A DNA stretch of 64,000 nucleotides from the NCBI GenBank assembly GCA_902781045.1, contig CACZHT010000011.1:1-64000 (forward strand). The letters run 5' to 3'. The notes under the pieces are model-generated. The model ran no database searches, had not been told where the DNA came from, and saw nothing but the letters and a program-made list of their open reading frames with translations. Position numbers and translations under genes: made by a program. This stretch comes from an uncultured Bacteroidales bacterium (GTDB lineage Bacteria; Bacteroidota; Bacteroidia; Bacteroidales; Muribaculaceae). This document shows positions 1 to 64,000 of this stretch, piece after piece (position 1 is the stretch's first letter; each line of letters opens with the position of its first letter).

Positions 1-92
1 GTACTCATTTCAAAACCTCCGAGTAGCAAAATGGTCGATAAACTTAGTATTGATGGGGACTCTAGGCGATTGTTAATGATTTTTCGTGGACA

Positions 93-1682
93 CTAGTGAT
101 TTGTACCATAGAATGATAACCTTTGCCAACTGGTGCCGGATGTGGTTTTGTTAACCTGAACCATCAGGTTGCCACCACGATACAGGAATGGAGTGGTAAA
201 TTGCAACGACATCGTCTCGTCACCCACCGAAGGAACCCAAGTGGCAACATCAGTAAAGTCGCCGGTGACAAGAGCTGCGCTCTCAAATTTTGTCTGTTCG
301 GTCTCCATCAGCGACACGGTCGACTGACCTGCATTAAGAGTCATCGTTTTGTTGGGATAGAACGTGATTGACGTGATCTTGTGGCCTTTCAGCTGGGTCA
401 GCATCTCGGCAGGGTAGATTATCTGCGAGGTGTGAACATTAGAGTCGTAGTTGTACCCATTGATGGGGATATTGTCGTTGGTGTCGTTACCGGCGCAGAC
501 GGTGATGTCATACACCTCGTCGCCCACAACGCCGGTCAGTGCCACGGTATAAGTGCCGGCGGCACCGGCATTGATGGTCAGTGTGCCGCTGTACTCGCCC
601 TTGGCATCGGGAGCAAAGGTGACGGGAATCTCGACCGATGCGCCATCGGACACGGCAGCTGCCTCGTAGGTAGTGCCGAAGGGTGCGGTCGCGGTCACAG
701 TGGGAGTGATGCTCTGGCCGCTGTAGTTGGTCCAGGTGACGGTTTGGGCGGCAATGTCGGCAACCTTGTTGAATGGAATGTTGCCGAAGTCAATCGTCAT
801 GGGGGTCAACTCACCGCCGTAGGCTTTACCTGTGAGTGCCACGGTGAAGGTGCCACCCTCGCCCTCAAAGGCAGTGATGGTCATCGTGCCCTCATATTCG
901 CCATTGGCGCTGGGGTTGAACACGACAGGAATCTCAACCGATGCAGCAGAAGCCAGTTCGGCGGCCACGTAGGTTGTGCTGAAGGCATCGTTCGAGAAGG
1001 TCACCTGCGGGGTGAAAGCATTGACACCTATGTTTCGCAACGTGACGGTCTGGGTCTTGGGCAGTGCGTTCAACATTGAGGTGCCGAAGTCTATGCTTTC
1101 CTTGTTGACCTTGGCGTCAAAGTCGGCCGGAGTGCCATAGATAAAGGTGGTTTTGGGAAGAAACTTCTGTGCGGTGGGAGAACCGTAGTTTGTTTTGTAA
1201 TAGCTGCTGTTGTAATCAGTGGCAGTGCCATAGAATTCAGCATGTTTTGCGGTGCCACGACCGGTGATGTCAATCGACAACAGCAGATTCCCTCCTGCGT
1301 AGTGATAGGGTTCACCAAAGGTGATGGTCATTTGTGAACCGTTGCGAGTCACTTCTCCTTCAAACACCTGGGTCAAGCCCTCAGTGACCAGACCCGTCAT
1401 TGCGTCAATCTCTACTTCGCCCAACGAGACCACTTGTGTCCCGCCCGAGAAGGCGATGTCGGCACTGGCATAAAAGGTCATTTCTGTAATATCCTTGCCA
1501 GCCATAGCGGTCAGCACACTGGCAGGATAGAGCACCTGGCTTTTGGTGGGTGGGGTGTCAATGTACCAGCCGTAGATGGGGATATACTCATTGGTGGTAT
1601 CCCCTTCGCATACGGTCAGCGTCTCTGCGCTTGCGCCTAGCAGGCCGACAAGCGACAACATTGTGAGAAATAGTTTTTTCAT
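93..1682 (-). CDS. Secreted protein with HYDIN/choice-of-anchor-D-like repeats, C-terminus truncated
   Basis: 529 residues with a clear signal peptide (MKKLFLTMLSLVGLLGASA, then ETLTV). Residues about 20-180 form a beta-rich module starting 'TLTVCEGDTTNEYIPIYGW'. Two tandem ASPM/HYDIN-like Ig domains follow (about 195-285 and 290-385), each with 'DFG', 'VEIPV.F.P.A.GEY.G' and 'TVALTG'. From about 392 the first module is repeated ('ITVCAGNDTNDNIPINGYNY') but stops at 'LSFYGTNH', where the first copy goes on for about 35 residues after 'FYGT'. No reading frame in bases 1-92 continues the module, and there is no C-terminal sorting tail, so the end looks truncated. Probably a surface or secreted structural protein; no enzymatic domain is visible. 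Confidence 0.75.
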   Translation of the reverse strand: MKKLFLTMLSLVGLLGASAETLTVCEGDTTNEYIPIYGWYIDTPPTKSQVLYPASVLTAMAGKDITEMTFYASADIAFSGGTQVVSLGEVEIDAMTGLVTEGLTQVFEGEVTRNGSQMTITFGEPYHYAGGNLLLSIDITGRGTAKHAEFYGTATDYNSSYYKTNYGSPTAQKFLPKTTFIYGTPADFDAKVNKESIDFGTSMLNALPKTQTVTLRNIGVNAFTPQVTFSNDAFSTTYVAAELASAASVEIPVVFNPSANGEYEGTMTITAFEGEGGTFTVALTGKAYGGELTPMTIDFGNIPFNKVADIAAQTVTWTNYSGQSITPTVTATAPFGTTYEAAAVSDGASVEIPVTFAPDAKGEYSGTLTINAGAAGTYTVALTGVVGDEVYDITVCAGNDTNDNIPINGYNYDSNVHTSQIIYPAEMLTQLKGHKITSITFYPNKTMTLNAGQSTVSLMETEQTKFESAALVTGDFTDVATWVPSVGDETMSLQFTTPFLYRGGNLMVQVNKTTSGTSWQRLSFYGTNH

Positions 1683-1746
1683 CGGAATGTTGGTTTAAAT
1701 GTTAATAATTTGGTTAATTTGTTGTCTCTTAAAAACTTTGATTTTG

Positions 1747-1754
1747 CAAAACTA
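1747..1754 (-). promoter_or_regulatory. Bacteroidetes -7 promoter element
   Basis: TAGTTTTG on the minus strand, about 65 bases upstream of the secreted protein ending at 93. It matches the TAnnTTTG consensus. No convincing -33 TTTG sits at the expected spacing. Confidence 0.4.
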
Positions 1755-1861
1755 CCCATTTTTTTGTGACAAATCGTCTCATCAGACAAAGATTTTAGTA
1801 TTTTTAACAAATAAACAACTGAAAGTAACTATTCGGCGATATCGTGTTTCCCCTCCCCTAG

Positions 1862-2060
1862 CGAGGCTGCTGAAAAAGTAATAAACCGCGAATTACGCGA
1901 ATGAAACGCGAACCTTTAGCTCGCAACCGAACGGGCGCAATTTTTCTTGAATATAATTTGAAATATCACAAAATTTGCAGTTAATTTATTCAAATTTAGG
2001 TTTGAATATAACCATCGTGAAGCAAATCAATTATTTGTCTGTACTTTTTCAGCGGCCTCC
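1862..2060. repeat. MITE-like element, family A, copy 1
   Basis: A 199-bp element bounded by about 18-bp terminal inverted repeats (left GAGGCTGCTGAAAAAGTA at 1863-1880, right TACTTTTTCAGCGGCCTCC at 2042-2060; one mismatch). It contains an ACCGCGAA/TTACGCGAA segment, a CTTTAGCTCGCAACCGAA module also found at 28.4-28.6 kb, and a small TTCAAA/TTTGAA hairpin. The flanks are CCCCTCCCCTAG on the left and AGGGGAGGGG on the right, so it sits in the middle of a CCCCTCCCC/GGGGAGGGG palindrome. A second copy is at 61619-61789. It has no coding capacity, so any movement would need a transposase in trans. Confidence 0.75.
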
Positions 2061-2330
2061 AGGGGAGGGGTCAGGGGTGGGGTTTGGAGGCAATGCACGA
2101 TTCACAGTGACTGCCTGGCAGCTTCCCCTCCCCTTTCCCAAAGGGGAGGGGTTAGGGGTGGGGTTTGGAGGCAGCTAAAATTATAAAAATGTGGCAAAAC
2201 TTGCTCGTTGCAAACCCCACCCCCTGCCCCTCCCCTTTAGGAAAGGGGAGGGGAGCTGGAAGATGCACCGCCAGGCTGAGGGAAACCCCACCCCCGGCCC
2301 CTCCCCTTTCCCAAAGGGGAGGGGAGCCGT
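2061..2330. repeat. CCCCTCCCC/GGGGAGGGG palindromic repeat array (part 1)
   Basis: Successive REP-like palindromes whose core is CCCCTCCCCTTT, a short loop, then AAAGGGGAGGGG. They are linked by 'GGGGTGGGGTTTGGAGGC' on one side or its complement on the other. Copies occur in both orientations at about 2061, 2126, 2213 and 2283. The apparent ORFs here (Pro/Gly/Arg-rich) are by-products of the repeat. The same unit recurs at 2.5-2.9, 13.9-14.5, 15.3-15.6, 20.0, 55.0 and 61.6-61.8 kb. Confidence 0.85.
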
Positions 2331-2527
2331 CCATCCTCGTTCAGTATGACCCTTCAGCGATTGCGAGTATGCAGTTGTGCATCGAAGATGCAGAGCGGGT
2401 CGAAGACCCGATTTTGTTCGAAGGACCATGCAAGTGCATCGGAGATGCACGCAGCTTGGTCACAGCAAGCAAGGCAGCAAGTGCCTCGAAGAGGAACTTT
2501 AGCACCGATTAGGGCGAACGAGGGTGG
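2331..2527. repeat. 197-bp TIR element with four mini-hairpins, copy 1
   Basis: Bounded by 12-bp imperfect terminal inverted repeats (CCATCCTCGTTC at 2331-2342; GAACGAGGGTGG at 2516-2527). It carries four short hairpins with the same core: GCATC-GAA-GATGC (about 2379-2391), CGGGTC-GAA-GACCCG (2396-2410), GTGCATC-GGA-GATGCAC (2434-2450) and CCTC-GAA-GAGG (2484-2494). An ungapped copy of exactly the same length lies at 14041-14237. Both copies sit between CCCCTCCCC repeats. The minus strand of copy 2 has a 55-codon open frame, but it is not kept open in copy 1, so a structured DNA/RNA role or a MITE is more likely than coding. Confidence 0.7.
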
Positions 2528-2860
2528 AGGATGCACCGCCTGGCTGAGGGAAACCCCACCCCTGGCCCCCTCCCCTTTGGGAAAGGGGAGGGGAGGTGGA
2601 GGATGCACCGCCTGGCTGTCATTGTGCATTGTGCTTTGCCTCCAAACCCCACCCCTGACCCCTCCCCTTTGGGAAAGGGGAGGGGAGGTTGAGGATGCAC
2701 TGCCTGGCCGTCATTGTGCATTGTGCATTGTTTCCAAACCCCACCCCCGGCCCCTCCCCTTTCACAAAGGGGAGGGGAGGTGCCCTGGCCGTCATTGTTC
2801 ATTGCTTGCAAACCCCACCTCCGGGTCCCTCCCCTGCTAGGGGAGGCTTGCTGGAACCCA
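2528..2860. repeat. CCCCTCCCC/GGGGAGGGG palindromic repeat array (part 2)
   Basis: Four further palindromes (about 2550, 2640, 2737 and 2808) joined by 'GGATGCACCGCCTGGC' and 'CATTGTGCATTGTG'-type linkers. They fill the space up to the promoter of the next gene. Nothing here looks like a gene. Confidence 0.8.
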
Positions 2861-2945
2861 TCGCTGAAGGGATGCGGTTTTGCCACTGGGTGCAACTTTT
2901 TCTTAAAAAAACACGTCTAAACGGTGTTAAGTCAAAAAATGGCAT

Positions 2946-2953
2946 TATCTTTG
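2946..2953 (+). promoter_or_regulatory. Bacteroidetes -7 promoter element
   Basis: TATCTTTG matches TAnnTTTG and lies 17 bases before the lipoprotein start at 2971. It is the probable promoter of the vWA/tubulin/actin-like cluster. The -33 box is weak. Confidence 0.5.
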
Positions 2954-2970
2954 TAGGTTAAAAACCGAAA

Positions 2971-4419
2971 ATGACCATAATGAAGCATTTCATATCGCTC
3001 ATGTTGCTGCTGGGGGTGTTTACCCTGGCGGTGACCTCATGTGGCCGCTCGCCACTGGACAAGGCCGTCAAGAGTGCCCTGGTCAAGCAGGACACCACGC
3101 AGGCACAGTTCGACTCTATCTGCTCCATCATCAAGCAGAACCCTGACCGCTATAAGCAATATCTGGACGACCAGGGGCAAGTTGATGTGGCTCAGTTGCA
3201 GGCGCTCATCGACCAGGTGGGGGCCGACCTGCGACCGCCCATCCGCTGGGACATTGCCCGATATGGGCAACAGGAGTTGTCGCTCACCATCTACTTTGAG
3301 CGCAGCGGCTCGATGGTTCCCTACGACAACGCCGGCGACCGAGGTCAGCTCAAGAAGGCGGTCAACGACATCATCAACCACTTTCCGGGGCGGAAAGTCA
3401 ACATCAACATTGTCAACGACGGCATCTATCCCTATCAGGGCAGTGTCGACCAGTTTATCAAGGACCGCAACATCTATGCCAGCACGGCCGGAGTGGGCAA
3501 CTCGGCGTTCACCGACTTCCAGCAGATTTTCGGTGCCATCCTCAAGGCGCAGGATGCCACCAACGTCAGTGTGGTGGTCACCGACCTGATTTACTCGCCT
3601 GCTGATGCCGGTGATGTGAGCATCGACAAGATCCTGAACGAGGAGAACAGCCTGGCCACAAGCATCTTCCGCCAGTACAAGGGCAAGTCGGTGCTCGTGC
3701 ACCAGCTCATGGGCGACTACAACGGCAAGTACTATCCCTACACCAACCGTCCGGTCGAGTTCCGCGGCATGCGCCCCTTCTATCTGCTGGTGATTGCCGA
3801 CACGCCCGTGATGGACCGCATGGCCGCACAGGGTGAATACACCGAGCTGCTGCACCCGGCAGCCGTGCGCAACAGCTACCGCTTCAACCAGTCGGAGACA
3901 GCAGTAGACTATTGTGTGGTGCCCGACTGGAAGGACAATGCCGGGCGCTTCCGTGTCGACCACAAGGACCCCTCGCGTCTGCTCAAGTGCCAGGGTGACA
4001 AGAACACCGGTGTGCTGTGCATGACCATCGCTGCCCGCCTCGACGGGTTGCAGAAGGATGAGGCGTTTCTGGCCAATGCGCAGAACTACAAGCTGCAGTC
4101 GGTCAGCGGATTTGAGCTGAAAGTGACTCCCATCACTGCCGACATGATCACGGGCAACAACAAGGCGTATCTGGATGGGAAGACCCATCTGCTCACGCTC
4201 ACCGGCAAGATGAACGGTCCGCGCGACCAGGTTGTCATCAGTCTGCCCAACGAGATGCCCGCATGGATTGCGCAGAGCACCACTCGCGACGATACCAACC
4301 CCGCAGCCGCCGGCTTCTCGACCACTACGCTGGGGCTGCGTGAGTTTCTGGACGGCATCGCCAGTGCGTTCGGTGCCGGGGGCAACTACACCACCATCAC
4401 CCTCCACCTCGAGAACTAA
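2971..4419 (+). CDS. vWA-like lipoprotein, first gene of the tubulin/actin-like cluster
   Basis: 482 residues. The N-terminus is a lipoprotein signal (hydrophobic stretch, then 'AVTSCGR' with the lipobox Cys near residue 24), so it is predicted to be membrane-anchored outside the cytoplasm. From about residue 105 a Rossmann-like segment resembles a von Willebrand A domain: 'LTIYFERSGSM' sits at the DxSxS metal site but with Glu for the first Asp, followed by a possible Thr in 'SAFTDF' and Asp in 'VVVTDLIYSP'. The last 130 residues are beta-rich. It is followed after 30 bases by a small membrane protein. The vWA call is by motif only. It may sense or display something in the periplasm for the cytoplasmic tubulin-like and actin-like partners; this is inference. 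A second in-frame ATG is at 2980. Confidence 0.6.
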   Translation: MTIMKHFISLMLLLGVFTLAVTSCGRSPLDKAVKSALVKQDTTQAQFDSICSIIKQNPDRYKQYLDDQGQVDVAQLQALIDQVGADLRPPIRWDIARYGQQELSLTIYFERSGSMVPYDNAGDRGQLKKAVNDIINHFPGRKVNINIVNDGIYPYQGSVDQFIKDRNIYASTAGVGNSAFTDFQQIFGAILKAQDATNVSVVVTDLIYSPADAGDVSIDKILNEENSLATSIFRQYKGKSVLVHQLMGDYNGKYYPYTNRPVEFRGMRPFYLLVIADTPVMDRMAAQGEYTELLHPAAVRNSYRFNQSETAVDYCVVPDWKDNAGRFRVDHKDPSRLLKCQGDKNTGVLCMTIAARLDGLQKDEAFLANAQNYKLQSVSGFELKVTPITADMITGNNKAYLDGKTHLLTLTGKMNGPRDQVVISLPNEMPAWIAQSTTRDDTNPAAAGFSTTTLGLREFLDGIASAFGAGGNYTTITLHLEN

Positions 4420-4449
4420 CCCTCCCTTACTCATAACTCGCAACTGAAA

Positions 4450-4902
4450 ATGATGAAACAACAACATTACATCTATCTGGCACTGGGCATCGCGGCAACC
4501 ATCTTGTTCTATGTGCTGCGTGTTCAGGCCTACGAGGTGCTCTACTCAGTGCCCGGCTTCAGCGACCAGTTCTACAACGCTGGGCTGTACGACATGATTC
4601 CGCTCATCACCATCGTTGTGCCATGGGCGGCTGCGGCCGTCTACTATTTCGCCATCAACTCTGTGCGCTTCGACCGGTGGTATCACTGGCTGCTGGTGGG
4701 CGGCATCTCGACGGTGATAACCCCCATCATTGGCTACTCGCTTAACCAGAGCATGTTCAGCGACATGGGTCTGAGCTATGGCGCCGAGTCGGCCGCGTTC
4801 GAGCTGGTCAACATGCTCTGGGCTGCGGTGATGTATGTCATTGCCTCGTTCGCGATGCGGTGGTGGAGCACCAACTGCCGCCACACCCCCATCCCCCAAT
4901 AA
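4450..4902 (+). CDS. Small polytopic membrane protein
   Basis: 150 residues with about four hydrophobic helices (around 8-25, 50-70, 80-100 and 120-140) and no recognisable catalytic motif. It lies 30 bases after the vWA-like lipoprotein and is probably co-transcribed with it. Its stop codon (4900-4902) overlaps the first base pairs of the 28-bp tandem repeat array, so the array begins exactly where the coding sequence ends. Function unknown; a membrane partner of the lipoprotein is plausible. Confidence 0.6.
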   Translation: MMKQQHYIYLALGIAATILFYVLRVQAYEVLYSVPGFSDQFYNAGLYDMIPLITIVVPWAAAAVYYFAINSVRFDRWYHWLLVGGISTVITPIIGYSLNQSMFSDMGLSYGAESAAFELVNMLWAAVMYVIASFAMRWWSTNCRHTPIPQ

Positions 4903-5320
4903 CCGCAAAGCTCTCGCCATGGAACCGCGAAGCTCTCGCGAAAGACTTGGGGACCGCGAAGCTCTCGCGAAAGACTTGGAACCGCGAAGCTCTCGCGAAG
5001 AACTTGGGACCGCGAAGCTCTCGCGAAAGACTTGGAACCGCGAAGCTCTCGCGAAGAACTTGGGACCGCGAAGCTCTCGCGAAGGACTTGGGACCGCGAA
5101 GCTCTCGCGAAAGACTTGGGACCGCGAAGCTCTCGCGAAAGACTTGGGACCGCGAAGCTCTCGCGAAGGACTTGGGACCGCGAAGCTCTCGCCATGGAAC
5201 CGCGAAGCTCTCGCGAAGGACTTGGGACCGCGAAGCTCTCGCGAAGGACTTGGGACCGCGAAGCTCTCGCGAAAGACTTGGGACCGCGAAGCTCTCGCGA
5301 AGGACTTGGGACCGCGAAGG
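4901..5320. repeat. 28-bp tandem repeat array, 15 units
   Basis: Fifteen units, mostly of 28-bp period, each holding ACCGCGAAGCTCTCGCGAA followed by a short variable AGACTTGG-type spacer; two units have a shorter CCATGG variant. The arms CGCGA/TCGCG can pair within each unit. Because 28 is not a multiple of three and the unit lacks stops, long false ORFs (Arg/Ser/Leu/Ala-rich) appear in every frame. The reverse complement of the core, TTCGCGAGAGCTTCGCGGT, differs by one base from the repeats at 5846, so arrays of the same motif flank the GxxExxY gene in opposite orientation. Confidence 0.9.
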
Positions 5321-5338
5321 ACACAAGACAAGAGATAG

Positions 5339-5400
5339 ACGTTTCGCGAGTATTCGCGGTTAAGAATAACAAAAAAAGATTTGCGAGGATTCGCGATTAA
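5339..5400. repeat. TTCGCG-N-TTCGCGGT repeats upstream of the GxxExxY gene
   Basis: Two roughly 30-bp units (TTCGCGAGTATTCGCGGTT plus 'AAGAATAACAAA'; the second degenerate, with TTTGCGAGGATTCGCG) lie immediately before the ATG at 5408. They match the four units after the gene. Confidence 0.8.
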
Positions 5401-5407
5401 ATACAAT

Positions 5408-5836
5408 ATGGCTCAAGTGTTTAGAAATGATTTGCTCTATGCCAAGGAACGTTATGCGATTCTTGGTGCGGCAATGGCGGTTTTTGATGAATTGGGCAAC
5501 GGTTATGTAGAGCCGATATATCAAGATGCGCTTGAACTGGAGTTTCGGGCTCGTGGGATACCTTATGAGCGTGAAAAAGAGCTACATGTCCAATATAAGG
5601 GGCAACAGGTCAAACATTACTATAAAGCCGACTTTGTTTGTTATGGTAAAATCATAATAGAATTGAAAGCTGTGAGTTCGTTAAACAACGAGCATTTGGC
5701 ACAGACCATCAACTATTTGAAGACGACTGGTATGGAATTGGCATTATTGGCCAATTTTGGATCTAATATTCTTGAACGTAAGTGGCTGATATGTTCAAGG
5801 GTTCATAACACAATCACTATTCAAGAGCAGCGTTAA
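5408..5836 (+). CDS. GxxExxY family protein (PDDEXK_3-like)
   Basis: 142 residues from the ATG at 5408; an upstream in-frame start would run into the repeat. It has the family signature 'GYVEPIY' (GxxExxY), then 'YEREKEL', 'YKADFVCYGKIIIELKAV' (the D...E-x-K core of a PD-(D/E)XK fold) and 'LAQTINYLKTTGMELALLANFG'. Members are small putative nucleases of unknown role, common in Bacteroidetes. Its lower GC than the neighbouring genes and its flanking repeat arrays suggest that gene plus repeats arrived as a unit between the membrane protein and the tubulin-like gene. Confidence 0.85.
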   Translation: MAQVFRNDLLYAKERYAILGAAMAVFDELGNGYVEPIYQDALELEFRARGIPYEREKELHVQYKGQQVKHYYKADFVCYGKIIIELKAVSSLNNEHLAQTINYLKTTGMELALLANFGSNILERKWLICSRVHNTITIQEQR

Positions 5837-5845
5837 CTGCCAAAC

Positions 5846-5978
5846 AATTTTCGCGAGAGTTTCGCGGTTAAGAATAACAAACAATTTTCGCGAGTATTCG
5901 CGGTTAGGAATAACAAAAAAGATTCGCGAGATTTTCGCGGTTAAAAAAGAAAGAACTTCGCGAGTATTCGCGGTTAAA
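5846..5978. repeat. TTCGCG-N-TTCGCGGT repeats downstream of the GxxExxY gene
   Basis: Four units of 30-37 bp with core TTCGCGAG-N-TTCGCGGTTAA and A-rich 'GAATAACAAA' spacers. The last unit ends 12 bases before the start codon of the tubulin-like gene, so the promoter or leader of that gene lies inside repeat sequence. Confidence 0.85.
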
Positions 5979-5989
5979 ATGATAGGAAA

Positions 5990-7504
5990 ATGCGTTTATT
6001 TCTGTTTGCAATAGGTGGCACCGGGTCGCGAGTGCTCAAGTCGCTGATTATGCTCTCGGCAGCCGGCGTTCGGCCCGTCGACGACAATGGCCGTCCTGTG
6101 CCCAATGTAGAGATTGTGCCCATCATCATCGATCCTCACAAGAGCAACGAGGACCTCAAGCGCACAGAGGCACTGCTCACGGCTTATCGCAGCCTGCGCG
6201 AGCGTCTCTATGGCAATGCCGTCAATGCCGATGGCTTCTTTGCCACGCGCTTTGTCACCCTGCGCGAGATCATGAGCGAGGGCACCATTCAACTCAACGA
6301 CACGTTCATCTTCAACCTTGGGGCAGTCGAGCGCGAGAAGTTCCGCGACTTCATCGGCTACGACACCATGAACGAGGCCAATCAGGCGCTCACCTCGCTG
6401 CTGTTTGCCGACTACCAGCTGGAGAACCGCATGAACATAGGCTTTGTCGGCTCGCCCAACATCGGCTCGGTGGCGCTGAACGAAATCAAAGACAGCGACG
6501 AGTTCAAGGCGTTTGCCAACGTCTTCAGCCAGGGCGACCGCATCTTCTTTGTCAGTTCAATCTTTGGCGGAACTGGAGCGGCAGGATTTCCCATCATGGT
6601 GAAGAACATCCGCCGCGCCGACAGCCTGGACATCAACAACCGCGACGTGCTGCGGCGTGCGCCCATTGGCGGGCTGACCGTGCTGCCCTATTTCAACATC
6701 GAGCATAGCGAGGACAGCCGCATCAACAAGGCCGACTTTGTGGTCAAGACACAGAGTGCGCTGTTCTACTACAAGGACACGATGACCGGGGCCAACGATG
6801 CCAATGTCAACACCATCTTCTATGTCGGCGACCAGGAGGTGAGCAAGCCCTACACCTACGACCCTGGTGAGCACGGCCAGCGCAACCGTGCGCATCTGGT
6901 TGAGTTGGTCGGAGCACTGGCGCCGCTCAAGTTTGCCGGTCTGCCGCTTCAGCGGTTGAGCGACCCCAACGGCTACCCTCTGCCCACGACAGCCTACGAG
7001 TTTGCCCTCGACAAGGACGAGCGTGATGTCAATTTCCTCACTCTGCGTGCGGCCACGCGGCGGCTGGTCTATGACCCGCTGGTCAGGTTCCACCTGCTGT
7101 TCCTGTATCTGCGCACAGGGTTCCGCGAGCAGGTGGGGCAGGGCTACACCGAGGACGCTCCCAAGATCAAGAGCGACTTCCTCAACTCGCAGTTCTATCG
7201 CACGCTCACCGACGACTTCATGCGTGCATACGTCGACTGGCTGGTTGAGATGCACGACAACAACCGCTCGGTGAGCCTGTTCTGCCTGGGCGAGACCGAC
7301 ATGAACCGTGCCATCACTGCTGTGGCCACCCGCAAGGGTCTGTTTGGCCGCAAGAGCGTCGACAACAACGTGTTTAAGGCCGAGATGAACCGCCTGAGCC
7401 GCGATGCCCACTACAGCGAGCACACCGTCGAGTTCAAGCTGCTCGACCTGTTCAACCGCGCCGCCACCACCATCATCGGCGACCGCTACGAGAGCATCAA
7501 TTAA
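5990..7504 (+). CDS. Tubulin-like GTPase domain protein
   Basis: 504 residues, no signal peptide, cytoplasmic. The N-terminus 'LFLFAIGGTGSRVLKSL' (residues 3-19) is a glycine-rich nucleotide-binding strand-loop-helix. Around residue 190 'VSSIFGGTGAAGFPIM' resembles the tubulin/FtsZ signature GGTGSG. This pattern fits the bacterial 'tubulin-like' family (Tubulin_2 type) rather than FtsZ, which is also shorter. The C-terminal 250 residues are specific to this family. The ATG at 5990 is preceded by a purine-rich GATAGGAAA. The next gene, 72 bases on, is an actin/Hsp70-like ATPase, so two nucleotide-dependent polymer-type folds are encoded side by side. Polymerisation is inferred, not shown. Confidence 0.72.
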   Translation: MRLFLFAIGGTGSRVLKSLIMLSAAGVRPVDDNGRPVPNVEIVPIIIDPHKSNEDLKRTEALLTAYRSLRERLYGNAVNADGFFATRFVTLREIMSEGTIQLNDTFIFNLGAVEREKFRDFIGYDTMNEANQALTSLLFADYQLENRMNIGFVGSPNIGSVALNEIKDSDEFKAFANVFSQGDRIFFVSSIFGGTGAAGFPIMVKNIRRADSLDINNRDVLRRAPIGGLTVLPYFNIEHSEDSRINKADFVVKTQSALFYYKDTMTGANDANVNTIFYVGDQEVSKPYTYDPGEHGQRNRAHLVELVGALAPLKFAGLPLQRLSDPNGYPLPTTAYEFALDKDERDVNFLTLRAATRRLVYDPLVRFHLLFLYLRTGFREQVGQGYTEDAPKIKSDFLNSQFYRTLTDDFMRAYVDWLVEMHDNNRSVSLFCLGETDMNRAITAVATRKGLFGRKSVDNNVFKAEMNRLSRDAHYSEHTVEFKLLDLFNRAATTIIGDRYESIN

Positions 7505-7576
7505 TCTACAACACATAATTGCAGCAACACCGCAATTCACAATTTTCAATTTCACAACTTGCAATTGATATAGACA

Positions 7577-10500
7577 ATGAGCGAGATATTATCATACAGC
7601 AACAAGACATCGCATGGCGGGAGCGAGGACTGGATTCCCGTCGAGCCTTATCAGGACGATGACATCGCGCGCATCAAGGACCCTGACGGCGGGCTGAGCC
7701 GCAACCCGCGCACCGCCATACCCAGCCCGTTTGCCCAGCTTGACCTGGTCAAGAACGCCTTTGTGCAGCTGTCCAACCCCAGCCTGCGTGGGGCTGCTAT
7801 GAACGAGCGGCTGGTGTCCAATGCCCTGGACGTGATGCAGCTGCTGTTCGACTTTGAGAACCACAAGGACTATCTGCGCATTGTGCGCTGGAACCGTGAC
7901 GAGCAGCTTGAGGTGCTCACGAGCAACCCCACTCACCGCCTCTATGGCGAGACGTTGCGCCTGTTCCTCTCGACCGACATGGTCTATAACTTCGACCAAC
8001 TGCACGACTGGTACATCCTGATGTATGACAACCAGGTGTTGGGCGGCACCAGCCCGGCCTCGCTGGTGATGGCCGCGCCCGTCTGTGGGCCTGTCGAGGC
8101 CATCAAGGTCGAGCAGGGGGTGACACTGTTCTCGACCGACCGGCCGCTGTGGCAGCGCGACGAGGACTTTGTCTACTACATGTATCTGTTGATGAACGCC
8201 TACCCCGTGTTGCGCGAGCGCGTGGGCTGTGTCTACAGCTACATGATTCAGAACATCGACTACTTGCGCCGCCAGCGTCCCGAGCTCTATCGTCGCATCA
8301 CCGATGTGGTGCCCAACCTCAACGCGCTGAGCCACGACCTGGCCAACACGGTGCTCGAGCGGCTGGAGCAGACGTTCGACCGCTTTGGGGGCGATGCCGA
8401 CGTGAGCGTGCTGGGGGCGCGGTTCTACCACAAGCGCGTGCTCGACATCCGCACCAGCGCGGCCCAGAGCGACTTTGTCATCCAGCCCACCATGCCTCAG
8501 CCCGACGGCACGACCATGCCGCTGGTGCTGCGCACCGGGTTCAACGGCTCGGTCGAGCACTACCGCTACATCGACAAGGAGTGGGACAGCGCCACCGAGG
8601 TGCTGGCCGGCAGTGTTCCGCTGGCCCAGCGCAAGCTGCCCGACACCAGCATACAGTACCCCTTCCTGACCACAGCCGACTTCTTCACCGACACGCTGGT
8701 CAGGCTGAGCAATGCCATCGACACCGACCACTACTTCGACGGCAACCTGCGGGCCGGCGGCCAGACGGCCACGCGCGGCTACCTGTTGCCGCTCAAGCCC
8801 GAGTTCTTCCGCTGGTTCACCGCCGCCGACCTCAATGGCCGCGTGGTGGGGCGCAACATGATGGACATCGAGGAACTGAGCGACGGCAGTGTGCAGGTGA
8901 CCCTGCGCATCCCGGTCAAGAAGCGCTGCATCGAGCTGTCGCGCCGCTACCTCACCACCAACGATCCCACCTGGCAGTGGGACGAGCGCCGCGGCACCGG
9001 GCGCATGGTCGATGCCATCATGAGCGCGAGCATCTTCCCGTTTGTGCGCACCGGGCAGAACGACGACTACACCGTGCAGCTCTTCTCGATGATTCCTGAC
9101 GGGCAGGTGTCGTTGCGATTCATGCGCGATGGCAATAGCACTGTCGGGCTCAACGTCACCGACAAGGTGCGCACGCGTCAGGTGTTCACCACCACCTACT
9201 ATGACATCAACGGCACATGGGACTATGCCGAGGCCACTGTGCACATGCCGATAGGCAACTTTGCCGGCATCATTCTGCCCATGTGGAAGCCTTACACCCC
9301 TTCGGCACGTGAGCTGGTGTTTGCCGTCGACTTCGGCACGACCAACACCCACGTCGAGTGGGCCGACCGCGGCCAGGTGTCGCAACCGTTGACCTTCGAC
9401 TGGAGCAGCGACCAGGTGCTCATCGCCTCGCTGCTTAAGCAGGGCGGACTGGACATCGCCGAACAGCTGCAGCGCATCGAGTTCCTGCCCCGGGTCATCG
9501 ACTCGGTCTATGGCTTCCCGCTGCGCTCGTCGCTGGCACGCAACCAGAGCAGCGACGGCGGCAACAAGCTGTTCCACGATGTCAACATCCCCTTCCTCTA
9601 CGAGCGCAAGCACTTCAATGGCTATGAGGTGACCACCAACCTCAAGTGGATGGGCGACACCACACTGGCCCGCGAATTTCTGCGCGAGCTAATGCTGCTC
9701 ATCAAGGCCAAGGCACTGCTTGAGAATGCCGACCTCGGGCGCACCCAGGTCATCTACTTCTTCCCGGTGAGCATGGGCGGCAGCGACCGCCGCAAGCTGC
9801 AGGACACCTGGGAGGACCTCTACCGCACCTACATGGGCAGCGACCTCAGTCACTTGCAGGCCTATCCCGAATCGATAGCGCCGGCATTCTACTACAAGGG
9901 TGCCTCGGTGAGTGGCAGCAGCTATGTGAGCATCGACATCGGCGGCGGCACCAGCGACATCGTCATCTATCAGCCCACGGCCGACCGTCTGGCCAGCCAT
10001 CCGGTGGCCATCTCGTCGTTCCGCTTCGCTGGCAATGCCCTCTTTGGCGACGCCTTCGGCGAGCGCGACGCCGACACCAACCCCCTGCTGCAGCACTACA
10101 GCCAGTATTTCACACGTCTCATCGGCAACGACCACTCGACGGGCATCAACTACCTCACCGACATTCTGCACGACATCATGCAGCAGAAGCGCAGCGAGGA
10201 CATCAACGCCTTCCTCTTCTCGATCGAGAATGTCGAGGAGTTGCGTGGCCTGCGCGACATCGACCGCAACCTCTACAGCTACAACACGCTGCTGCGCAAC
10301 GATGAGCAGCGCAAGCTGGTGTTCCTCTACTTCTACTCGGCACTCATCTACTACATCGCACGCACCATGCGAGCACGCAACTATGAGAAGCCCAAGCAGG
10401 TCTACTTCAGCGGCACCGGCTCGAAGATTCTGAACATCGTGGGCAGTCACGGGCAAGTCGAGGAACTCACGCAGCGCATCATCGAGTGTGTCTTCGATGA

Positions 10501-11020
10501 GCACTATGCCGAGCAGTTCGAAATCAAGATTGAGACCGAGTGCCCCAAGCAGATCACTTGCCGCGGCGGCATCAAGCTCGAGAACCAGCGCCTCGACGGG
10601 CAGGTCAGCACCGCCGTCTACAGCCCGCGCAACGTGGTCGCGCTCAAGTATTGCTACTCGATGCTGGGCGACGAGCAGCTGACCTTTGAGCAGGTCAACG
10701 ACCTGACGGTGCGAGGGCAAATCGTGCAGCAGGTGCGAGAGTTCAACGACTTCTTCATCACGCTGTTTGACAAGGCCACGAAGGACGACTTCGGCATCGA
10801 TAACACGGTGCTCAAGTTGTTCGCCAGTGTGGTGGGCAACGACCTGGACAACTACCTCACCGCGGGCATCAACAGTTATCTGGGCGGGCGCTATGAGCCG
10901 GGCGATGTGGTCGAGGATGTCCCATTCTTCTATCCCATCATCGGCACCATCCGCTACAACCTGCTGCGCAACTTGTGCAACGAAGTCATCACCCGATTGC
11001 GCAACCAGGGCAACATCTAG
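7577..11020 (+). CDS. Large actin/Hsp70-like ATPase with unknown N-terminal half
   Basis: 1147 residues, soluble. Residues 1 to about 570 have no motif I recognise. From about 575 an actin/Hsp70 fold is visible: phosphate-1 'VFAVDFGTTNTHVEW' (about 577-592), 'VIYFFPVSMGGSDRRKL' at about 725, phosphate-2 'YVSIDIGGGTSDIVIY' (about 783-798) and an adenosine-type motif 'VYFSGTGSKIL' at about 941. The tail after about 1000 is again of unknown type. Hsp70s are usually about 640 residues and actins about 375, so this is a much larger architecture. SrfB-like proteins are an alternative family assignment. It is co-directional with the tubulin-like gene (72-bp gap) and the coiled-coil membrane protein. 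Confidence 0.75.
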   Translation: MSEILSYSNKTSHGGSEDWIPVEPYQDDDIARIKDPDGGLSRNPRTAIPSPFAQLDLVKNAFVQLSNPSLRGAAMNERLVSNALDVMQLLFDFENHKDYLRIVRWNRDEQLEVLTSNPTHRLYGETLRLFLSTDMVYNFDQLHDWYILMYDNQVLGGTSPASLVMAAPVCGPVEAIKVEQGVTLFSTDRPLWQRDEDFVYYMYLLMNAYPVLRERVGCVYSYMIQNIDYLRRQRPELYRRITDVVPNLNALSHDLANTVLERLEQTFDRFGGDADVSVLGARFYHKRVLDIRTSAAQSDFVIQPTMPQPDGTTMPLVLRTGFNGSVEHYRYIDKEWDSATEVLAGSVPLAQRKLPDTSIQYPFLTTADFFTDTLVRLSNAIDTDHYFDGNLRAGGQTATRGYLLPLKPEFFRWFTAADLNGRVVGRNMMDIEELSDGSVQVTLRIPVKKRCIELSRRYLTTNDPTWQWDERRGTGRMVDAIMSASIFPFVRTGQNDDYTVQLFSMIPDGQVSLRFMRDGNSTVGLNVTDKVRTRQVFTTTYYDINGTWDYAEATVHMPIGNFAGIILPMWKPYTPSARELVFAVDFGTTNTHVEWADRGQVSQPLTFDWSSDQVLIASLLKQGGLDIAEQLQRIEFLPRVIDSVYGFPLRSSLARNQSSDGGNKLFHDVNIPFLYERKHFNGYEVTTNLKWMGDTTLAREFLRELMLLIKAKALLENADLGRTQVIYFFPVSMGGSDRRKLQDTWEDLYRTYMGSDLSHLQAYPESIAPAFYYKGASVSGSSYVSIDIGGGTSDIVIYQPTADRLASHPVAISSFRFAGNALFGDAFGERDADTNPLLQHYSQYFTRLIGNDHSTGINYLTDILHDIMQQKRSEDINAFLFSIENVEELRGLRDIDRNLYSYNTLLRNDEQRKLVFLYFYSALIYYIARTMRARNYEKPKQVYFSGTGSKILNIVGSHGQVEELTQRIIECVFDEHYAEQFEIKIETECPKQITCRGGIKLENQRLDGQVSTAVYSPRNVVALKYCYSMLGDEQLTFEQVNDLTVRGQIVQQVREFNDFFITLFDKATKDDFGIDNTVLKLFASVVGNDLDNYLTAGINSYLGGRYEPGDVVEDVPFFYPIIGTIRYNLLRNLCNEVITRLRNQGNI

Positions 11021-11081
11021 TTTCCATTAACAACGGTAAAACTGCGCCGTGACACCTGTCACGGCCAAAACACGACAAAGT

Positions 11082-12179
11082 ATGAAAAGACTCGTCACAA
11101 TATGCCTGGCGGCCATGATGATGCTGGTGGCCATGGCGCAAACAAATGACACAACGGCCTTGACACCCACGCAGTGGCAGCACGCACTGGCGGTCATCGC
11201 ACAGTATGAGGCTCTCAACAGCGGCTATGGGCAGAAGACCGAGACCTTCGAGGCACAGGCACCGCAGGGCTATACGCTCGACGACCTGGACGCGACCTAT
11301 CGCTCGCAGAGCCAGTGGGAGCCGGTCTACAGTCGCCTCAAGGCCATGGAGAATGATGGCGGCACCATGGCGCGTGTCAAGCAACTGGCCGGCCCGCTGG
11401 CGCAGCATGTCGAGCGCGACATGACCCGATTCCTGCAAGCACAGCCCCAACAGCAGCAGGTGGCCGAGGTCGACACGGCAGCCCCCATGCCCGACACCAT
11501 CCCGGTGACCGATGTGCCCCAAGAACCGGCGCAAGCCGAGACCAAGGGTGGCCTGAACGGACATCTGCTGCTCGACATCCTGCTGGCTCTGCTGGCATTG
11601 GGTGCGTTGGGGTTGGCATGGCTCACGCGCAGCGAGCTCAACAAGCTGCGGCGCGCCACCCGCTCGGAGCTGGAGACCACCAACGAGAACATGCAGCAGC
11701 TGGCCAACGACGTATCGCAGCATGTCAAGGCACTGCTGCAGCGTGTGGGCAACATCGAGGCCAACCAACGCGTGATGCGGCCCCGACAAGTGGGGACCAC
11801 AAGCCATGCCCAGACCGAGCAACCGCCCGTGCGGCAGCAGCGGCAAGAACAGGCTGTGACACACACCTACTATCTGTCCAAGCCCGACGAGAACGACTGC
11901 TTCAACCGGGCCAGCGAACAGTTTGAACTTGGCAACTCGCTGTTTGTGCTCACCACCACCGATGGGGTCAACGGCACATTCCAGGTCATCGACAACCGCG
12001 ACGTGCACCGCTTTGCACTGATGATGCCCACCGAGAACCTCACGCGCGCCTGTTCGGGAAATGCCATCCAGATGTCGGCCGGCATGACACGCATCGTCAC
12101 CGACCGGCCCGGCGAGGCCGTGCTCGACAACGGTCAGTGGCGCATCATCGTCAAGGCCATCATCCACTATGAGGCCTAG
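11082..12179 (+). CDS. Signal/TM coiled-coil protein of the tubulin/actin-like cluster
   Basis: 365 residues from the ATG at 11082 (MKRLVTICLAAMMMLVAMA, a signal peptide); an upstream GTG at 11049 is less likely. After a helical region comes a Gln/Pro-rich stretch, then a transmembrane helix 'LLLDILLALLALGALGLAWL' at about 165-184. This is followed at once by a coiled coil ('SELETTNENMQQLANDVSQHVKALLQRV'-like heptads), a basic Gln-rich linker and a conserved-looking C-terminal domain of about 100 residues ending 'WRIIVKAIIHYEA'. With a cleaved signal and one TM, the coiled coil and C-domain should be cytoplasmic, suited to contact the actin-like or tubulin-like protein. That role is inferred; the family is unknown to me. 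Confidence 0.6.
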   Translation: MKRLVTICLAAMMMLVAMAQTNDTTALTPTQWQHALAVIAQYEALNSGYGQKTETFEAQAPQGYTLDDLDATYRSQSQWEPVYSRLKAMENDGGTMARVKQLAGPLAQHVERDMTRFLQAQPQQQQVAEVDTAAPMPDTIPVTDVPQEPAQAETKGGLNGHLLLDILLALLALGALGLAWLTRSELNKLRRATRSELETTNENMQQLANDVSQHVKALLQRVGNIEANQRVMRPRQVGTTSHAQTEQPPVRQQRQEQAVTHTYYLSKPDENDCFNRASEQFELGNSLFVLTTTDGVNGTFQVIDNRDVHRFALMMPTENLTRACSGNAIQMSAGMTRIVTDRPGEAVLDNGQWRIIVKAIIHYEA

Positions 12180-12272
12180 CGAGAACCAAGAAGCAAGAAG
12201 CGAGAATTAAAAAGCAAGAATCAGGAGCCAAGGACTGAGCCGTCGGCGTAGTCCGAGGCTCTGTCCCGGAAC

Positions 12273-12761
12273 ATGAACTGGAAGTGTCCAAATTGCGGAA
12301 AACGTGTCGTCTTCTCGGACGAGCAACTGGCCGAGACGCGGGGTGTGGTCGTGTGTCCACAGTGCCTGTCCAGCGACCAGCTGCCAGGCTATGACGCACC
12401 TCGAGCCAGGCACAAGTCGTCGTCATCCGCTGCATCCGTTTCGCCGCCAGTGCCATCTTCATCACCATCACCATCACCATCACAAACAACTCAACAACCC
12501 CGCAAAGTGACCACCCCCCCGCCGCATCGGCAGCGTCAATCGCCACCGCCTCATCGCCCCAAAATCACCTTTGCCGACACTGCCGCCGACCCGCCGAAAA
12601 GGACACGAAAAGGAGGCACCGCAAAGAAGAAAGCCAAGAATGCCTCGAGTGGTTTCATGGCCCCCAAGTCGCCGCTGGGATGCCTGTGGCGGTCGGTCGT
12701 CTATACGCTAGTACTGCTCATTATCTACGTTGTCTTCGGCCTGCTCATGCAGGGGCTGTAG
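12273..12761 (+). CDS. Zinc-ribbon protein with C-terminal membrane helix
   Basis: 162 residues. The N-terminus 'MNWKCPNCGKRVVFSDEQL...VVCPQC' is a CxxC...CxxC zinc ribbon of the kind seen at the start of many zinc-ribbon membrane proteins. The middle (about 50-125) is Pro/Ser/Lys-rich and disordered, encoded partly by a CATCAC repeat near 12460-12482. Residues about 138-158 ('VVYTLVLLIIYVVFGLLM') form one TM helix. It is the last gene of the cluster with a recognisable link to it. Function unknown. Confidence 0.6.
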   Translation: MNWKCPNCGKRVVFSDEQLAETRGVVVCPQCLSSDQLPGYDAPRARHKSSSSAASVSPPVPSSSPSPSPSQTTQQPRKVTTPPPHRQRQSPPPHRPKITFADTAADPPKRTRKGGTAKKKAKNASSGFMAPKSPLGCLWRSVVYTLVLLIIYVVFGLLMQGL

Positions 12762-12788
12762 GCATCCACAACTTGCGTGCCATCCATC

Positions 12789-13919
12789 ATGACTGTCGAT
12801 AATCCGTCACAAGTCCAAGTGTCCCCACTCACGTCACCCCAGCGTGCATCGTTCTTGACCTCGCTGTCCACATTGCAGCTGTTGGCAGTGTTGCTGGTCG
12901 TGGTGTGCCATCTGTGGCAGAGGTTTCTCCCCTGCGACAAGGATGTGGGTGTGCCTTATCTGGCTGGCCTGGCGGTGAGCTTCTGCTTTGTCTACAGCGG
13001 ATTTTTCACTGCTCGCGGTGGGCGGTTCACCGACAGTTACACCCTGTCTGACCACGGACGATACCTGATGATGAAGTTGTCGCGTTTCTACCCGATGTAT
13101 GTCGTGGCTCTGCTGATGTGCTATGTGGCGTTTGGAGGATTCAGTGTCAAGCCATTCCTGGTGTCAATGGCCATGCTTAACCCATTTGTGCCCTTGCGTA
13201 GCTATTACTTTGGTGCCAATGCGGTGGGCTGGTTCTTGTGTGCGATGATGTTTATCTATCTGGTGAGCCCGTGGGTCGTGCGTTGGCTGGGGCGCTTGGC
13301 GGTCAGGTGGCAGATGCTGCTGCTGGCATTGTTGCTGGTGCTGCAGGTGCTGGGGGGATATTTTGAGTTGCTCGATTCCTACCTGCTCTATCAGTTCCCG
13401 CCCATGCGTGTCATTGACTTCGCGACGGGAGTGGTGTTGTACAATCTCACCTGCACCGCCACCTATGCGCGGTGGCAGAGCCGTCTCACTAGCCGCCGTG
13501 CCACAGGGGTTGAGTGGGCTGCAGTGTTGCTGGCCATTCCACTCTGTTGGCTGGGATGTCGTGTGCACGACTTGTGGTGCTTTCGCGCATGGTGCACAAT
13601 GGTGGCGCCAGTGTGTTTGCTGCTGGGGGCGTTTGTGTTCACCTCGGCATCGGGCGGATGGCTCTCGCGCATGTTGTCGGCGAGGCTGTTCAGGACGTTC
13701 AGCCGGTTCTCCTCCGAGATTTACATATTCCAGATTGCGGTCTACTTCTGCCTGGTTCCGTGGCTCGACCGGTTGGACATGGGCCACAATTCGCTGTCTT
13801 TCATTGCCATCCAGTGGGCCGCACTGTTTGTGTTCTCCTGGATGTTCCACGAGCTGGTCACCCGTCGTTCCGAGCGGCTGTTGCGTTCATGGCAGGCAGG
13901 GCGACGTGTCGCACGCTAG
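12789..13919 (+). CDS. Membrane acyltransferase (acyltransferase 3 family)
   Basis: 376 residues from the ATG at 12789, with about ten hydrophobic helices. The N-terminal 'LSTLQLLAVLLVVVCHLWQRF' resembles the first helix of acyltransferase-3/OafA proteins, where the conserved His is catalytic ('VVCHLW'), and 'SFCFVYSGFFTARGGRF' matches the second conserved loop. 'FSSEIYIFQIAVYF' near the C-terminus is also typical. It probably O-acylates a surface sugar, polysaccharide or peptidoglycan. Only 27 bases separate it from the zinc-ribbon gene, so it may be the end of the same transcript, although its function looks unrelated. Confidence 0.7.
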   Translation: MTVDNPSQVQVSPLTSPQRASFLTSLSTLQLLAVLLVVVCHLWQRFLPCDKDVGVPYLAGLAVSFCFVYSGFFTARGGRFTDSYTLSDHGRYLMMKLSRFYPMYVVALLMCYVAFGGFSVKPFLVSMAMLNPFVPLRSYYFGANAVGWFLCAMMFIYLVSPWVVRWLGRLAVRWQMLLLALLLVLQVLGGYFELLDSYLLYQFPPMRVIDFATGVVLYNLTCTATYARWQSRLTSRRATGVEWAAVLLAIPLCWLGCRVHDLWCFRAWCTMVAPVCLLLGAFVFTSASGGWLSRMLSARLFRTFSRFSSEIYIFQIAVYFCLVPWLDRLDMGHNSLSFIAIQWAALFVFSWMFHELVTRRSERLLRSWQAGRRVAR

Positions 13920-13934
13920 CTCATAGCTTCTTCA

Positions 13935-14040
13935 GCAGCCCTTTAGGAAAGAGGAGGGGCTGGGGTTTGGAGGCAATGCACAATTCACAATGACTGCCTG
14001 GCTGCTTCCCCTCCCCTTTGTGAAAGGGGAGGGGAGGCGT
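13935..14040. repeat. CCCCTCCCC/GGGGAGGGG palindromic repeat
   Basis: One degenerate and one full unit (CCCCTCCCCTTTGTGAAAGGGGAGGGG core near 14009-14035) after the acyltransferase gene, with the GTTTGGAGGCAATGCACAATTCACAATG linker type (quoted here in two parts: GTTTGGAGGC, AATGCACAATTC). They abut the 197-bp element. Confidence 0.8.
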
Positions 14041-14237
14041 CCACCCTCGTTCAGTATGACTCTTCTGCGATTGCGAGTATGCAGTTGTGCATCGAATATG
14101 CAGAGCGGGTCGAAGACCCGATTTTGTTCGAAAGACCATGCAAGTGCATCGAAGATGCACGCAGCTTGGTCACAGCAAGCAAGGCAGCAAGTGCCTCGAA
14201 GAGGAACTTTAGCACCATTTCCCCCGCACGAGGGTAG
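14041..14237. repeat. 197-bp TIR element with mini-hairpins, copy 2
   Basis: Aligns base for base with 2331-2527, with no gap. The left end CCACCCTCGTTC and right end GCACGAGGGTAG keep the inverted repeat with two mismatches. The first mini-hairpin is damaged (GCATCGAATATGC), while the third is restored to a perfect GTGCATCGAAGATGCAC by a base change in the loop. The second and fourth hairpins are unchanged. Confidence 0.7.
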
Positions 14238-14453
14238 GGGATGTGCGCCTGGCAGAGGGAAACCCCACCCCCAGCCCCTCCCCTTTGGGAAAGGGGAGGG
14301 GAAGCTGAGGATGCACCGCCTGGCAGAGGGGAAACCCCACCCCCGGCCCCTCCCCTTTGGGAAAGGGGAGGGGAAGCTGAGGATTCACCGCCTGGCTGAG
14401 GGGAAACCCCACCCCCGGCCCCTCCCCTTTGGGAAAGGGGAGGGGAGCTGTGA
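14238..14453. repeat. CCCCTCCCC/GGGGAGGGG palindromic repeat array
   Basis: Three nearly identical direct units of about 65 bp: GCCTGGC, AGGGGAAACCCCACCCC, then the CCCCTCCCCTTTGGGAAAGGGGAGGGG-type palindrome (described, not quoted in full) and AGCTGAGGAT. They lie between the 197-bp element and the GGGGACGGTTCT hairpin. Confidence 0.85.
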
Positions 14454-14528
14454 CGGATTGGGGACGGTTCTTTTTCGCCAAATGTGAAATCAATTAACAT
14501 TTGGCGAAAAAGAACCGTCCCCAATCCG
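14454..14528. repeat. GGGGACGGTTCT long-hairpin element, copy 1
   Basis: Perfect 32-bp inverted repeat with an 11-base loop: left arm 14454-14485, right arm 14497-14528. The core GGGGACGGTTCT is next to the hairpin base and the arm ends in CGCCAAATGT. It ends 9 bases before the stop codon of the truncated DUF4143 gene, which has another copy on its other side. Confidence 0.9.
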
Positions 14529-14536
14529 CCAGAAGC

Positions 14537-15229
14537 TTATTCCAGCCCTTCGAGCAAGAATCGCCTGATGCCAAGGTGTGTGATGCCATTGTCATCGTTG
14601 CGCGTGACAAGTGGTGACATTGAGATGACATATTTGGGATAATCATCTTTGATAGCACTCAGATTGCCAAACTCGCGCTTGCGTGTAGTTTCGTCAGCCA
14701 CGAGATAGGTCACTTGAACATATCGGCGTTGACCACTCGGTTTTGTGCAGACGAAATCTATTTCTCCTGCCTGTAACTGTCCTACGGTGACAGTGTATCC
14801 CAATCTAATCAAGTGTTGGAAGACTATGTTTTCTAGCACCTTCTCTATGTCACCACTGCGGTTTGAACCTGCAAGAGCATTGCGTATGCCATGATCCTCA
14901 AAGTAATATTTCTCGATGTTCTCAAAGAGTCGCTTGCCATGTATGTCGTAGCGGCGTACAGGCTGGACAATGTATGCTTGTGACAAACACCGCAGATAAT
15001 GGATAATGGCAGTGGGGGTGATCTTGACCCCTTGTGTTTTCATGTATTTTGAGATGTTGTTGGCCGAGATGAGTTTTCCCGTATTGTCGGCCAGATAACT
15101 GACCAGGTTCTCAAGAAATGTTGCGTTTCTTATCTGGTTGCGCATCACCACATCCTTGAGCAGCACTGTGTGATAGATGTCTTTGAGATAAATTTCTTCT
15201 ATAATGAAAATTTTTGGCAAATTTAGCAA
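14537..15229 (-). pseudogene. C-terminal remnant of an AAA_14/DUF4143 ATPase
   Basis: About 230 codons, without a good start (the open frame begins with TTG right after an in-frame TAG). The sequence 'YLKDIYHTVLLKDVVMRNQIRN', 'LVSYLADNTGKLISANNISKYMK' and 'YYFEDHGIRNAL' followed by 'GEIDFVCTK' matches the DUF4143 half of AAA_14-DUF4143 proteins. These are normally about 400 residues with an N-terminal Walker-type ATPase. Here the ATPase half is absent, and the break coincides with a GGGGACGGTTCT hairpin element starting about 33 bases upstream. The retained DUF4143 part has no obvious frameshift, so decay looks recent or the fragment is tolerated. Its low GC compared with the surroundings suggests foreign origin. 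Confidence 0.7.
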
Positions 15230-15261
15230 ATTCTTCTAATATAGAAGAAATTTCATGTTGG

Positions 15262-15336
15262 CGGATTGGGGACGGTTCTTTTTTGCCAAATGTTAATGAA
15301 TTTCACATTTGGTGAAAAAGAACCGTCCCCAATCCG
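15262..15336. repeat. GGGGACGGTTCT long-hairpin element, copy 2
   Basis: 32-bp arms (15262-15293 and 15305-15336) with an 11-base loop and one or two mismatches; same arm sequence class (GCCAAATGT) as copy 1. Copies 1 and 2 bracket the truncated DUF4143 gene. Confidence 0.88.
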
Positions 15337-15572
15337 ACACCCGCTCCCCTCCCAGGGGAGCTGGTGGATGCCCGCCTGGCTGAGGGAAACCCCACCCCCG
15401 GCCCCTCCCCTTTGGGAAAGGGGAGGGGAGGTTGAGGATGCACTGCCTGGCTGAGGGAACCCCCACCCCCGGCCCCTCCCCTGCTAGGGGAGGGGAGGTT
15501 GAGGATCCATGCCTGGCTGAGGGAAACCCCACCCCTGGCCCCTCCCCTTTGGGAAAGGGGAGGGGAGGTGGC
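15337..15572. repeat. CCCCTCCCC/GGGGAGGGG palindromic repeat array
   Basis: Three to four units with GCCTGGCTGAGGGAAACCCC linkers between the second long-hairpin element and the upp gene. One unit has a CTAGGGG loop instead of the TTTGGGAAA loop. Bases 15573-15637 hold nothing recognisable. Confidence 0.85.
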
Positions 15573-15637
15573 CAAACAGGTTCATATATTCCTTCGCGTA
15601 ATTCGGGGTTGATTATCTCACAGCGGCTTTCGCTAAC

Positions 15638-16294
15638 CTACAGCTTCTCGCCGTAGAGCAGGTCGCCGGCGTCGCCCAGGCCGGGAACGATGTAGCTGTG
15701 GGCGTTGAGCTCGTGGTCGAGGGCGCATGTCCACAGCGTGGTTTCCTTGTCAGGCAGGGTCTGCTTGACGTAGTCGATGGCCTGTTCCGAAGCAATCACA
15801 CAGGCCACATGGGTGTGAGCGGGAGTGCCACGGGTGAGCAGGGCGCGGTAGGCCAACTCCATCGACCGCCCGGTGGCCAGCATGGGGTCGGTGATGATCA
15901 GGGTCTTGCCCTCGATGCTGGGGCTGGCCAGATACTCGATGTGCACGTCAAACTCGTCGCTGCCCTCGCGATACTGTCGGTAGGCACTGACAAAGGCGTT
16001 CTCGGCCGTGTCGAGATAGCTCAAGAAGCCGTCGTGCAGCGCCAGGCCTGCACGCAGGATGGTTGCCACCACCACTTGGCTTGAGATGACAGGCGTCCGG
16101 GCTGTGGCCAGGGGCGTCTGGGTGTCGATGACTGTATATTCCAGGCGCTTTGAGATTTCGTAGGCCATGATTTGGCCCAGGCGGTGCACATTGGCACGAA
16201 AGCGCATGCGGTCGCGCTGGATGTTGCGGTCGCGCAACTGTTGCATGTAGTGGTTGACCAGCGAGTGCTGGTCACTCAGGTTGATTAACTCCAT
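15638..16294 (-). CDS. upp: Uracil phosphoribosyltransferase
   Basis: 218 residues. It makes UMP from uracil and PRPP in pyrimidine salvage. The PRPP-binding motif is 'LIITDPMLATGRSM' (about 130-143), and 'VPGLGDAGDLLYG' at the C-terminus is the uracil-binding end typical of Upp. Length is normal for the family. It is transcribed towards the repeat array and is probably a single gene; the next gene upstream on the same strand ends 79 bases away. Confidence 0.93.
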   Translation of the reverse strand: MELINLSDQHSLVNHYMQQLRDRNIQRDRMRFRANVHRLGQIMAYEISKRLEYTVIDTQTPLATARTPVISSQVVVATILRAGLALHDGFLSYLDTAENAFVSAYRQYREGSDEFDVHIEYLASPSIEGKTLIITDPMLATGRSMELAYRALLTRGTPAHTHVACVIASEQAIDYVKQTLPDKETTLWTCALDHELNAHSYIVPGLGDAGDLLYGEKL

Positions 16295-16373
16295 AGGTCA
16301 AACGCATCATGCACAAGTCAAAATGCGGCACTTAAAACAGCCTCATTGTTCATTGTGCATTGTGAATTGTGCA

Positions 16374-17456
16374 TTAAAACTGAACTTCCTTGGCCAGATA
16401 GATGATGGTGGGGAAGTGGTCGCTGTAGCCGTTGAGGAACACCCCGCCCGAGTAGGTACGCAGCGGGTAGCCCTGTCGGTCGCCCTCGCGTGTCTTGAGG
16501 AACTCTCGGTTGAGCACCTCGGCGCGCAGGAAGGTGAGCTGTGGTTTCTCCTTGCTGTCATAGTATTTGGTAAAGAAGCCCGTCATCATGATTTGGTCAA
16601 ACAGGTTCCATCCGCCCTTGTAGGCCAGTGTGCCGATGCCTCGGTCCAGAATCTTCCACCACGGGTTGTAGACGTCGTCATAGTCGTCCACATCCTTGAT
16701 GTCTCGGCGACCTTCCAGCACCTTGGCGCAGCTGCGGTCCTGAGGGTCGTCGTTGAGGTCGCCCATGAAGATGATGCCCTGGTTGGGATCGTCGCGCAGC
16801 AGCGAGTCGATGGTCTGGCGGGCCATCTCGGCGGCAGCCTCGCGCAGATAGCTCGACTGCTCCTGCCCGCCCAGGCGCGACGGCCAGTGGTTGACCAGGA
16901 CCGACACCTTGTCGCCTGCCAGCATGCCGGTGACGCACAGCTGGTCGCGGGTGCGGAAGTTCTCGCTGAACTGGTCTTCATAGTCCAGCTCCTCGAAGTA
17001 GCGTTTCTCGAGACGCTGGTTGGTGACGTTGAGCACCTTGAACAAGCGGGGGTTGTAGAGCAGGCCCACATCCACTCCACGGCGGTCAGGGCTGTCGTGG
17101 TGCACAATCTGGTATCGGCGGCTCTTGAGCTCGGGCTGTCGCACCAGGTCTTGCAGCACGGTGATGTTCTCAATCTCGCTCACGCCGATCAGGGCCGGGC
17201 CGTCGGGTGTGCCAGGTGTTGTGATTTGTGCGATGGCCGAGGCCATGTTGTGTTGCTTCAGCCAGTACTTCTCGTGATTCCACTGGCGGGCGCCGGCCGG
17301 CGAGAATTCCAGGTCATAGGTCCCGTTGGTGTTGATGGTGTCGAACAGGTTCTCCAGGTTGTAGAACATCACACCGTAGAGGTTGTATTGGCGTTCTTGT
17401 GCCAGAGCCGGCAACAGCAGCAGCGCGGCCAGGGCGATCAGTGCAGTTTTCTTCAT
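16374..17456 (-). CDS. Secreted endonuclease/exonuclease/phosphatase family protein
   Basis: 360 residues with a signal peptide (MKKTALIALAALLLLPALA). The EEP fold is marked by 'VMFYNLENLFD', the metal-binding Glu in 'IGVSEIEN', 'VNHWPSR', 'FMGDLNDDPQD' and the catalytic pair in 'YSDHFPTI'. Bacteroidetes members of this group are exported DNase/phosphatase-like enzymes, so it may act on extracellular nucleic acid or phospho-compounds; the substrate is unknown. A TATCTTTG -7 element lies at 17484-17491 on the minus strand. Confidence 0.85.
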   Translation of the reverse strand: MKKTALIALAALLLLPALAQERQYNLYGVMFYNLENLFDTINTNGTYDLEFSPAGARQWNHEKYWLKQHNMASAIAQITTPGTPDGPALIGVSEIENITVLQDLVRQPELKSRRYQIVHHDSPDRRGVDVGLLYNPRLFKVLNVTNQRLEKRYFEELDYEDQFSENFRTRDQLCVTGMLAGDKVSVLVNHWPSRLGGQEQSSYLREAAAEMARQTIDSLLRDDPNQGIIFMGDLNDDPQDRSCAKVLEGRRDIKDVDDYDDVYNPWWKILDRGIGTLAYKGGWNLFDQIMMTGFFTKYYDSKEKPQLTFLRAEVLNREFLKTREGDRQGYPLRTYSGGVFLNGYSDHFPTIIYLAKEVQF

Positions 17457-17483
17457 TGTCAGGGGTGTTAAATGTTATTGCGG

Positions 17484-17491
17484 CAAAGATA
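17484..17491 (-). promoter_or_regulatory. Bacteroidetes -7 promoter element
   Basis: TATCTTTG on the minus strand, 27 bases upstream of the EEP-family start codon. No clear -33 TTTG. Confidence 0.45.
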
Positions 17492-17573
17492 CAAAAAAAA
17501 TGCCAATCAGCAACTGCCGATTGACATTTTTGCATTCAAGAATTCTTAAATTCTCAAATTCGTGTGGCGGACA

Positions 17574-18764
17574 TCACTTGATGCAGCCCAGCTCACGCCC
17601 CACCTTGATGAAGGCGGCGATGGCCTTGTCGAGGTGCTCGCGCTCGTGGCCAGCGCTCAGCTGCACGCGGATGCGGGCCTGTCCCTTGGGCACGACGGGA
17701 TAATAGAAGCCCGTGACGTAGATGCCTTCTTCCTGCATGCGGGCGGCGAAGTCCTGCGACAGCTTTGCGTCATAGAGCATCACGGCGCAGATGGCGCTCT
17801 GGGTGGGCTTGATGTCGAAGCCTGCTGCCATCATCTTGTCGCGGAAGTAGTTGACGTTGTCCACCAGCTTGTCGTGCAGGGCGTTGCTCTCCTTGAGCAT
17901 CTTGAACATCTCGATCGAGGCACCCACGATGCCGGGGGCGATAGAGTTGCTGAACAGGTAGGGGCGGCTGCGCTGGCGCAGCATGTCGATGATTTCCTTG
18001 CGTCCGGTGGTGAAGCCACCCATTGCGCCGCCGAAAGCCTTGCCCAGCGTGCCGGTGAAGATGTCGATGCGTCCATAGAGGTCAAACTGCTCGGCCACGC
18101 CATGGCCGGTCTTGCCCACGACACCTGCCGAGTGCGACTCGTCGACCATCACCAGGGCGTCATATTTCTCGGCCAGGTCACAAATCTTGTCCATCGGGGC
18201 CACATTGCCGTCCATCGAGAACACGCCGTCGGTGGCGATGACGCGGAAGCGCTGTGCCTGAGCCTCCTTCAGGCAATTCTCCAGCTCGGTCATGTCGGCG
18301 TTGGCATAGCGGTAGCGTTTGGCTTTGCACAGACGCACGCCGTCGATGATTGAAGCGTGGTTCAGCGCGTCGCTGATGATGGCGTCCTGGTCGGTGAGCA
18401 GAGCCTCAAACAATCCGCCGTTGGCATCGAAGCACGATCCGTAGAGGATGGCGTCATCGGTGTGGAAGTAGTCGGCGATGGCGGCCTCCAGTTCCTTGTG
18501 CAGGTCTTGTGTGCCACAGATGAAGCGCACGCTCGACATGCCATAGCCATGAGTGCGCATGGCCTCGGTGGCGGCAGTGATCAGGCGTGGGTTGTTCGAC
18601 AGACCCAGGTAGTTGTTGGCACAGAAGTTCAGCACGTCGCTGTCGGGGCGCACCTTGATGGCGGCGCGCTGTTCGGTGGTGATGATACGTTCGTTCTTGT
18701 AGAGTCCGGCAGCTTGGATGTCGGCCAGTTCCTGTGTGAGGAACTCTTTCATTTTACCATACAT
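17574..18764 (-). CDS. kbl: Glycine C-acetyltransferase (2-amino-3-ketobutyrate CoA ligase)
   Basis: 396 residues, PLP-dependent alpha-oxoamine synthase. It cleaves 2-amino-3-ketobutyrate with CoA to glycine and acetyl-CoA. Visible motifs are 'NFCANNYLGLSNNP', 'YGMSSVRFICGT', 'VDESHSAGVVG' and the PLP lysine in 'FTGTLGKAFGGAMGG'. Length is typical. It is divergent from the SDR-type threonine dehydrogenase at 19000, so the pair forms the threonine-to-glycine pathway around a shared 235-bp regulatory region. Confidence 0.95.
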   Translation of the reverse strand: MYGKMKEFLTQELADIQAAGLYKNERIITTEQRAAIKVRPDSDVLNFCANNYLGLSNNPRLITAATEAMRTHGYGMSSVRFICGTQDLHKELEAAIADYFHTDDAILYGSCFDANGGLFEALLTDQDAIISDALNHASIIDGVRLCKAKRYRYANADMTELENCLKEAQAQRFRVIATDGVFSMDGNVAPMDKICDLAEKYDALVMVDESHSAGVVGKTGHGVAEQFDLYGRIDIFTGTLGKAFGGAMGGFTTGRKEIIDMLRQRSRPYLFSNSIAPGIVGASIEMFKMLKESNALHDKLVDNVNYFRDKMMAAGFDIKPTQSAICAVMLYDAKLSQDFAARMQEEGIYVTGFYYPVVPKGQARIRVQLSAGHEREHLDKAIAAFIKVGRELGCIK

Positions 18765-18799
18765 AGTTATTTAGTTTTTAATTTTGGTTTTCAGGTCGG

Positions 18800-18849
18800 T
18801 CTAGATGCGTCAGAAACTCTAGAAACTCTAGAAATCCTAGATGTCTAGA
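18800..18849. repeat. 9-bp-period TCTAGA array 1 (kbl/tdh intergenic)
   Basis: TCTAGA or CCTAGA at 18800, 18818, 18827, 18836 and 18844, in near-perfect 9-bp phase (one slot at 18809 degenerate). Similar arrays are at 35778-35810 and 40394-40417. It lies between the divergent kbl and tdh genes, upstream of both. Confidence 0.75.
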
Positions 18850-18933
18850 CTTAAAACAGGCACAAAGTTCTGAAAAATTCCCGACATGAGAAAAAAATCT
18901 TCGGAAAAAGTGTAATATTGCCGTGCTTTTTCG

Positions 18934-18941
18934 TACCTTTG
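18934..18941 (+). promoter_or_regulatory. Bacteroidetes -7 promoter element for tdh
   Basis: TACCTTTG matches TAnnTTTG, 59 bases before the threonine dehydrogenase start; a -33 box is not clear. Confidence 0.55.
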
Positions 18942-18999
18942 CAACCGTCTTTGCGACACCATTAACAATCGTACAATTAACACTCTAAAGATAAAGACA

Positions 19000-19959
19000 A
19001 TGAAAAACGTGTTGGTTATTGGCTCGACAGGGCAGATTGGCTCCGAGCTAACAATGAAACTGAGAGGCATTTATGGCAACGCCAATGTCGTGGCTGGTTA
19101 CATCAAGGGAGCCGAGCCCAAGGGCGAGCTCCTGGAGTCGGGGCCGGCCGAGGAGGTTGACATCACCAATGCTCAGCAGATTGCCGACGCTGTGCGCAAG
19201 CACAAGGTCGACACCATCTATAACCTGGCCGCTCTGCTCAGCGCAGTGGCCGAGGCCAAGCCGTTGCTGGCATGGAAGATTGGCATCGGCGGACTGATGA
19301 ACACCCTGGAGGTGGCTCGCGAGCTCAAGTGTGCTGTGTTCACGCCCAGCTCGATAGGCTCGTTTGGCCCCAATGCCCCCAAGGACGGCACACCGCAAGA
19401 CACCATCCAGCAGCCGCGCACCATGTATGGCGTGACCAAAGTCTCGGGTGAGTTGCTCAGCAACTACTATGCACTCAAGTTCGGCGTTGACACGCGTTCG
19501 GTGCGATTCCCGGGCCTCATCAGCTATGTCACCCCTCCGGGTGGCGGCACCACCGACTATGCCGTCGACATCTACTATAGTGCCGTCAAGGGCGAGAAAT
19601 TCATCTGCCCCATCAAGCAGGGCACGTTCATGGACATGATGTATATGCCCGATGCGCTGCGTGCGGCCATCGAGATCATGGAAGCCAATCCCGAGCGACT
19701 GATTCACCGCAACTCGTTCAACATCGCCTCGATGAGCTTTGACCCCGAAATCATCTACAATAAGATTAAGGAGTATGTGCCGGGCTTCGAGATGGTCTAT
19801 GACGTCGACCCGTTGCGTCAGGGCATCGCCGACAGCTGGCCCAACCGCCTGGACGACACCTGCGCACGCATGGAGTGGGACTGGAAGCCTGAGTACGACC
19901 TCGATGCCATGACCCGCGACATGCTCGACAAGCTGCGCATCAAGTTCGGCAAGTCTTGA
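19000..19959 (+). CDS. tdh: SDR-type L-threonine 3-dehydrogenase
   Basis: 319 residues, extended short-chain dehydrogenase. 'VLVIGSTGQIGSEL' is the NAD-binding Rossmann motif, 'FTPSSIGSFGP' carries the active-site Ser region and 'MYGVTKVSGE' the catalytic YxxxK. It oxidises L-threonine to 2-amino-3-ketobutyrate, the substrate of the divergent kbl product. The epimerase-like family also includes UDP-sugar epimerases, but the 'PPGGGTTDYAVDIYY' stretch and the kbl neighbour favour threonine dehydrogenase. A strong terminator follows. Confidence 0.9.
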   Translation: MKNVLVIGSTGQIGSELTMKLRGIYGNANVVAGYIKGAEPKGELLESGPAEEVDITNAQQIADAVRKHKVDTIYNLAALLSAVAEAKPLLAWKIGIGGLMNTLEVARELKCAVFTPSSIGSFGPNAPKDGTPQDTIQQPRTMYGVTKVSGELLSNYYALKFGVDTRSVRFPGLISYVTPPGGGTTDYAVDIYYSAVKGEKFICPIKQGTFMDMMYMPDALRAAIEIMEANPERLIHRNSFNIASMSFDPEIIYNKIKEYVPGFEMVYDVDPLRQGIADSWPNRLDDTCARMEWDWKPEYDLDAMTRDMLDKLRIKFGKS

Positions 19960-19976
19960 CAAGCAACTTTCCTTAT

Positions 19977-20022
19977 AAAAAAGGACAAAAGCCAGGCTGC
20001 GCGCCCGCTTTTGTCCTTTTTT
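19977..20022 (+). terminator. Rho-independent terminator after tdh
   Basis: 16-bp perfect stem (AAAAAAGGACAAAAGC / GCTTTTGTCCTTTTTT) with a 14-base loop and T-run. Confidence 0.9.
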
Positions 20023-20037
20023 ACATCCGCCATCCGA

Positions 20038-20082
20038 GCTCCCCTCCCCTCTCCCAAAGGGGAGGGGGTTGGGGGTGGGGTT
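20038..20082. repeat. CCCCTCCCC/GGGGAGGGG palindromic repeat, single unit
   Basis: Core CCCCTCCCCTCTCCCAAAGG with GGGGAGGG arm and the usual GGGGTGGGGTTTG tail, between the tdh terminator and a long-hairpin element. Confidence 0.8.
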
Positions 20083-20121
20083 TGACACTAGCATCTTTGG
20101 TAACTATGGCGAATTGGGTGG

Positions 20122-20196
20122 CGAATTGGGGACGGTTCTTTTCCGCCAAATGTGAAATCCGTTAACATTTGGCGGAAAAGAACCGTCCCCAATCCG
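20122..20196. repeat. GGGGACGGTTCT long-hairpin element, copy 3
   Basis: 32-bp arms (20122-20153, 20165-20196), 11-base loop, one mismatch at the base of the stem. It is followed by CCATTTTTT and lies 18 bases from the jetD stop, so it may also act as a terminator for the Wadjet operon. It marks the left edge of the defence island. Confidence 0.88.
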
Positions 20197-20214
20197 CCAT
20201 TTTTTGAAGTGGAC

Positions 20215-21060
20215 TCAATAGTCAATATATCCCTCTTGGTCGTAGCCTTTGCGGTATTGACAAATCATGCTGATTAAATCTTGAAGCTCTTGAACGTCTG
20301 ACGACATGTTTTTCAACCGATTGTACTGCTCGTCAAATCGTTGGCTTGAACCAGACTGGAGGCGAGACGCAATGTCATCGGGGATCAAAAATGCCACTCG
20401 GTCTAAGTCAAGATATTGTTCGAACTCGGTTTGATAGATATGTATTCCCGCCAAATCGAAATCTCCAAAATGCAAGTAATGATTCGGTATTGAGATGAGC
20501 CACCTCCTCAAGTCTGTTGATTGAGGATAACGAGACACAAAAAGAGCTTTTTGCGGTAGACCATGCGCTGCGAGGTAATGTTCAAAAAATCGTTTTTGCT
20601 GGCGAATCTTTCTGAAATTCTCCATATTCTCAATGCCGATTACTGTCACATCTTGTGGAATAGAGAATCTCTCCCAGTCACAAACAAACAGGAAGCATCC
20701 ATCTTGCGGTTTCACCACAAATGGCTCACCACCCAGACAGCACTTGATAGATTCATAGCTATTTATGGGGAATCCGGGGCATGATCGCACCGTCATTAGC
20801 TTGGAGTTGCCCGTTGATGCTGCCATAGAGGCCCGTGACATGTCCGTGCCGAGTTCAAGCACGCGGTAGCTCTCGTCCTTGTCAATGAGAAATCGTTTCA
20901 AGGCTTCGGTGTCGCATGCACGATATGATTTCTTCGAGCCACGTGTTGACACAAGCAGCAATTTTTCTCCGAGGAGCTCCTCCCGCAGCTTGCGGCTTAA
21001 TCTTGAGCTAGCGACCCACTCTCCCGATACTAGCGCCCGTATTGATGCACTTATAGCCAT
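20215..21060 (-). CDS. jetD: Wadjet protein JetD (TOPRIM-like nuclease subunit)
   Basis: 281 residues. In Wadjet, JetD is the topoisomerase VI-like/TOPRIM subunit that cleaves plasmid DNA after extrusion by the JetABC SMC complex. The TOPRIM acidic residues are visible: Glu in 'VIGIENMENFRK' and the D-x-D in 'LHFGDFDLAGIHIY'. At 281 residues it is shorter than JetD proteins I know (around 380-400), and the N-terminal part does not show the usual DUF3322 look, so this is a divergent form. Six bases separate it from jetC. It is the last gene of the operon. Confidence 0.75.
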   Translation of the reverse strand: MAISASIRALVSGEWVASSRLSRKLREELLGEKLLLVSTRGSKKSYRACDTEALKRFLIDKDESYRVLELGTDMSRASMAASTGNSKLMTVRSCPGFPINSYESIKCCLGGEPFVVKPQDGCFLFVCDWERFSIPQDVTVIGIENMENFRKIRQQKRFFEHYLAAHGLPQKALFVSRYPQSTDLRRWLISIPNHYLHFGDFDLAGIHIYQTEFEQYLDLDRVAFLIPDDIASRLQSGSSQRFDEQYNRLKNMSSDVQELQDLISMICQYRKGYDQEGYIDY

Positions 21061-21066
21061 ATATGC

Positions 21067-24000
21067 CTAGTTGATTCGCTCCAACAACTTTGTCACCCTT
21101 GTCTTTACACCCTCTTTGTTCAGCAGATAGGTGTAACGGTAATCGTAGGGATTATAGGATGTCGGTGAACTGTTAATAATATAAATATTGCGTGAATTGG
21201 CAAACTGCAGGATTCCCTTGATGTTGTTGGGATGTAGCCTCCCGATTTCATCCATCATGCAATGAACGATAAAGTCGCCACTTTTCTTGGCGGCTTTTTT
21301 CTTAAAGACATTGATGAGCATGATGTTCACCATAGCCTTGACCAGGATGTCAGTGCCGTCAGACCCCACATTGTTGATTCGCTCCACCCAATTGGTGTCA
21401 TTGTCGTTCTCCTTGACCCTGAACTGTAAGCGGAAAGAGTCGCTTAGCGAAACCGTTGCACGGCTTTGATTATCTTGCAGCAGGCGGGATAGGCTCTTGA
21501 GGTAGTCCACCACCTTGAGGTTCACCTGGTCACGGTTGTCACTAGAGAACAGGTTGATCTCACCCATCGAGAGTGCATTCTCGATAGTGAAATCATGAAT
21601 CGACATGAGTAGTATCATGAGCCTGTCGGACGACTCGTTGGCCCTGAGCTCAATGCTCTTGATGACACCGGCAAAGTTCTTCTCAACAAAATCCCTGTTA
21701 ATGTCAAGAATCACTCCATCCACATCAGCCCTGCGCTTCATCAAGGCGCCGACTTCGCTAGAGATGCGCCCTAGGATGTCCTTGTAGTGTTCGCTAGTCC
21801 TCTGGCGGTATTCCTCAATCTTGTTGTTGTCCATGAATTCCTGCAGGCTGGTGGCAATTTGCAGGAAATCATCGTCGGTCACAGGCATGGTATTGAAGTG
21901 GAAGGTGTTCTGTGGCTTGAAATTGCGGTTGAAGTTTACAACTGCTGATTTCAGCTTATCAAGTGACTCTCGTTTTTGATTTACAGTTCCTCTTAATTGG
22001 CTCAGGAGCTGTTGGCAATCCTGTTGGCTTTCGATTGTTTTGTCATCCGACAGAAATGTGTCTGAAACGAGATGTTCGTTTTCCACGACCTGGTGATATA
22101 GCTCCAGTCCCTCGCGCCTATGTGTCAATTCTTTGAGAATCACTTTCCTGCGCTCTTCCAACTCCGTTCGCTTCTTCTCTATGCGGGAGCGTCTGTCTTG
22201 ATATCGTTGGCGCATGGTTGCGAGTTGCCCCTCAATGTCCTTGATGTTCTTTCGTATATCTGGCTCTTGGGAAAACAGATTCTGCTCGGCATCGCGATAC
22301 CTGAGCACAGTGGTGCGTTCGGCCTCTATCTGTTGCAACAGTTTGTTGAGTTTTTCCAATGCTTTGCGATACTGCTCAAGCAGGTTCACATCAACGCCCT
22401 TGCCGGCCAGCTCGGCTCTCTGTTGCTCTTCCAGTTGAGTTGTCTGAGTGGTAAACTCTTGATTCTGAACTTTTGCTTTTGAGTCCTGTGATTCCTTGAA
22501 TGCACGTAATTGCTCATCAAGAATTCTGGAAGACTTGTTGAAGGTGTTATCAAGGTCTTTGAGTTCCTTCTTGTTCTTTGCTTCTCTCTTTTCACGAGCA
22601 TCTTTTTCGGCCTGTACTTTGAGCGATGCTTCATTGGAGGCCCGCTCACGAACAGCCCTTTCTTTTGCCACCATTTCCTGCTCTTCCATCTCTAGTCGGT
22701 GCAACAGATTTTGCTGATCCTGCCGTTTGAATGGGATTTGTTCGAACTCGACTTTTAGTCGTGTTGCTTCTTGGCGAAGTGGATTGAGCTGCGTCGCATA
22801 TTTCTTGCCCAATTTTTCTGTCTCTTCCTGTAGGGTGATTGGCAATTGTGACAGTAGCCGATTTGTCTGCAGCAATTGCTCTTCCAGTTCTTTTTTCTCG
22901 GCTCTAAAATCATCAGGGGTGCGATGCGTGTCATCAATATTATCAAGATTTATATTGATGCCAAACAAGTTGTCAGTCCCTTGGACAAGCTGGGGCTCCA
23001 GGCTCTGTGCGTATAGGATTCTGTCTTCATCGGCCACTTTCCCGATAGTGTCCTCCCACCCCTCGACATTGACGGTCAGCCATTGGTAGAACGATCCTTC
23101 AAGGTGTGAAAGCTTGTGTTCGATTTTGGCAATCTGCTCTTGGAGCTGTGTGCGATTGGCCTCCAAGCGTTCTTGTTCACGTTGAGAGGCTTGCTTCAGT
23201 TCGGCTTCTTTCATATCATACTCTGACTGAACCTGATTCATTTGGCTTCTTATAGCCGCTTGTTGGGCTTCGTTCTCTATTCCTTTCATTTCCAACTGCC
23301 TAAGTCGCTCCACGGCAAGTTTCATTTCGTCGGCCTTGGGATGCCATTGGCGCAGTTCTTTGATGGCAGCATAGGCTCTGTTCTGCTCAGCTATCAACAT
23401 CTGCAGTCGCTCATCTGAATCATGGCGCCACGCATTGAAAGCCTCCAAAATATGGTTTCGGTTTTTTGTGCGTTCTGCCTCCAGTCGCAGTCGTTCTTGA
23501 TGCTGGGCATCTTTCTGCTCAAGGTAGGCATCTTTCAGTGAGTTTTCGAAAGCCCGATGGGCATTCTCTAATTTCGCTCGGGCAATGCTATACTTTTCTT
23601 TGATTGTTGCATGAGTTTTCAGCAGGTCGTCCAGCAACATCTGTTGGCCCTCTGCCTGCTGCTTTATTGTGGTTTCACGGTCTGCAAGTGCAAGTTTCTC
23701 CTCAATATTTTGTGACTGAAACTCCTTCTTTGCCTGTGCAATGTCTTTTAGTTTGCCCTTCATGCGGCCAAGCTCTTGGTTTTTCGCGTCTTTCTCCTTG
23801 TCATATTCAGATGTGAGCTCTTTCTCTCGGTCGCTCTCTTTTTCGATGCAAACTTTCACTTCATCGGACTCGGTCTCCAGTAGCGGCATCTTGTGCTCGC
23901 TCACGGCAACGGCGTGATTCAACATGTGCCACAATTCCAGTAATTGTTGGTCAAGTGCCACAATGACCCTACCCTGTTCGGCAATCTTTGAGGCTTGCTC

Positions 24001-24717
24001 CCGAACCGGATACTTGCCATCGCGTGTCTGCCTGAACCAGCAGTCAATCTCGTCATACTCCCGCTCGAAGTCGGTTACCAGTCTCCTATAGGTCTGCAGG
24101 TCTATCGGCAGCTCGTCATCGGCCATAGACTGGATGATGGTGTTTTTCACAAAGTCGGCATCGAGTTTGGTGTTCAGAAACACATTTTGAATGCTGCGGG
24201 GAATGTTCTGATAGTGGGTGCTCTGTACCAACGCATAACGCACATATTTGTGGTCACGGGTATTGCCGAAGATGATATCCCTGAACATCGACCCGGATTC
24301 TATTCTGGCCGATACTGTCACGTTCTTATCGATGCGTTCACGTATCTTCACCCAGTCGTTCAGTGCCTGCTTGTTGTCGCCAATGAACCACTCTCGGCGG
24401 TAGGGCGCATCGATAAATCTCCATGAGGCACGGCCAAGGTATCGGCTCACCAGAATGGTATAAGCGCCACTGTCGCGCATCACCTCATAGAGGATATAGG
24501 AATTGGAATGACGGAAATAGAACTCGTCGAACGGCTTTTGTCCCTGCTGGATTCCCAGACGTTGCTTGTCGGCATTGTAGAAAAACAGCAATGCCCGCAA
24601 CACGGTGCTCTTGCCCACGCCTTGAGTACCGGTGAAATGTACGTTGCCGTCCACCGAGATCTCTTCATAGGGAATATTGGCGCTGTTGATAAATATGATT
24701 TTATTCAGGTATTTCAT
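21067..24717 (-). CDS. jetC: Wadjet protein JetC (MksB-like SMC ATPase)
   Basis: 1216 residues from the ATG at 24717; a TTG at 24729 is a less likely start. Walker A is 'GTQGVGKST' (residues 30-38) and Walker B is 'VHCMMDEIGRLHPNN' near the C-terminus. The region before it, 'INNVGSDGTDILVKAMVNI', is in the signature-loop position but lacks a canonical SGGE. About 270-1000 is long Lys/Glu/Gln-rich coiled coil with a hinge-like break. This is the SMC motor that extrudes small circular DNA. It overlaps the jetB stop by 17 bases and sits between jetB and jetD, the standard order. Confidence 0.88.
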   Translation of the reverse strand: MKYLNKIIFINSANIPYEEISVDGNVHFTGTQGVGKSTVLRALLFFYNADKQRLGIQQGQKPFDEFYFRHSNSYILYEVMRDSGAYTILVSRYLGRASWRFIDAPYRREWFIGDNKQALNDWVKIRERIDKNVTVSARIESGSMFRDIIFGNTRDHKYVRYALVQSTHYQNIPRSIQNVFLNTKLDADFVKNTIIQSMADDELPIDLQTYRRLVTDFEREYDEIDCWFRQTRDGKYPVREQASKIAEQGRVIVALDQQLLELWHMLNHAVAVSEHKMPLLETESDEVKVCIEKESDREKELTSEYDKEKDAKNQELGRMKGKLKDIAQAKKEFQSQNIEEKLALADRETTIKQQAEGQQMLLDDLLKTHATIKEKYSIARAKLENAHRAFENSLKDAYLEQKDAQHQERLRLEAERTKNRNHILEAFNAWRHDSDERLQMLIAEQNRAYAAIKELRQWHPKADEMKLAVERLRQLEMKGIENEAQQAAIRSQMNQVQSEYDMKEAELKQASQREQERLEANRTQLQEQIAKIEHKLSHLEGSFYQWLTVNVEGWEDTIGKVADEDRILYAQSLEPQLVQGTDNLFGININLDNIDDTHRTPDDFRAEKKELEEQLLQTNRLLSQLPITLQEETEKLGKKYATQLNPLRQEATRLKVEFEQIPFKRQDQQNLLHRLEMEEQEMVAKERAVRERASNEASLKVQAEKDAREKREAKNKKELKDLDNTFNKSSRILDEQLRAFKESQDSKAKVQNQEFTTQTTQLEEQQRAELAGKGVDVNLLEQYRKALEKLNKLLQQIEAERTTVLRYRDAEQNLFSQEPDIRKNIKDIEGQLATMRQRYQDRRSRIEKKRTELEERRKVILKELTHRREGLELYHQVVENEHLVSDTFLSDDKTIESQQDCQQLLSQLRGTVNQKRESLDKLKSAVVNFNRNFKPQNTFHFNTMPVTDDDFLQIATSLQEFMDNNKIEEYRQRTSEHYKDILGRISSEVGALMKRRADVDGVILDINRDFVEKNFAGVIKSIELRANESSDRLMILLMSIHDFTIENALSMGEINLFSSDNRDQVNLKVVDYLKSLSRLLQDNQSRATVSLSDSFRLQFRVKENDNDTNWVERINNVGSDGTDILVKAMVNIMLINVFKKKAAKKSGDFIVHCMMDEIGRLHPNNIKGILQFANSRNIYIINSSPTSYNPYDYRYTYLLNKEGVKTRVTKLLERIN

Positions 24718-25258
24718 CTTCGTTGGCAATTTGAATCATGTTGACCAATTCCTCGGCATAATGGAATGCCGATGTGACCTTAAAAGTTTCATCTTGGTCG
24801 CTGATGCACTCGGCAAAGCACATATTCTGCATCTCTTGGAGCAGCTTGTTCACTATCTCGGGGTTTGATCCCGCGCCATACTTTTTGAATAGATGTCCGG
24901 CTTTCTCTCTCAGCTCAATGTCCAGGCTGATTTGTTCAATCAAGTGGCTCTTTCGGAACTGATAGCCTGCAGTGAACGACTGGTTGTAGGTTTTAAGGAA
25001 GTCAAGATAATCGAGCCATTTAGAAAAGCTTTCCAGCTTTTGCTCAACGGTCTGTCTACTCTCGCCACTTCGCGAGAAATAGAAGTATCCATTGCCATGC
25101 TCGAGCAGTAACCCGATTTCCATGAAAAAGTCCACATAGTCGTCAAAGTTCTCCTCCATGTCCTCATACAGGTGACGGTTCGAAGGATTGATACTGTCCA
25201 CTGCGATAAATTCGCCTCGGCTCAGTCGCTCATATATTTGTCGAGTGTTATTTCGCAT
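24701..25258 (-). CDS. jetB: Wadjet protein JetB (MksE-like, DUF4194 type)
   Basis: 185 residues from the ATG at 25258 (MRNNTRQIYERLSRGEFI); a more upstream in-frame start would overlap jetA further. The winged-helix KITE-type small subunit is suggested by 'ENFDDYVDFFMEIGLLLEHGNGYFYFSR' and by its size. It overlaps jetA by 11 bases and jetC by 17, so translation of the three is probably coupled. Confidence 0.82.
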   Translation of the reverse strand: MRNNTRQIYERLSRGEFIAVDSINPSNRHLYEDMEENFDDYVDFFMEIGLLLEHGNGYFYFSRSGESRQTVEQKLESFSKWLDYLDFLKTYNQSFTAGYQFRKSHLIEQISLDIELREKAGHLFKKYGAGSNPEIVNKLLQEMQNMCFAECISDQDETFKVTSAFHYAEELVNMIQIANEDEIPE

Positions 25259-26447
25259 AGATGATCGGATATTCAATGTCTTGATAGATTGCATATTTGT
25301 TTGCTATTTTGCATTCATCGTAATGCAAAATGACAAGTTGGCAGAAAAGCGTGACATGATCCTGAATGTCACGCTTCATCTTGTAGTCGTAGTTCAAGAT
25401 GAAATCAAACAAGTTGTAGCTTGACGCCAGGAAGGCGTTCCACACTTCGGTGGGATTGACTGTGTTGAGTTGCTGCACGTGTGGCTGGAGGTCGTCTTCG
25501 GTCAGTGCTCCGGCCTCGGTTCTGTTTTGCGTTCTCAGACCACTGAGTTTGGCGATTCGCCTCAGGATTTTCACGACTTGGTCGTCATCACGCAGCATTT
25601 CGAGCGAGAGCCGTATTCTGTTATATTGCCGCGTTTCCATCCAGAGTGGATTTCTTTTTTCCAAAACCTGTATCAGATTGGTGCCGGTTTTGATGAGCAG
25701 CTGGTCTTGCAGATATTTTAGCTTGCGTATCTTCTTGTAGAGCCGGTTCTGCTGCTCGATTTGGTTGATGTAGACGATGATTTGCCTGTCGATTTCCATC
25801 AGGGCATGATAGGCCTCGACAAAATCATGCTTCACGTCGCTGCACGTTTTTGCCATATGTGGATCATTGGCCATCAGAAAGAAAGCGTGCTCGTTGTCCA
25901 TCAGTTTCTCGCACTCACGTATCATCGACCGAATGCTGTGGCTTTTCTCATCCAGATTTTGCAGCTTCTTTTTCTTGATGATGTAATTTGGCTCTTGCTT
26001 GTACGCATTGTCCATATTGCGCTTCAAATCCACCACATTTTTTAGCGTCCTGAAGCCGGTCTTCTTGAGTAATTGTCGCACGCGATCTTGATAGCCGGCC
26101 TTGCGATTGACGTTGGTCTCTTGCAGAAAGTAGCCAATCTGTTCTTTCAGTGTGTTGATGCACTCTTGCACACCAAGCACGCTGATCTCTTCGTTAACAT
26201 TCAATACCTCCTCAAAGAAGTTGAGATAGTCGCTCTCAATCTCTACTGTATTGCCTGCTTCGACCAGCACGCCGTAGTCCAGCAGCCTCTTGAGTCGGGT
26301 CTCGTTTCCCCCGACGAGGTCTACGGCCAGCCCCCGCGAGAACTTGAGCAGTTTCCGTTTCTCGAACATCTCGCTGAGCAACTTATGCTCGCGCGAGAGT
26401 GTCTTGGTCAGTTCTTCTATTGTCCTGAAATGTGTCAGGATGTCCAT
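25248..26447 (-). CDS. jetA: Wadjet protein JetA (MksF-like kleisin)
   Basis: 399 residues, mostly helical. An N-terminal winged-helix-like region ('LKFSRGLAVDLVGGNETRLKRLLDYGVLVEAG') is followed by long helices, as in kleisin-like JetA/MksF proteins. Family members are usually nearer 450-500 residues. It is identified mainly by position before jetB and jetC and by general fold; sequence motifs alone would not be decisive. It starts 21 bases after a small DUF3791-like ORF. Confidence 0.75.
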   Translation of the reverse strand: MDILTHFRTIEELTKTLSREHKLLSEMFEKRKLLKFSRGLAVDLVGGNETRLKRLLDYGVLVEAGNTVEIESDYLNFFEEVLNVNEEISVLGVQECINTLKEQIGYFLQETNVNRKAGYQDRVRQLLKKTGFRTLKNVVDLKRNMDNAYKQEPNYIIKKKKLQNLDEKSHSIRSMIRECEKLMDNEHAFFLMANDPHMAKTCSDVKHDFVEAYHALMEIDRQIIVYINQIEQQNRLYKKIRKLKYLQDQLLIKTGTNLIQVLEKRNPLWMETRQYNRIRLSLEMLRDDDQVVKILRRIAKLSGLRTQNRTEAGALTEDDLQPHVQQLNTVNPTEVWNAFLASSYNLFDFILNYDYKMKRDIQDHVTLFCQLVILHYDECKIANKYAIYQDIEYPIIYAK

Positions 26448-26468
26448 AATTTTTTTAAGGTTAGACTC

Positions 26469-26606
26469 TTATTCCCGCTCCACTCGCCTCATTCTCGCAA
26501 ACACCTCGTCGTAGTCAATGTTGAGAAAACGCGCCACACTTTCGATGCATGAGGCCACAAAAGCCATGACTTGCTGGTCATGAGATATTGTAACTAGGTA
26601 TTCCAT
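26469..26606 (-). CDS. Small DUF3791-like protein upstream of jetA
   Basis: 45 codons, ATG at 26606 to TAA at 26469. The sequence 'VMAFVASCIESVARFLNIDYDEVF' resembles the N-terminal half of DUF3791 proteins (about 70 residues, often next to a DUF3990-type partner in Bacteroidetes and Firmicutes). Here the C-terminal half is missing and no DUF3990 gene is present. It lies 41 bases after the sirtuin stop and 21 before the jetA start, on the same strand. Either a relic of a toxin-antitoxin-like pair or a small accessory to the Wadjet operon. Coding status is supported by position and family resemblance only. Confidence 0.5.
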   Translation of the reverse strand: MEYLVTISHDQQVMAFVASCIESVARFLNIDYDEVFARMRRVERE

Positions 26607-26647
26607 GATTGTGCTTGACGTTCAGTTAGTGAAGATGCGACGATGTC

Positions 26648-27352
26648 TTACTGCCGCAGCAGGGCGATGAGGTCGGCCACACCCTCGGTGGCTTTCTTGG
26701 GGATGACAGTGACCCACGACGGCACTGCGGCAGGGTTGGGGTCGATATAATAAATAGGTGTGCCCTGGCGGGCGTACTGCAACAGGGCTGCTGCGGGATA
26801 GACCACCAGCGAGGTGCCGATGATGACCAGGATGTCGGCCTGCTGCACCAGGTGGCAAGCCGGCTCAAAGTTGGGTACACTCTCACCGAAGAACACGATG
26901 TGCGGGCGCACGGCGTCGCCGTAGGGGTCGCGTGTGTCGACGGTTGTCTCCAGCCCCTTGTCGGTGAGCTGGTCGCATGGCAGGGCATAGACTCGCTCGG
27001 GGTGACGCATCGAGCGCACCTTCATCAGTTCGCCATGCAGATGCAGCACGTTCTTCGAGCCTGCGCGCTCGTGCAGGTCGTCGACATTCTGTGTGATGAC
27101 GTGTACGTCGAAGTCCTTCTCTAGCTCCACAAGCCCCAGGTGTGCGGCGTTGGGCATGACACCGTCGGTCATCTTGCGTCGCATGTTGCTGTAGAACTCA
27201 TGGATGAGAGGTGGGTTGGCCGCAAAGCCCTCGGCGCTCGCTACCTCCATCACAGGATAGTTGTCCCACAGCCCTCCCGCGTCGCGATAGGTCATCATTC
27301 CACTCTCGGCACTGATGCCGGCTCCAGTCGATACCACTAATTTCTTCATCAT
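26648..27352 (-). CDS. NAD-dependent protein deacylase, sirtuin (CobB-like)
   Basis: 234 residues, full length for a bacterial class III sirtuin. Motifs: 'VVSTGAGISAESGM' (NAD GAG loop), 'YRDAGGLW', 'VITQNVDDLHERAGSKNVLHLHGEL' (catalytic His in 'HLHG'), and 'HIVFFGESVP'. The usual zinc Cys pairs are absent ('SMRHPERVYALPCDQL'), as in other Bacteroidetes members. It deacylates lysines using NAD. It is upstream of, and co-directional with, the DUF3791-like ORF and jetABCD (gap 41 bases) and has its own promoter. Confidence 0.9.
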   Translation of the reverse strand: MMKKLVVSTGAGISAESGMMTYRDAGGLWDNYPVMEVASAEGFAANPPLIHEFYSNMRRKMTDGVMPNAAHLGLVELEKDFDVHVITQNVDDLHERAGSKNVLHLHGELMKVRSMRHPERVYALPCDQLTDKGLETTVDTRDPYGDAVRPHIVFFGESVPNFEPACHLVQQADILVIIGTSLVVYPAAALLQYARQGTPIYYIDPNPAAVPSWVTVIPKKATEGVADLIALLRQ

Positions 27353-27379
27353 CGTCTATAGTTTTATGGTTTGAACGAG

Positions 27380-27411
27380 CAAAGTTACAATATTTTCGGC
27401 ACAAAAGCAAA
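27380..27411 (-). promoter_or_regulatory. Bacteroidetes promoter for the sirtuin
   Basis: On the minus strand, TTTG (27411-27408), 20 bases, then TAACTTTG (27387-27380), 28 bases before the start codon. It may also drive the DUF3791-like ORF and jetABCD, because no terminator is visible between sirtuin and jetA. Confidence 0.6.
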
Positions 27412-27431
27412 ACTAAGTCAAGAAAAACACT

Positions 27432-27439
27432 TATCTTTG
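27432..27439 (+). promoter_or_regulatory. Bacteroidetes -7 promoter element for the FKBP gene
   Basis: TATCTTTG, about 97 bases upstream of the FKBP start at 27536; divergent from the sirtuin promoter. Confidence 0.55.
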
Positions 27440-27535
27440 CAGGATATTTTCTCTGGAGGCGAGATTTGAGCCTGTGGAACAGGCGCAAAACGCTGAGTTT
27501 GCATACTCAATTCTCAACTCTCAATTCTTACTAGA

Positions 27536-28123
27536 ATGGATAAATTAAGCTATGCACTGGGCCTGAGTATGGCCAACAACTTCCTGGGCAGTGGCATCCA
27601 GGAGCTGAACATCGAGGACTTTGCCGACGGCCTGCGCGCCGTGTATGAGGGCAAAGAGAAACAGATGACCTTTGACGAGGCGAAGAAGGTGGTCACTGAC
27701 TTCTTTACCGAGCTGGAGTCGAAAGGGTCGGAGATGAACGAGAAGCTGGGTCGCGAGTTCCTCGAGAACAACGCCAAGCAGGAGGGCATCCATGTCACCG
27801 CCAGCGGACTGCAGTATCAAATCGTCAAGGAGGGCAACGGCCCCAAACCCGGCATCAACGACTCGGTGACGGTACACTACACGGGTCGACTGATTGACGG
27901 AACGGTGTTCGACAGTTCGGTCGAGCGTGGCGAGCCGGCCACCTTCGGGGTGGGGCAGGTCATCCCCGGCTGGGTAGAGGGTTTGCAGCTGATGAATGAG
28001 GGCTCGGCCTGGCGATTGTTCATTCCGAGCAACCTGGCCTACGGCAAGCACGGCACGGGTCCCATCCAACCCAACTCGACGCTTATCTTCGACGTGCAGC
28101 TCATCAAGGTGAACAAGAAGTGA
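27536..28123 (+). CDS. FKBP-type peptidyl-prolyl cis-trans isomerase (FkpA-like)
   Basis: 195 residues. The N-terminal helical dimerisation domain of FkpA/Mip proteins (about 1-85) is followed by an FKBP domain: 'VTVHYTGRLIDGTVFDSS', 'VGQVIPGWVEGLQLMNEG', 'FIPSNLAYG' and 'TLIFDVQLIKV'. It isomerises Xaa-Pro bonds and acts as a chaperone. No signal peptide is seen, so it is probably cytoplasmic, unlike the lipoprotein paralogue at 28823. Confidence 0.92.
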   Translation: MDKLSYALGLSMANNFLGSGIQELNIEDFADGLRAVYEGKEKQMTFDEAKKVVTDFFTELESKGSEMNEKLGREFLENNAKQEGIHVTASGLQYQIVKEGNGPKPGINDSVTVHYTGRLIDGTVFDSSVERGEPATFGVGQVIPGWVEGLQLMNEGSAWRLFIPSNLAYGKHGTGPIQPNSTLIFDVQLIKVNKK

Positions 28124-28189
28124 GCCCGACTTGTTCTTGTCACGAATTATCGAGCTTGTTCGCGTAATCCGTGGTAGTCACGAATTGTT

Positions 28190-28760
28190 CTTGTCACGAA
28201 TTTTCGAATTGTCGAATATCTGCCACATTCGCGTAATTCGCGGTTTTAAAAGACATAAGGACATAAGGACATAAAAAAATCGCGGTCATTCGCGGTTGTC
28301 ACGATTTTTGTAACGAATTTTGTCACGAATTGTCGAATTGTCGAATATCTGCCACATTCGCGTAATTCGTGGTTTTAAAAGACATAAGGACAAAAGGACA
28401 TAAAAAAATCGCGGTCATTCGCGATTGTCACGATTTTATCACGAACCTTTAGCTCGCAACCGAATGGGCGCAATTTTCGAATTGTCGAATATCTGCCACA
28501 TTCGCGTAATTCGCGGTTTTAAAGACATAAGGACAAAAGGACATAAAAAATCGTGGTCATTCGCGGTTGTCACGATTTTTATCACGAACCTTTAGCTCGC
28601 AACCGAATGGGCGCAATTGTCGAATTGTCGAATATCTGCCACATTCGCGTAATTCGTGGTTTTAAAAGACATAAGGACATAGGGACATAAAAAAATCGCG
28701 GTCATTCGCGGTTGTCACGAATTGTTCTTGTCACGAATTATCGAATTATCGAATTTTTTT
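28190..28760. repeat. TTCGCG-rich long repeat array between the two FKBP genes
   Basis: About four units of 128-144 bp, starting near 28211, 28339, 28483 and 28627. Each has GTCGAATATCTGCCACATTC, TTCGCGTAATTCGCGGTT, ACATAAGGACA repeats, ATCGCGGTCATTCGCGGTTG and a CACGATTTT end. Units 3 and 4 are preceded by the module CTTTAGCTCGCAACCGAATG, which is also inside the family A element at 1.9 kb. No ORF. The whole 0.7 kb gap between the FKBP genes (28124-28822) is repeat or A/T-rich leader. Confidence 0.88.
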
Positions 28761-28822
28761 GTGAGCAATTAGCTGTTCTATTTGAAGAATAAAAAACAAA
28801 ATAATTAATTAACAATCAAACA

Positions 28823-29689
28823 ATGAAGAAGATTTTATCTTTGCTTCTCGTCGGTGCCATGGGGCTGAGCTTCGTGGCTTGCAACGAGAAGGGGGGCAGC
28901 AGCGCCGAGGGCGGACCGCTGGCCGACTCTGTGAGTATGAACATCGGTGAGCTCATGGGAGCTAACTTCAAGCAGCAGCTGGGCATGGACTCGACCATCA
29001 AGATGGATGAGGTCATCAAGGGTGTGCAGGCTGCTCTCAAGGCTGACACCGCCAACCATGGCTATATGGCCGGCATGCAGATTGGCAACCAGATTCTGGG
29101 CATGTATCAGGGCATCAAGCAGCAGTACGGCATCCAGATCAACGAGAGCAAGTTTATGGAATCGTTCAAGAAGGCACTTCTCGCCGACAGTGCTATGAGC
29201 CAGGAGCAGATGATGCAGCTCAACATGGCCATGGAGTCGCTGATGAAGCGTGCTAGCGCCGAGGCCAAGGAGAAAGACCCCAAGGCAGTGGCCAACAAGA
29301 AGGCCGGTCAGGCTTTCCTTGACAAGAAAGCCAAGGAGGCTGGCTACAAGAAGACACAGAGTGGTCTGGTCTACAAGGTGCTCAACGAGGGCAATGGAGA
29401 GAACTTCACCGACCAGGATGTGGTCATGGTCAAGTACACCGGCAAGCACATTGACGGCAAGGAGTTTGACTCGAGCAAGGATGAGGCTGTGCCCTTCCAC
29501 CTGAGCCAGGTGGTGCCCGGGTTCGCCGAGATGATCAAGCTCATGAAGCCCGGACAGAAGGTCGAGGTGATTATCCCCAGCGACCTGGCTTACGGCCCCG
29601 AGGGACGCGAACCGACCATTGGCTCGAACGAGACCCTGGTCTTCGAGATGGAGACCGTGGGCAAGCAGGAAACTCCCAAGGCCAAGTAA
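28823..29689 (+). CDS. FKBP-type peptidyl-prolyl isomerase lipoprotein
   Basis: 288 residues. Lipoprotein signal 'MKKILSLLLVGAMGLSFVAC' with Cys at 20, then an extended helical FkpA-type N-domain (about 30-165) and an FKBP domain ('VVMVKYTGKHIDGKEFDSS', 'LSQVVPGFAEMIKLMKPG', 'IIPSDLAYGPEG', 'NETLVFEMETV'). It is likely a periplasmic folding factor anchored in the membrane. Paralogous to the gene at 27536, from which it is separated by the repeat array, so it must have its own promoter. Confidence 0.92.
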   Translation: MKKILSLLLVGAMGLSFVACNEKGGSSAEGGPLADSVSMNIGELMGANFKQQLGMDSTIKMDEVIKGVQAALKADTANHGYMAGMQIGNQILGMYQGIKQQYGIQINESKFMESFKKALLADSAMSQEQMMQLNMAMESLMKRASAEAKEKDPKAVANKKAGQAFLDKKAKEAGYKKTQSGLVYKVLNEGNGENFTDQDVVMVKYTGKHIDGKEFDSSKDEAVPFHLSQVVPGFAEMIKLMKPGQKVEVIIPSDLAYGPEGREPTIGSNETLVFEMETVGKQETPKAK

Positions 29690-29769
29690 ATCGGTGTTGT
29701 GTCTTCAGTTAATCGGTTGTCGCTAAGCGGCGAAAACCGATTACGGACCAACAGGCAAATATTGGACTT

Positions 29770-29803
29770 ACAGCTCTCCCGCCTTAGGGGGAGCTGTGTT
29801 TTA
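29770..29803 (+). terminator. Rho-independent terminator after the FKBP lipoprotein
   Basis: Stem ACAGCTC-CCC / GGG-GAGCTGT with a short loop, followed by GTTTTATT. Confidence 0.75.
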
Positions 29804-29928
29804 TTGTGCCATTCATGCAACTTTTTCAACCAAAAAAAAGAAAAGCAAACATTAAGCAGTTAACAAAGTTTAACTATGGTTTTTGGAAATTATCGGCTGA
29901 AATTTAGAGAGTGTTACAAAAATTGTAG

Positions 29929-29936
29929 TAATTTTG
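29929..29936 (+). promoter_or_regulatory. Bacteroidetes -7 promoter element for the Lrp-family gene
   Basis: TAATTTTG, 28 bases before the start codon at 29965. Confidence 0.5.
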
Positions 29937-29964
29937 CAATGGATTCTTTTAAATCGTAATTTCT

Positions 29965-30429
29965 ATGGAAAGAATAGACAATCTCGACAAGAAGATTTTG
30001 GATATTATTATGAAGAATGCCCGCATCCCCTCCAAGGATGTGGCAGTGGAGTGTGGGGTGTCGAGAGCAGCTATCCACCAGCGCATTCAGCGCATGATTG
30101 ACGTGGGAGTTATAGCCGGGTCGGGCTATGTTGTCAACCCCAAGACGCTGGGATACACCACTTGTACCTTCATCGGACTGACGCTGGAACGTGGTTCGAT
30201 GTATCGGACCGTAGTCCCTGAGCTGGAGAAGATACCCGAGGTTGTGGAGGTGCACTTCACCACAGGCAGTTACACGATGATGATTAAGTTGTATGCACGC
30301 GACAACCAGCACCTGATGGAGTTGCTCAACGGCAAGATTCAGCACATCCCCGGAGTGATGGCCACCGAGACGCTCATCTCGCTTGAGCAGAGCCTTATCA
30401 GGCAAGTACCCATCAACTATAACAATTGA
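29965..30429 (+). CDS. Lrp/AsnC family transcriptional regulator
   Basis: 154 residues. N-terminal winged HTH ('LDKKILDIIMKNARIPSKDVAVECGVSRAAIHQRI', quoted here only as a region at 7-41) and a C-terminal RAM/AsnC ligand domain with 'VPELEKIPEVVEVHFTTG'. Such regulators respond to amino acids or other small molecules. The target is unknown; the nearest amino-acid genes in the window are kbl/tdh, but there is no direct link. Confidence 0.9.
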   Translation: MERIDNLDKKILDIIMKNARIPSKDVAVECGVSRAAIHQRIQRMIDVGVIAGSGYVVNPKTLGYTTCTFIGLTLERGSMYRTVVPELEKIPEVVEVHFTTGSYTMMIKLYARDNQHLMELLNGKIQHIPGVMATETLISLEQSLIRQVPINYNN

Positions 30430-30458
30430 CACTAACATATAGTAATTACAGATAACAC

Positions 30459-30486
30459 AAAAATCCCCACTATTGGGGATTTTTTG
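30459..30486 (+). terminator. Rho-independent terminator after the Lrp-family gene
   Basis: AAAAATCCCC / GGGGATTTTT stem with a 6-base loop and T-run. Confidence 0.9.
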
Positions 30487-30503
30487 ATATGTGCATTTAT
30501 GAG

Positions 30504-30511
30504 TAATTTTG
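30504..30511 (+). promoter_or_regulatory. Bacteroidetes -7 promoter element for the TonB-receptor cluster
   Basis: TAATTTTG, 20 bases before the first start codon of the 30.5-38.7 kb envelope cluster. Confidence 0.5.
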
Positions 30512-30530
30512 CAGCCCGAAACTGGAAATA

Positions 30531-31463
30531 ATGGTTTGTAAAATGAAAGTTCTCACAAATATGCGGCTTCAAGCGTGTGCCGTAATGATTCTGTTGGTGA
30601 CAGTTGCATCTGCCTCGGCTACTGGTGTTTGCCGCACGGCAATCACCCTCAAGAACGGCACTCAGGAGATTCTGCCCGACACGTTGGTGCAGCGGTTCAC
30701 CTACACCCACACAGTCCGCGACGGCAAGACGTGCCATCTGCTCAATGTCATTAAAAATGGGGAGGTGGCCATGACCATCGACACCGACAGTATCGTCGCG
30801 CTTGACTATGGCGAGATGACCCACTATGAGCACTTTGCCGGCGACTGGTGGCTGGTGATGAGTCCCAACGGCCAGCCCAACGAACAGGGTGTCATGGTCA
30901 CCGAGGCAGTCTCGGCAAGGGTGCACGCTGTGTTGCCCGCTCCGGGTACGCCAGAGTATGGCCGGCTCATCTACTGCCACATCGACTCGGTGCCGCACCG
31001 CATGGGATTGCGTTACGATGCCAACTTTGTGCTGCGCTATGCTCATGACGATGGCTCGCAGCGCGGCACCATCACCCTGGTGCTTGATGACCGGCATCCC
31101 GTCACCAGCCAGCAATATGCCGGTGATGCGTCGACCTATGCCTACTTCAGCGATGAGGCAACCTGGTACATGGGCGTGTCGCCGCAGCACGAGGGTGGCG
31201 ACACCGGCAAGCGGTACATGTATTTTGTGGGGCAGAACATCGACACACAACACCTCGAGGGCATGGAGCTCACTGCCAACTGGAGCGATGCCGACCAGCA
31301 GGACATGGAGCATGAGTACAGCTTCCCGCGGCAGTATCAGATCTACTGGATAACGGCTCTCGACATACCCTATAGCTACATCGAGCACGATGAGGTGGGA
31401 TTCATCGACATCTTTGCCAGTCCACGGCTGATGCGGCATCCCTGGACCAAACCCCTGAAGTGA
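30531..31463 (+). CDS. Secreted protein of unknown function, first gene of TonB cluster
   Basis: 310 residues with a signal peptide ending near 'TVASASA'. An ATG at 30543 is an equally good start. The body is beta-rich with 'DTDSIVALDYGEM' and later 'DDRHPVTSQQYAGDASTYAYF'; I do not recognise the family. Its stop overlaps the TonB-receptor start region (4 bases between stop and the next ATG), so the two are translationally linked. It is probably a periplasmic or surface partner of the receptor. Confidence 0.65.
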   Translation: MVCKMKVLTNMRLQACAVMILLVTVASASATGVCRTAITLKNGTQEILPDTLVQRFTYTHTVRDGKTCHLLNVIKNGEVAMTIDTDSIVALDYGEMTHYEHFAGDWWLVMSPNGQPNEQGVMVTEAVSARVHAVLPAPGTPEYGRLIYCHIDSVPHRMGLRYDANFVLRYAHDDGSQRGTITLVLDDRHPVTSQQYAGDASTYAYFSDEATWYMGVSPQHEGGDTGKRYMYFVGQNIDTQHLEGMELTANWSDADQQDMEHEYSFPRQYQIYWITALDIPYSYIEHDEVGFIDIFASPRLMRHPWTKPLK

Positions 31464-31465
31464 CA

Positions 31466-34417
31466 ATGAAGCACTGGATATTTCTTATCCTGGCCGCACT
31501 GTCGCTGGCATTGCATGCCCAGGTTGTGTTGCGTGGCACGGTCACCGACGGCAAGTCACCGGTTGAGTTTGCCACTGTCGACATTCGTCAGGGCGAGCAG
31601 TGGGCCATGACCGACCAGCAGGGATGTTTCGCTGTGCGTGTGGCTCGCATGGGGCAAGCCCTGGTGCGTGTCACCTGCATCGGCTATGAGCCTCTGCAGG
31701 TCACCATCGACATCCGTCCCGGCATCGACTCATTGCGCTTGGTGCTCCAGCCCACCAACCTGCAGTTGCAGCAGGTTGTTGTCACAGCTCAGCGCCGCAC
31801 CGAGAATGCCACCACCAGCTATGTCATCGACCGTCAGGCACTTGACAACCAGCAGATAATTAATGTCAGCGACATCATGACACTGCTGCCCGGCGGCAAG
31901 ACGGTCAACTCGTCGCTCATGACCGACAGCCGCATCGCCCTGCATGCACAGGGCGGTGAGAAGGGCAATGCCGCCTTTGGAACCGCCATCGAGGTCGATG
32001 GCCAACGCCTGCAGAACAATGCCGAGATGGGCGAGACCACCGGGGCCAGCACACGCACGGTCAGTTCGACCAACGTGGCCAGCATCGAGGTTGTGCCGGG
32101 CATACCCTCGGTCGAGTATGGCGACCTGAGCAACGGCATCGTCAAGGTCAACACCAAGCGAGGCCACACCCCATGGGAGGTCAGCCTGGGCACCAATCCC
32201 TACACCAAGCAGGTGGCAGTGAGCAAGGGTCTGGATCTGCGACGTGGCGTGCTCAACGCCTCGCTCGAGCACACGCGCAGTTACAGCAACCTGGCCTCGC
32301 CGCACACCGCCTATCAGCGCAACACCCTCTCGCTCAACTATCGCACCACCGTCCATCTGGCCGGCCAGCCCCTGATGGTCAACCTCAACCTGGGCGGCAA
32401 TGTTGGCGGATACAACAGTAAGGCCGACCCCGACCAGTTTGTCGACACCTACAGCAAGGCTCGCGACCGTGTGTTGCGCGGTGGTGTGCAGCTCGACTGG
32501 AACCTGGACCGCCCGTGGCTGGCCGCACTGTCGCTGCACGGCGACTTCTCGGTGGCCGACAAGCGGCGCACCAGCCAGGTCAATGACAATAGCAGCAGCG
32601 CTCAGGCACAGATTCATGCCCGCGACGAGGGCTACTACATTGCCACCGAATACGACCAAGACCCCAATGCGCCCATCATCCTGGGTCCCACTGGCTACTG
32701 GTATGTCAAGAGCTATCGCGACAACAAGCCGCAGAGCCTCATGCTCAAGCTCAAAGCACGCTGGCACCAGCAGGGCCGCACCCTCATCAACCGCGTCATG
32801 GCCGGTGTGGAGTGGACGGCAACGGGGAACCGAGGACGAGGCGCCTACTACGACGACATGCGCACGGCACCCACCTGGCGCGAGTACCGCTACGACCAGC
32901 TGCCGTGGATGCACAACATCGCCATCTATGGCGAGAACCGCCTGACCATTGACATGGGTGGCACAGGCAGTGAGCTGCAGCTCATGGCAGGCCTCAGGGC
33001 CGACATCACACACATCGCCCATTCGGACTATGGCACCGTGGCGTCGCTCTCGCCGCGCTTTAACGCCAAGTACACCCTGTGGCGGGGACGCGACGAGTGG
33101 GCGTTCAGTGGGCTGAACATCTACGGTGGTTGGGGCAAGAGCGTCAAGCTGCCGTCGTTCGAGGTGATCTATCCCGCTCCCTCCTATGCCGACCGCCTGG
33201 CCTTTGTGCCCGGCTCGACGGTCGACAACCGGGCGTTCTATGCCTACAGCGTCACCCCGTTTAAGCCCGTCCACAACCCCGACCTCAAGTGGCAGTATGC
33301 CCATCAGCTGGAGTTAGGCCTGGAGGCCGACACCCGTGTGGCCACTGTCTCGCTCTCGGCCTATCACAATCGCACTTGTCGGCCCTATCTGCGCACCAGC
33401 CTGTACACTCCCTACAGCTACAACTTCACCTCGCAGGCTGCGCTCGAGGGTGACTTCCCCATCGCCCCGGCCGACCGCTTGTACGCCATCGACCGGTATA
33501 CGGGTGTAGTTACCGTCACCGACCGCACCGGCCAGGTGGCACCGCAGGTGCTGGACTATGTGACACGCAACACATTCCGTGCCAACTCAACCCATGTCAA
33601 CGGCTCGCCCATCACCCGCACGGGGCTGGACTGGACTGTCGACTTCAAGCAGATTGCCGCTCTGCGCACCAGTTTGAGACTTGATGGTTCCTACTACCAC
33701 TACCACGGCGTGGAGCACACCATGATTGCCGCCATGCCCTCGGGGGCACAGTGGATGAGCGACGGGGTGACACCCTATCAGTATGTGGCCTACTATCATG
33801 GCACGGCGCTGGGCGGTGAGGCATACGCCACGGTGCCCAACGGCAGCGTGAGCGATGTGGTCAACACCAACCTCACCATCGTCACCCACATCCCCGCCAT
33901 CAGGCTCATCATCAGTCTGCGGCTCGAGTCTACGCTCTATGATGCGCGTCGGGCGTTGAGTCAGGGGCATGGCGGCGCCCCGCGGGGCTATGTGCTGGCT
34001 CAGCCCACTGACTACTTCGGCACACCCTATACCGGCAGTGAACGCGACTGCTATGTTGCCCTGTGGCCCGAGTACTACACCACTTGGAGTCAGCCCGATG
34101 TCAAGGTGCCATTTGCCGAGCGCTTCATCTGGGCGCGCGACAACGACCCCGCACTGTTCAACGAGTTGGCGGCGATGGTGGTCAAGACCAACTATGGCTA
34201 CAACCTCAACCCCGACCGCATCTCGGCCTACGTCTCGGGCAACCTCAACATCACCAAGGAGCTGGGCGACCATGTGAGCATCTCGTTCCTGGCCAACAAT
34301 TTCTGGAACTCGATGGCATGGGTCAAGAGCCGTCAGACCGGCCTGCGCACCACTATCTACAACACCGGCTATATCCCCCCATTCTACTATGGTCTCTCGC
34401 TCCGCCTCAAACTCTGA
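31466..34417 (+). CDS. TonB-dependent outer-membrane receptor
   Basis: 983 residues from the ATG at 31466; a GTG at 31460 overlaps the previous stop. Signal peptide to about 17, carboxypeptidase-D-like plug extension (about 20-105, 'VVLRGTVTDGKSPVEFATV'), TonB plug ('QVVVTAQRRTENATTSYVIDR', 'IEVVPGIPSVEYGDLSNGIV') and a 22-stranded barrel ending 'YYGLSLRLKL'. It imports a substrate by TonB energy. There is no SusD partner; the neighbours (DUF4876 lipoprotein, DUF6850 barrel) suggest a metal or small-molecule ligand rather than glycan, which is inference. Confidence 0.88.
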   Translation: MKHWIFLILAALSLALHAQVVLRGTVTDGKSPVEFATVDIRQGEQWAMTDQQGCFAVRVARMGQALVRVTCIGYEPLQVTIDIRPGIDSLRLVLQPTNLQLQQVVVTAQRRTENATTSYVIDRQALDNQQIINVSDIMTLLPGGKTVNSSLMTDSRIALHAQGGEKGNAAFGTAIEVDGQRLQNNAEMGETTGASTRTVSSTNVASIEVVPGIPSVEYGDLSNGIVKVNTKRGHTPWEVSLGTNPYTKQVAVSKGLDLRRGVLNASLEHTRSYSNLASPHTAYQRNTLSLNYRTTVHLAGQPLMVNLNLGGNVGGYNSKADPDQFVDTYSKARDRVLRGGVQLDWNLDRPWLAALSLHGDFSVADKRRTSQVNDNSSSAQAQIHARDEGYYIATEYDQDPNAPIILGPTGYWYVKSYRDNKPQSLMLKLKARWHQQGRTLINRVMAGVEWTATGNRGRGAYYDDMRTAPTWREYRYDQLPWMHNIAIYGENRLTIDMGGTGSELQLMAGLRADITHIAHSDYGTVASLSPRFNAKYTLWRGRDEWAFSGLNIYGGWGKSVKLPSFEVIYPAPSYADRLAFVPGSTVDNRAFYAYSVTPFKPVHNPDLKWQYAHQLELGLEADTRVATVSLSAYHNRTCRPYLRTSLYTPYSYNFTSQAALEGDFPIAPADRLYAIDRYTGVVTVTDRTGQVAPQVLDYVTRNTFRANSTHVNGSPITRTGLDWTVDFKQIAALRTSLRLDGSYYHYHGVEHTMIAAMPSGAQWMSDGVTPYQYVAYYHGTALGGEAYATVPNGSVSDVVNTNLTIVTHIPAIRLIISLRLESTLYDARRALSQGHGGAPRGYVLAQPTDYFGTPYTGSERDCYVALWPEYYTTWSQPDVKVPFAERFIWARDNDPALFNELAAMVVKTNYGYNLNPDRISAYVSGNLNITKELGDHVSISFLANNFWNSMAWVKSRQTGLRTTIYNTGYIPPFYYGLSLRLKL

Positions 34418-34427
34418 TTGACCGAAA

Positions 34428-34505
34428 TGATACAAACGGGGACGGTTCTCTTTTGTATCAAAACGCCAAAAATGATACAATTCAGAACCGTCCCCAATTG
34501 TATCA
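34428..34505. repeat. GGGGACGGTTCT hairpin element, variant arms, copy 4
   Basis: The core GGGGACGGTTCT / AGAACCGTCCCC is as in copies 1-3. The flanking arms, however, are TGATACAA/TTGTATCA (four occurrences) instead of CGCCAAATGT. It sits in the 103-bp gap between the TonB receptor and the lipoprotein, inside a probable operon, and could act as an attenuator or mRNA-stability hairpin. Confidence 0.8.
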
Positions 34506-34520
34506 AAAGAAGCAAAAGAT

Positions 34521-35753
34521 ATGGAAACAATGAATAAAATATTAGTGATTATGTTGTTGGTTGGGCTTGTGGCCTGCCACAACGATGAGCCCAAGGGATA
34601 TGACATCGAGCAGGTAAGTGTGCAGCTCACGGGCGACATTGCGGGCACCGAGGGGATTGTGGTCAAGTTGACCGATAACCGTGGTGCCGAGTTCAGTCAA
34701 GCGACTGACGCGCAGGGTCTGGCCACCTTTCGGGTGCCGGTGGGCATCTATCAGGCATCGGTGTCGTGGGTGGGTGAGCCGGTCGATGGCTGGCGGAGCA
34801 TCTACAACGGATCGGTGAGTAATCTGGTGGTGAGTGCCGGCCAGCCGCTGGTGGTGGAATTGCCGTTGACAGTGGCCACTACGAGCAGCATCATCATCCG
34901 CGAGCTGTATGTGGGCGGATGCCAGAAGGACGACGGGTCGGGCTGGTTTCATCGCGACAAGTATGTCATTGTGGCCAACAACAGCGGCCAGCGTGTGACC
35001 CTGCCCGGACTGTGCCTGGCCATCTGCACGCCCTACAACAGCTATGGCATCAACAAGAACTACACTGCCGACGGGCGGCTCAACTACGAGGACGAGGGCT
35101 TTATTCCGGCCGCCTCGGCGTTCTGGTACTTCCCCGGCAACGAGGTGGTGTTTGAGCCGTGGGAGCAGAAGGTCATCGCCCTGAACGGTGCCATCGACCA
35201 CACGCTCACCTACAGCAACAGTGTCAATCTGGCCAATGCGGCCTATTATTGCACCTATGACATCGAGCAGTACAGCAACACGTCCTACTATCCCTCGCCC
35301 AGCGAGGTGATACCCACCGGCCACTACCTGCGGGTGGTGCGCTATGGCGACGAGTCGGAGCAGGCCTGGCCGTTGAGCAACAGCTCGCCCGCATTCTTCA
35401 TCTTCACCCCGCCGGCCGGCATGAGTGCGCTTGAGTTTGGCAACGATGCCAGCAACGTGTGGTATGACGAGGGCCGCGCTCTGCCCACCTATGCCTGCCG
35501 CAAGGTGCCAGTGGGCAATATTCTGGACGGTGTCGAGGTCTACTCCACAGCGTGGCAAGAGGCCGCCAAGCGCCTGACAGCAGCCGTCGATGTGGGCTAC
35601 GTCTACATGACATCGCGGCAGGGACACAGCGTGGAGCGCCGCATCGACGAGGCCGAGACCGCCCGCCAGGGACACACGGTCTATCAGGACACCAACAACT
35701 CGAGCGCCGATTTCGTCGAGCGTGAACACGCCTCGCTGCGTAATGAACAATGA
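34521..35753 (+). CDS. DUF4876 lipoprotein
   Basis: 410 residues. Lipobox 'VGLVAC' with Cys at about 17. An Ig/CarboxypepD-like N-domain ('VVKLTDNRGAEFSQATDAQGLATFRVPVG') precedes the DUF4876 core ('IIIRELYVGGCQKDDG', 'DKYVIVANNSGQRVTLPGLCL', 'EVVFEPWEQKVIAL'). Function unknown. DUF4876 genes commonly follow a TonB receptor in Bacteroidetes, so this is probably a surface lipoprotein that works with it. Ends 3 bases before the next start codon. Confidence 0.8.
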   Translation: METMNKILVIMLLVGLVACHNDEPKGYDIEQVSVQLTGDIAGTEGIVVKLTDNRGAEFSQATDAQGLATFRVPVGIYQASVSWVGEPVDGWRSIYNGSVSNLVVSAGQPLVVELPLTVATTSSIIIRELYVGGCQKDDGSGWFHRDKYVIVANNSGQRVTLPGLCLAICTPYNSYGINKNYTADGRLNYEDEGFIPAASAFWYFPGNEVVFEPWEQKVIALNGAIDHTLTYSNSVNLANAAYYCTYDIEQYSNTSYYPSPSEVIPTGHYLRVVRYGDESEQAWPLSNSSPAFFIFTPPAGMSALEFGNDASNVWYDEGRALPTYACRKVPVGNILDGVEVYSTAWQEAAKRLTAAVDVGYVYMTSRQGHSVERRIDEAETARQGHTVYQDTNNSSADFVEREHASLRNEQ

Positions 35754-35756
35754 CCA

Positions 35757-37400
35757 ATGAAGAATTGCCGCTTTTTTTCTAGAGGCTCTAGAATATCTAG
35801 ATTATCTAGACTTTGCAGAATCGTGGTTGTTGCAGCTGTGTCACTGGGGGCGCATGGGCAGTCGTGGCTCGACTACGACCAGGCATTGTCTCGCCACTCG
35901 TGGCTGCGCACCACCAATGCCGCCGCCTTGACCACCTACCAGCCCGATGACTCCACCCAGCGTCTGCTGGCCGATGCCCAGGTGGGGCTGGCCACCGGGC
36001 AGGGCGGGCTGGTGCCCAGCGGACAGTCGCCCGACATCTGGCAGGCCACTGCCATGGCACGGTCTGTCTTTCGCGTGAACCGGCGCGTGGTGCTGCGCGG
36101 CGGCATCGACTATAGCAACGCCTGGGGGCGTGACGCTGCCGGCTCGGTGTGGATTGATGCCGAGCGCATGCCCTTTGACATCACCGAGACCGCCGACACG
36201 ACACGAGGACGGACATCGCTTGAGCAGTATGGCCTGACAGGTGAGGTGGGCGTGAACGTCTGGCGCGGATTGAGCTTGGGCGCACGTTTCGGCTACCATG
36301 CCGCCAGCAGTGCCAAGCGCAAGGACCCCCGTCACACGGGCACGCTCATGCAGCTCGATGCCAGTGTGGGGGGCATCTGGCGCTTGGGGCACTTGACGCT
36401 GGGAGCCAACTACCTACTGCAGCGCTCGACCGAGGCCCTGCGCTTCAGCACCTACGGTCGCACCGACCGCGTCTATGGTTATCTGATTGACTATGGAGCA
36501 GCCTTCGGGCGCGACGAGCGCACCGACGGCAAGGGCTATGTGAGCAGCGACTACGAGAAGCCCCTGCTCGACATGCGCCATGGTGTGGCATTGCAGGCAG
36601 GCTATGCCGGCGGACCTTGGAGCGCGGTCGTCGAGTGGGAGTGGGCGCACCGTCACGGCCACTATGGCCTGGAGTCGCCGTCGCTGCTCGACCTCAACCG
36701 TCACCGTGGCGACGTGTGGCACCTGCGGTCGTGGTGGCAACATGCTGCGCCACACATCATCCACCGCATCACTGCCCTGTGGAGCCACCAGGATCTCAAG
36801 GATTATGAGCGTACCTACCGCATTGTCACCGATGGCGGAGTGACGCAGATTATCTACTACGACGACCGCGAGATGAGTCAGCGGCAGACCGACCATGTCA
36901 CCGTGGCCTACGACCTGCAGTGGGGCATCAGTCGGCACTTGGCCACCTGGCAGGCGCAGGCGCAGGTAGATTACAGCCTGCGCACCGTCACTGCCAGCCT
37001 CTATCCCTACTACCGTTGGCAACAGGCTCACCGCACCGACATCCGGCTCTCTTCGCAGCGCAACTGGCTGCTGCCCAGCGACCACACCTGGTCGCTGGCA
37101 CTCATGGCAGGGTGGGGCAGTGGTGGCGGCACGCCCCGCAGCGACGGTGCCTATGCCCTGACCGGCGATGGCGATGAGTATCCGCAGGGTCACCTCGACT
37201 GGCTCATGCGGCACTATGAGTGGCTCACAGCCAGGCGCTTGCAGGTTGGGACCATGGCCCGCTGGTCCATGCCGCTGGCTCATGGTCGTCTTCGCCTCTA
37301 TGCCCAGGCCCGCTATAGCTATGTCCGCGCCTTTGACACCCACTATCTGGCCGATGCCCACCGGCACAACGCTTCGTTGGTGGTGGGATGCCTGTTCTAA
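35757..37400 (+). CDS. DUF6850-type outer-membrane beta-barrel protein
   Basis: 547 residues. A signal peptide ('IVVVAAVSLGAHG') is preceded by an odd n-region 'SRGSRISRLSRLCR', which is encoded by a TCTAGA 9-bp-period array at 35778-35810. The mature part has alternating-strand composition typical of an outer-membrane barrel, with aromatic-rich segments and a C-terminal 'NASLVVGCLF'. Order TonB receptor, DUF4876, DUF6850 is a recurrent set in Bacteroidetes. No other Met lies in the first 100 bases, so the array appears to be inside the coding region. Confidence 0.72.
   Translation: MKNCRFFSRGSRISRLSRLCRIVVVAAVSLGAHGQSWLDYDQALSRHSWLRTTNAAALTTYQPDDSTQRLLADAQVGLATGQGGLVPSGQSPDIWQATAMARSVFRVNRRVVLRGGIDYSNAWGRDAAGSVWIDAERMPFDITETADTTRGRTSLEQYGLTGEVGVNVWRGLSLGARFGYHAASSAKRKDPRHTGTLMQLDASVGGIWRLGHLTLGANYLLQRSTEALRFSTYGRTDRVYGYLIDYGAAFGRDERTDGKGYVSSDYEKPLLDMRHGVALQAGYAGGPWSAVVEWEWAHRHGHYGLESPSLLDLNRHRGDVWHLRSWWQHAAPHIIHRITALWSHQDLKDYERTYRIVTDGGVTQIIYYDDREMSQRQTDHVTVAYDLQWGISRHLATWQAQAQVDYSLRTVTASLYPYYRWQQAHRTDIRLSSQRNWLLPSDHTWSLALMAGWGSGGGTPRSDGAYALTGDGDEYPQGHLDWLMRHYEWLTARRLQVGTMARWSMPLAHGRLRLYAQARYSYVRAFDTHYLADAHRHNASLVVGCLF
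35778..35810. repeat. 9-bp-period TCTAGA array 2 (inside signal-peptide codons)
   Basis: TCTAGA at 35778, 35787, 35796 and 35805: exact 9-bp spacing, in frame, encoding an Arg/Ser-rich n-region. Confidence 0.85.
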
Positions 37401-37448
37401 AAATTCATAATTAAAAAATTAATAGTATAACCCTAAAATTTTAACCCT

Positions 37449-38699
37449 ATGAAGATTTCTACCCGATTCAGTGCCATGGCACTGTTGGCCGGTGCGTTGA
37501 TGAGTTTCACTGCCCAAGCCGAGACACAGACCAACGTGTTTGACTTCAAGAACAACCCTCAGGGCTGGCCCTCGGCCACAGCCTTGGAGTACTTTGACGA
37601 CCCCACGGCCGGCAATGTTCCTGCTGAGGGCTATGTGGTGGGCGATGTGACCATGACCGCCACCAACGGCAACAGCAACACCTATCTGCGCACCGGCAGC
37701 TATCTCATCATCGACGAGAACGGCACCATCACCTTCAAGGCCAGCGACGGCCGTGCCATCACTGGCATCGTCTTCACCGACAAGAGCGGCAAGTTTATGC
37801 TCACCGCCGAGGAGGGCAATGGTACGCTCACCGACCACACCTGGACGGGCAACGCCACCGCGGTGACCCTGACCAGCGCTGTCAATGACCTGGCCACCAA
37901 GACCTGGCTGGTCGATGCTACCGTGACCACCGATGATGCCAACGCCGACACCTACACCCCCGTCGAGGCTCCTACCGTGTGCGACAACATCGCCGCCTTC
38001 ATCGCCCTGGAGCCTGGCAAGAGCGGCAAGCTCATGCTCAACAACGCCCGTGTGGGCTATGTGGACTGGAACAGCACCTACATCGAGGACGAGACCGGTG
38101 CCATCGAGCTGTACAAGGTGCGTGCCTTGCAGCTGACCACCGGCGATGTGCTCACCGGCAGTGTCGTGCTCAAGCGCAGCCAGCTGCTGATTTATGACGA
38201 GCAAGTGGAGGAAGAAGAACCGGGACGCGAAAAGCCCGAGGCCGCTGCTGACGCGCTGACCACAGCTGATGACCTCGCCATTACTGCCGGCACACCCATG
38301 CCCACCGTCATGACTCCCGCCCAACTGGTCGATGACGCCAACTTCTCGCGCCTGGTCAAACTTGAGAATGTCACCCTCACCAAGCCCGGACGCTTTGCCG
38401 TACTCGATGTGGACGGCTATCTGGTCAATGTCAAGGACATGTTCTTCCTGGGCATCGACATCCCCGTCGACAAGCAGTTGACGAGTGTCGCCGGCATCTA
38501 CACCTGGGACGGTTCGCGTCCTGCCATCTATGTCACCGAGATTGTTGACCAGGCTACCGGCATCACCGATGTCCAGGCACAACCCGCCACCGACGGTAAC
38601 GTCTACACCATCACCGGCATCTGCCTGGGCAAGGTCGACCTCTCGACCCTCCCTGCCGGCCTCTACATCCGTGACGGCAAGAAGCACCTTGTACGCTAA
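37449..38699 (+). CDS. Secreted OB-fold-like protein with C-terminal sorting-type tail
   Basis: 416 residues, signal peptide to 'SFTAQA'. The N-half is a beta-domain ('NVFDFKNNPQGWP'), and the middle carries an OB-like segment ('LNNARVGYVDWNSTYIEDE', 'GAIELYKV'). The C-terminus 'VYTITGICLGKVDLSTLPAG' plus 'LYIRDGKKHLVR' is the short tail common in secreted proteins of Prevotella and relatives, possibly a type IX sorting remnant. Last gene of the TonB cluster; a strong terminator follows. Confidence 0.7.
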   Translation: MKISTRFSAMALLAGALMSFTAQAETQTNVFDFKNNPQGWPSATALEYFDDPTAGNVPAEGYVVGDVTMTATNGNSNTYLRTGSYLIIDENGTITFKASDGRAITGIVFTDKSGKFMLTAEEGNGTLTDHTWTGNATAVTLTSAVNDLATKTWLVDATVTTDDANADTYTPVEAPTVCDNIAAFIALEPGKSGKLMLNNARVGYVDWNSTYIEDETGAIELYKVRALQLTTGDVLTGSVVLKRSQLLIYDEQVEEEEPGREKPEAAADALTTADDLAITAGTPMPTVMTPAQLVDDANFSRLVKLENVTLTKPGRFAVLDVDGYLVNVKDMFFLGIDIPVDKQLTSVAGIYTWDGSRPAIYVTEIVDQATGITDVQAQPATDGNVYTITGICLGKVDLSTLPAGLYIRDGKKHLVR

Positions 38700-38728
38700 A
38701 GTGATTGACATATAACTCTTTAGAACGG

Positions 38729-38773
38729 GTTTGGACAAATTTTCAGCTCGACTGAAAATTTGTCCAAACTACT
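38729..38773 (+). terminator. Rho-independent terminator after the TonB cluster
   Basis: Perfect 18-bp stem (38729-38746 / 38752-38769), 5-base loop, then ACTTTT. The following 130 bases to the fucosidase stop contain only 'AATCTGCGAGAT'-type low-complexity words. Confidence 0.85.
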
Positions 38774-38904
38774 TTTAATGTGTTGGTTTTCAACCCATAA
38801 ATCTGATTAATCTGTGCGATCTGTGGACTGAAATCTGCGAGATAACCTCATCCGCTAAATCTGCAAGATCTGCATGAGATTATAAATCTGCGGGAGGTTA
38901 GAGG

Positions 38905-40272
38905 TTACTCGATCTCGAGGGCGAAGGGGGCTGCGGGGAGGCCCTTCGGCAGGCGGATGGTGACACGGCCATCGGCGATGGTGTGCTTCAGGGTCTTGCC
39001 TGTTGATAGCAGGCGAACTCGCTTAGCGGGCAGATTGACGCTCCACGACAATGTGGCAGGCAGTTGTTCGCCATCGGGCAGGGCGAGGATGGCATAGCGG
39101 CGGCTGCCGTCGCGGGCGGCGGTGAACCACAGGTTGCCCTCGTGGTAATGGGGCGTGTTGACCGTGCCATAGATGGCGCGGCCATTGCGGTCGAGCCACT
39201 TGCCGATGGCCTGCAGCCGCTCGACAGCCTCGGGCTGGATAAGCCCCTCGGGTGTGGGACCCACGCCCAGCACCAGGTTGCCGCCCTTGGCCACAATCTC
39301 GGCCAGCGTGCAGATGATGCGGGCTGGCGACTTCCACTGCGGGCGCGGCACCCAGCCCCAGTCGTTGGTCAGCGTGATGCAGCTCTCCCAGGGCACCGAC
39401 AACTGCCGGTCGGGGATGGCCTGTTCGGGAGTCTGGTAGTTCTCGTATGGGCCGCGGATGGTGCGGTCGACGATGATGAGCCCCGGTTGGTGGCGGCGTG
39501 CCATCTGTGCAATCTGCGGCATGTGGATGTCCTGGTTGTTCTCTTTGCACACCCAGCCTGCGTCGAGCCACAGGATGTCGACCGGGCCGTAGCCCGACAT
39601 AATCTCTTCAATCTGCCGGTAGGTGAACCGGCAGAAGCGCTCCCAGCGCCAGGGAAACTTCTGGATATTGTAGTTCACACCGCGCCGGTGGCCACTGTAG
39701 GTGTCCCACCAGTAGTCCTGTGAGTGCCAGTCGGCCTTGGAGAAGTAGGTGCCAATCATGAAGTCCTGCTGTCGGAAGGCATCGAGCACATGACGCAGCA
39801 CGTCGCGCCGTGGGTCGTCCTTGAAGGCGTGGCGCGTGATGGTGTAGTCGGTCTCGTGGCTGTCGTACATGCAGAAGCCGTCGTGATGCTTGGTGGTGAA
39901 AATCATGTATTTCATACCCGCCTGACGGGCCACGGTGGCCCACTGCGTGGGATTGAACTGCGTGGGCCGGAACTCGTCGGCCAGGCCGAAGTACCAGTCA
40001 AGGTACTGCTGGTAGGTGCGGGTGGTGTCGCGCGTGATCCAGTCCTCGTCGCAGATTGACCACGACTCGACGATGCCCGGCACCGAGTAGATGCCCCAGT
40101 GCAGCAGGATGCCGAACTTCAGGTCTTGCCAGTGGTGCAACTTCTCGAGCACCTGCGGCTCGGTGGGCCATTGATAGAGGTCGGCGGCGGTCTGCTGATG
40201 TACATTGTTGTTCTGTGCCATTGCGATGAGTGCGATGGCGCACAATTGCAGGAGAGTGATGAGTCTGTTCAT
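38905..40272 (-). CDS. Alpha-L-fucosidase (glycoside hydrolase family 29)
   Basis: 455 residues from the ATG at 40272 (MNRLITLLQLCAIALIAMAQ, signal peptide). GH29 motifs: 'HHWQDLKFGILLHWGIYSVPG', 'YMIFTTKHHDGFCMYDS', the nucleophile Asp in 'VDILWLDAGW', and 'LVLGVGPTPEGLI'. It is a secreted or periplasmic exo-fucosidase acting on fucosylated host glycans such as mucin or milk sugars. The frame stays open far upstream, opposite the permease gene, but that extension is not coding. It stands alone, not in a polysaccharide utilisation locus. Confidence 0.92.
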   Translation of the reverse strand: MNRLITLLQLCAIALIAMAQNNNVHQQTAADLYQWPTEPQVLEKLHHWQDLKFGILLHWGIYSVPGIVESWSICDEDWITRDTTRTYQQYLDWYFGLADEFRPTQFNPTQWATVARQAGMKYMIFTTKHHDGFCMYDSHETDYTITRHAFKDDPRRDVLRHVLDAFRQQDFMIGTYFSKADWHSQDYWWDTYSGHRRGVNYNIQKFPWRWERFCRFTYRQIEEIMSGYGPVDILWLDAGWVCKENNQDIHMPQIAQMARRHQPGLIIVDRTIRGPYENYQTPEQAIPDRQLSVPWESCITLTNDWGWVPRPQWKSPARIICTLAEIVAKGGNLVLGVGPTPEGLIQPEAVERLQAIGKWLDRNGRAIYGTVNTPHYHEGNLWFTAARDGSRRYAILALPDGEQLPATLSWSVNLPAKRVRLLSTGKTLKHTIADGRVTIRLPKGLPAAPFALEIE

Positions 40273-40294
40273 GTCGTGATGGTATAAGTCGCCA

Positions 40295-40302
40295 CAAATG
40301 TA
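40295..40302 (-). promoter_or_regulatory. Bacteroidetes -7 promoter element for the fucosidase
   Basis: TACATTTG on the minus strand, 22 bases upstream of the start codon. Confidence 0.5.
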
Positions 40303-40393
40303 GTAAAAAAATGTGACAAATTGGGGCTTGGAGTCGATTTTTGTCAGCTTGCAACCCGCTTGCAAGATTTTTGCAGTAAATTTGCGGTCGCAA

Positions 40394-40417
40394 TCTAGAA
40401 ACTCTAGAATTTCTAGA
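40394..40417. repeat. 9-bp-period TCTAGA array 3
   Basis: TCTAGA at 40394, 40403 and 40412, exactly 9 bp apart, ending 11 bases before the permease start codon, where the ribosome binding site would be. Confidence 0.85.
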
Positions 40418-40428
40418 AAAATCGACTT

Positions 40429-41676
40429 ATGGATTACATTAACTCCTTCTTGATGATGCTGCATGAGATGTCGCCCTACTTGCTGCTGGGCTTTCTCATC
40501 GCCGGTGTGCTGCATGCCTTTGTGCCCACATCGGTCTATGCCCGCTATCTGTCGGGCACGGGGTGGCGCTCGGTGGTGGCAGCGGCACTGTTCGGCATCC
40601 CGTTGCCGCTGTGCTCGTGTGGCGTGTTGCCCACAGCCGTTAGCCTGCGCCGTAGCGGTGCATCGCGTGCGGCCTCGACATCGTTTCTCATCGCCACGCC
40701 ACAGACGGGTGTCGACAGCATCGCCGCCACTTATTCGATGATGGGTCTGCCGTTTGCCATTCTGCGCCCTGTGGCCGCGCTGGTCACCGCCATGCTGGGC
40801 GGCAATGTGGTGGGAGCCATTGAGCGTCGCGGCCACCTGGAGGACGTGGACGGCTGCGGCGACTCGTGCTCCACTGCCGAGCCGCTCAAGCCCACCCTGT
40901 GGGGGCGGCTGGTCGAGGCGTTGCGCTATGGCTTCTACGAGATGATCCAGAACATCGGTCGGTGGCTGGTGCTGGGACTGGTGGTGGCCACGCTCATCAC
41001 TGTGCTGGTGCCCGACGACTTCTTCCAGACCTACGCGCGCTGGCCGCTGCTGAACATGGTGGTCATCGTGCTGGTGGCTGTGCCGATGTATATCTGTGCC
41101 ACGGGTTCGATTCCCATTGCTGCCGCCCTGATGATGAAGGGGCTCTCGCCGGGCTGCGCACTGGTCATGCTCATGGCCGGGCCTGCGGCCAACATGGCGT
41201 CGATGCTGGTCATCTCCAAGTCGTTTGGCCGCAAGGCGATGTGGGCCTATCTGGCCTCCATCGTGCTGGGTGCCATCGCTTTTGGCGTGGTCGTGGACTA
41301 CTGGCCAGGTTTGCGCGAGACCTTTGTCAGTGCCATGCCGCATCACCATGGTGCCATGAGCCACCAGATGCCCATCACATGGCTCAACTGGGTGTGCAGC
41401 ATCTTTCTCATCGCCATGCTCGTGGTGGGCATGGGCAGTAACTACTGGAAATCCTACAAAATCAAACATAACAAAACTACCGCTATGAAAGAATTCAAAG
41501 TTCGTGGCATGATGTGCAACCACTGCAAAGCAACTGTTGAGAAAGGGCTTGCTCAGCTCGAAGGCGCAGAGAAAGTGACTGTTGACCTGGCACAAGGCAT
41601 TGCCTATGTCGAGGGTAACGTCGATGATGCCGCTGTCCGTGCTAAGGTGATTGAACTGGGCTTTGAGAATGGGTGA
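40429..41676 (+). CDS. SO_0444-type metal efflux permease fused to a C-terminal HMA domain
   Basis: 415 residues. Residues 1 to about 335 are a permease of the UPF0718/DUF318 family with about eight TM helices and the conserved 'GIPLPLCSCGVLPTAVSLRRSGAS' segment (CSCG motif) and 'TPQTGVDSI'. Residues about 350-415 form a heavy-metal-associated domain with 'VRGMMCNHCKATVEKGL' (CxxC copper/zinc-binding). Family members export Cu/Zn or organoarsenicals; the CSCG motif and fused HMA domain point to a soft metal, probably Cu or Zn. The HMA portion begins with its own in-frame Met (MKEFKVRGM), so internal initiation could give a free chaperone. Confidence 0.85.
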   Translation: MDYINSFLMMLHEMSPYLLLGFLIAGVLHAFVPTSVYARYLSGTGWRSVVAAALFGIPLPLCSCGVLPTAVSLRRSGASRAASTSFLIATPQTGVDSIAATYSMMGLPFAILRPVAALVTAMLGGNVVGAIERRGHLEDVDGCGDSCSTAEPLKPTLWGRLVEALRYGFYEMIQNIGRWLVLGLVVATLITVLVPDDFFQTYARWPLLNMVVIVLVAVPMYICATGSIPIAAALMMKGLSPGCALVMLMAGPAANMASMLVISKSFGRKAMWAYLASIVLGAIAFGVVVDYWPGLRETFVSAMPHHHGAMSHQMPITWLNWVCSIFLIAMLVVGMGSNYWKSYKIKHNKTTAMKEFKVRGMMCNHCKATVEKGLAQLEGAEKVTVDLAQGIAYVEGNVDDAAVRAKVIELGFENG

Positions 41677-41843
41677 AGTTAAGGAGTTAAGAAGTTAAGT
41701 AGTAGAGTAGTAAAGTAGTAAAGCCGTTACATGATTGTGCATTGGGCATTGAATCGGAGCGGCTGGAGTATTGGCTCGACTGCCCTGTTCCTTTGCTCCC
41801 TTGCTTACTTGCTTACATCCTTACTACTTTAAGTAATAGACTG

Positions 41844-42767
41844 ATGACCGGTGAACTGATATCAATCGGGGTGGCCTTCTCGTGGACAGCGACGGCACTG
41901 CTCAGCGAGTATGGCAGCAAACGCATGGGCAATCTCACGCTCAATGTGTTGCGCATGGGCTTTGCCCTGGTGTTCTCGGCCGTCATGTTCTGGATGATGA
42001 CGGGCAGCCCGTTGCCGGCCAGTGCCAGTGGGCAAGCATACGGCTGGATGCTGCTCTCGGGTCTTGTGGGCTATGTCATCGGCGACTACTGTCTGTTTCA
42101 GTGCTACATCATCATTGGCTCAAAGTTCGGCCAGTTGTTCATGACTCTGGCTCCCATCACTGCCGCCATCATGGCCTGGTTCACGCTGGGACAGTCGTTG
42201 CAGCCCACGGCCATTCTGGCCATGGCAGTGACATTGCTGGGCATCGGCATCACCATCCTGGGGCGCGGCGACGGTCATCACCGCTTGTCGCTCAAGCTGC
42301 CGTTGAATGGCGTGCTCTTTGCTGTCGGTGCCGCCGTGTGTCAAGGTGTTGGGCTTGTGCTGAGCAAGATAGGCATGGATCACTATGAGGCCTCGATGAC
42401 AGCACCTGTGGCGCCATGGTTGCTGCCCTTCTTCGCCAACTTCTTCCGCTGCATTGCCGGCATTGTGGGCTTTGCGGTGATGATGCACTTCAAGGAGACC
42501 TTTGCCCCATTGCGGCGCAGTGTCCATGACCGTAAGGGCATGACCGCTGCTGTGGCCACCACCATTTTCGGCCCCTTTGTCGGGGTGGGGTGCTCGCTGA
42601 TGGCCGTGCAATATACCGCCGCCGGCATCGCCAGTACGCTCATGGCCCTGACGCCCATCATCATCATCCTGCCCGCCCGCTGGCTCTTCGGGCAGCCCAT
42701 CACGCTCAAGAGCGTTGTGGGGGCCATTATCTCGGTTGTCGGCGTGTCGCTGTTCTTCCTGTTGTGA
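41844..42767 (+). CDS. EamA/DMT-family transporter
   Basis: 307 residues from the ATG at 41844; an upstream extension to 41742 reads through spacer repeats (AGTAGTAAAG). Ten TM helices in two EamA repeats, with 'GYVIGDYCLFQCY' closing the first and 'LMALTPIIIILPARWLFGQP' in the second. Drug/metabolite superfamily proteins export or import small solutes; the substrate cannot be told. The 41677-41843 gap holds only short TTAAG/TAGTA repeats. Confidence 0.85.
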   Translation: MTGELISIGVAFSWTATALLSEYGSKRMGNLTLNVLRMGFALVFSAVMFWMMTGSPLPASASGQAYGWMLLSGLVGYVIGDYCLFQCYIIIGSKFGQLFMTLAPITAAIMAWFTLGQSLQPTAILAMAVTLLGIGITILGRGDGHHRLSLKLPLNGVLFAVGAAVCQGVGLVLSKIGMDHYEASMTAPVAPWLLPFFANFFRCIAGIVGFAVMMHFKETFAPLRRSVHDRKGMTAAVATTIFGPFVGVGCSLMAVQYTAAGIASTLMALTPIIIILPARWLFGQPITLKSVVGAIISVVGVSLFFLL

Positions 42768-42824
42768 CAAGGCTGCTGTTTCTGGAGGCATTCACCAATT
42801 TATGCGATTTTATCAGCCAAAAGT

Positions 42825-42855
42825 TTTGTTAATTGGCAAAAAAACATTATCTTTG
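42825..42855 (+). promoter_or_regulatory. Bacteroidetes promoter for the Rpn-type nuclease
   Basis: TTTG (42825-42828), 19 bases, TATCTTTG (42848-42855), 23 bases before the start codon: a full consensus match. Confidence 0.75.
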
Positions 42856-42878
42856 CTTGAAAAATCAATAACACGATT

Positions 42879-43808
42879 ATGGCCAAGTATCTAGACCCGA
42901 AAGCCGACTTGACTTTCAAGAAAGTATTCGGCGAACATAAGGACCTGGTGATCAGTTTTCTCAATGCGATGCTTCCTCTGGACGAGGACAGCCTCATTCA
43001 GGAGATAGAGTATCTGTCGCCAGAAATGGTGCCTGAGAATCCTGCCCGCAAATACAGCATTGTGGATGTGCGGTGTGCTGATGCGATGGGGCGGCAGTTC
43101 ATTGTCGAGATGCAAATGATATGGTCGCCCGAATTTAAAAACCGGGTGCTTTTCAACGCATCGAAGGCCTATGTGCGCCAGTTAGGCAAAGGCGAAGACT
43201 ATGAACTGCTGCAGCCGGTCTATTCACTGAACCTCGTCAACGATGTCTTTGAGCCTGACATCAAAGGTTACTACCACCACTACTCGATGGTGCATCTTGA
43301 GCATACCGATAAAGTGATTGAAGGGCTGCACTTGGTGTTTATCGAGTTGCCTAAATTCAGACCACATACCTATAATGAGAAAAAGATGCAGGTGTTGTGG
43401 CTGCGCTATCTGACTGAGATTGATGAAGCAACTACCGAAGTTCCAGATGATTTGCTCGAAATTCCCCAAGTCAAAAAAGCCATAGATGTCCTTAAAGAAT
43501 CGGCTTTCACCACCGAGGAACTAGCCGGTTATCAGAAGTTTTGGGATATGGTCAGTACTGAGAAGACATATTTCTCATCGGCAGAGCGAAGAGGACTGGC
43601 GAAGGGTCGGGCCGAGGGTCGGGCCGAGGGTCGGGCCGAGGGTCGGGCCGAGGGTTGGGCCAAGGGTCGGGTAGAGGGTCGGGCCGAGGGTCGGGCCGAG
43701 GCGATGCTAGAGACAGCAAAGAAAATGTTGGCTATGGGACTAGACAGGGCAACTGTGGCTCAAGTCACAGGGCTTGACATGGAGCAAATCCGGCAGATTG
43801 ATGTATAA
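42879..43808 (+). CDS. Rpn/PD-(D/E)XK nuclease family protein with slippage-prone C-terminus
   Basis: 309 residues. N-terminal 'YLDPKADLTFKKVFGEH' and the nuclease core 'KYSIVDVRCADAMGRQFIVEMQ' (D...ExQ) define the PD-(D/E)XK 'transposase' family related to recombination-promoting Rpn nucleases. Residues about 240-275 are eight to nine copies of an EGRA/KGRA tetrapeptide encoded by the 12-bp unit CGGGCCGAGGGT (43604 to about 43711). The end is a short HTH-like segment ('ATVAQVTGLDMEQI'). No terminal repeats mark it as an IS. It probably promotes recombination or is a selfish gene; the copy number of the 12-bp unit is likely to vary between strains. Confidence 0.85.
   Translation: MAKYLDPKADLTFKKVFGEHKDLVISFLNAMLPLDEDSLIQEIEYLSPEMVPENPARKYSIVDVRCADAMGRQFIVEMQMIWSPEFKNRVLFNASKAYVRQLGKGEDYELLQPVYSLNLVNDVFEPDIKGYYHHYSMVHLEHTDKVIEGLHLVFIELPKFRPHTYNEKKMQVLWLRYLTEIDEATTEVPDDLLEIPQVKKAIDVLKESAFTTEELAGYQKFWDMVSTEKTYFSSAERRGLAKGRAEGRAEGRAEGRAEGWAKGRVEGRAEGRAEAMLETAKKMLAMGLDRATVAQVTGLDMEQIRQIDV
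43604..43711 (+). repeat. 12-bp tandem repeat in the Rpn-type gene
   Basis: About nine units of CGGGCCGAGGGT with few substitutions. 12 bp is four codons, so copy-number change keeps the frame. Confidence 0.85.
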
Positions 43809-43906
43809 CATGCTGCCTCCAACGGTTATGGCTGGCATGACCTTTGCATATTGTGAAGATGATAATAACAATCCTTTTAATTGCTAATCCACAAAACAGT
43901 AACAAG

Positions 43907-44530
43907 ATGAAGAAACTGATGACATTAGCAGTACTCATGATGATGTGTACTGCCGTGATGTGGGCCGACTCGCCCCTGACATCGACAAATTTCAGCCGGG
44001 CCTACGCCACGCACCCGATGGTGGAGATGGCAGCCGCTCTTGAACCAGGTGATTTTCTCCCGACCAAGCTGCTGGACTTTCTGGCCGACAATAAATCGCC
44101 CATCGACGAGCGTATGGCCGTTGTCAACAGCATTGGTTGGGCTTTTGAGGGTCATGACGGCTCTGGTCAGCTGGGCGACTACCTGATGAAGCGCTACAAG
44201 GTCAAGACCATCGACAAGCTGGTCAAAAAGCTGGATGCCAAGACGCTGTGCGTCTATGCCTACTCCCGGGCGATGAGCAATTACTTTGAGGTGAGCGAGG
44301 CAGCTAGACTGGCTCATGAGGCCGTCAAGAAGAACAAGGACAACAGCTTTACTGTTGCCTTTATTGCTGCATTGATTGATGCGCAAATCTATTTAGACAG
44401 TGATTGGTGTGCTGTCTACAATGTTGTGGCTGATGTGGCTCACGACGGCTCACTCAAGCTGGACATGGAACAGGGCGCCATCGACATTGTCATGGAGTAT
44501 ATCAACCTCTACAAGGAATACTGTAAATAG
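43907..44530 (+). CDS. Exported hypothetical protein
   Basis: 207 residues from the ATG at 43907 (MKKLMTLAVLMMMCTAVMWA, signal peptide); an upstream start at 43844 adds a second hydrophobic segment and is less likely. The mature part is mainly helical ('VNSIGWAFEGHDGSGQLGDYL') with no known domain. It stands between the Rpn-type gene and a terminator. Confidence 0.6.
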   Translation: MKKLMTLAVLMMMCTAVMWADSPLTSTNFSRAYATHPMVEMAAALEPGDFLPTKLLDFLADNKSPIDERMAVVNSIGWAFEGHDGSGQLGDYLMKRYKVKTIDKLVKKLDAKTLCVYAYSRAMSNYFEVSEAARLAHEAVKKNKDNSFTVAFIAALIDAQIYLDSDWCAVYNVVADVAHDGSLKLDMEQGAIDIVMEYINLYKEYCK

Positions 44531-44549
44531 TCGAGCAGCAAGAAACGAG

Positions 44550-44590
44550 AATTGCCGCCTGGCAGCTGTAGGCTCCAGGCGGCAATTTAG
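44550..44590 (+). terminator. Rho-independent terminator (possibly bidirectional)
   Basis: AATTGCCGCCTGG / CCAGGCGGCAATT, 13-bp perfect stem, 12-base loop, then TTAGTAG. It lies between convergent genes. Confidence 0.8.
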
Positions 44591-44610
44591 TAGTGTGCAT
44601 TATGCATTGA

Positions 44611-45018
44611 TTAGTAGGTCATGCGCGGATCCAGTTCCTTGGCTTGGGCGACCATCTTCTCCACCTCCTTTAGGGCAGGCACGCGACGCACCAGCTTCTT
44701 CTCGGCGTTGACCTCTTCGAGCTTAGCCTGCAGGTTGGCAGCCACACGGTTGCGCAGTTCCTTGACGGTGTCGACTCCAGCAGCCTCAAGCAGCTCGGCA
44801 AACTGTGGTCCAACGCCCTTGATGCGGAACAGGTCGGCATGGTTGGTCCAACGCAGAATCAGTTTCTCAGCAATCCCTGTTGCCTCGGCCAACTCTTTGC
44901 GGCCCTTGGGTGCGGCACATCGATCCAGCAACTGGTCGACTTTCTCGATGCCGGCGGCAATCAGCTTCTCGGCGTAGACATCACCCACGCCCTCAATGTC
45001 GATAATCTTATAAGCCAT
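44611..45018 (-). CDS. DUF4332 helix-hairpin-helix protein
   Basis: 135 residues. Two HhH-like motifs: 'IEGVGDVYAEKLIAAGI' near the N-terminus and 'IKGVGPQFAELLEAAGV' in the middle, the pattern of DUF4332 proteins. The rest is charged helix. Such proteins are thought to bind DNA or nucleic acid through HhH, but the function is unknown. It is followed upstream on the same strand by the TerB-like gene (57-bp gap), and the three genes 44611-46310 are co-directional. Confidence 0.8.
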   Translation of the reverse strand: MAYKIIDIEGVGDVYAEKLIAAGIEKVDQLLDRCAAPKGRKELAEATGIAEKLILRWTNHADLFRIKGVGPQFAELLEAAGVDTVKELRNRVAANLQAKLEEVNAEKKLVRRVPALKEVEKMVAQAKELDPRMTY

Positions 45019-45075
45019 TGTCTTTGATTTGTTAATGTTGTTATTGAGTTGTGTCGTTAAGGTGCGCGATTTGTT

Positions 45076-45453
45076 TCAGGCTACCAGGGCGTTAGCCCAC
45101 TTGAGCAGGGCATCCTTCTCGGCAGGGTGTTCCACGCCGTCGGCCAGGATGACCTGCTGTATGAAGTTATACATCGACATCACAATGGCCTTTTTGTCTT
45201 CAGGCTCATTGAAGTAGCCAAGCAGCTGTCGCGTGTCGGCGATGATCTCGTCGAGCGTGAAGCGCATGTTGAGCGAATTCTGCAGCATGTCCTTGACCTC
45301 ATCGACAGGACCCACTTGCGACAGACTGTTGATATAGTTCTCGATGAAGATGCGCTCGCTCTGCGAGTACTCGCCGTCGACACTGGCGAAGAACAGCCCC
45401 GTCTTGGCCATCAACTTCACCACGAGTTCGATTGATTGATATTTCTCTTCCAT
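45076..45453 (-). CDS. TerB-like protein
   Basis: 125 residues. 'LFFASVDGEYSQSERIFIENYI' and 'VILADGVEHPAEKDALLKWA' are the two helical TerB repeats (acidic, DG.. motif). TerB-family proteins are linked to tellurite resistance and to membrane-associated stress or phage responses, and many are of unknown role. It lies 23 bases after a low-complexity protein gene and 57 before the DUF4332 gene. Confidence 0.75.
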   Translation of the reverse strand: MEEKYQSIELVVKLMAKTGLFFASVDGEYSQSERIFIENYINSLSQVGPVDEVKDMLQNSLNMRFTLDEIIADTRQLLGYFNEPEDKKAIVMSMYNFIQQVILADGVEHPAEKDALLKWANALVA

Positions 45454-45476
45454 AGTAGTCTAGATGTTCTGGATGG

Positions 45477-46310
45477 TTACTGATGTGAAGGTGTCTGCAC
45501 ACTGTTGCTGGCCATGTTGATGACCGACACCACGCCCTTAGCCTCGTCGCTGAGCTGAGCCTGCTTGAACTTGGATGCGGCCGCCGACTGCTGCACGGGC
45601 TGCTGTTGCTGCACAGGCTGCTGGCGTTGCATGGGTTGCTGTTGCTGTGCGGGTTGCTGCTGTTGCTGCATGGGCTGCTGGGTGCGCTGCTGACCTTGAG
45701 GCAGAGGGTACTGACCGGCCTTTGCAGCCTGGAAGGCTTGAGCGGCGGCCGACTTGGGTGCCTGCTGTGGGTAGCCCTGTGGGTACTGACCGGGGTATTG
45801 CCCTTGTGGATATTGTCCCTGCACGCCAGCCATATAACCCTGCTGCGGGTACTGCCCGGGTTGGTAGCCCTGCTGTGGATAGCCCTGCTGCGGGTACTGC
45901 CCAGGCTGGTAGCCCTGCTGTGGATAGCCCTGCTGCGGGTATTGTCCAGGCTGGTAGCCCTGCTGTGGATAGCCTTGCTGTTGCGGATATCCCTGCTGCC
46001 CGGGGTATTGTCCTTGTGGATATTGTCCCTGCACGCCAGCCATGTAGCCCTGTTGCGGGTAGCCCTGCTGTCCAGGCTGCACCTGCTGTCCACCCAACTT
46101 GTTCATCACCTGGCCAATCACGCCGCCCAGCATACCGCCGCCCATCATGCCGGCGGTAGGGTCGATGCCAGCTTGTCCTGGGTATCCTGGCTGATAGCCT
46201 TGCTGGGGATAGTACTGCTGCTGCGGATAGCCCGGTTGGCCATACTGCTGCTGCATGGGGTTAATTGTGGCCTGTTTGGCCGCGTCAACGATGTTCTTGA
46301 ATAGTCCCAT
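45477..46310 (-). CDS. Q/G/Y/P-rich low-complexity (prion-like) protein
   Basis: 277 residues. The first about 15 residues ('[17 protein letters not shown]') are a short amphipathic helix. '[22 protein letters not shown]' at about 50-75 is Gly/Met-rich. About 75-240 are [10 protein letters not shown]-type repeats (a 15-residue, 45-bp tandem unit repeated at least three times) and Gln runs. The C-terminal 35 residues ('[26 protein letters not shown]') look structured. Composition resembles prion-like/condensate-forming domains, with Tyr spaced along Gln-rich sequence. No enzyme domain. It is the first gene of the three-gene group with the TerB-like and DUF4332 genes. Confidence 0.75.
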
Positions 46311-46362
46311 AATTGATAGTAATCTATTTTATTAGTTATTGTTTGTCTCCGAAAAATCGCTA

Positions 46363-46394
46363 TAAAGTTACGACCTTTTTTCGAGACCAACAAA
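46363..46394 (-). promoter_or_regulatory. Putative promoter of the low-complexity/TerB/DUF4332 group
   Basis: On the minus strand TTTG (46394-46391), 20 bases, then TAACTTTA (46370-46363), one base off TAnnTTTG, 53 bases before the start codon. Confidence 0.5.
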
Positions 46395-46484
46395 TTATTT
46401 AGCAAAAAATGTGCCAATATGCCCGAATTTTATCATCGCCGACACAAAAATGTGTGACTGCACACACTTTTTTTGTCGCTTTCT

Positions 46485-46515
46485 TTTGCTGTCACACGAT
46501 TAATGGCTACCTTTG
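46485..46515 (+). promoter_or_regulatory. Bacteroidetes promoter for the TPR gene pair
   Basis: TTTG (46485-46488), 19 bases, TACCTTTG (46508-46515); start codon 37 bases downstream. Confidence 0.75.
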
Positions 46516-46551
46516 CATATTCAATTCTATTTGGAGACAAAAGCACTCACT

Positions 46552-48177
46552 ATGATAAAAAAAACACTGTTGGTACTCCTGCTCGCCTCGCTCATGATGG
46601 CCGCAACGGCATGGGCCGATGAGTCGCGTTCCTACAACTTCAGCCGAGGTATGGAGGCGTTCGAACAGGGAAACTATCAGGAGGCTGCCGCCTACCTGCT
46701 GCGCGAGGTGCAGGAAAACGACAACCGGTCGGCATGGTACTTCTTGGCAGTCATCTTCGACAACAACGACCAGGTGGGGCGCGCACTCACTGCCATCAAC
46801 AAGGCGCTGAAGCTGGCTGAGGGTGACAAACAGGATCAGGCGTTGTGCTATAATTTCAGAGCCGGACTTTATAACCAGCTGGGCGACTCGGCACAGACGC
46901 TGGATGACATCAACCAAACCCTGCGCTTGCAGCCCAAGGATCCGGACTATCTGGTGAACCGAGCCTCATTCAACATGAACCGCAATCAGTATGATTTGGC
47001 CAAAGTCGACCTGCTGCGTGTGCTCGAGTTGGCCGACAAGGGCCAGGATGCCTATGCCCGTGCCCTGACTTATCTGATGTCGTGTGCCAAGGAAACCAAG
47101 AACTATGCCGAAGCGCGACAGTGGGCCACACGATATGCCGACTTTGACTCCATTGCTAGTCTGGACATGCAGGGCGACATCTGCATGGACATGCGCGACT
47201 ATGACCAGGCGGCACAGTATTATATCCAGGCATACGACATGGCCGGGAACAACTATGACACCGATTCCATTGATGTCATTGCCGACTCGGCCTATCAGGT
47301 GATTTCCCACCTGCTGCAGGCCAAGATGCAGCAACAGCCCGACACCGCGCGATGGATGATGCTCCGGGGTCGGGTGGCTCTGGCGTCTGCGCACTACAGC
47401 GAGTCAGTCGCTCCGCTGATGAGTGCGACCCAGCGCGACCCAGACAATCTGGAGGCTTTGTATTATCTGTCGCAGACCTACGAGGCGCTGGGGCATGTCG
47501 ACAAGGCACTGGGTGCGCTGGAGCGTGTCAACGAGATGTTCAGCGATGACAGATTTTATTATGCTCATGGTTTTATGAATCTGAACGACAGTCGTCTGTC
47601 GGCAGCCCGGACTGATGCCGAGACCTATCTGTCAAAGGCTCCTGACGACCCGGATGCCTACTTGTTGTTGGGCTTTGTCAACGAGTATGAGCAACGCTAT
47701 GACGAGGCACTCGACAACTTCACCTTTGCCGTCACCCTGACCGACACGGCCAGCGTCGACCACATGCAAGCCCTGTATCACCGTGCACTGGTCAACAAGG
47801 CCAAGGGCAACGACGATGCGTCCCGTGCCGACTTTGAGGCAGTCGTGGCAATGAATCTCAAGGACATGCGTCGTGCTCGTGCCGCTGCCCAGCTGGGCCG
47901 CCGTGAGCAGGCCGAGGACATCGTTCGCGAGCAGTTGGGCAGCAACCAGGCTGATGGCCAGCGCAAGCACAAGCTGCGGCATGCCGCCTGCACCTATGCC
48001 ATCATGGGTGACAACGACAAGGCATTTGACTGCTTGGAGCAAGCCCTGCGATTGGGATACATCGACCGCGACTTGCTGCTCAACGACATGGACCTTGAAC
48101 CGCTGCGTCAACTGCCGCGCTTCAAACAACTTGTCGACAATCAGAAACCTCAACCCCTACCCACAATCCAGAAATAA
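46552..48177 (+). CDS. Exported TPR-repeat protein
   Basis: 541 residues from the ATG at 46552 (MIKKTLLVLLLASLMMAATAWA, signal peptide). Tandem TPR units are evident ('YNFSRGMEAFEQGNYQEAAAYL', 'AICYNFRAGLYNQLGD'-like, 'EALYYLSQTYEALGHVDKAL', 'AYLLLGFVNEYEQRYDEALDNF'). Ends with 'PLRQLPRFKQLVDNQK'. It is a paralogue of the next gene (48187), sharing the start 'SYNFSRG/SYNYTRA' after the signal, but lacks the protease domain. Likely a periplasmic scaffold. Confidence 0.8.
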   Translation: MIKKTLLVLLLASLMMAATAWADESRSYNFSRGMEAFEQGNYQEAAAYLLREVQENDNRSAWYFLAVIFDNNDQVGRALTAINKALKLAEGDKQDQALCYNFRAGLYNQLGDSAQTLDDINQTLRLQPKDPDYLVNRASFNMNRNQYDLAKVDLLRVLELADKGQDAYARALTYLMSCAKETKNYAEARQWATRYADFDSIASLDMQGDICMDMRDYDQAAQYYIQAYDMAGNNYDTDSIDVIADSAYQVISHLLQAKMQQQPDTARWMMLRGRVALASAHYSESVAPLMSATQRDPDNLEALYYLSQTYEALGHVDKALGALERVNEMFSDDRFYYAHGFMNLNDSRLSAARTDAETYLSKAPDDPDAYLLLGFVNEYEQRYDEALDNFTFAVTLTDTASVDHMQALYHRALVNKAKGNDDASRADFEAVVAMNLKDMRRARAAAQLGRREQAEDIVREQLGSNQADGQRKHKLRHAACTYAIMGDNDKAFDCLEQALRLGYIDRDLLLNDMDLEPLRQLPRFKQLVDNQKPQPLPTIQK

Positions 48178-48186
48178 CCACAAATC

Positions 48187-50247
48187 ATGAAAGTGAGAAA
48201 CATCATACCACTCCTTGTCGTGGCACTGTGCTGCACACTGGCAATGGCCAAGGACATCAAGCGACCCACATCCTACAACTACACTCGTGCCGTCGAACTT
48301 TATGACCAGGACAACTATGCAGAGGCCACCGACTATCTCAACAAGGAGCTGGCCGACAATCCCAAGAACGGCTATGCACACTTGATGCTGGGTGTCATTG
48401 CCTACGATACCGACCACTATGGCGATGGTCTGACCGCAGTCAACGAAGCACTCAAGTATCTGAACAAGAAAGACAACGAGTTTATGGGGCATGCCTATCT
48501 GCTGCGGGCCAGCATCTATGCCGAGCTGGGAGAGCAGAATCCCGCCTTGGCCGACTTTGCGCAAGCTCTCAAGTTCAACCCCGACAATGCCAATATCTAT
48601 TCTGCGCGAGCCAAGTTCTATGCACGCAACAAACAGTATGACCTGGCGGTGGCCGACTACCTGCAATATAACCGTCTCAACCCAGGGCAGGTGCAGGGCT
48701 ACATGGGGCTGGGCTATCTGGCCACCGAGCAGAAGCGGTGGGACGAGGCTCTCAAGCACTATGACTATGTCACCAAACTGGATCCGAACTACTACGATGG
48801 TTTTGCCAAGCGGGCACGAGCCAACATGGAGTTGAAGAAGTATAACGAGGCCAGCGATGATGTCATCGCCTCGCTCACCAAGCAACCCAACAGCGATGCC
48901 ATCGACGTGATGATGCAACTTGCCGACTCGGCACTCACGCCCATCGTGGTCAAGACACGCGTCCAGGCCGCCAAGGAGCCGAACAACGGCTTGTGGCCCT
49001 ATTGTCTGGGCGGCATCTATGAGACCGTCGAGCAGTATCGCAAGGCCATCAAGTACTATGAGGAGTCGCTCACCAAGGACAATGACAACGAGCTGATCAA
49101 CCGTCGCATTGCATCGTGCTACGGGCAGCTGGGAGACTACAGCAACGCGCTGCGCTATATCAACCAGATCATGGCTCAGGACACCACCGAGACCTCGGTA
49201 CTCTACACCCGTACCAACATCTACGAGCAGTTGGGCATGATCGACTCGGCTCGCGTCGACGCCAACACTATCGTGACACGGACACCCGATGAGGTCGGTG
49301 CCTACATCAACCGCGGCAGCCTGGAATTTCTCGACAAGAACTATGACCGCGCCATCGATGACCTGACCACCGCCGTCACGCTCGAGCCCACCAACATGAG
49401 GGCACAATATGAGATGGGCCGTGTGCTGTGGCAGATGGGGCGTCGCGACGAGGCTCGCCCCTATCTGGAGCGCGTGCTAGAGTTGGACACAGTGCCTGAT
49501 GCCCCCTTCCAGCACAACCAGTATGTCTACACGCTGCTGGGACAGCCCGACAAGGCTCGCAAGGCCATCGACAAGCTCATGACCGAGCGTTCTGTCACCA
49601 AGGATGTTGCCTACGACTATGCTTGTGCCTACTCACTGCTGGGCGACACCGACCAGGCCATAGAGTGGATGCGCAAGGCCATGAGCTTTGGGTTCCGACA
49701 GTTTGAGCACATCAACCGTGATCCGGACATGGACAACATCCGTGACTTGCAGGCCTTCAAGGACTTGATGGCCGAGTATCGAAATATCTTTGCCGATGAA
49801 CTGGCCGACCACTCTGATGCCGCCGATGACTATGAGACTCGCATAGTCGAGGTGCCTTTCACCAGCGAGGGCAAGCTTTGCAAGGTCAAGTGCACCATCA
49901 ACGGCTTGCCGCTGCACTTCATCTTCGATACCGGTGCCAGCGACGTGTCGATGTCGACAGTCGAGGCCACGTTCATGTTCAAGAACGACTACCTCAGCGA
50001 CCGCGATGTCACGGGCAAGGCCAACTATATGACCGCCAACGGCGAAATCAGCGAGGGCACCATCGTCAACCTGCGTGAGGTCAACTTCGGTGGGTTGAGT
50101 TTGACCAATGTCAAGGCGTCCATTGTGCGCAGCCAGGCTGCTCCGCTGCTGCTGGGTCAGTCGGTACTGGGCAAGCTGGGCAAGATTGAGATTGACAATG
50201 CGCGCCATGTGCTCAAAATCACTCATCGCGTCCCCAAGGGACATTGA
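48187..50247 (+). CDS. Exported TPR protein with C-terminal retropepsin-like aspartic protease domain
   Basis: 686 residues, signal peptide to 'TLAMA'. About 25-545 are TPR repeats. From about 555 there is a clan-AA aspartic protease domain: 'LCKVKCTINGLPLHFIFDTG' leading into 'FDTGASDVSMS' (catalytic Asp at about 581), the flap-like 'YMTANGEISEGTIVNL' and 'APLLLGQSVLGKLGKIEID' at the end. Single-copy retropepsin-like domains act as dimers. It starts 9 bases after the paralogous TPR gene, so the two are an operon. Possibly a periplasmic processing protease with its own binding scaffold; substrate unknown. Confidence 0.85.
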   Translation: MKVRNIIPLLVVALCCTLAMAKDIKRPTSYNYTRAVELYDQDNYAEATDYLNKELADNPKNGYAHLMLGVIAYDTDHYGDGLTAVNEALKYLNKKDNEFMGHAYLLRASIYAELGEQNPALADFAQALKFNPDNANIYSARAKFYARNKQYDLAVADYLQYNRLNPGQVQGYMGLGYLATEQKRWDEALKHYDYVTKLDPNYYDGFAKRARANMELKKYNEASDDVIASLTKQPNSDAIDVMMQLADSALTPIVVKTRVQAAKEPNNGLWPYCLGGIYETVEQYRKAIKYYEESLTKDNDNELINRRIASCYGQLGDYSNALRYINQIMAQDTTETSVLYTRTNIYEQLGMIDSARVDANTIVTRTPDEVGAYINRGSLEFLDKNYDRAIDDLTTAVTLEPTNMRAQYEMGRVLWQMGRRDEARPYLERVLELDTVPDAPFQHNQYVYTLLGQPDKARKAIDKLMTERSVTKDVAYDYACAYSLLGDTDQAIEWMRKAMSFGFRQFEHINRDPDMDNIRDLQAFKDLMAEYRNIFADELADHSDAADDYETRIVEVPFTSEGKLCKVKCTINGLPLHFIFDTGASDVSMSTVEATFMFKNDYLSDRDVTGKANYMTANGEISEGTIVNLREVNFGGLSLTNVKASIVRSQAAPLLLGQSVLGKLGKIEIDNARHVLKITHRVPKGH

Positions 50248-50348
50248 CTTAATTCATAATTCATAATATAATCCATACTAGATGGGCGAGTTGCACAGCG
50301 TTGCCGCCTGAAGTGACGGTCTGACAACTCCACTACTGAATCAAGACA

Positions 50349-51047
50349 ATGAAGCAAGAACAAAAAATCACTATCGCCATCGACGGCTACTCGTCGACCG
50401 GCAAGAGTACGATGGCCAAGGCACTGGCCCGTGCCATCGGATATGCCTATATCGACACCGGTGCCATGTACCGTGCCGTCACCCTCTACTGTCTGGACAA
50501 CGGACTCTTTGACGGGGACACAGTCAACGAGGCCGCCCTTGAGCAGCAGCTTGATGACATCCACATCACTTTCCGCGCCAATGCTGAGGGTCGCAGCGAG
50601 ACTTGGCTCAATGGGGTTAACGTCGAGAGCGAGATACGCTCGATGCGCGTCAGCGACAAGGTGAGCATCATTGCTGCCATCGGCTCGGTGCGCCGCGACA
50701 TGGTGCGTCAGCAGCAGGCCATGGGGCGTGACAAGGGCATCGTCATGGACGGACGTGACATCGGCACGGTGGTCTTCCCCGATGCCGAGCTCAAGGTCTT
50801 TGTCACCGCCGACCCGATGGTGCGCGCGCAGCGGCGCTACGACGAGTTGCGTGCCAAGGGCGACACTACCACCACACTCGACGAGGTGCTGCACAATGTC
50901 ACCGAGCGCGACCGCATCGACACCACTCGTGCCGAGAGTCCATTGCGTCAAGCCGACGGCGCCGTTGTGCTCGACAACTCGCACATGACCATCGCCGAGC
51001 AGAATGCCTTCCTCCTCGGTGCATACCAAGCCACCATAGCCCGTTGA
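50349..51047 (+). CDS. cmk: (d)CMP kinase
   Basis: 232 residues, full length. P-loop '[18 protein letters not shown]', '[16 protein letters not shown]' and '[18 protein letters not shown]' are diagnostic for cytidylate kinase, which phosphorylates CMP and dCMP. It ends 5 bases before ispH, an arrangement recurrent in Bacteroidetes. Confidence 0.95.
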
Positions 51048-51052
51048 GAAAG

Positions 51053-51904
51053 ATGGAAATCGAAATCGACAACGGGTCGGGATTCTGCTTCGGTGTGACT
51101 ACGGCCATCAGCAAAGCCGAGGAAGAGCTCAGGCAGTCGGGACACCTCTACTGTCTGGGCGACATCGTGCACAACAGCAACGAGGTGGAGCGGCTGCAAC
51201 GCATCGGGCTGGAGACCATCACCCACGAGCAGTTGGCACAGCTGCACGATGTCAAGGTGTTGCTTCGTGCTCATGGCGAGCCGCCCGAGACCTATGCAGT
51301 GGCACGGCAAAACGCCATACGCATCATCGATGCCACATGCCCCGTCGTGCTCAAGCTGCAGCAGCGCATCCATGCCACCTGGCACGGTCAGGACAACCCG
51401 CAGATTGTCATCTACGGCAAGCGCGGGCATGCCGAGGTCAATGGGCTTGTCGGTCAGACCGACGGCCATGCCCTGGTCATCGAGAGTGTCGACGAGATTG
51501 ACAAAATAGACTACTCGCGCGACATCTACCTCTACTCGCAGACCACCAAGTCGGTCCAGGGGTTCAAGCACGTCGTTGACGAGATCAGCCGCCGCGTGCA
51601 GCCCGGAGTCAAGTTTGAGAGCTACGACACCATCTGCCGCTCGGTGGCCAACCGCATCCCGCAGATTCGTGAGTTTGCCCGCCGGCACGAGTTGATTCTC
51701 TTTGTCTGCGGCAGCAAGAGCAGCAATGGGCGCATCCTGTTCGCCGAGTGCCTTGATGCCAACCCCGACTCACACCTCATCAGCAACGAGACCGAGATAG
51801 ACCCCGCATGGCTGCAAGGCAAGTGCCGGATAGGCATCTGTGGGGCCACGTCCACGCCACGCTGGCTCATGAATCGAGTAAAGGAGCATTTGGTCAGTCT
51901 TTAA
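51053..51904 (+). CDS. ispH: 4-hydroxy-3-methylbut-2-enyl diphosphate reductase
   Basis: 283 residues from the ATG at 51053; a TTG at 51044 would overlap cmk. Iron-sulfur protein of the last MEP-pathway step, giving IPP and DMAPP. The three cluster cysteines lie in 'SGFCFGV', 'IDATCPVVLKL' and 'LFVCGSKSSNG'; the motifs 'GHAEVNGLVGQT' and 'ICGATSTPRWLM' are also typical. Confidence 0.94.
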   Translation: MEIEIDNGSGFCFGVTTAISKAEEELRQSGHLYCLGDIVHNSNEVERLQRIGLETITHEQLAQLHDVKVLLRAHGEPPETYAVARQNAIRIIDATCPVVLKLQQRIHATWHGQDNPQIVIYGKRGHAEVNGLVGQTDGHALVIESVDEIDKIDYSRDIYLYSQTTKSVQGFKHVVDEISRRVQPGVKFESYDTICRSVANRIPQIREFARRHELILFVCGSKSSNGRILFAECLDANPDSHLISNETEIDPAWLQGKCRIGICGATSTPRWLMNRVKEHLVSL

Positions 51905-51959
51905 ATCCGCTATTTTCCAGTAATCCCAGTTTTCTCATCAATCCCAGCCCCAAAGAATC

Positions 51960-52895
51960 ATGAGCAAACGCAACCTTGTCATCATCATTGCCCTGCTTGT
52001 CATCATCGACATTGCGGCGGCATTCTGGTATCTCTCGCTTCGCATCGAGGCCAGTGGCGAGAGCCGTGACTTGTGGCAGAGCCGCGACACCACAGCCACT
52101 GTGGCCGACACGCTGGTCAACACCTCGATGCCCGACACATTCAAGTTGCAGGAATTCCATGCCTATCATGTGAGTCGGTCGCCGGCCATCAAGGGTGACT
52201 TGAACACCTACTACGTCAGTGTGCGTCGCGTCAAGGTGCGGTGGCCCATGAGTGTCAATGGCAACGACAGTCTGCACCACCTCGAGCAGGCGCTGCTCAC
52301 ATCACTCTTCGGCCATGCCGGAAACGGGCTGACGGTCAATGCCACGCAGTGGTTGCGGGAGCCCCGATTCACCATCGAGGCCCTCACTGACTACAAGGAA
52401 ATTGACAATCTGCCCAAACTCGTCGGGCGATATGCCTACAGCGAGCAACTCCTGGCCTATCCAATCCTCACCTCGCTGCGGCTGCTGGTCATGGAAGTGG
52501 ATCATCGCACCCGTGATGGCGAGATCAGCTCGCAAGTTGCGCGGTATGTGCACTATGACCGCATCAAGCAAGTCGTGCTGGGGCGGCGCAACATCATCGA
52601 GCAGAGCCAGGAACCCGTCTTGCTTTCGCTCATCAATGACAAGATTGAGCGGCTCAACAGCGAGAAGAAGCTCCAGCTTGAGCGTGCGGGCAAGGTGGCC
52701 AACGAGTTTCATGCCACACGCATGGGACTGGTCTTTGACTATCCTGCAGGCGAGATAGCCCCGGCCAGCGAGGGAACCATCGAGCTGCTCATAGACTATC
52801 CTTTGCTGGGCCCGGTGCTCACCCAGGAGTTCAAGAATCTGCTCAACCTCAACGACGGCTACTGGAAGTACAAGCCCATCGACCACAACCTTTAA
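51960..52895 (+). CDS. Membrane-anchored protein with RsiV/DUF3298-like domain
   Basis: 311 residues. One N-terminal TM helix (about 5-27), then a periplasmic region. The C-terminal part ('MGLVFDYPAGEIAPASEGTI' and 'YPLLGPVLTQEFKNLL') resembles the DUF3298/PdaC-type domain of RsiV, which binds lysozyme in Firmicutes. Function here unknown; envelope sensing or stress is possible. Confidence 0.65.
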   Translation: MSKRNLVIIIALLVIIDIAAAFWYLSLRIEASGESRDLWQSRDTTATVADTLVNTSMPDTFKLQEFHAYHVSRSPAIKGDLNTYYVSVRRVKVRWPMSVNGNDSLHHLEQALLTSLFGHAGNGLTVNATQWLREPRFTIEALTDYKEIDNLPKLVGRYAYSEQLLAYPILTSLRLLVMEVDHRTRDGEISSQVARYVHYDRIKQVVLGRRNIIEQSQEPVLLSLINDKIERLNSEKKLQLERAGKVANEFHATRMGLVFDYPAGEIAPASEGTIELLIDYPLLGPVLTQEFKNLLNLNDGYWKYKPIDHNL

Positions 52896-53042
52896 AGAAT
52901 GCACAATTCATAATACTCAATGACTTCTTTTCTCACCGGCACCCAACAGAATCAGGTTATTGATACTAGTGCACAATAATTGGCAGTCTAAAATGAGAGT
53001 CCCCATGCATTAATAGATAATGGTAAATTATATATGTGATAA

Positions 53043-54734
53043 ATGAGTAGACAATTGAGGCATATTGTGGTGTGGCTGTTGCTGGTCGTGGTGTGGCTAG
53101 GGGCGGCAGCTAATGGCACGCGGCTCAAGAACTACGACATCTGGAAGGACCTCCCCAGCAAGACGCTGATGGAGATGGGACTCCGTTTCTATGATGCCGG
53201 AAAGCCCGACAGTGCTTTGCTTTCCTATAACATTGTTGTCAACCGCTACCACAGTAGCGACAAGCACAATAGCACCTCTCCTCGACAAGCTTGCGCTGCA
53301 CTCAATTTCCTAGGTATCCTCTATACCAATTATTTTATTGACCATGCCAAAGCTAACCGCTATTTGCTCGAAGCCCAGAAGTTGGCCAAAGACAACCATT
53401 TCATGACCCTTCTGTCTTGCACCTACACCAACCTGGGTAATATTAAGATGAAGAATCTAATCTTTGGTGATAGCATCATGGACGAAGAAACCCTGCAAAT
53501 GAATCGTCTGGCATTTCATACAGCCCTTGAGGCTAACGATGACCCACTGGTCATTATCACTTCTGGCACCAACTGGATTCAGCTTCTTGACGACACAACC
53601 AACTATAGGCGTTTTCATCAAGATATCGACCTTTTCTTGAAATACCCTTTGCCCGACAGCCTAAAGCAATATGAATATGCCAAGACTTTTGCCCGTGCTA
53701 TCCAGGAGAGAGGCAAGAAAAACTATGAAACCTATTTGCAACTATTGGACTCGGCATACGCGCATATCTATCACAAGAACATGCTGAGTAAAGAAATATT
53801 TGGTGAACAGATAATCAACAACAAGTGTCGTTTTTTCATTGAACAACGCCGTAATAAGGAAGCAGTCGACTTGCTGTATAAGCAACTGTACAAGGGCCAG
53901 GCCAATGGTGACAAATATATGTCGTTCATCTATAGTCATAGTTTATACCAGTACTATCGCAACATCAAGAAGGACTCCATCATGGGCGATAAATTTGAGT
54001 TGATGACACTTCGCTATAAGGATGAGTTTATGAATCAGACACATCTTCTTGATGCTGAGAAGGCCGAGTTTTTGTTCCAGATAGACGAGATCAATGCTGA
54101 GGTGCAGGAGCTGACCACAAGGCAGCGGATGACGAAGATGATTGCCTGGGGCACTGCCGCTTTTACGCTTATTATTCTGGTCATTCTATATCTGCTATGG
54201 CGCAAGTACCGTCAAGTGCAGGAGAATCACCGGCAACTCTATGAGAACAACCTGGCCCTGCTGGCGGTCGATGACGAGCGGCGCAGGTTGTTGCTGGAGT
54301 ACGCAGCGAAGTTGGACGAAGAGCCAGCCAAGTACCAGTCGCACCAAATGGAAGAAGGCGAGCAGAGCGACCTGCTGCACCGCATCTTCTATGTGATGGA
54401 GACCAGCGAGGAAATCTATGACAATGATTTCTCGCTCGAGCGCCTCTCGGAGTTGGTCGAGGCTCGTTCGAGCAAGTATGTGTCGCAAGTGCTGAACGAG
54501 CATTATCACCAGTCGTTCACATCGGTGGTCAATGACTATCGCATCCGCGAGGCGTGTCGCCGCATCAATGACCCCGAGCACTACGGCCTGCTCACTGTTC
54601 AGGCTATCGCCGAGAGTTTGGGATTCAAGTCTTATCCTAACTTTGTCACCAACTTCAAGAAGTTCACCGGCCTCACCCCCAGCGCCTACCGCAAGCAGAG
54701 CAAGCCCCAATCTCCCGCCGACTCTATTGATTGA
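53043..54734 (+). CDS. TPR-transmembrane-AraC-type regulator
   Basis: 563 residues. Signal or N-anchor (about 7-25), TPR-like helical sensor (about 30-350), TM helix 'MIAWGTAAFTLIILVILYLLW' (described in part: GTAAFTLIILVILYLLW) at about 363-382, a coiled coil, then a C-terminal AraC/XylS helix-turn-helix ('FSLERLSELVEARSSKYVSQ' and 'LTVQAIAESLGFKSYPNF'). This is the Bacteroidetes one-component membrane regulator design: periplasmic TPR sensing coupled to DNA binding. Its target is unknown; the downstream secreted-protein gene at 55164 is a candidate. Confidence 0.85.
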   Translation: MSRQLRHIVVWLLLVVVWLGAAANGTRLKNYDIWKDLPSKTLMEMGLRFYDAGKPDSALLSYNIVVNRYHSSDKHNSTSPRQACAALNFLGILYTNYFIDHAKANRYLLEAQKLAKDNHFMTLLSCTYTNLGNIKMKNLIFGDSIMDEETLQMNRLAFHTALEANDDPLVIITSGTNWIQLLDDTTNYRRFHQDIDLFLKYPLPDSLKQYEYAKTFARAIQERGKKNYETYLQLLDSAYAHIYHKNMLSKEIFGEQIINNKCRFFIEQRRNKEAVDLLYKQLYKGQANGDKYMSFIYSHSLYQYYRNIKKDSIMGDKFELMTLRYKDEFMNQTHLLDAEKAEFLFQIDEINAEVQELTTRQRMTKMIAWGTAAFTLIILVILYLLWRKYRQVQENHRQLYENNLALLAVDDERRRLLLEYAAKLDEEPAKYQSHQMEEGEQSDLLHRIFYVMETSEEIYDNDFSLERLSELVEARSSKYVSQVLNEHYHQSFTSVVNDYRIREACRRINDPEHYGLLTVQAIAESLGFKSYPNFVTNFKKFTGLTPSAYRKQSKPQSPADSID

Positions 54735-54751
54735 TTTTGGTCCACAGATTT

Positions 54752-54824
54752 TTTTCTCATGCAGATCTCGCCGATTTGAGCAGAACAAAACATCTGCTTG
54801 ATCAGCTAAATCTGCATGAGAAAA
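54752..54824. repeat. Inverted repeat after the TPR-AraC gene
   Basis: Perfect 15-bp arms TTTTCTCATGCAGAT (54752-54766) and ATCTGCATGAGAAAA (54810-54824), long loop. Confidence 0.7.
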
Positions 54825-54913
54825 CATACCCATCTGGGTGAAATTCCAGAGCAGGCGGACAGAATAGCAGCAAATGGATGTTCTTTTGTCTTTTTCCCAC
54901 CGTAAACCATAGT

Positions 54914-54940
54914 AAAATCGCCTATTTTGGGGCGATTTTC
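54914..54940 (+). terminator. Rho-independent terminator
   Basis: AAAATCGCC / GGCGATTTT stem with T-rich 3' side, about 180 bases after the TPR-AraC gene and before the next promoter. Confidence 0.7.
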
Positions 54941-54979
54941 TTCTGTTTGAAGAAACAGAATGCTTCTCAAAGTCGAAAA

Positions 54980-55012
54980 TTTGGCGTGAAGTGTAGGACG
55001 GCTCTACCTTTG
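54980..55012 (+). promoter_or_regulatory. Bacteroidetes promoter for the large secreted protein
   Basis: TTTG (54980-54983), 21 bases, TACCTTTG (55005-55012). The leader to 55164 is about 145 bases and contains a REP-like palindrome. Confidence 0.7.
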
Positions 55013-55047
55013 CACTCGAGAATGAAGTCCACCAGAGTTAAAGCCCT

Positions 55048-55116
55048 GTTCCCCCTAACCCCCTAAAGGGGGAATAAGGTGCTTAACACCCCTCCTTCAG
55101 GAGGGGCTTGGGGAGG
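55048..55116. repeat. G/C palindromes in the leader of the 55164 gene
   Basis: CCCCCTAACCCCCTAAAGGGGG and CCCCTCCTTCAGGAGGGG (each given here as arm sequences) resemble the CCCCTCCCC family but are divergent. They lie inside the predicted 5' UTR and could influence expression. Confidence 0.6.
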
Positions 55117-55163
55117 CTCCCATCTCAATTCATTTAATTATTCACCTTTTAAAACCAAACATT

Positions 55164-57410
55164 ATGAAAGTAAGATTTTTACTATGTATGATGGCTCTGT
55201 GGGCAATCTGCACTGCTGCTCAGCCACAGATGCCACGAGTCCTGGAAGACGGTTTCCGCTTGATGCCCAACCCGCATCAGTTCACTGTCAAACCCATGAA
55301 AGCCGCCGACAAGGCTGAGAAAGGAATTGCTGCAAAGGCCACAAAATCCACCAAGCGCACCAAGGCTCGCGCCGATGAGGCCACCTATCAAGTGAACTTC
55401 GTCCTAGACTTCGATACCGAAAACCAAAAGGCTTATCAGATCCGCTTATTAAGCAAAGATTACGAGACTGGTAACTTCGACCAAGAAATATGGCAATTAG
55501 AGAAAGGAACGACAACACTCACTGTTCCTGGTGGCACATACGACATTATTGTGGAGTTTTGGCAACTGGATCCATTGTTGGAATTTGAATGGGAGCTTTA
55601 TAGCATGTATGTGATTCGTGAGCAGGTGACCATCGACCAGGATATGGAACTGAATTTCTCTGCCGACGAGGCCAAGAACCACATCCACTTCCAGACACTC
55701 ACCATTGACGGTGAACCGGCTCGTCCCGGCCGATATGCCGTTGACGATGAGTGGAACTGGACACTGCTCGAGGAAGGCAATGTCGAAGATGTACTCTACC
55801 AGACGCGGCTGTTCTGTAAGGACTATGGTACTCTCAATGACATTAGCGGAAACTTTGGCGCAATTGCCGAGGGTGAAGTCTGGCACAACGCCGGTGACGG
55901 GGCTCACGGCGACTTCCGGGTCAACGACGTGAGCGACCGTTGGGCATTCTATTCGTTCCGCACGGCTCTTAATGGACGCAATATCTACACTTCGGCCTAC
56001 GAGACCATTGGCGCTTCGGGTGATGTCACTGTGAGCAATGACCCGTCCAAGTTCCAACTGTTTGAGGATCCGTTCATCACGACGAGCCATCCGGGTGAGG
56101 ATGTGTTCATGGGCTTCAATTATGGGCCCCGAAACCCGATGGACTGGAGTTGGGGGTCTACAAGCGTACATTTTGTCGCCCCGTTGTCCGAGGGAGAGCC
56201 TTATAAGTTCTACCTGAGTGCCTCGGCCGAGGACAGCCAAGTGGGCTATGTACCCTATATCACCCCGGATGCGTCTATCTATACTACTGTGGTCTATAAC
56301 TATGGCGAAGAAACTTGGGAAAACGAAGAATATGTAGCATTACTTCAGAGCCTGCCGTTGACCGTGGGCAATGGTCAAGCCATCTTTGCCAATAATGGCT
56401 CTGATATTTATGGGTATGAATATAGCGAAGAGGTGGATGAGATGGGCCGTGATGTCACGACACAACCCTTCTGGCCGACACACCCTGTGTTCTCCTATCC
56501 TGTTGAGAAGAAGAAAGAAAACTTGGGCAATAGCTGCCCCATGTTGTTGTGCAACCCTCTGCAGTATGAGATGACTTATAATTGGGAGGACGAGGACGGT
56601 AACCCCGTGTCTCAGACCTACCGAAACTGGGAGTTTAGCTTCTGTTACCAAGGCAGATATGGCGAAACCAAGGATGATTCCGGTCTAGCAGATGTCAAAA
56701 TCAAAGTGGATGGCGAGGAAGCCATCACGGCCAACGGAGCATTCTACGCCCAGCTCGAACAACTCATCACTGGCGTGATTGATGCGACGATTGACAAAGA
56801 GGGTATCGTGGTGGACGAGATGGAAGGCTCGAACAAGGCGCAACTGCATTATACGGCAGGTGCTGAAGACCAAAACCCGCCTACAGTGACTATGCTGGGC
56901 TTCCGTGCCGAAAATGGTGACATTACCGACCGCTTTGCCACTGCCGCCGAGGGTACATTGGAGTTCAGTGCCGGCGACTTCAATTTCTCATTGACCCCGA
57001 ACAACTATGCGGCATTCGACCGCTATGCTCCCGAGTCGGTGGAGGTGAGTTATTCGCCCTACGGTGAGGAGAACTGGAATGAGTTGGCTGTGGAGGAAGT
57101 GCCTGAGAACTACTGGCCTACGATGGGATGGTTCTATACCGGCTCGTTGGCAGGTGTGACGGGTGAGGCGTTGAATGGCTGGTTTGACTTGAAGATTCGC
57201 TTGACCGATGCTGCCGGCAACTGGCAGGAGCAGGTCATCAGCCCCGCCTTCCGCATCGACGACCAGGCCTATTCGAGCGTGGTGACCATCACGCCCGACA
57301 AGGTTGGTGACAACGCCATCTACAACCTGGCCGGTCAGCGCATGCGTGGCGGCCTCGAATCGCTGCCCCACGGCATCTACATCGTCGGCGGCAAGAAAGT
57401 CGTGAAATAA
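55164..57410 (+). CDS. Large secreted protein with C-terminal sorting-type tail
   Basis: 748 residues; signal peptide to 'ICTAAQ'. A basic stretch (about 50-75, 'KATKSTKRTKARADEA') looks like a cleavable pro-region. The rest is beta-rich domains typical of the non-catalytic part of secreted Bacteroidetes proteases ('IDNDMELNFSADEAKNHIHF'-like, 'ITDRFATAAEGTLEFSAGDF', 'YSPYGEENWNELAV', 'LTDAAGNWQEQVISPAF'). I see no catalytic triad. The end 'YNLAGQRMRGGLESLPHGIY' plus 'IVGGKKVVK' is the short tail shared with other secreted proteins of the group. Role unknown; adhesin or protease-associated are both possible. Confidence 0.7.
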   Translation: MKVRFLLCMMALWAICTAAQPQMPRVLEDGFRLMPNPHQFTVKPMKAADKAEKGIAAKATKSTKRTKARADEATYQVNFVLDFDTENQKAYQIRLLSKDYETGNFDQEIWQLEKGTTTLTVPGGTYDIIVEFWQLDPLLEFEWELYSMYVIREQVTIDQDMELNFSADEAKNHIHFQTLTIDGEPARPGRYAVDDEWNWTLLEEGNVEDVLYQTRLFCKDYGTLNDISGNFGAIAEGEVWHNAGDGAHGDFRVNDVSDRWAFYSFRTALNGRNIYTSAYETIGASGDVTVSNDPSKFQLFEDPFITTSHPGEDVFMGFNYGPRNPMDWSWGSTSVHFVAPLSEGEPYKFYLSASAEDSQVGYVPYITPDASIYTTVVYNYGEETWENEEYVALLQSLPLTVGNGQAIFANNGSDIYGYEYSEEVDEMGRDVTTQPFWPTHPVFSYPVEKKKENLGNSCPMLLCNPLQYEMTYNWEDEDGNPVSQTYRNWEFSFCYQGRYGETKDDSGLADVKIKVDGEEAITANGAFYAQLEQLITGVIDATIDKEGIVVDEMEGSNKAQLHYTAGAEDQNPPTVTMLGFRAENGDITDRFATAAEGTLEFSAGDFNFSLTPNNYAAFDRYAPESVEVSYSPYGEENWNELAVEEVPENYWPTMGWFYTGSLAGVTGEALNGWFDLKIRLTDAAGNWQEQVISPAFRIDDQAYSSVVTITPDKVGDNAIYNLAGQRMRGGLESLPHGIYIVGGKKVVK

Positions 57411-57619
57411 CGAAAGCTGCGTTAGGAGTGATAAGAGGGTGTGTCAAAATGAAGTGCCAGACAGGCCACATTTTGTGATTTTTGACTCACCCTCTCCTCG
57501 CCCCTGACGGGGGCACAGATCTGCTACACCGTCTGGCAAGATTTGCTGGACGGTGTTTCGTGTCGCAAAGCTGCCATAGCTCGCCAGAATATTGTGATAT
57601 GGCGGTCTCCCGGTGTCTT

Positions 57620-57662
57620 AAAGTCGCCACAACTCAAAAAAATATCGAGTTATGGCGACTTT
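57620..57662. terminator. Hairpin upstream of mtgA
   Basis: 16-bp arms (57620-57635 / 57647-57662) with one C/A mismatch: AAAGTCGCCA...TGGCGACTTT followed by T's. It may terminate the gene at 55164 or be a repeat; a related CGCCA/TGGCG pair is at 57582-57605. The 57411-57725 gap holds nothing else. Confidence 0.55.
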
Positions 57663-57699
57663 TGTAGGTCAATACCTCTCCATTTTGTGGAATTTATTT

Positions 57700-57707
57700 T
57701 AATTTTG
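57700..57707 (+). promoter_or_regulatory. Bacteroidetes -7 promoter element for mtgA
   Basis: TAATTTTG, 18 bases before the start codon at 57726. Confidence 0.5.
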
Positions 57708-57725
57708 CAGCAAAGTTTAACTGAC

Positions 57726-58424
57726 ATGATACAATGGACTCTGCGCTGGGTGCGCAACATATTGATATTCTTCTTTGTCTCGACCATCATCATGGTGGTG
57801 GCACTCAAATATATTCCGGTCTATCTGACGCCACTCATGCTCACACGATGTGTTGAGCAGATGATGGACGGCAAGGCTCCGACGCTCAAGCACCAGTGGG
57901 TGCCTCTGGGTCAAATCTCGCACAATGCGCCTCAGGCGGTCATGGCCAGCGAGGACAACCTGTTCTTGCAGCACAACGGCTTTGACTTCGAGCAAATCTA
58001 CAAGGCGCGCATTGAGGCCATGAAGGGCAAGCGCGAGCGGGGTGCCAGCACCATCACCCAGCAGACCGCCAAGAACGTGTTTCTGTGGAATGGCCATAGC
58101 TGGATTCGCAAGGGGCTTGAGGCTTACTTCACAGTACTCATCGAGAATGTTTGGGGCAAGCAACGCATCATGGAGGTCTATCTCAACAGCATCGAGATGG
58201 GTAGAGGCATCTATGGCATCGAGGCCGTGGCGCAGCTGCACTTTGGCATCCCTGCCAGCGAGCTGAGCAAGCGCCAGGCGGCACTGATTGCAGCCACACT
58301 GCCCAATCCGCGTGAGCGCAACTCGTCGCAACCCACGCCCTACCTGATCAAGCGTCGCAACCAGATTGTCGACCTCATGGGCAAGATAGACCGTTTCCCG
58401 GACCAGCCATCCGATGTGGATTGA
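57726..58424 (+). CDS. mtgA: Monofunctional biosynthetic peptidoglycan transglycosylase
   Basis: 232 residues from the ATG at 57726; an upstream extension reads through the hairpin and is rejected. One N-terminal TM helix, then a GT51 domain with the catalytic Glu in 'MASEDNLFLQHNGFD', 'RERGASTITQQTAKNVFLW', and 'LNSIEMGRGIYGIEAVAQLHFG'. It polymerises lipid II into glycan strands, with no transpeptidase domain. mutY begins 18 bases after its stop. Confidence 0.93.
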   Translation: MIQWTLRWVRNILIFFFVSTIIMVVALKYIPVYLTPLMLTRCVEQMMDGKAPTLKHQWVPLGQISHNAPQAVMASEDNLFLQHNGFDFEQIYKARIEAMKGKRERGASTITQQTAKNVFLWNGHSWIRKGLEAYFTVLIENVWGKQRIMEVYLNSIEMGRGIYGIEAVAQLHFGIPASELSKRQAALIAATLPNPRERNSSQPTPYLIKRRNQIVDLMGKIDRFPDQPSDVD

Positions 58425-58442
58425 GCCAAATGAGCATCAGTG

Positions 58443-59471
58443 ATGGGTTTCACCGAAGTCATATTGCAGTGGTATGCCGGCAATGGGCGTGACCTGCCCT
58501 GGCGAGGCACGCGCGACCCCTATCGCATCTGGCTCAGCGAGGTCATCTTGCAACAGACACGCATCGCTCAGGGACGTGACTACTGGTTGCGGTTCGTTGA
58601 CCGCTGGCCCACCGTTCACGACCTGGCCCGTGCCAGCGAGGACGAGGTGCTCAAGCTGTGGCAGGGGTTGGGATACTATAGCCGTGCACGCAACCTGCAC
58701 CGTGCCGCCCAGCAAGTCGATGCGTTGGGGGGCTTCCCCACCACGCTGCAGGGGTTGCGTTCCCTCAAGGGTGTTGGCGACTACACCGCGGCGGCCATCG
58801 CAAGCATGGCATTCGGCATCGATGTCGCTGTGGTCGACGGCAATGTCTATCGGGTGCTGGCACGTCATTACGGCATCGACACGCCCATCAACACCGCGCA
58901 GGGCAAGCATCTGTTCGGCGAGTTGGCACAGTCGCTGCTGCCGCAGGGGCAGGCGGCGGCTTTCAATCAGGCGATGATGGACTTCGGGGCAATGCAGTGT
59001 ACACCCCGGTCGCCCCGGTGCTCCGATTGCCCCCTGGCCGAGACGTGCGATGCTCTGCACACCCACCGCGTCGATGTCCTGCCCGTCAAGCTCAAGGTCA
59101 CAAAGGTCAGACAGCGTCGGTTGCAATATGTCTACATCCGTTGCCAGGGCTACACGGCCATCCATCGCCGCTCGGCCGGTGACATCTGGCAGGGCCTCTA
59201 TGAGCCGCTGCTCGTTGAGGACGGGCCGCTGCCACCACTGGCAGGCCGATGGACTCTGTTGCGACAGGGGGTGAAACATGTGCTCACCCACCGTGTCCTG
59301 CTGGCTGACTTCTGGCTGCTTGAGGTCGACGAGCGCCCATCGTTGCCGCCCGACTACCAGTGGGTCGCCGAGGCCGACCTCGACCGCTATGCCGTGCCGC
59401 GGCTGGTCGAAAAGCTGTTGGTATGTCTTTCTGAGTTCTCCAAGTCTTCCGAGCAATCCGAGTTTAACTAA
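58443..59471 (+). CDS. mutY: A/G-specific adenine glycosylase
   Basis: 342 residues from the ATG at 58443. It removes A mispaired with 8-oxoG. 'LPWRGTRDPYRIWLSEVILQQTR' region with the catalytic Glu, HhH 'LKGVGDYTAAAIASMAFG', the catalytic Asp in 'VAVVDGNVYRVL', and the [4Fe-4S] cysteines 'CTPRSPRCSDCPLAETC' (C-x6-C-x2-C-x5-C). The C-terminal NUDIX-like domain is present. Ends 12 bases before the S9 peptidase start. Confidence 0.95.
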   Translation: MGFTEVILQWYAGNGRDLPWRGTRDPYRIWLSEVILQQTRIAQGRDYWLRFVDRWPTVHDLARASEDEVLKLWQGLGYYSRARNLHRAAQQVDALGGFPTTLQGLRSLKGVGDYTAAAIASMAFGIDVAVVDGNVYRVLARHYGIDTPINTAQGKHLFGELAQSLLPQGQAAAFNQAMMDFGAMQCTPRSPRCSDCPLAETCDALHTHRVDVLPVKLKVTKVRQRRLQYVYIRCQGYTAIHRRSAGDIWQGLYEPLLVEDGPLPPLAGRWTLLRQGVKHVLTHRVLLADFWLLEVDERPSLPPDYQWVAEADLDRYAVPRLVEKLLVCLSEFSKSSEQSEFN

Positions 59472-59483
59472 CCTAAATATAAT

Positions 59484-61547
59484 ATGAATAAACCCCTGAT
59501 TCTAGCTCTGGCGGCCATTGCCTGCCTGAGCACCGCGGCACAGAAGCGTGCCGTCACCATTCCCGACATCTACCGCATCACCAGTGTGAGCGGCGTGGGC
59601 CTCTCGCCCGACGGCAAGCAACTGGTCTACAGCGCAGGCAACACCAGCCTGAAGACCCTCAAGAGCGACCGCCGCATCGTTGTGAGCCGCACCGACGGCA
59701 CCTCAGCCACCGACATTGTCACCGGCGAGCACTGTTATGGGCCCGCCTGGAGCGCCGACGGGCGTGACATCTACTACGTCGATCAGGCACCTGACACCAC
59801 CATGCAGCTGTTTGCCTATAACCTGGCATCGCGTCAGTCGCGCCAGCTCACCACCTACAAGCTGGGTGTGGCCGATGGCATCGTCTCGCCCGACGGGCGC
59901 TATGTGGCTTTTTCGGCCGAGGTCTACCCGGAGTTTGGCGCCGATGCCCAGCGCACTATCGACCGCCGCAACAGCAAGGATACCGGGCGCGTGCAGGCGC
60001 ACATCGCCGACAGTCTGCTCTATCGGCACTGGACGCAATATGCCGACGGTCGTGTCAATCATCTGATGCTCTGCGACCTGACGACCGGTGAGGTGCGCGA
60101 CCTCACTCCTGGCAACCAGACGCTGCTGTTCACCCCCAGCGGCGACCGTCTCTTCACCTTCTCGCCCGACAGCCGTGAGCTGTGCTATGTGTCCAACCAC
60201 GACCGTCACCCCGAGGCATCGACCAATGCCGACCTGTGGCTGGTGAGTGTCGATGGGGGCAAGGCGCGCAACATCACCACCGGCAATAAGGCTTGGGACG
60301 GAACACCGCTCTACAGCCCAGACGGGCGCTACATCGCCTATCGCTGCCAGGCCACGCCGGGCTACGAGAGCGACTGCTTCAAGCTCGCCCTCTATGACCG
60401 TCAGACCGGCACGTCACGCATTGTCACGCCGGCGTTTGACGACTGGGTCGAGGACTTTGCCTGGAGTCAGGACTGCAGCAAGATTTACTTTACTGCCGAC
60501 GTGCGCGGCTACATGCCTATCTACGAGCTGACCCTGGCCACAGGCAAGATTGTCCGTCAGGTGCCCGATGTGGCCGCCAGCGCAGCGCTGACCGACTCAC
60601 GCGGCAACTTTTACTTCACTAGCAGCACCACGGGCAAGCCCAATGCCCTCTATCGCTACGAGCTCAAGAAGAAGCGCACCACCCAGCTCACCCACTATAA
60701 CGATGCCCTTGAGGCCGAGGTCGACTTCCGTCCCAGCGAGGAGTTGTGGATCAAGGGTGCGTCAGGCGACAGCATGGAAATCTTCATTGTCAAGCCGCAC
60801 AACTTTGACCCCAACAAGCGCTACCCGCTGGTGATGAATGTCCACGGCGGACCGCAGATGCAGTGGATGAACTCGTTCCGTGCCGACTGGCAGGTCTATC
60901 CCGGTGCCGGCTACGTTGTGGCCTATCCAAACCCGCATGGCTCGACAGGCCGTGGCCAGGCCTATTGCGCCGCCATCAGCCGCGACTGGGGTGGCAAGGT
61001 CTATGAGGACGTGATGCTTGCCGCTGACACACTGTCGCGGTTGAGCTATGTCGACCCCGACCGCATGGCATGCATGGGATGGAGCTACGGTGGCTACATG
61101 ATGAACTGGCTGCAGGGTCACACCAAGCGCTTCAAGTGCCTGGCCTCGATGATGGGCTTGTATGACACGCCATCGATGTGGGGCACCACCGAGGAGCTTT
61201 GGTTCCCCAATCACGAGTTTGGCGGTCAGCCCTGGAACAGCGACCTCTACGAGAAGTGGAATCCGTCGGCATCGGTCAAGAATTTCTCGACCCCGACACT
61301 CATTCTCACCGGCGAGCGCGACTATCGCGTGAGCTATACGCAGAGCCTGCAATACTTCAATGCCCTGCAGACCCTGGGCATTCCCAGCCGCCTCATTGTC
61401 TTCAGCAACGACGGACACTGGCCCAGCAACATGCGCTCGATGCCGGTCTACTACAACGCTCACCTCGAGTGGTTCCACCAGTGGCTGGGCGGCGACCCCG
61501 CCCCCTGGCGCACTCAGGACATGATTAACAACGAGGTTGAATACTGA
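59484..61547 (+). CDS. S9 family peptidase (prolyl oligopeptidase / DPP type)
   Basis: 687 residues, signal peptide to about 18. About 30-420 is a WD40-like propeller ('VGLSPDGKQLVYSAG', 'WSADGRDIYYVDQ', 'FSPDSRELCYVSN', 'YSPDGRYIAYRC'), then the alpha/beta-hydrolase domain with 'NVHGGPQMQWMNSF', nucleophile Ser in 'MGWSYGGYMMNW', Asp in 'GERDYRVSY' and His in 'SNDGHWPS'. A secreted di/oligopeptidase of peptide breakdown, as in dpp5-like enzymes. Confidence 0.93.
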   Translation: MNKPLILALAAIACLSTAAQKRAVTIPDIYRITSVSGVGLSPDGKQLVYSAGNTSLKTLKSDRRIVVSRTDGTSATDIVTGEHCYGPAWSADGRDIYYVDQAPDTTMQLFAYNLASRQSRQLTTYKLGVADGIVSPDGRYVAFSAEVYPEFGADAQRTIDRRNSKDTGRVQAHIADSLLYRHWTQYADGRVNHLMLCDLTTGEVRDLTPGNQTLLFTPSGDRLFTFSPDSRELCYVSNHDRHPEASTNADLWLVSVDGGKARNITTGNKAWDGTPLYSPDGRYIAYRCQATPGYESDCFKLALYDRQTGTSRIVTPAFDDWVEDFAWSQDCSKIYFTADVRGYMPIYELTLATGKIVRQVPDVAASAALTDSRGNFYFTSSTTGKPNALYRYELKKKRTTQLTHYNDALEAEVDFRPSEELWIKGASGDSMEIFIVKPHNFDPNKRYPLVMNVHGGPQMQWMNSFRADWQVYPGAGYVVAYPNPHGSTGRGQAYCAAISRDWGGKVYEDVMLAADTLSRLSYVDPDRMACMGWSYGGYMMNWLQGHTKRFKCLASMMGLYDTPSMWGTTEELWFPNHEFGGQPWNSDLYEKWNPSASVKNFSTPTLILTGERDYRVSYTQSLQYFNALQTLGIPSRLIVFSNDGHWPSNMRSMPVYYNAHLEWFHQWLGGDPAPWRTQDMINNEVEY

Positions 61548-61556
61548 TTCCGCCCC

Positions 61557-61618
61557 TGCCCCCTCACCCTGGCGGGGGAGGGGAACGGTGGGTGGCTGTA
61601 ATTCCCCTCCCCTGATAG
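61557..61618. repeat. CCCCTCCCC palindromic repeat, left half, interrupted by element A
   Basis: CCCCTCACCCTGGCGGGGGAGGGG-type palindrome, then CCCCTCCCCTGATAG. The latter is the left arm of a palindrome whose right arm (GGGGAGGGG) lies after 61790, beyond the inserted family A element. Confidence 0.8.
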
Positions 61619-61789
61619 GGAGGCCGCTGAAAAAGTAAAAAACCGCGAATTACGCGAATAAACCGCGAATATTTCTTGGATGTAATCTGAAATATTACGG
61701 AATTTGCAGATATTATATTCAAATTTAGGTTTGAATATAACCATCGTGAAGCAAATCAATTATTTGCCTGTACTTTTTCAGCGGCCTCC
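61619..61789. repeat. MITE-like element, family A, copy 2
   Basis: 171 bp with perfect 19-bp terminal inverted repeats (GGAGGCCGCTGAAAAAGTA at 61619-61637, complement at 61771-61789). Flanked by a 7-bp direct repeat CTGATAG (61612-61618 and 61790-61796), the expected target-site duplication. Internal sequence matches copy 1 (1862-2060) except for lacking its CTTTAGCTCGCAACCGAA module. Non-coding. Confidence 0.9.
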
Positions 61790-61826
61790 CTGATAGGGGA
61801 GGGGAACAGTGGGTAGGTGTAATCCC
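61790..61826. repeat. CCCCTCCCC palindromic repeat, right half
   Basis: CTGATAGGGGAGGGG, the right arm of the palindrome split by the family A element; AT-rich 'AATTATGAATTATAAATT' spacer follows up to the PrsW-like gene. Confidence 0.75.
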
Positions 61827-61869
61827 CCAGATTATGAATTATGAATTATAAATTATGAATTAAAACAGG

Positions 61870-62574
61870 ATGACAATGCTACTGTCGGCGGTTTTGCCCG
61901 CCGTGATATTGATTTACTACATCTATCGTCGCGACACAGTCAAGGAACCCACCGCGCAGCTGATCAAAGGCTTCGGTCTGGGCATGCTTTCGGGCTTGCT
62001 GGCAGGACTGCTTGAGGGCATCATCGGTGGTCTGGGGCTGGTAGAATATGAGCCGCAGACATTCTTCTCGGGGCTGAACACTGCCTTTGTCGGTGCAGCC
62101 TTGCCTGAGGAGTTGGTCAAATTGTGTATGCTCTGGCTCCTGGTCAGGCGCAACCGTTGGTTCGACGAGTGGATGGATGGTGTGGTCTATGCCGTGAGCA
62201 TCGGCATGGGATTTGCCGCCATCGAGAATGTGGGCTATATCTTCAGTTTTGCCGACGACTGGCAGAACGTGGCGCTGATGCGCGGCATCACCGCTGTGCC
62301 CGCCCACTTCGCCTTTGCCGTCATCATGGGCTTCTTCTTCTCGCTTGTGCGCATCGGTGGCCGTCACACCGGGCGCGACCGCATGATGGTGCTCGTGGTG
62401 CCGGTGCTGGCTCATGGAGCATACGACGGCATCCTGATGGCGGGCGGCACGTTGCCCGATGGCCTGATGTCGGTGGTGTTCTCGCTCCTGTTCATCGGTC
62501 TGCTGATATGGCTTGTGCGCGTCTGTCGGCGCTACATCCGCACGTTGCGGGCCTTTGACACCATGCCCCGTTAA
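61870..62574 (+). CDS. PrsW-family intramembrane metalloprotease
   Basis: 234 residues, about seven TM helices. PrsW motifs: 'GAALPEELVKL' (EE pair), 'GFAAIENVGYI', 'VPAHFAFAVIMGFFF' (His) and 'LAHGAYDGILM' (His/Asp). The PrsW prototype cleaves the anti-sigma factor RsiW in Bacillus; the substrate here is unknown. Confidence 0.88.
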   Translation: MTMLLSAVLPAVILIYYIYRRDTVKEPTAQLIKGFGLGMLSGLLAGLLEGIIGGLGLVEYEPQTFFSGLNTAFVGAALPEELVKLCMLWLLVRRNRWFDEWMDGVVYAVSIGMGFAAIENVGYIFSFADDWQNVALMRGITAVPAHFAFAVIMGFFFSLVRIGGRHTGRDRMMVLVVPVLAHGAYDGILMAGGTLPDGLMSVVFSLLFIGLLIWLVRVCRRYIRTLRAFDTMPR

Positions 62575-62595
62575 TGGCCGCACCGACACTAAAAT

Positions 62596-62627
62596 AAGCC
62601 GCGCCCCCCGAGCGAGGGGCGCGGCTT
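62596..62627. terminator. Bidirectional terminator between PrsW-like gene and aquaporin
   Basis: AAGCCGCGCCCC / GGGGCGCGGCTT, 12-bp stem, T-run on the plus strand and A-run before it on the other side. Confidence 0.88.
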
Positions 62628-62653
62628 TTCTAGTGCAGAAGGTGGTGTCGCGA

Positions 62654-63361
62654 TTACTTCTCGGCCTCCTTGTCCAAGCTGATGACCTTCCAGATGCAGG
62701 CAGCAAGTGCTCCACCGACGAACGGGCCGACGATGAAGATCCACAGCTGATTGAGTGCATCGCCACCGGCCAGCAGGGCAGGACCGATTGAGCGTGCCGG
62801 GTTGACGCTGGTTCCCGTGTAGTGGATGCCCACCAGGTGAATCAGAATCAGCGACAGGCCGATAGCCAGTCCGGCCAGGTTGTTGGTAGCGCCGTTGGTC
62901 TTGCTGGTGGCACCCAGTACGACCAGTACAAAGAGCATGGTCAGCACAATCTCGGCAATCAGTCCCGTGGTCACCGACACCTGTCCAGCTTGTCCAATCT
63001 CGTTGAGTGTCTGCAGGCCGTTGGCACCCAGGCCGCAGTCAAAACCAGCCAGCACACCCAGCACACAAGCGGCCAGGATGGCGCCGATGGTCTGGAAAAT
63101 CATGTACATGCCGCAGTCCTTGGCGTTGATGCCGCCGTTGAGAAACACGCCCAGTGTGATGGCGGGGTTGATGTGACACCCACTGATGCCGCCGATGGTG
63201 TAGGCCATTGCGACCACTGCCAGACCAAAGGCCATCGCTGTGCCAATCACTGCCGGAGTGCCGGCCACCAACCCTGTGTTACATCCCAGGCTCACGGCTG
63301 CGCCACAGCCGAGAAAAGTCAGTACGAACGTACCTACCAATTCTGCTAAATACTTCTTCAT
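62654..63361 (-). CDS. Aquaporin (MIP family, AqpZ-like)
   Basis: 235 residues, six TM helices with the two NPA boxes: 'GCHINPAITLGVF' and 'TGTSVNPARSIGPAL'. 'GGISGCHINPA' with His in the filter region and 'NPARS' with Arg fit a water channel rather than a glycerol facilitator. Longer first loop as in AqpZ. Confidence 0.92.
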   Translation of the reverse strand: MKKYLAELVGTFVLTFLGCGAAVSLGCNTGLVAGTPAVIGTAMAFGLAVVAMAYTIGGISGCHINPAITLGVFLNGGINAKDCGMYMIFQTIGAILAACVLGVLAGFDCGLGANGLQTLNEIGQAGQVSVTTGLIAEIVLTMLFVLVVLGATSKTNGATNNLAGLAIGLSLILIHLVGIHYTGTSVNPARSIGPALLAGGDALNQLWIFIVGPFVGGALAACIWKVISLDKEAEK

Positions 63362-63475
63362 AAAGCGTTGAAATTTAGATTGTTAAATAGTTATACTATG
63401 TTTCCTGATGTCTTAAAATTACGCAAAAATAGACAAATTTTAGGTAAACTGCAAGTTTTTCTCACAAAAATTGTG

Positions 63476-63483
63476 TACATTTG
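63476..63483 (+). promoter_or_regulatory. Bacteroidetes -7 promoter element for the UDP-glucose dehydrogenase gene
   Basis: TACATTTG, about 100 bases before the start codon at 63583. Confidence 0.5.
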
Positions 63484-63582
63484 CGCCACTGAATGCTGAA
63501 AATTTAAATCACGAATTGTCGAATTAATGAACAACCCCATGGAGTTCTTAATTCTTTAATTATAAACCATAAATTCAAGAAC

Positions 63583-64000
63583 ATGAACATCTCAATCGTA
63601 GGTACTGGATATATGGGCCTGGTGACCGGCACATGCTTTGCCGACTTGGGTGCCACCGTGACATGTGTCGACACCGACCGGCAGAAAATCAATCGTCTCG
63701 TCTATGGGTCGATTCCCATCTATGAACCCGGACTGGAAAAGGCCATCACAACCAACGTCAACGAGGGTCGCTTGCGCTTTGTCGGCGACTTTGCCAAGGG
63801 ATTCACCGATGTCGACTATGTCTTCTGCGCCATCGACACAACGCCCGACGAGGACGGCTCGACCGACTTGGCGCCGATTTATGACATCGCGCGCGTCTTT
63901 GGGCAGACCATCAGCCAGCCCTGCACATTTGTGCTCAAGTCCACCGTGCCGGTGGGCACTGCGCTCAAGGTCATCGACATCATCGGGCAGGAGATTGCCG
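63583..64000 (+). CDS. UDP-glucose/GDP-mannose dehydrogenase family protein, 5' part
   Basis: 139 codons before the window edge; the gene continues beyond it. 'ISIVGTGYMGLVTGTCFADLG' region is the NAD-binding motif GxGxxG, followed by 'VTCVDTDRQKINRL', 'PIYEPGLEKAI' and 'FVLKSTVPVGT', all typical of UDP-glucose 6-dehydrogenase. It would supply UDP-glucuronate for surface polysaccharides. Confidence 0.88.
   Translation, partial: MNISIVGTGYMGLVTGTCFADLGATVTCVDTDRQKINRLVYGSIPIYEPGLEKAITTNVNEGRLRFVGDFAKGFTDVDYVFCAIDTTPDEDGSTDLAPIYDIARVFGQTISQPCTFVLKSTVPVGTALKVIDIIGQEIA

Follow-up and report, generated by a model that had tools for sequence, protein, structure and literature searches.

The window analysed here, a stretch of 64,000 nucleotides from a Muribaculaceae gut bacterium, contains at about 2971-12179 a set of five genes that encode, in order, a vWA-like lipoprotein, a small multi-TM protein (TM150), a divergent tubulin-like GTPase (TUB), an actin/Hsp70-fold ATPase (ACT) and a membrane coiled-coil protein (CC). 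A lineage-specific gene for a zinc-ribbon TM protein (ZnTM) lies next (Table 1). The six co-directional genes described in the first-pass annotation were all found in place on the + strand, but its inventory lacked two features that separate TUB from the small membrane gene, namely a seventh gene, encoding a GxxExxY/PDDEXK_3 protein, and a 28-bp tandem repeat. The GxxExxY gene is present in only nine loci, at times between TUB and ACT instead, and because their position is not conserved both it and the repeat were set aside as passengers. The reading frames of the vWA and CC genes open at 2971 and at a GTG at 11049, respectively, and the ATG at 2980 and the MKRLV at 11082 are the likelier starts. 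Family libraries gave almost no matches to the window proteins. The dN/dS values of TUB and ACT against close relatives (0.06-0.16, purifying selection) and the 35-45% identity that the proteins keep into other classes indicate that the open frames are real genes.

Table 1 Features of the locus (window coordinates). Fractions are the related loci carrying the gene among those whose contig reaches its position.
Feature	Coordinates	Strand	Characteristics
vWA-like lipoprotein	2980..4419	+	lipobox VTSC; MIDAS-like ERSGSM; conserved ...TDL; in 70/70 loci
TM150, small multi-TM protein	4450..4902	+	conserved C-terminal NCRHTPIPQ tail; in 70/70 loci
28-bp tandem repeat, 14.5 copies	4920..5319		inserted between TM150 and TUB; outside the conserved unit
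GxxExxY / PDDEXK_3 protein	5381..5836	+	PF13366 E=2.4e-37; inserted passenger
TUB, divergent tubulin-like GTPase	5990..7504	+	T1 GGTGSR, T4 FGGTGAAG, T7-like N299-x-x-H302-x-x-E305
ACT, 1147 aa, actin/Hsp70-fold ATPase	7577..11020	+	D585FGTTN, K690W, D787IGGGTSD, SGTGS 945-949
CC	11082..12179	+	signal peptide, one TM, coiled coil, conserved C-domain; in 64/66 loci
ZnTM	12273..12761	+	N-terminal zinc ribbon, C-terminal TM; accessory conserved in the window's family only

The vWA-TM-TUB-ACT-CC set is a conserved five-gene unit. Across 78 related loci, counting for each partner only those whose contig extends to its position, TUB is always accompanied by the vWA and TM genes, by CC in all but two cases and by ACT in 68 of 69. 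The gene order is maintained from the Muribaculaceae to Cryomorpha, Chitinophaga, Hydrotalea, Persicitalea and others. The proposal that TUB and ACT form a pair could have failed had the two genes occurred mostly apart, and they do not: among 297 Bacteroidota genomes TUB was found in seven and ACT in six, the latter all among the former and with the genes adjacent. The pairwise distances of TUB and ACT correlate more closely (r=0.993; 0.989 among distant loci) than those of any other gene pair, all such values being inflated by lineage relatedness. A diverged locus (G367/L136), where no ACT lies beside TUB, is a true exception, and the pairing is not strictly obligate. In L038 a Rhs-like/ATPase stretch occupies the 10 kb downstream of TUB, past which ACT may lie, and in G451/L138 the TUB locus runs into the contig edge. 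ZnTM is present in 52 loci and is a lineage-specific addition, so that the six-gene system first proposed is reduced to five core genes and a local accessory. Within the host genus the operon is nearly universal (36 of 37 genomes), and 19 related loci share a single fixed site adjoining trmD and a septum-initiator-like gene. This near-universality, together with the purifying selection, fits the expectation for a physiological function.

TUB is a protein of 504 amino acid residues whose sequence-library matches are all sub-threshold (PF00091, E=0.027; PF13809, Tubulin_2, E=0.077), the score against Tubulin_2 being 12.7 bits with a gathering cut-off of 27. Its Gloeothece homologue passes the same cut-off with 40.8 bits and, on this sequence match, appears to connect the family to PF13809. 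The AlphaFold model (pLDDT 78) retrieved only tubulin, FtsZ and TubZ chains among its top 50 PDB matches, with E-values of about 1.5e-3 and probabilities of 0.8-1.0 but TM-scores of only 0.2-0.25; the models of both TUB and ACT were built on shallow alignments. The T1 and T4 loops are conserved across phyla. The modelled fold and the GTP loops place TUB, as a predicted member and with the low TM-scores borne in mind, in the tubulin/FtsZ superfamily. Profile searches of the PDB with the TUB, ACT and vWA alignments gave no informative relative. A phage origin was rejected, with no phage record matching TUB.

In ACT, an N-terminal part of about 570 residues with no recognised fold is followed by the ATPase domain. 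The pLDDT of the ACT model is 64 overall and 60-90 across most of residues 700-1140, and the Foldseek matches are to Hsp70 nucleotide-binding domains (NBDs; 2e-7), the BeeR filament (7.7e-7) and MreB (2e-6). The DFGTTN, DIGGGTSD and SGTGS motifs are conserved, and like those of TUB the nucleotide-site residues are conserved across phyla. The modelled ATPase fold, with its phosphate-1, phosphate-2 and adenosine motifs, thus points to membership of the actin/Hsp70/MreB superfamily, and both cytoskeletal assignments of the first-pass annotation held. Scans of Pfam and NCBIfam gave no match to SrfB, a family it had also raised. The top rank of Hsp70 NBDs among the structural matches could suggest a chaperone system for envelope proteins, with ACT as its Hsp70-fold ATPase, TUB as a scaffold or regulator and the vWA protein as a co-chaperone (a role that vWA proteins have in MoxR systems), while accessory proteases and cell-wall enzymes clear failed substrates; the accessory genes are indeed mostly envelope hydrolases. 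We consider this improbable, as MreB and BeeR score nearly equal to Hsp70, no Hsp70 substrate-binding domain was recognised past the ATPase domain of ACT, DnaJ and GrpE are not encoded nearby, and the tubulin partner is left unexplained.

The assignment of the lipoprotein as vWA-like is suggested by its motif, in which the first MIDAS Asp is replaced by Glu (ERSGSM), and by neither a library match nor a PDB profile match to the vWA fold; what stands of the original claim is the motif and the constant presence of the gene. The C-domain of CC, with conserved residues G162 and W171 (numbering of the aligned stretch), is predicted to be cytoplasmic, and ZnTM matches the MJ0042 CXXC profile at 21.1 bits (cut-off 20.9). 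The envelope link and topology proposed earlier are reasonable, and the role of the lipoprotein as an envelope sensor is conjectural.

Counterparts of the operon were also found in cyanobacteria, where the copies are plasmid-borne. A Picosynechococcus plasmid gave matches to the profiles of TUB (1e-32), ACT (4e-27), CC (6e-6) and vWA (1e-8) in the same gene order, and a Gloeothece plasmid carries TM-TUB-ACT-CC-like genes with the order partly retained. In Synechocystis, the operon sll0443-sll0449 encodes Sll0445 (Tubulin_2), Sll0446 (FtsA domain) and Sll0447 (DivIC domain); disrupting any one of these three impairs phototaxis, the interruption mutants are viable, and the proteins are found in the same fractions as pilus assembly proteins (PMC9880817). 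The operon is predicted to be a single SyCRP1 unit of seven genes, and sll0443-0445 and sll0448 are altered in a lexA mutant. A type IV pilus link in the host of the window was rejected: the PilT/T2SSE family (pilus ATPase) had no match in its genome, which means that the pilus role is not transferable and that the output of the host operon must differ.

A tubulin-like protein, an actin-like protein and a membrane coiled coil also recall the logic of FtsZ, FtsA and DivIC, and cyanobacterial ACT has matches to FtsA (4e-5) and MreB (1e-3), both under the cut-off. A cell-division or cell-shape module with an FtsZ/FtsA-like pair and a DivIC-like coiled coil is nonetheless very improbable, given that most Bacteroidota do not have the operon, the Synechocystis mutants survive, the large N-terminal half of ACT is unlike FtsA, and neither the periplasmic lipoprotein nor the motor partners are division genes.

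Operons that fall outside the family of the window are often extended by envelope lipoprotein hydrolases and by a MotAB-type motor resembling ZorA/ZorB. The motor pair, in which the MotA-like member has a long cytoplasmic tail and the other member is a MotB/OmpA protein, lies downstream in 10 loci (PADLOC ZorB1, 8e-13; ZorA2, 6e-6). ZorA and ZorB are not found beside the window operon and occur elsewhere in the same genome. Other variable neighbours include SNase, aspartyl and trypsin-like proteases, a KGGVGR ATPase (7e-40), fused in one relative (G046) to a GTPase-like region, and TerD. These associations raise the main rival explanation, an anti-phage or conflict system in which envelope damage is sensed by the vWA lipoprotein or, in some lineages, by the peptidoglycan-anchored ZorAB-like motor, TUB and ACT assemble, and variable effectors (SNase, proteases, the KGGVGR ATPase-GTPase, PDDEXK) hit the invader or the host. 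Such a function would suit the sparse distribution in the phylum (6-7 of 297 genomes) and the plasmid-borne cyanobacterial copies, and it fits thematically with the DO-GTPase tubulin/HSP70 conflict systems (PMC7159879). It sits poorly with the near-universal occurrence in the host genus under strong purifying selection, the fixed trmD site and the motility phenotype of the cyanobacterial counterpart; moreover, PADLOC gave no worthwhile match to the core genes, no ZorC, ZorD or ZorE was found among the neighbour genes scanned, and the window has no obvious effector. We therefore regard defence as a serious but rather unlikely explanation.

The best explanation, still a tentative one, is a five-gene, envelope-anchored cytoskeletal NTPase module with an NTP-driven scaffold of tubulin and actin. 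TUB (GTP) and ACT (ATP) would be cytoplasmic partners, probably co-assembling. CC, which combines a signal peptide and one TM with a coiled coil and a cytoplasmic C-domain, and the small TM protein would jointly anchor the assembly at the inner membrane. The lipoprotein may signal a ligand or stress state from the periplasmic or outer-membrane side. The assembly would then organise, switch or power an envelope machinery that varies by lineage: in cyanobacteria it is probably the apparatus of the type IV pilus, and in many Bacteroidota probably a ZorAB-like motor that runs on the PMF, accompanied by periplasmic proteases, nuclease or cell-wall enzymes, with ZnTM a presumptive local accessory in the window's family. 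The recurrence of the unit in Bacteroidota and on cyanobacterial plasmids, and the need for a similar operon in phototaxis, suggest that it is probably a real, little-studied cytoskeletal machine. A bolder reading, which we think unlikely, is a distinct class of machine whose tubulin and actin would assemble with each other at the inner membrane, with CC and, for many lineages, a rotary motor of the ZorAB kind linking them mechanically to effectors in the periplasm; if true, it would be the first system to apply both cytoskeletal superfamilies and a PMF motor to a single envelope task. To our knowledge, few bacterial systems besides the divisome pair tubulin with actin. Here the two are kept together across two phyla, within a unit otherwise encoding envelope proteins and often a Zorya-like motor, and cultured relatives (Prevotella sp. 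oral taxon 299, Chitinophaga, Cryomorpha, Picosynechococcus) offer a testable protein set.

Several known systems resemble parts of the operon. Unlike the FtsZ/FtsA divisome, the set is sparse in the phylum and gives no FtsA or FtsZ match above cut-off. Plasmid partition (ParMRC/TubZRC) was rejected, as the copy is genus-wide, has no DNA-binding adaptor and includes an envelope lipoprotein. Zorya has a ZorA/ZorB 5:2 motor (PMC11890865); the likeness lies in relatives of the window operon, whose proteins match the ZorA/ZorB profiles, whereas the window operon has cytoskeletal genes and no adjoining ZorAB. The DO-GTPase (GAP1-N2) systems, which are predicted conflict systems, share the theme of tubulin, vWA and Hsp70-fold proteins, but in those systems, from Firmicutes and Actinobacteria, tubulin and HSP70 appear as distinct themes built on DO-GTPase and GAP1 (PMC7159879), neither of which was found among the window operon genes scanned. 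The FtsZl1 (Tubulin_2) vWA-GTPase-OmpA systems, a tubulin family with vWA partners described in 2010 (PMC2875224), likewise combine a tubulin-superfamily GTPase with vWA (in the window, a motif) and membrane partners. The window TUB has no extended coiled coil, and so differs from the roughly 1000-residue coiled-coil/helical C-terminal architecture of FtsZl1; its operon has no P-loop GTPase neighbour, and it has an actin-like partner, of which the text of the 2010 paper describes none. An hhalign comparison with Bacteroidales FtsZl1 aligned the T4-loop region only (probability 2.6, E=0.017), with a template of just three rows. The Synechocystis operon has tubulin-like, actin-like and coiled-coil genes in identical order to the window's and seven genes, as does the Picosynechococcus cluster that matches the window-derived profiles; it differs in being cyanobacterial and tied to type IV pili and phototaxis. 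Its kinship with the window operon is suggested by the order of its genes and the domain names given in the literature, the protein-level match being that of Picosynechococcus. Since the FtsZl1-vWA family and the phototaxis operon were already described, the novelty of the 'candidate new system' is lowered: the system is not wholly new, but it is a conserved tubulin-actin unit that joins three literatures, those on FtsZl1-vWA systems, the Synechocystis phototaxis operon and MotAB/ZorAB-type motors.

A five-gene core, encoding a putative vWA lipoprotein, a small multi-TM protein, a tubulin-like GTPase (TUB), a 1147-residue protein with an actin/Hsp70-fold ATPase domain (ACT) and a signal/TM coiled-coil protein (CC), is followed in the window by an accessory zinc-ribbon TM protein. 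All six same-strand genes of the first-pass annotation are present, but it had overlooked a GxxExxY/PDDEXK_3 gene and a 28-bp tandem repeat, which break the operon before TUB. The repeat contains open frames on both strands, and a relative of the GxxExxY/PDDEXK_3 gene lies between TUB and ACT instead in four other loci (L043, L050, L051 and L058). Repeats of 66-92 bp (core CCCCTCCCCTTTGGGAAAGGGGAGGGG) flank the operon on both sides (2551-2782, 14246-14450 and 15354-15569). Family libraries returned almost nothing for the core proteins.

Features of the operon in the window
Feature	Position	Strand	Remarks
Putative vWA lipoprotein	ORF 2971-4419	same as other core genes	assigned by motif
Small multi-TM protein	4450-4902	same as other core genes	
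28-bp tandem repeat	4920-5319		14.5 copies, 91% match; just before TUB
GxxExxY/PDDEXK_3 gene	5381-5836		E=2.4e-37 (family-library search)
TUB	5990-7504	same as other core genes	
ACT	7577-11020	same as other core genes	
CC	ORF 11049-12179	same as other core genes	likely start 11082
Zinc-ribbon TM protein	12273-12761	same as core genes	

A single scan of GTDB genomes with TUB as query gave 78 loci in which, where the contig reaches, TUB is accompanied by the vWA gene (70/70), the TM gene (70/70), ACT (68/69) and CC (64/66); in the 69th locus a Rhs-like stretch occupies the place expected for ACT. Among 297 complete-enough Bacteroidota genomes, TUB was found in seven and ACT in six of these seven, adjacent to TUB in each, while the seventh has a diverged TUB/ACT pair. 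The two genes, which had been paired from the window alone, thus occur together and not mostly apart. TUB-ACT ranked first for correlation of pairwise protein distances (r=0.993, and 0.989 for distant loci), although only the ranking is used because relatedness inflates all such correlations. The dN/dS was 0.06-0.16. The operon lies beside upp/kbl in the window's clade and beside trmD and a septum-initiator-like gene in 19 related loci. Pieces of Rhs-like protein and near-identical ATPase genes are found between TUB and ACT in L030 (11642-14940) and 3' of TUB in L038 (14558-21510).

Structure searches with AlphaFold models retrieved both folds named in the first-pass annotation. The TUB model (pLDDT 78) superposes poorly (TM 0.2-0.25, E about 1.5e-3), but as its 50 best PDB matches are only tubulin, FtsZ and TubZ chains, its predicted membership of the tubulin superfamily is clear. 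The ACT model (pLDDT 64 overall; 60-90 across the greater part of the ATPase and C-terminal region) matched Hsp70 nucleotide-binding domains (2e-7), the BeeR filament (7.7e-7) and MreB (2e-6); no relative was recognised for its first ~570 residues. In 15 TUB proteins from Bacteroidota and Cyanobacteria, G9-G12, G193-G196 and N299-x-x-H302-x-x-E305, the last at what is probably the T7-loop position, are kept in all or all-but-one, as are D585FGT, K690W691, D787IGG-T792-D794 and G946-G948 in 13 ACT proteins. The vWA protein of the main Bacteroidota lineages has E-x-S-x-S, not the canonical D-x-S-x-S found in outlying relatives (DCSASM in the relative G046, DGSGSM in Picosynechococcus).

Accessories differ between lineages. 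The zinc-ribbon TM protein follows the core in the window's family (52 loci). In ten loci, drawn from genomes of Flavobacteriales, Chitinophagales and Cytophagales type and from one other Bacteroidales family, two genes come after CC: one for a MotA-like protein whose cytoplasmic tail is long, the other for a MotB/OmpA-like protein (PADLOC matches ZorA2, 6e-6, and ZorB1, 8e-13). Aspartyl-protease (2.6e-15) and staphylococcal-nuclease (3e-27) lipoproteins often follow these. In the 297-genome sample, every genome with a strong match to this ZorA-like subfamily also has TUB/ACT. Also encoded nearby in relatives are L,D-transpeptidase, M15 carboxypeptidase, C92 amidase, a trypsin-like protease, a KGGVGR ATPase-GTPase fusion and TerD. 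Judging from signal peptides and families, most accessories probably act at the envelope. The host's own ZorA/ZorB-like pair is on another contig (L150, G000:C13, 8434-12979), adjoining a gene for a 779-residue PD-(D/E)XK protein, and is possibly a separate Zorya-like defence locus.

Besides the copy in the window, the host carries a divergent one containing two ACT genes (L101/L102, G000:C14:62001-89842), together with an aspartyl-protease lipoprotein, several zinc-ribbon TM proteins, a TM2 protein, an M15 peptidase and an L,D-transpeptidase; a Ser/Thr kinase is encoded upstream on the opposite strand. At L125 (G244:C4:132000-151000) a diverged TUB and a 1302-residue MreB-like protein share an operon with several TerD proteins in a row, hinting at a possible connection with stress systems of the tellurium-resistance type. 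The five-gene core and a zinc-ribbon protein are also encoded on the 1.77-Mb second replicon of Prevotella sp. oral taxon 299 F0039 (L151, NC_022111.1:615284-638727), a cultured isolate from the human mouth that could serve for studying the system.

The best-supported reading is an inner-membrane-anchored tubulin and actin assembly working on lineage-specific envelope machinery. TUB and ACT would co-assemble at the inner membrane, tethered by CC, in which a signal peptide and TM segment precede basic residues and a C-domain that is predicted to be cytoplasmic and is conserved as far as cyanobacteria; the vWA lipoprotein may inform the assembly across the membrane, and the output would be its action on the envelope machinery of each lineage. 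The main rival is a defence system, which would agree with the sparse distribution in the phylum, the copies on plasmids, the Zorya-like motors and the neighbours that resemble effectors. Its presence in 36 of 37 genomes of the host genus and the motility phenotype of the cyanobacterial counterpart speak against this rival.

The system is only in part new, as publications already cover TUB's tubulin family and one such operon. In the openly licensed literature, and therefore as weak evidence, no description was found of an ACT-type partner as a constant member, of a five-gene core spanning two phyla or of ZorAB-like motors and envelope hydrolases associated with it. On a plasmid of Picosynechococcus PCC 7003, vWA, TM, TUB, ACT and CC-like proteins are encoded in the order of the window, and Gloeothece PCC 7822 has TM-TUB-ACT-CC-like genes; the Gloeothece TUB is above the Pfam Tubulin_2 cut-off, which ties the TUB family to FtsZl1/Tubulin_2, for which Makarova and Koonin (2010; PMC2875224) described partners of the vWA and OmpA types and suggested a role in membrane remodelling. 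By gene order and published domain names, the probable equivalent in Synechocystis is sll0443-sll0449, one predicted SyCRP1-controlled unit (PMC2633013), in which Sll0445 (Tubulin_2), Sll0446 (FtsA) and Sll0447 (DivIC) co-fractionate with proteins of pilus assembly and of the photosystems, and phototaxis is impaired when any one of the three is interrupted (PMC9880817). A pilus output is not applicable in the present host, as PilT/T2SSE had no match in its genome. In Synechocystis, sll0443-0445 and sll0448 are changed in a lexA mutant (PMC4759255), and Sll0445 and Sll0446 are deregulated in a comFB mutant (PMC12313861).
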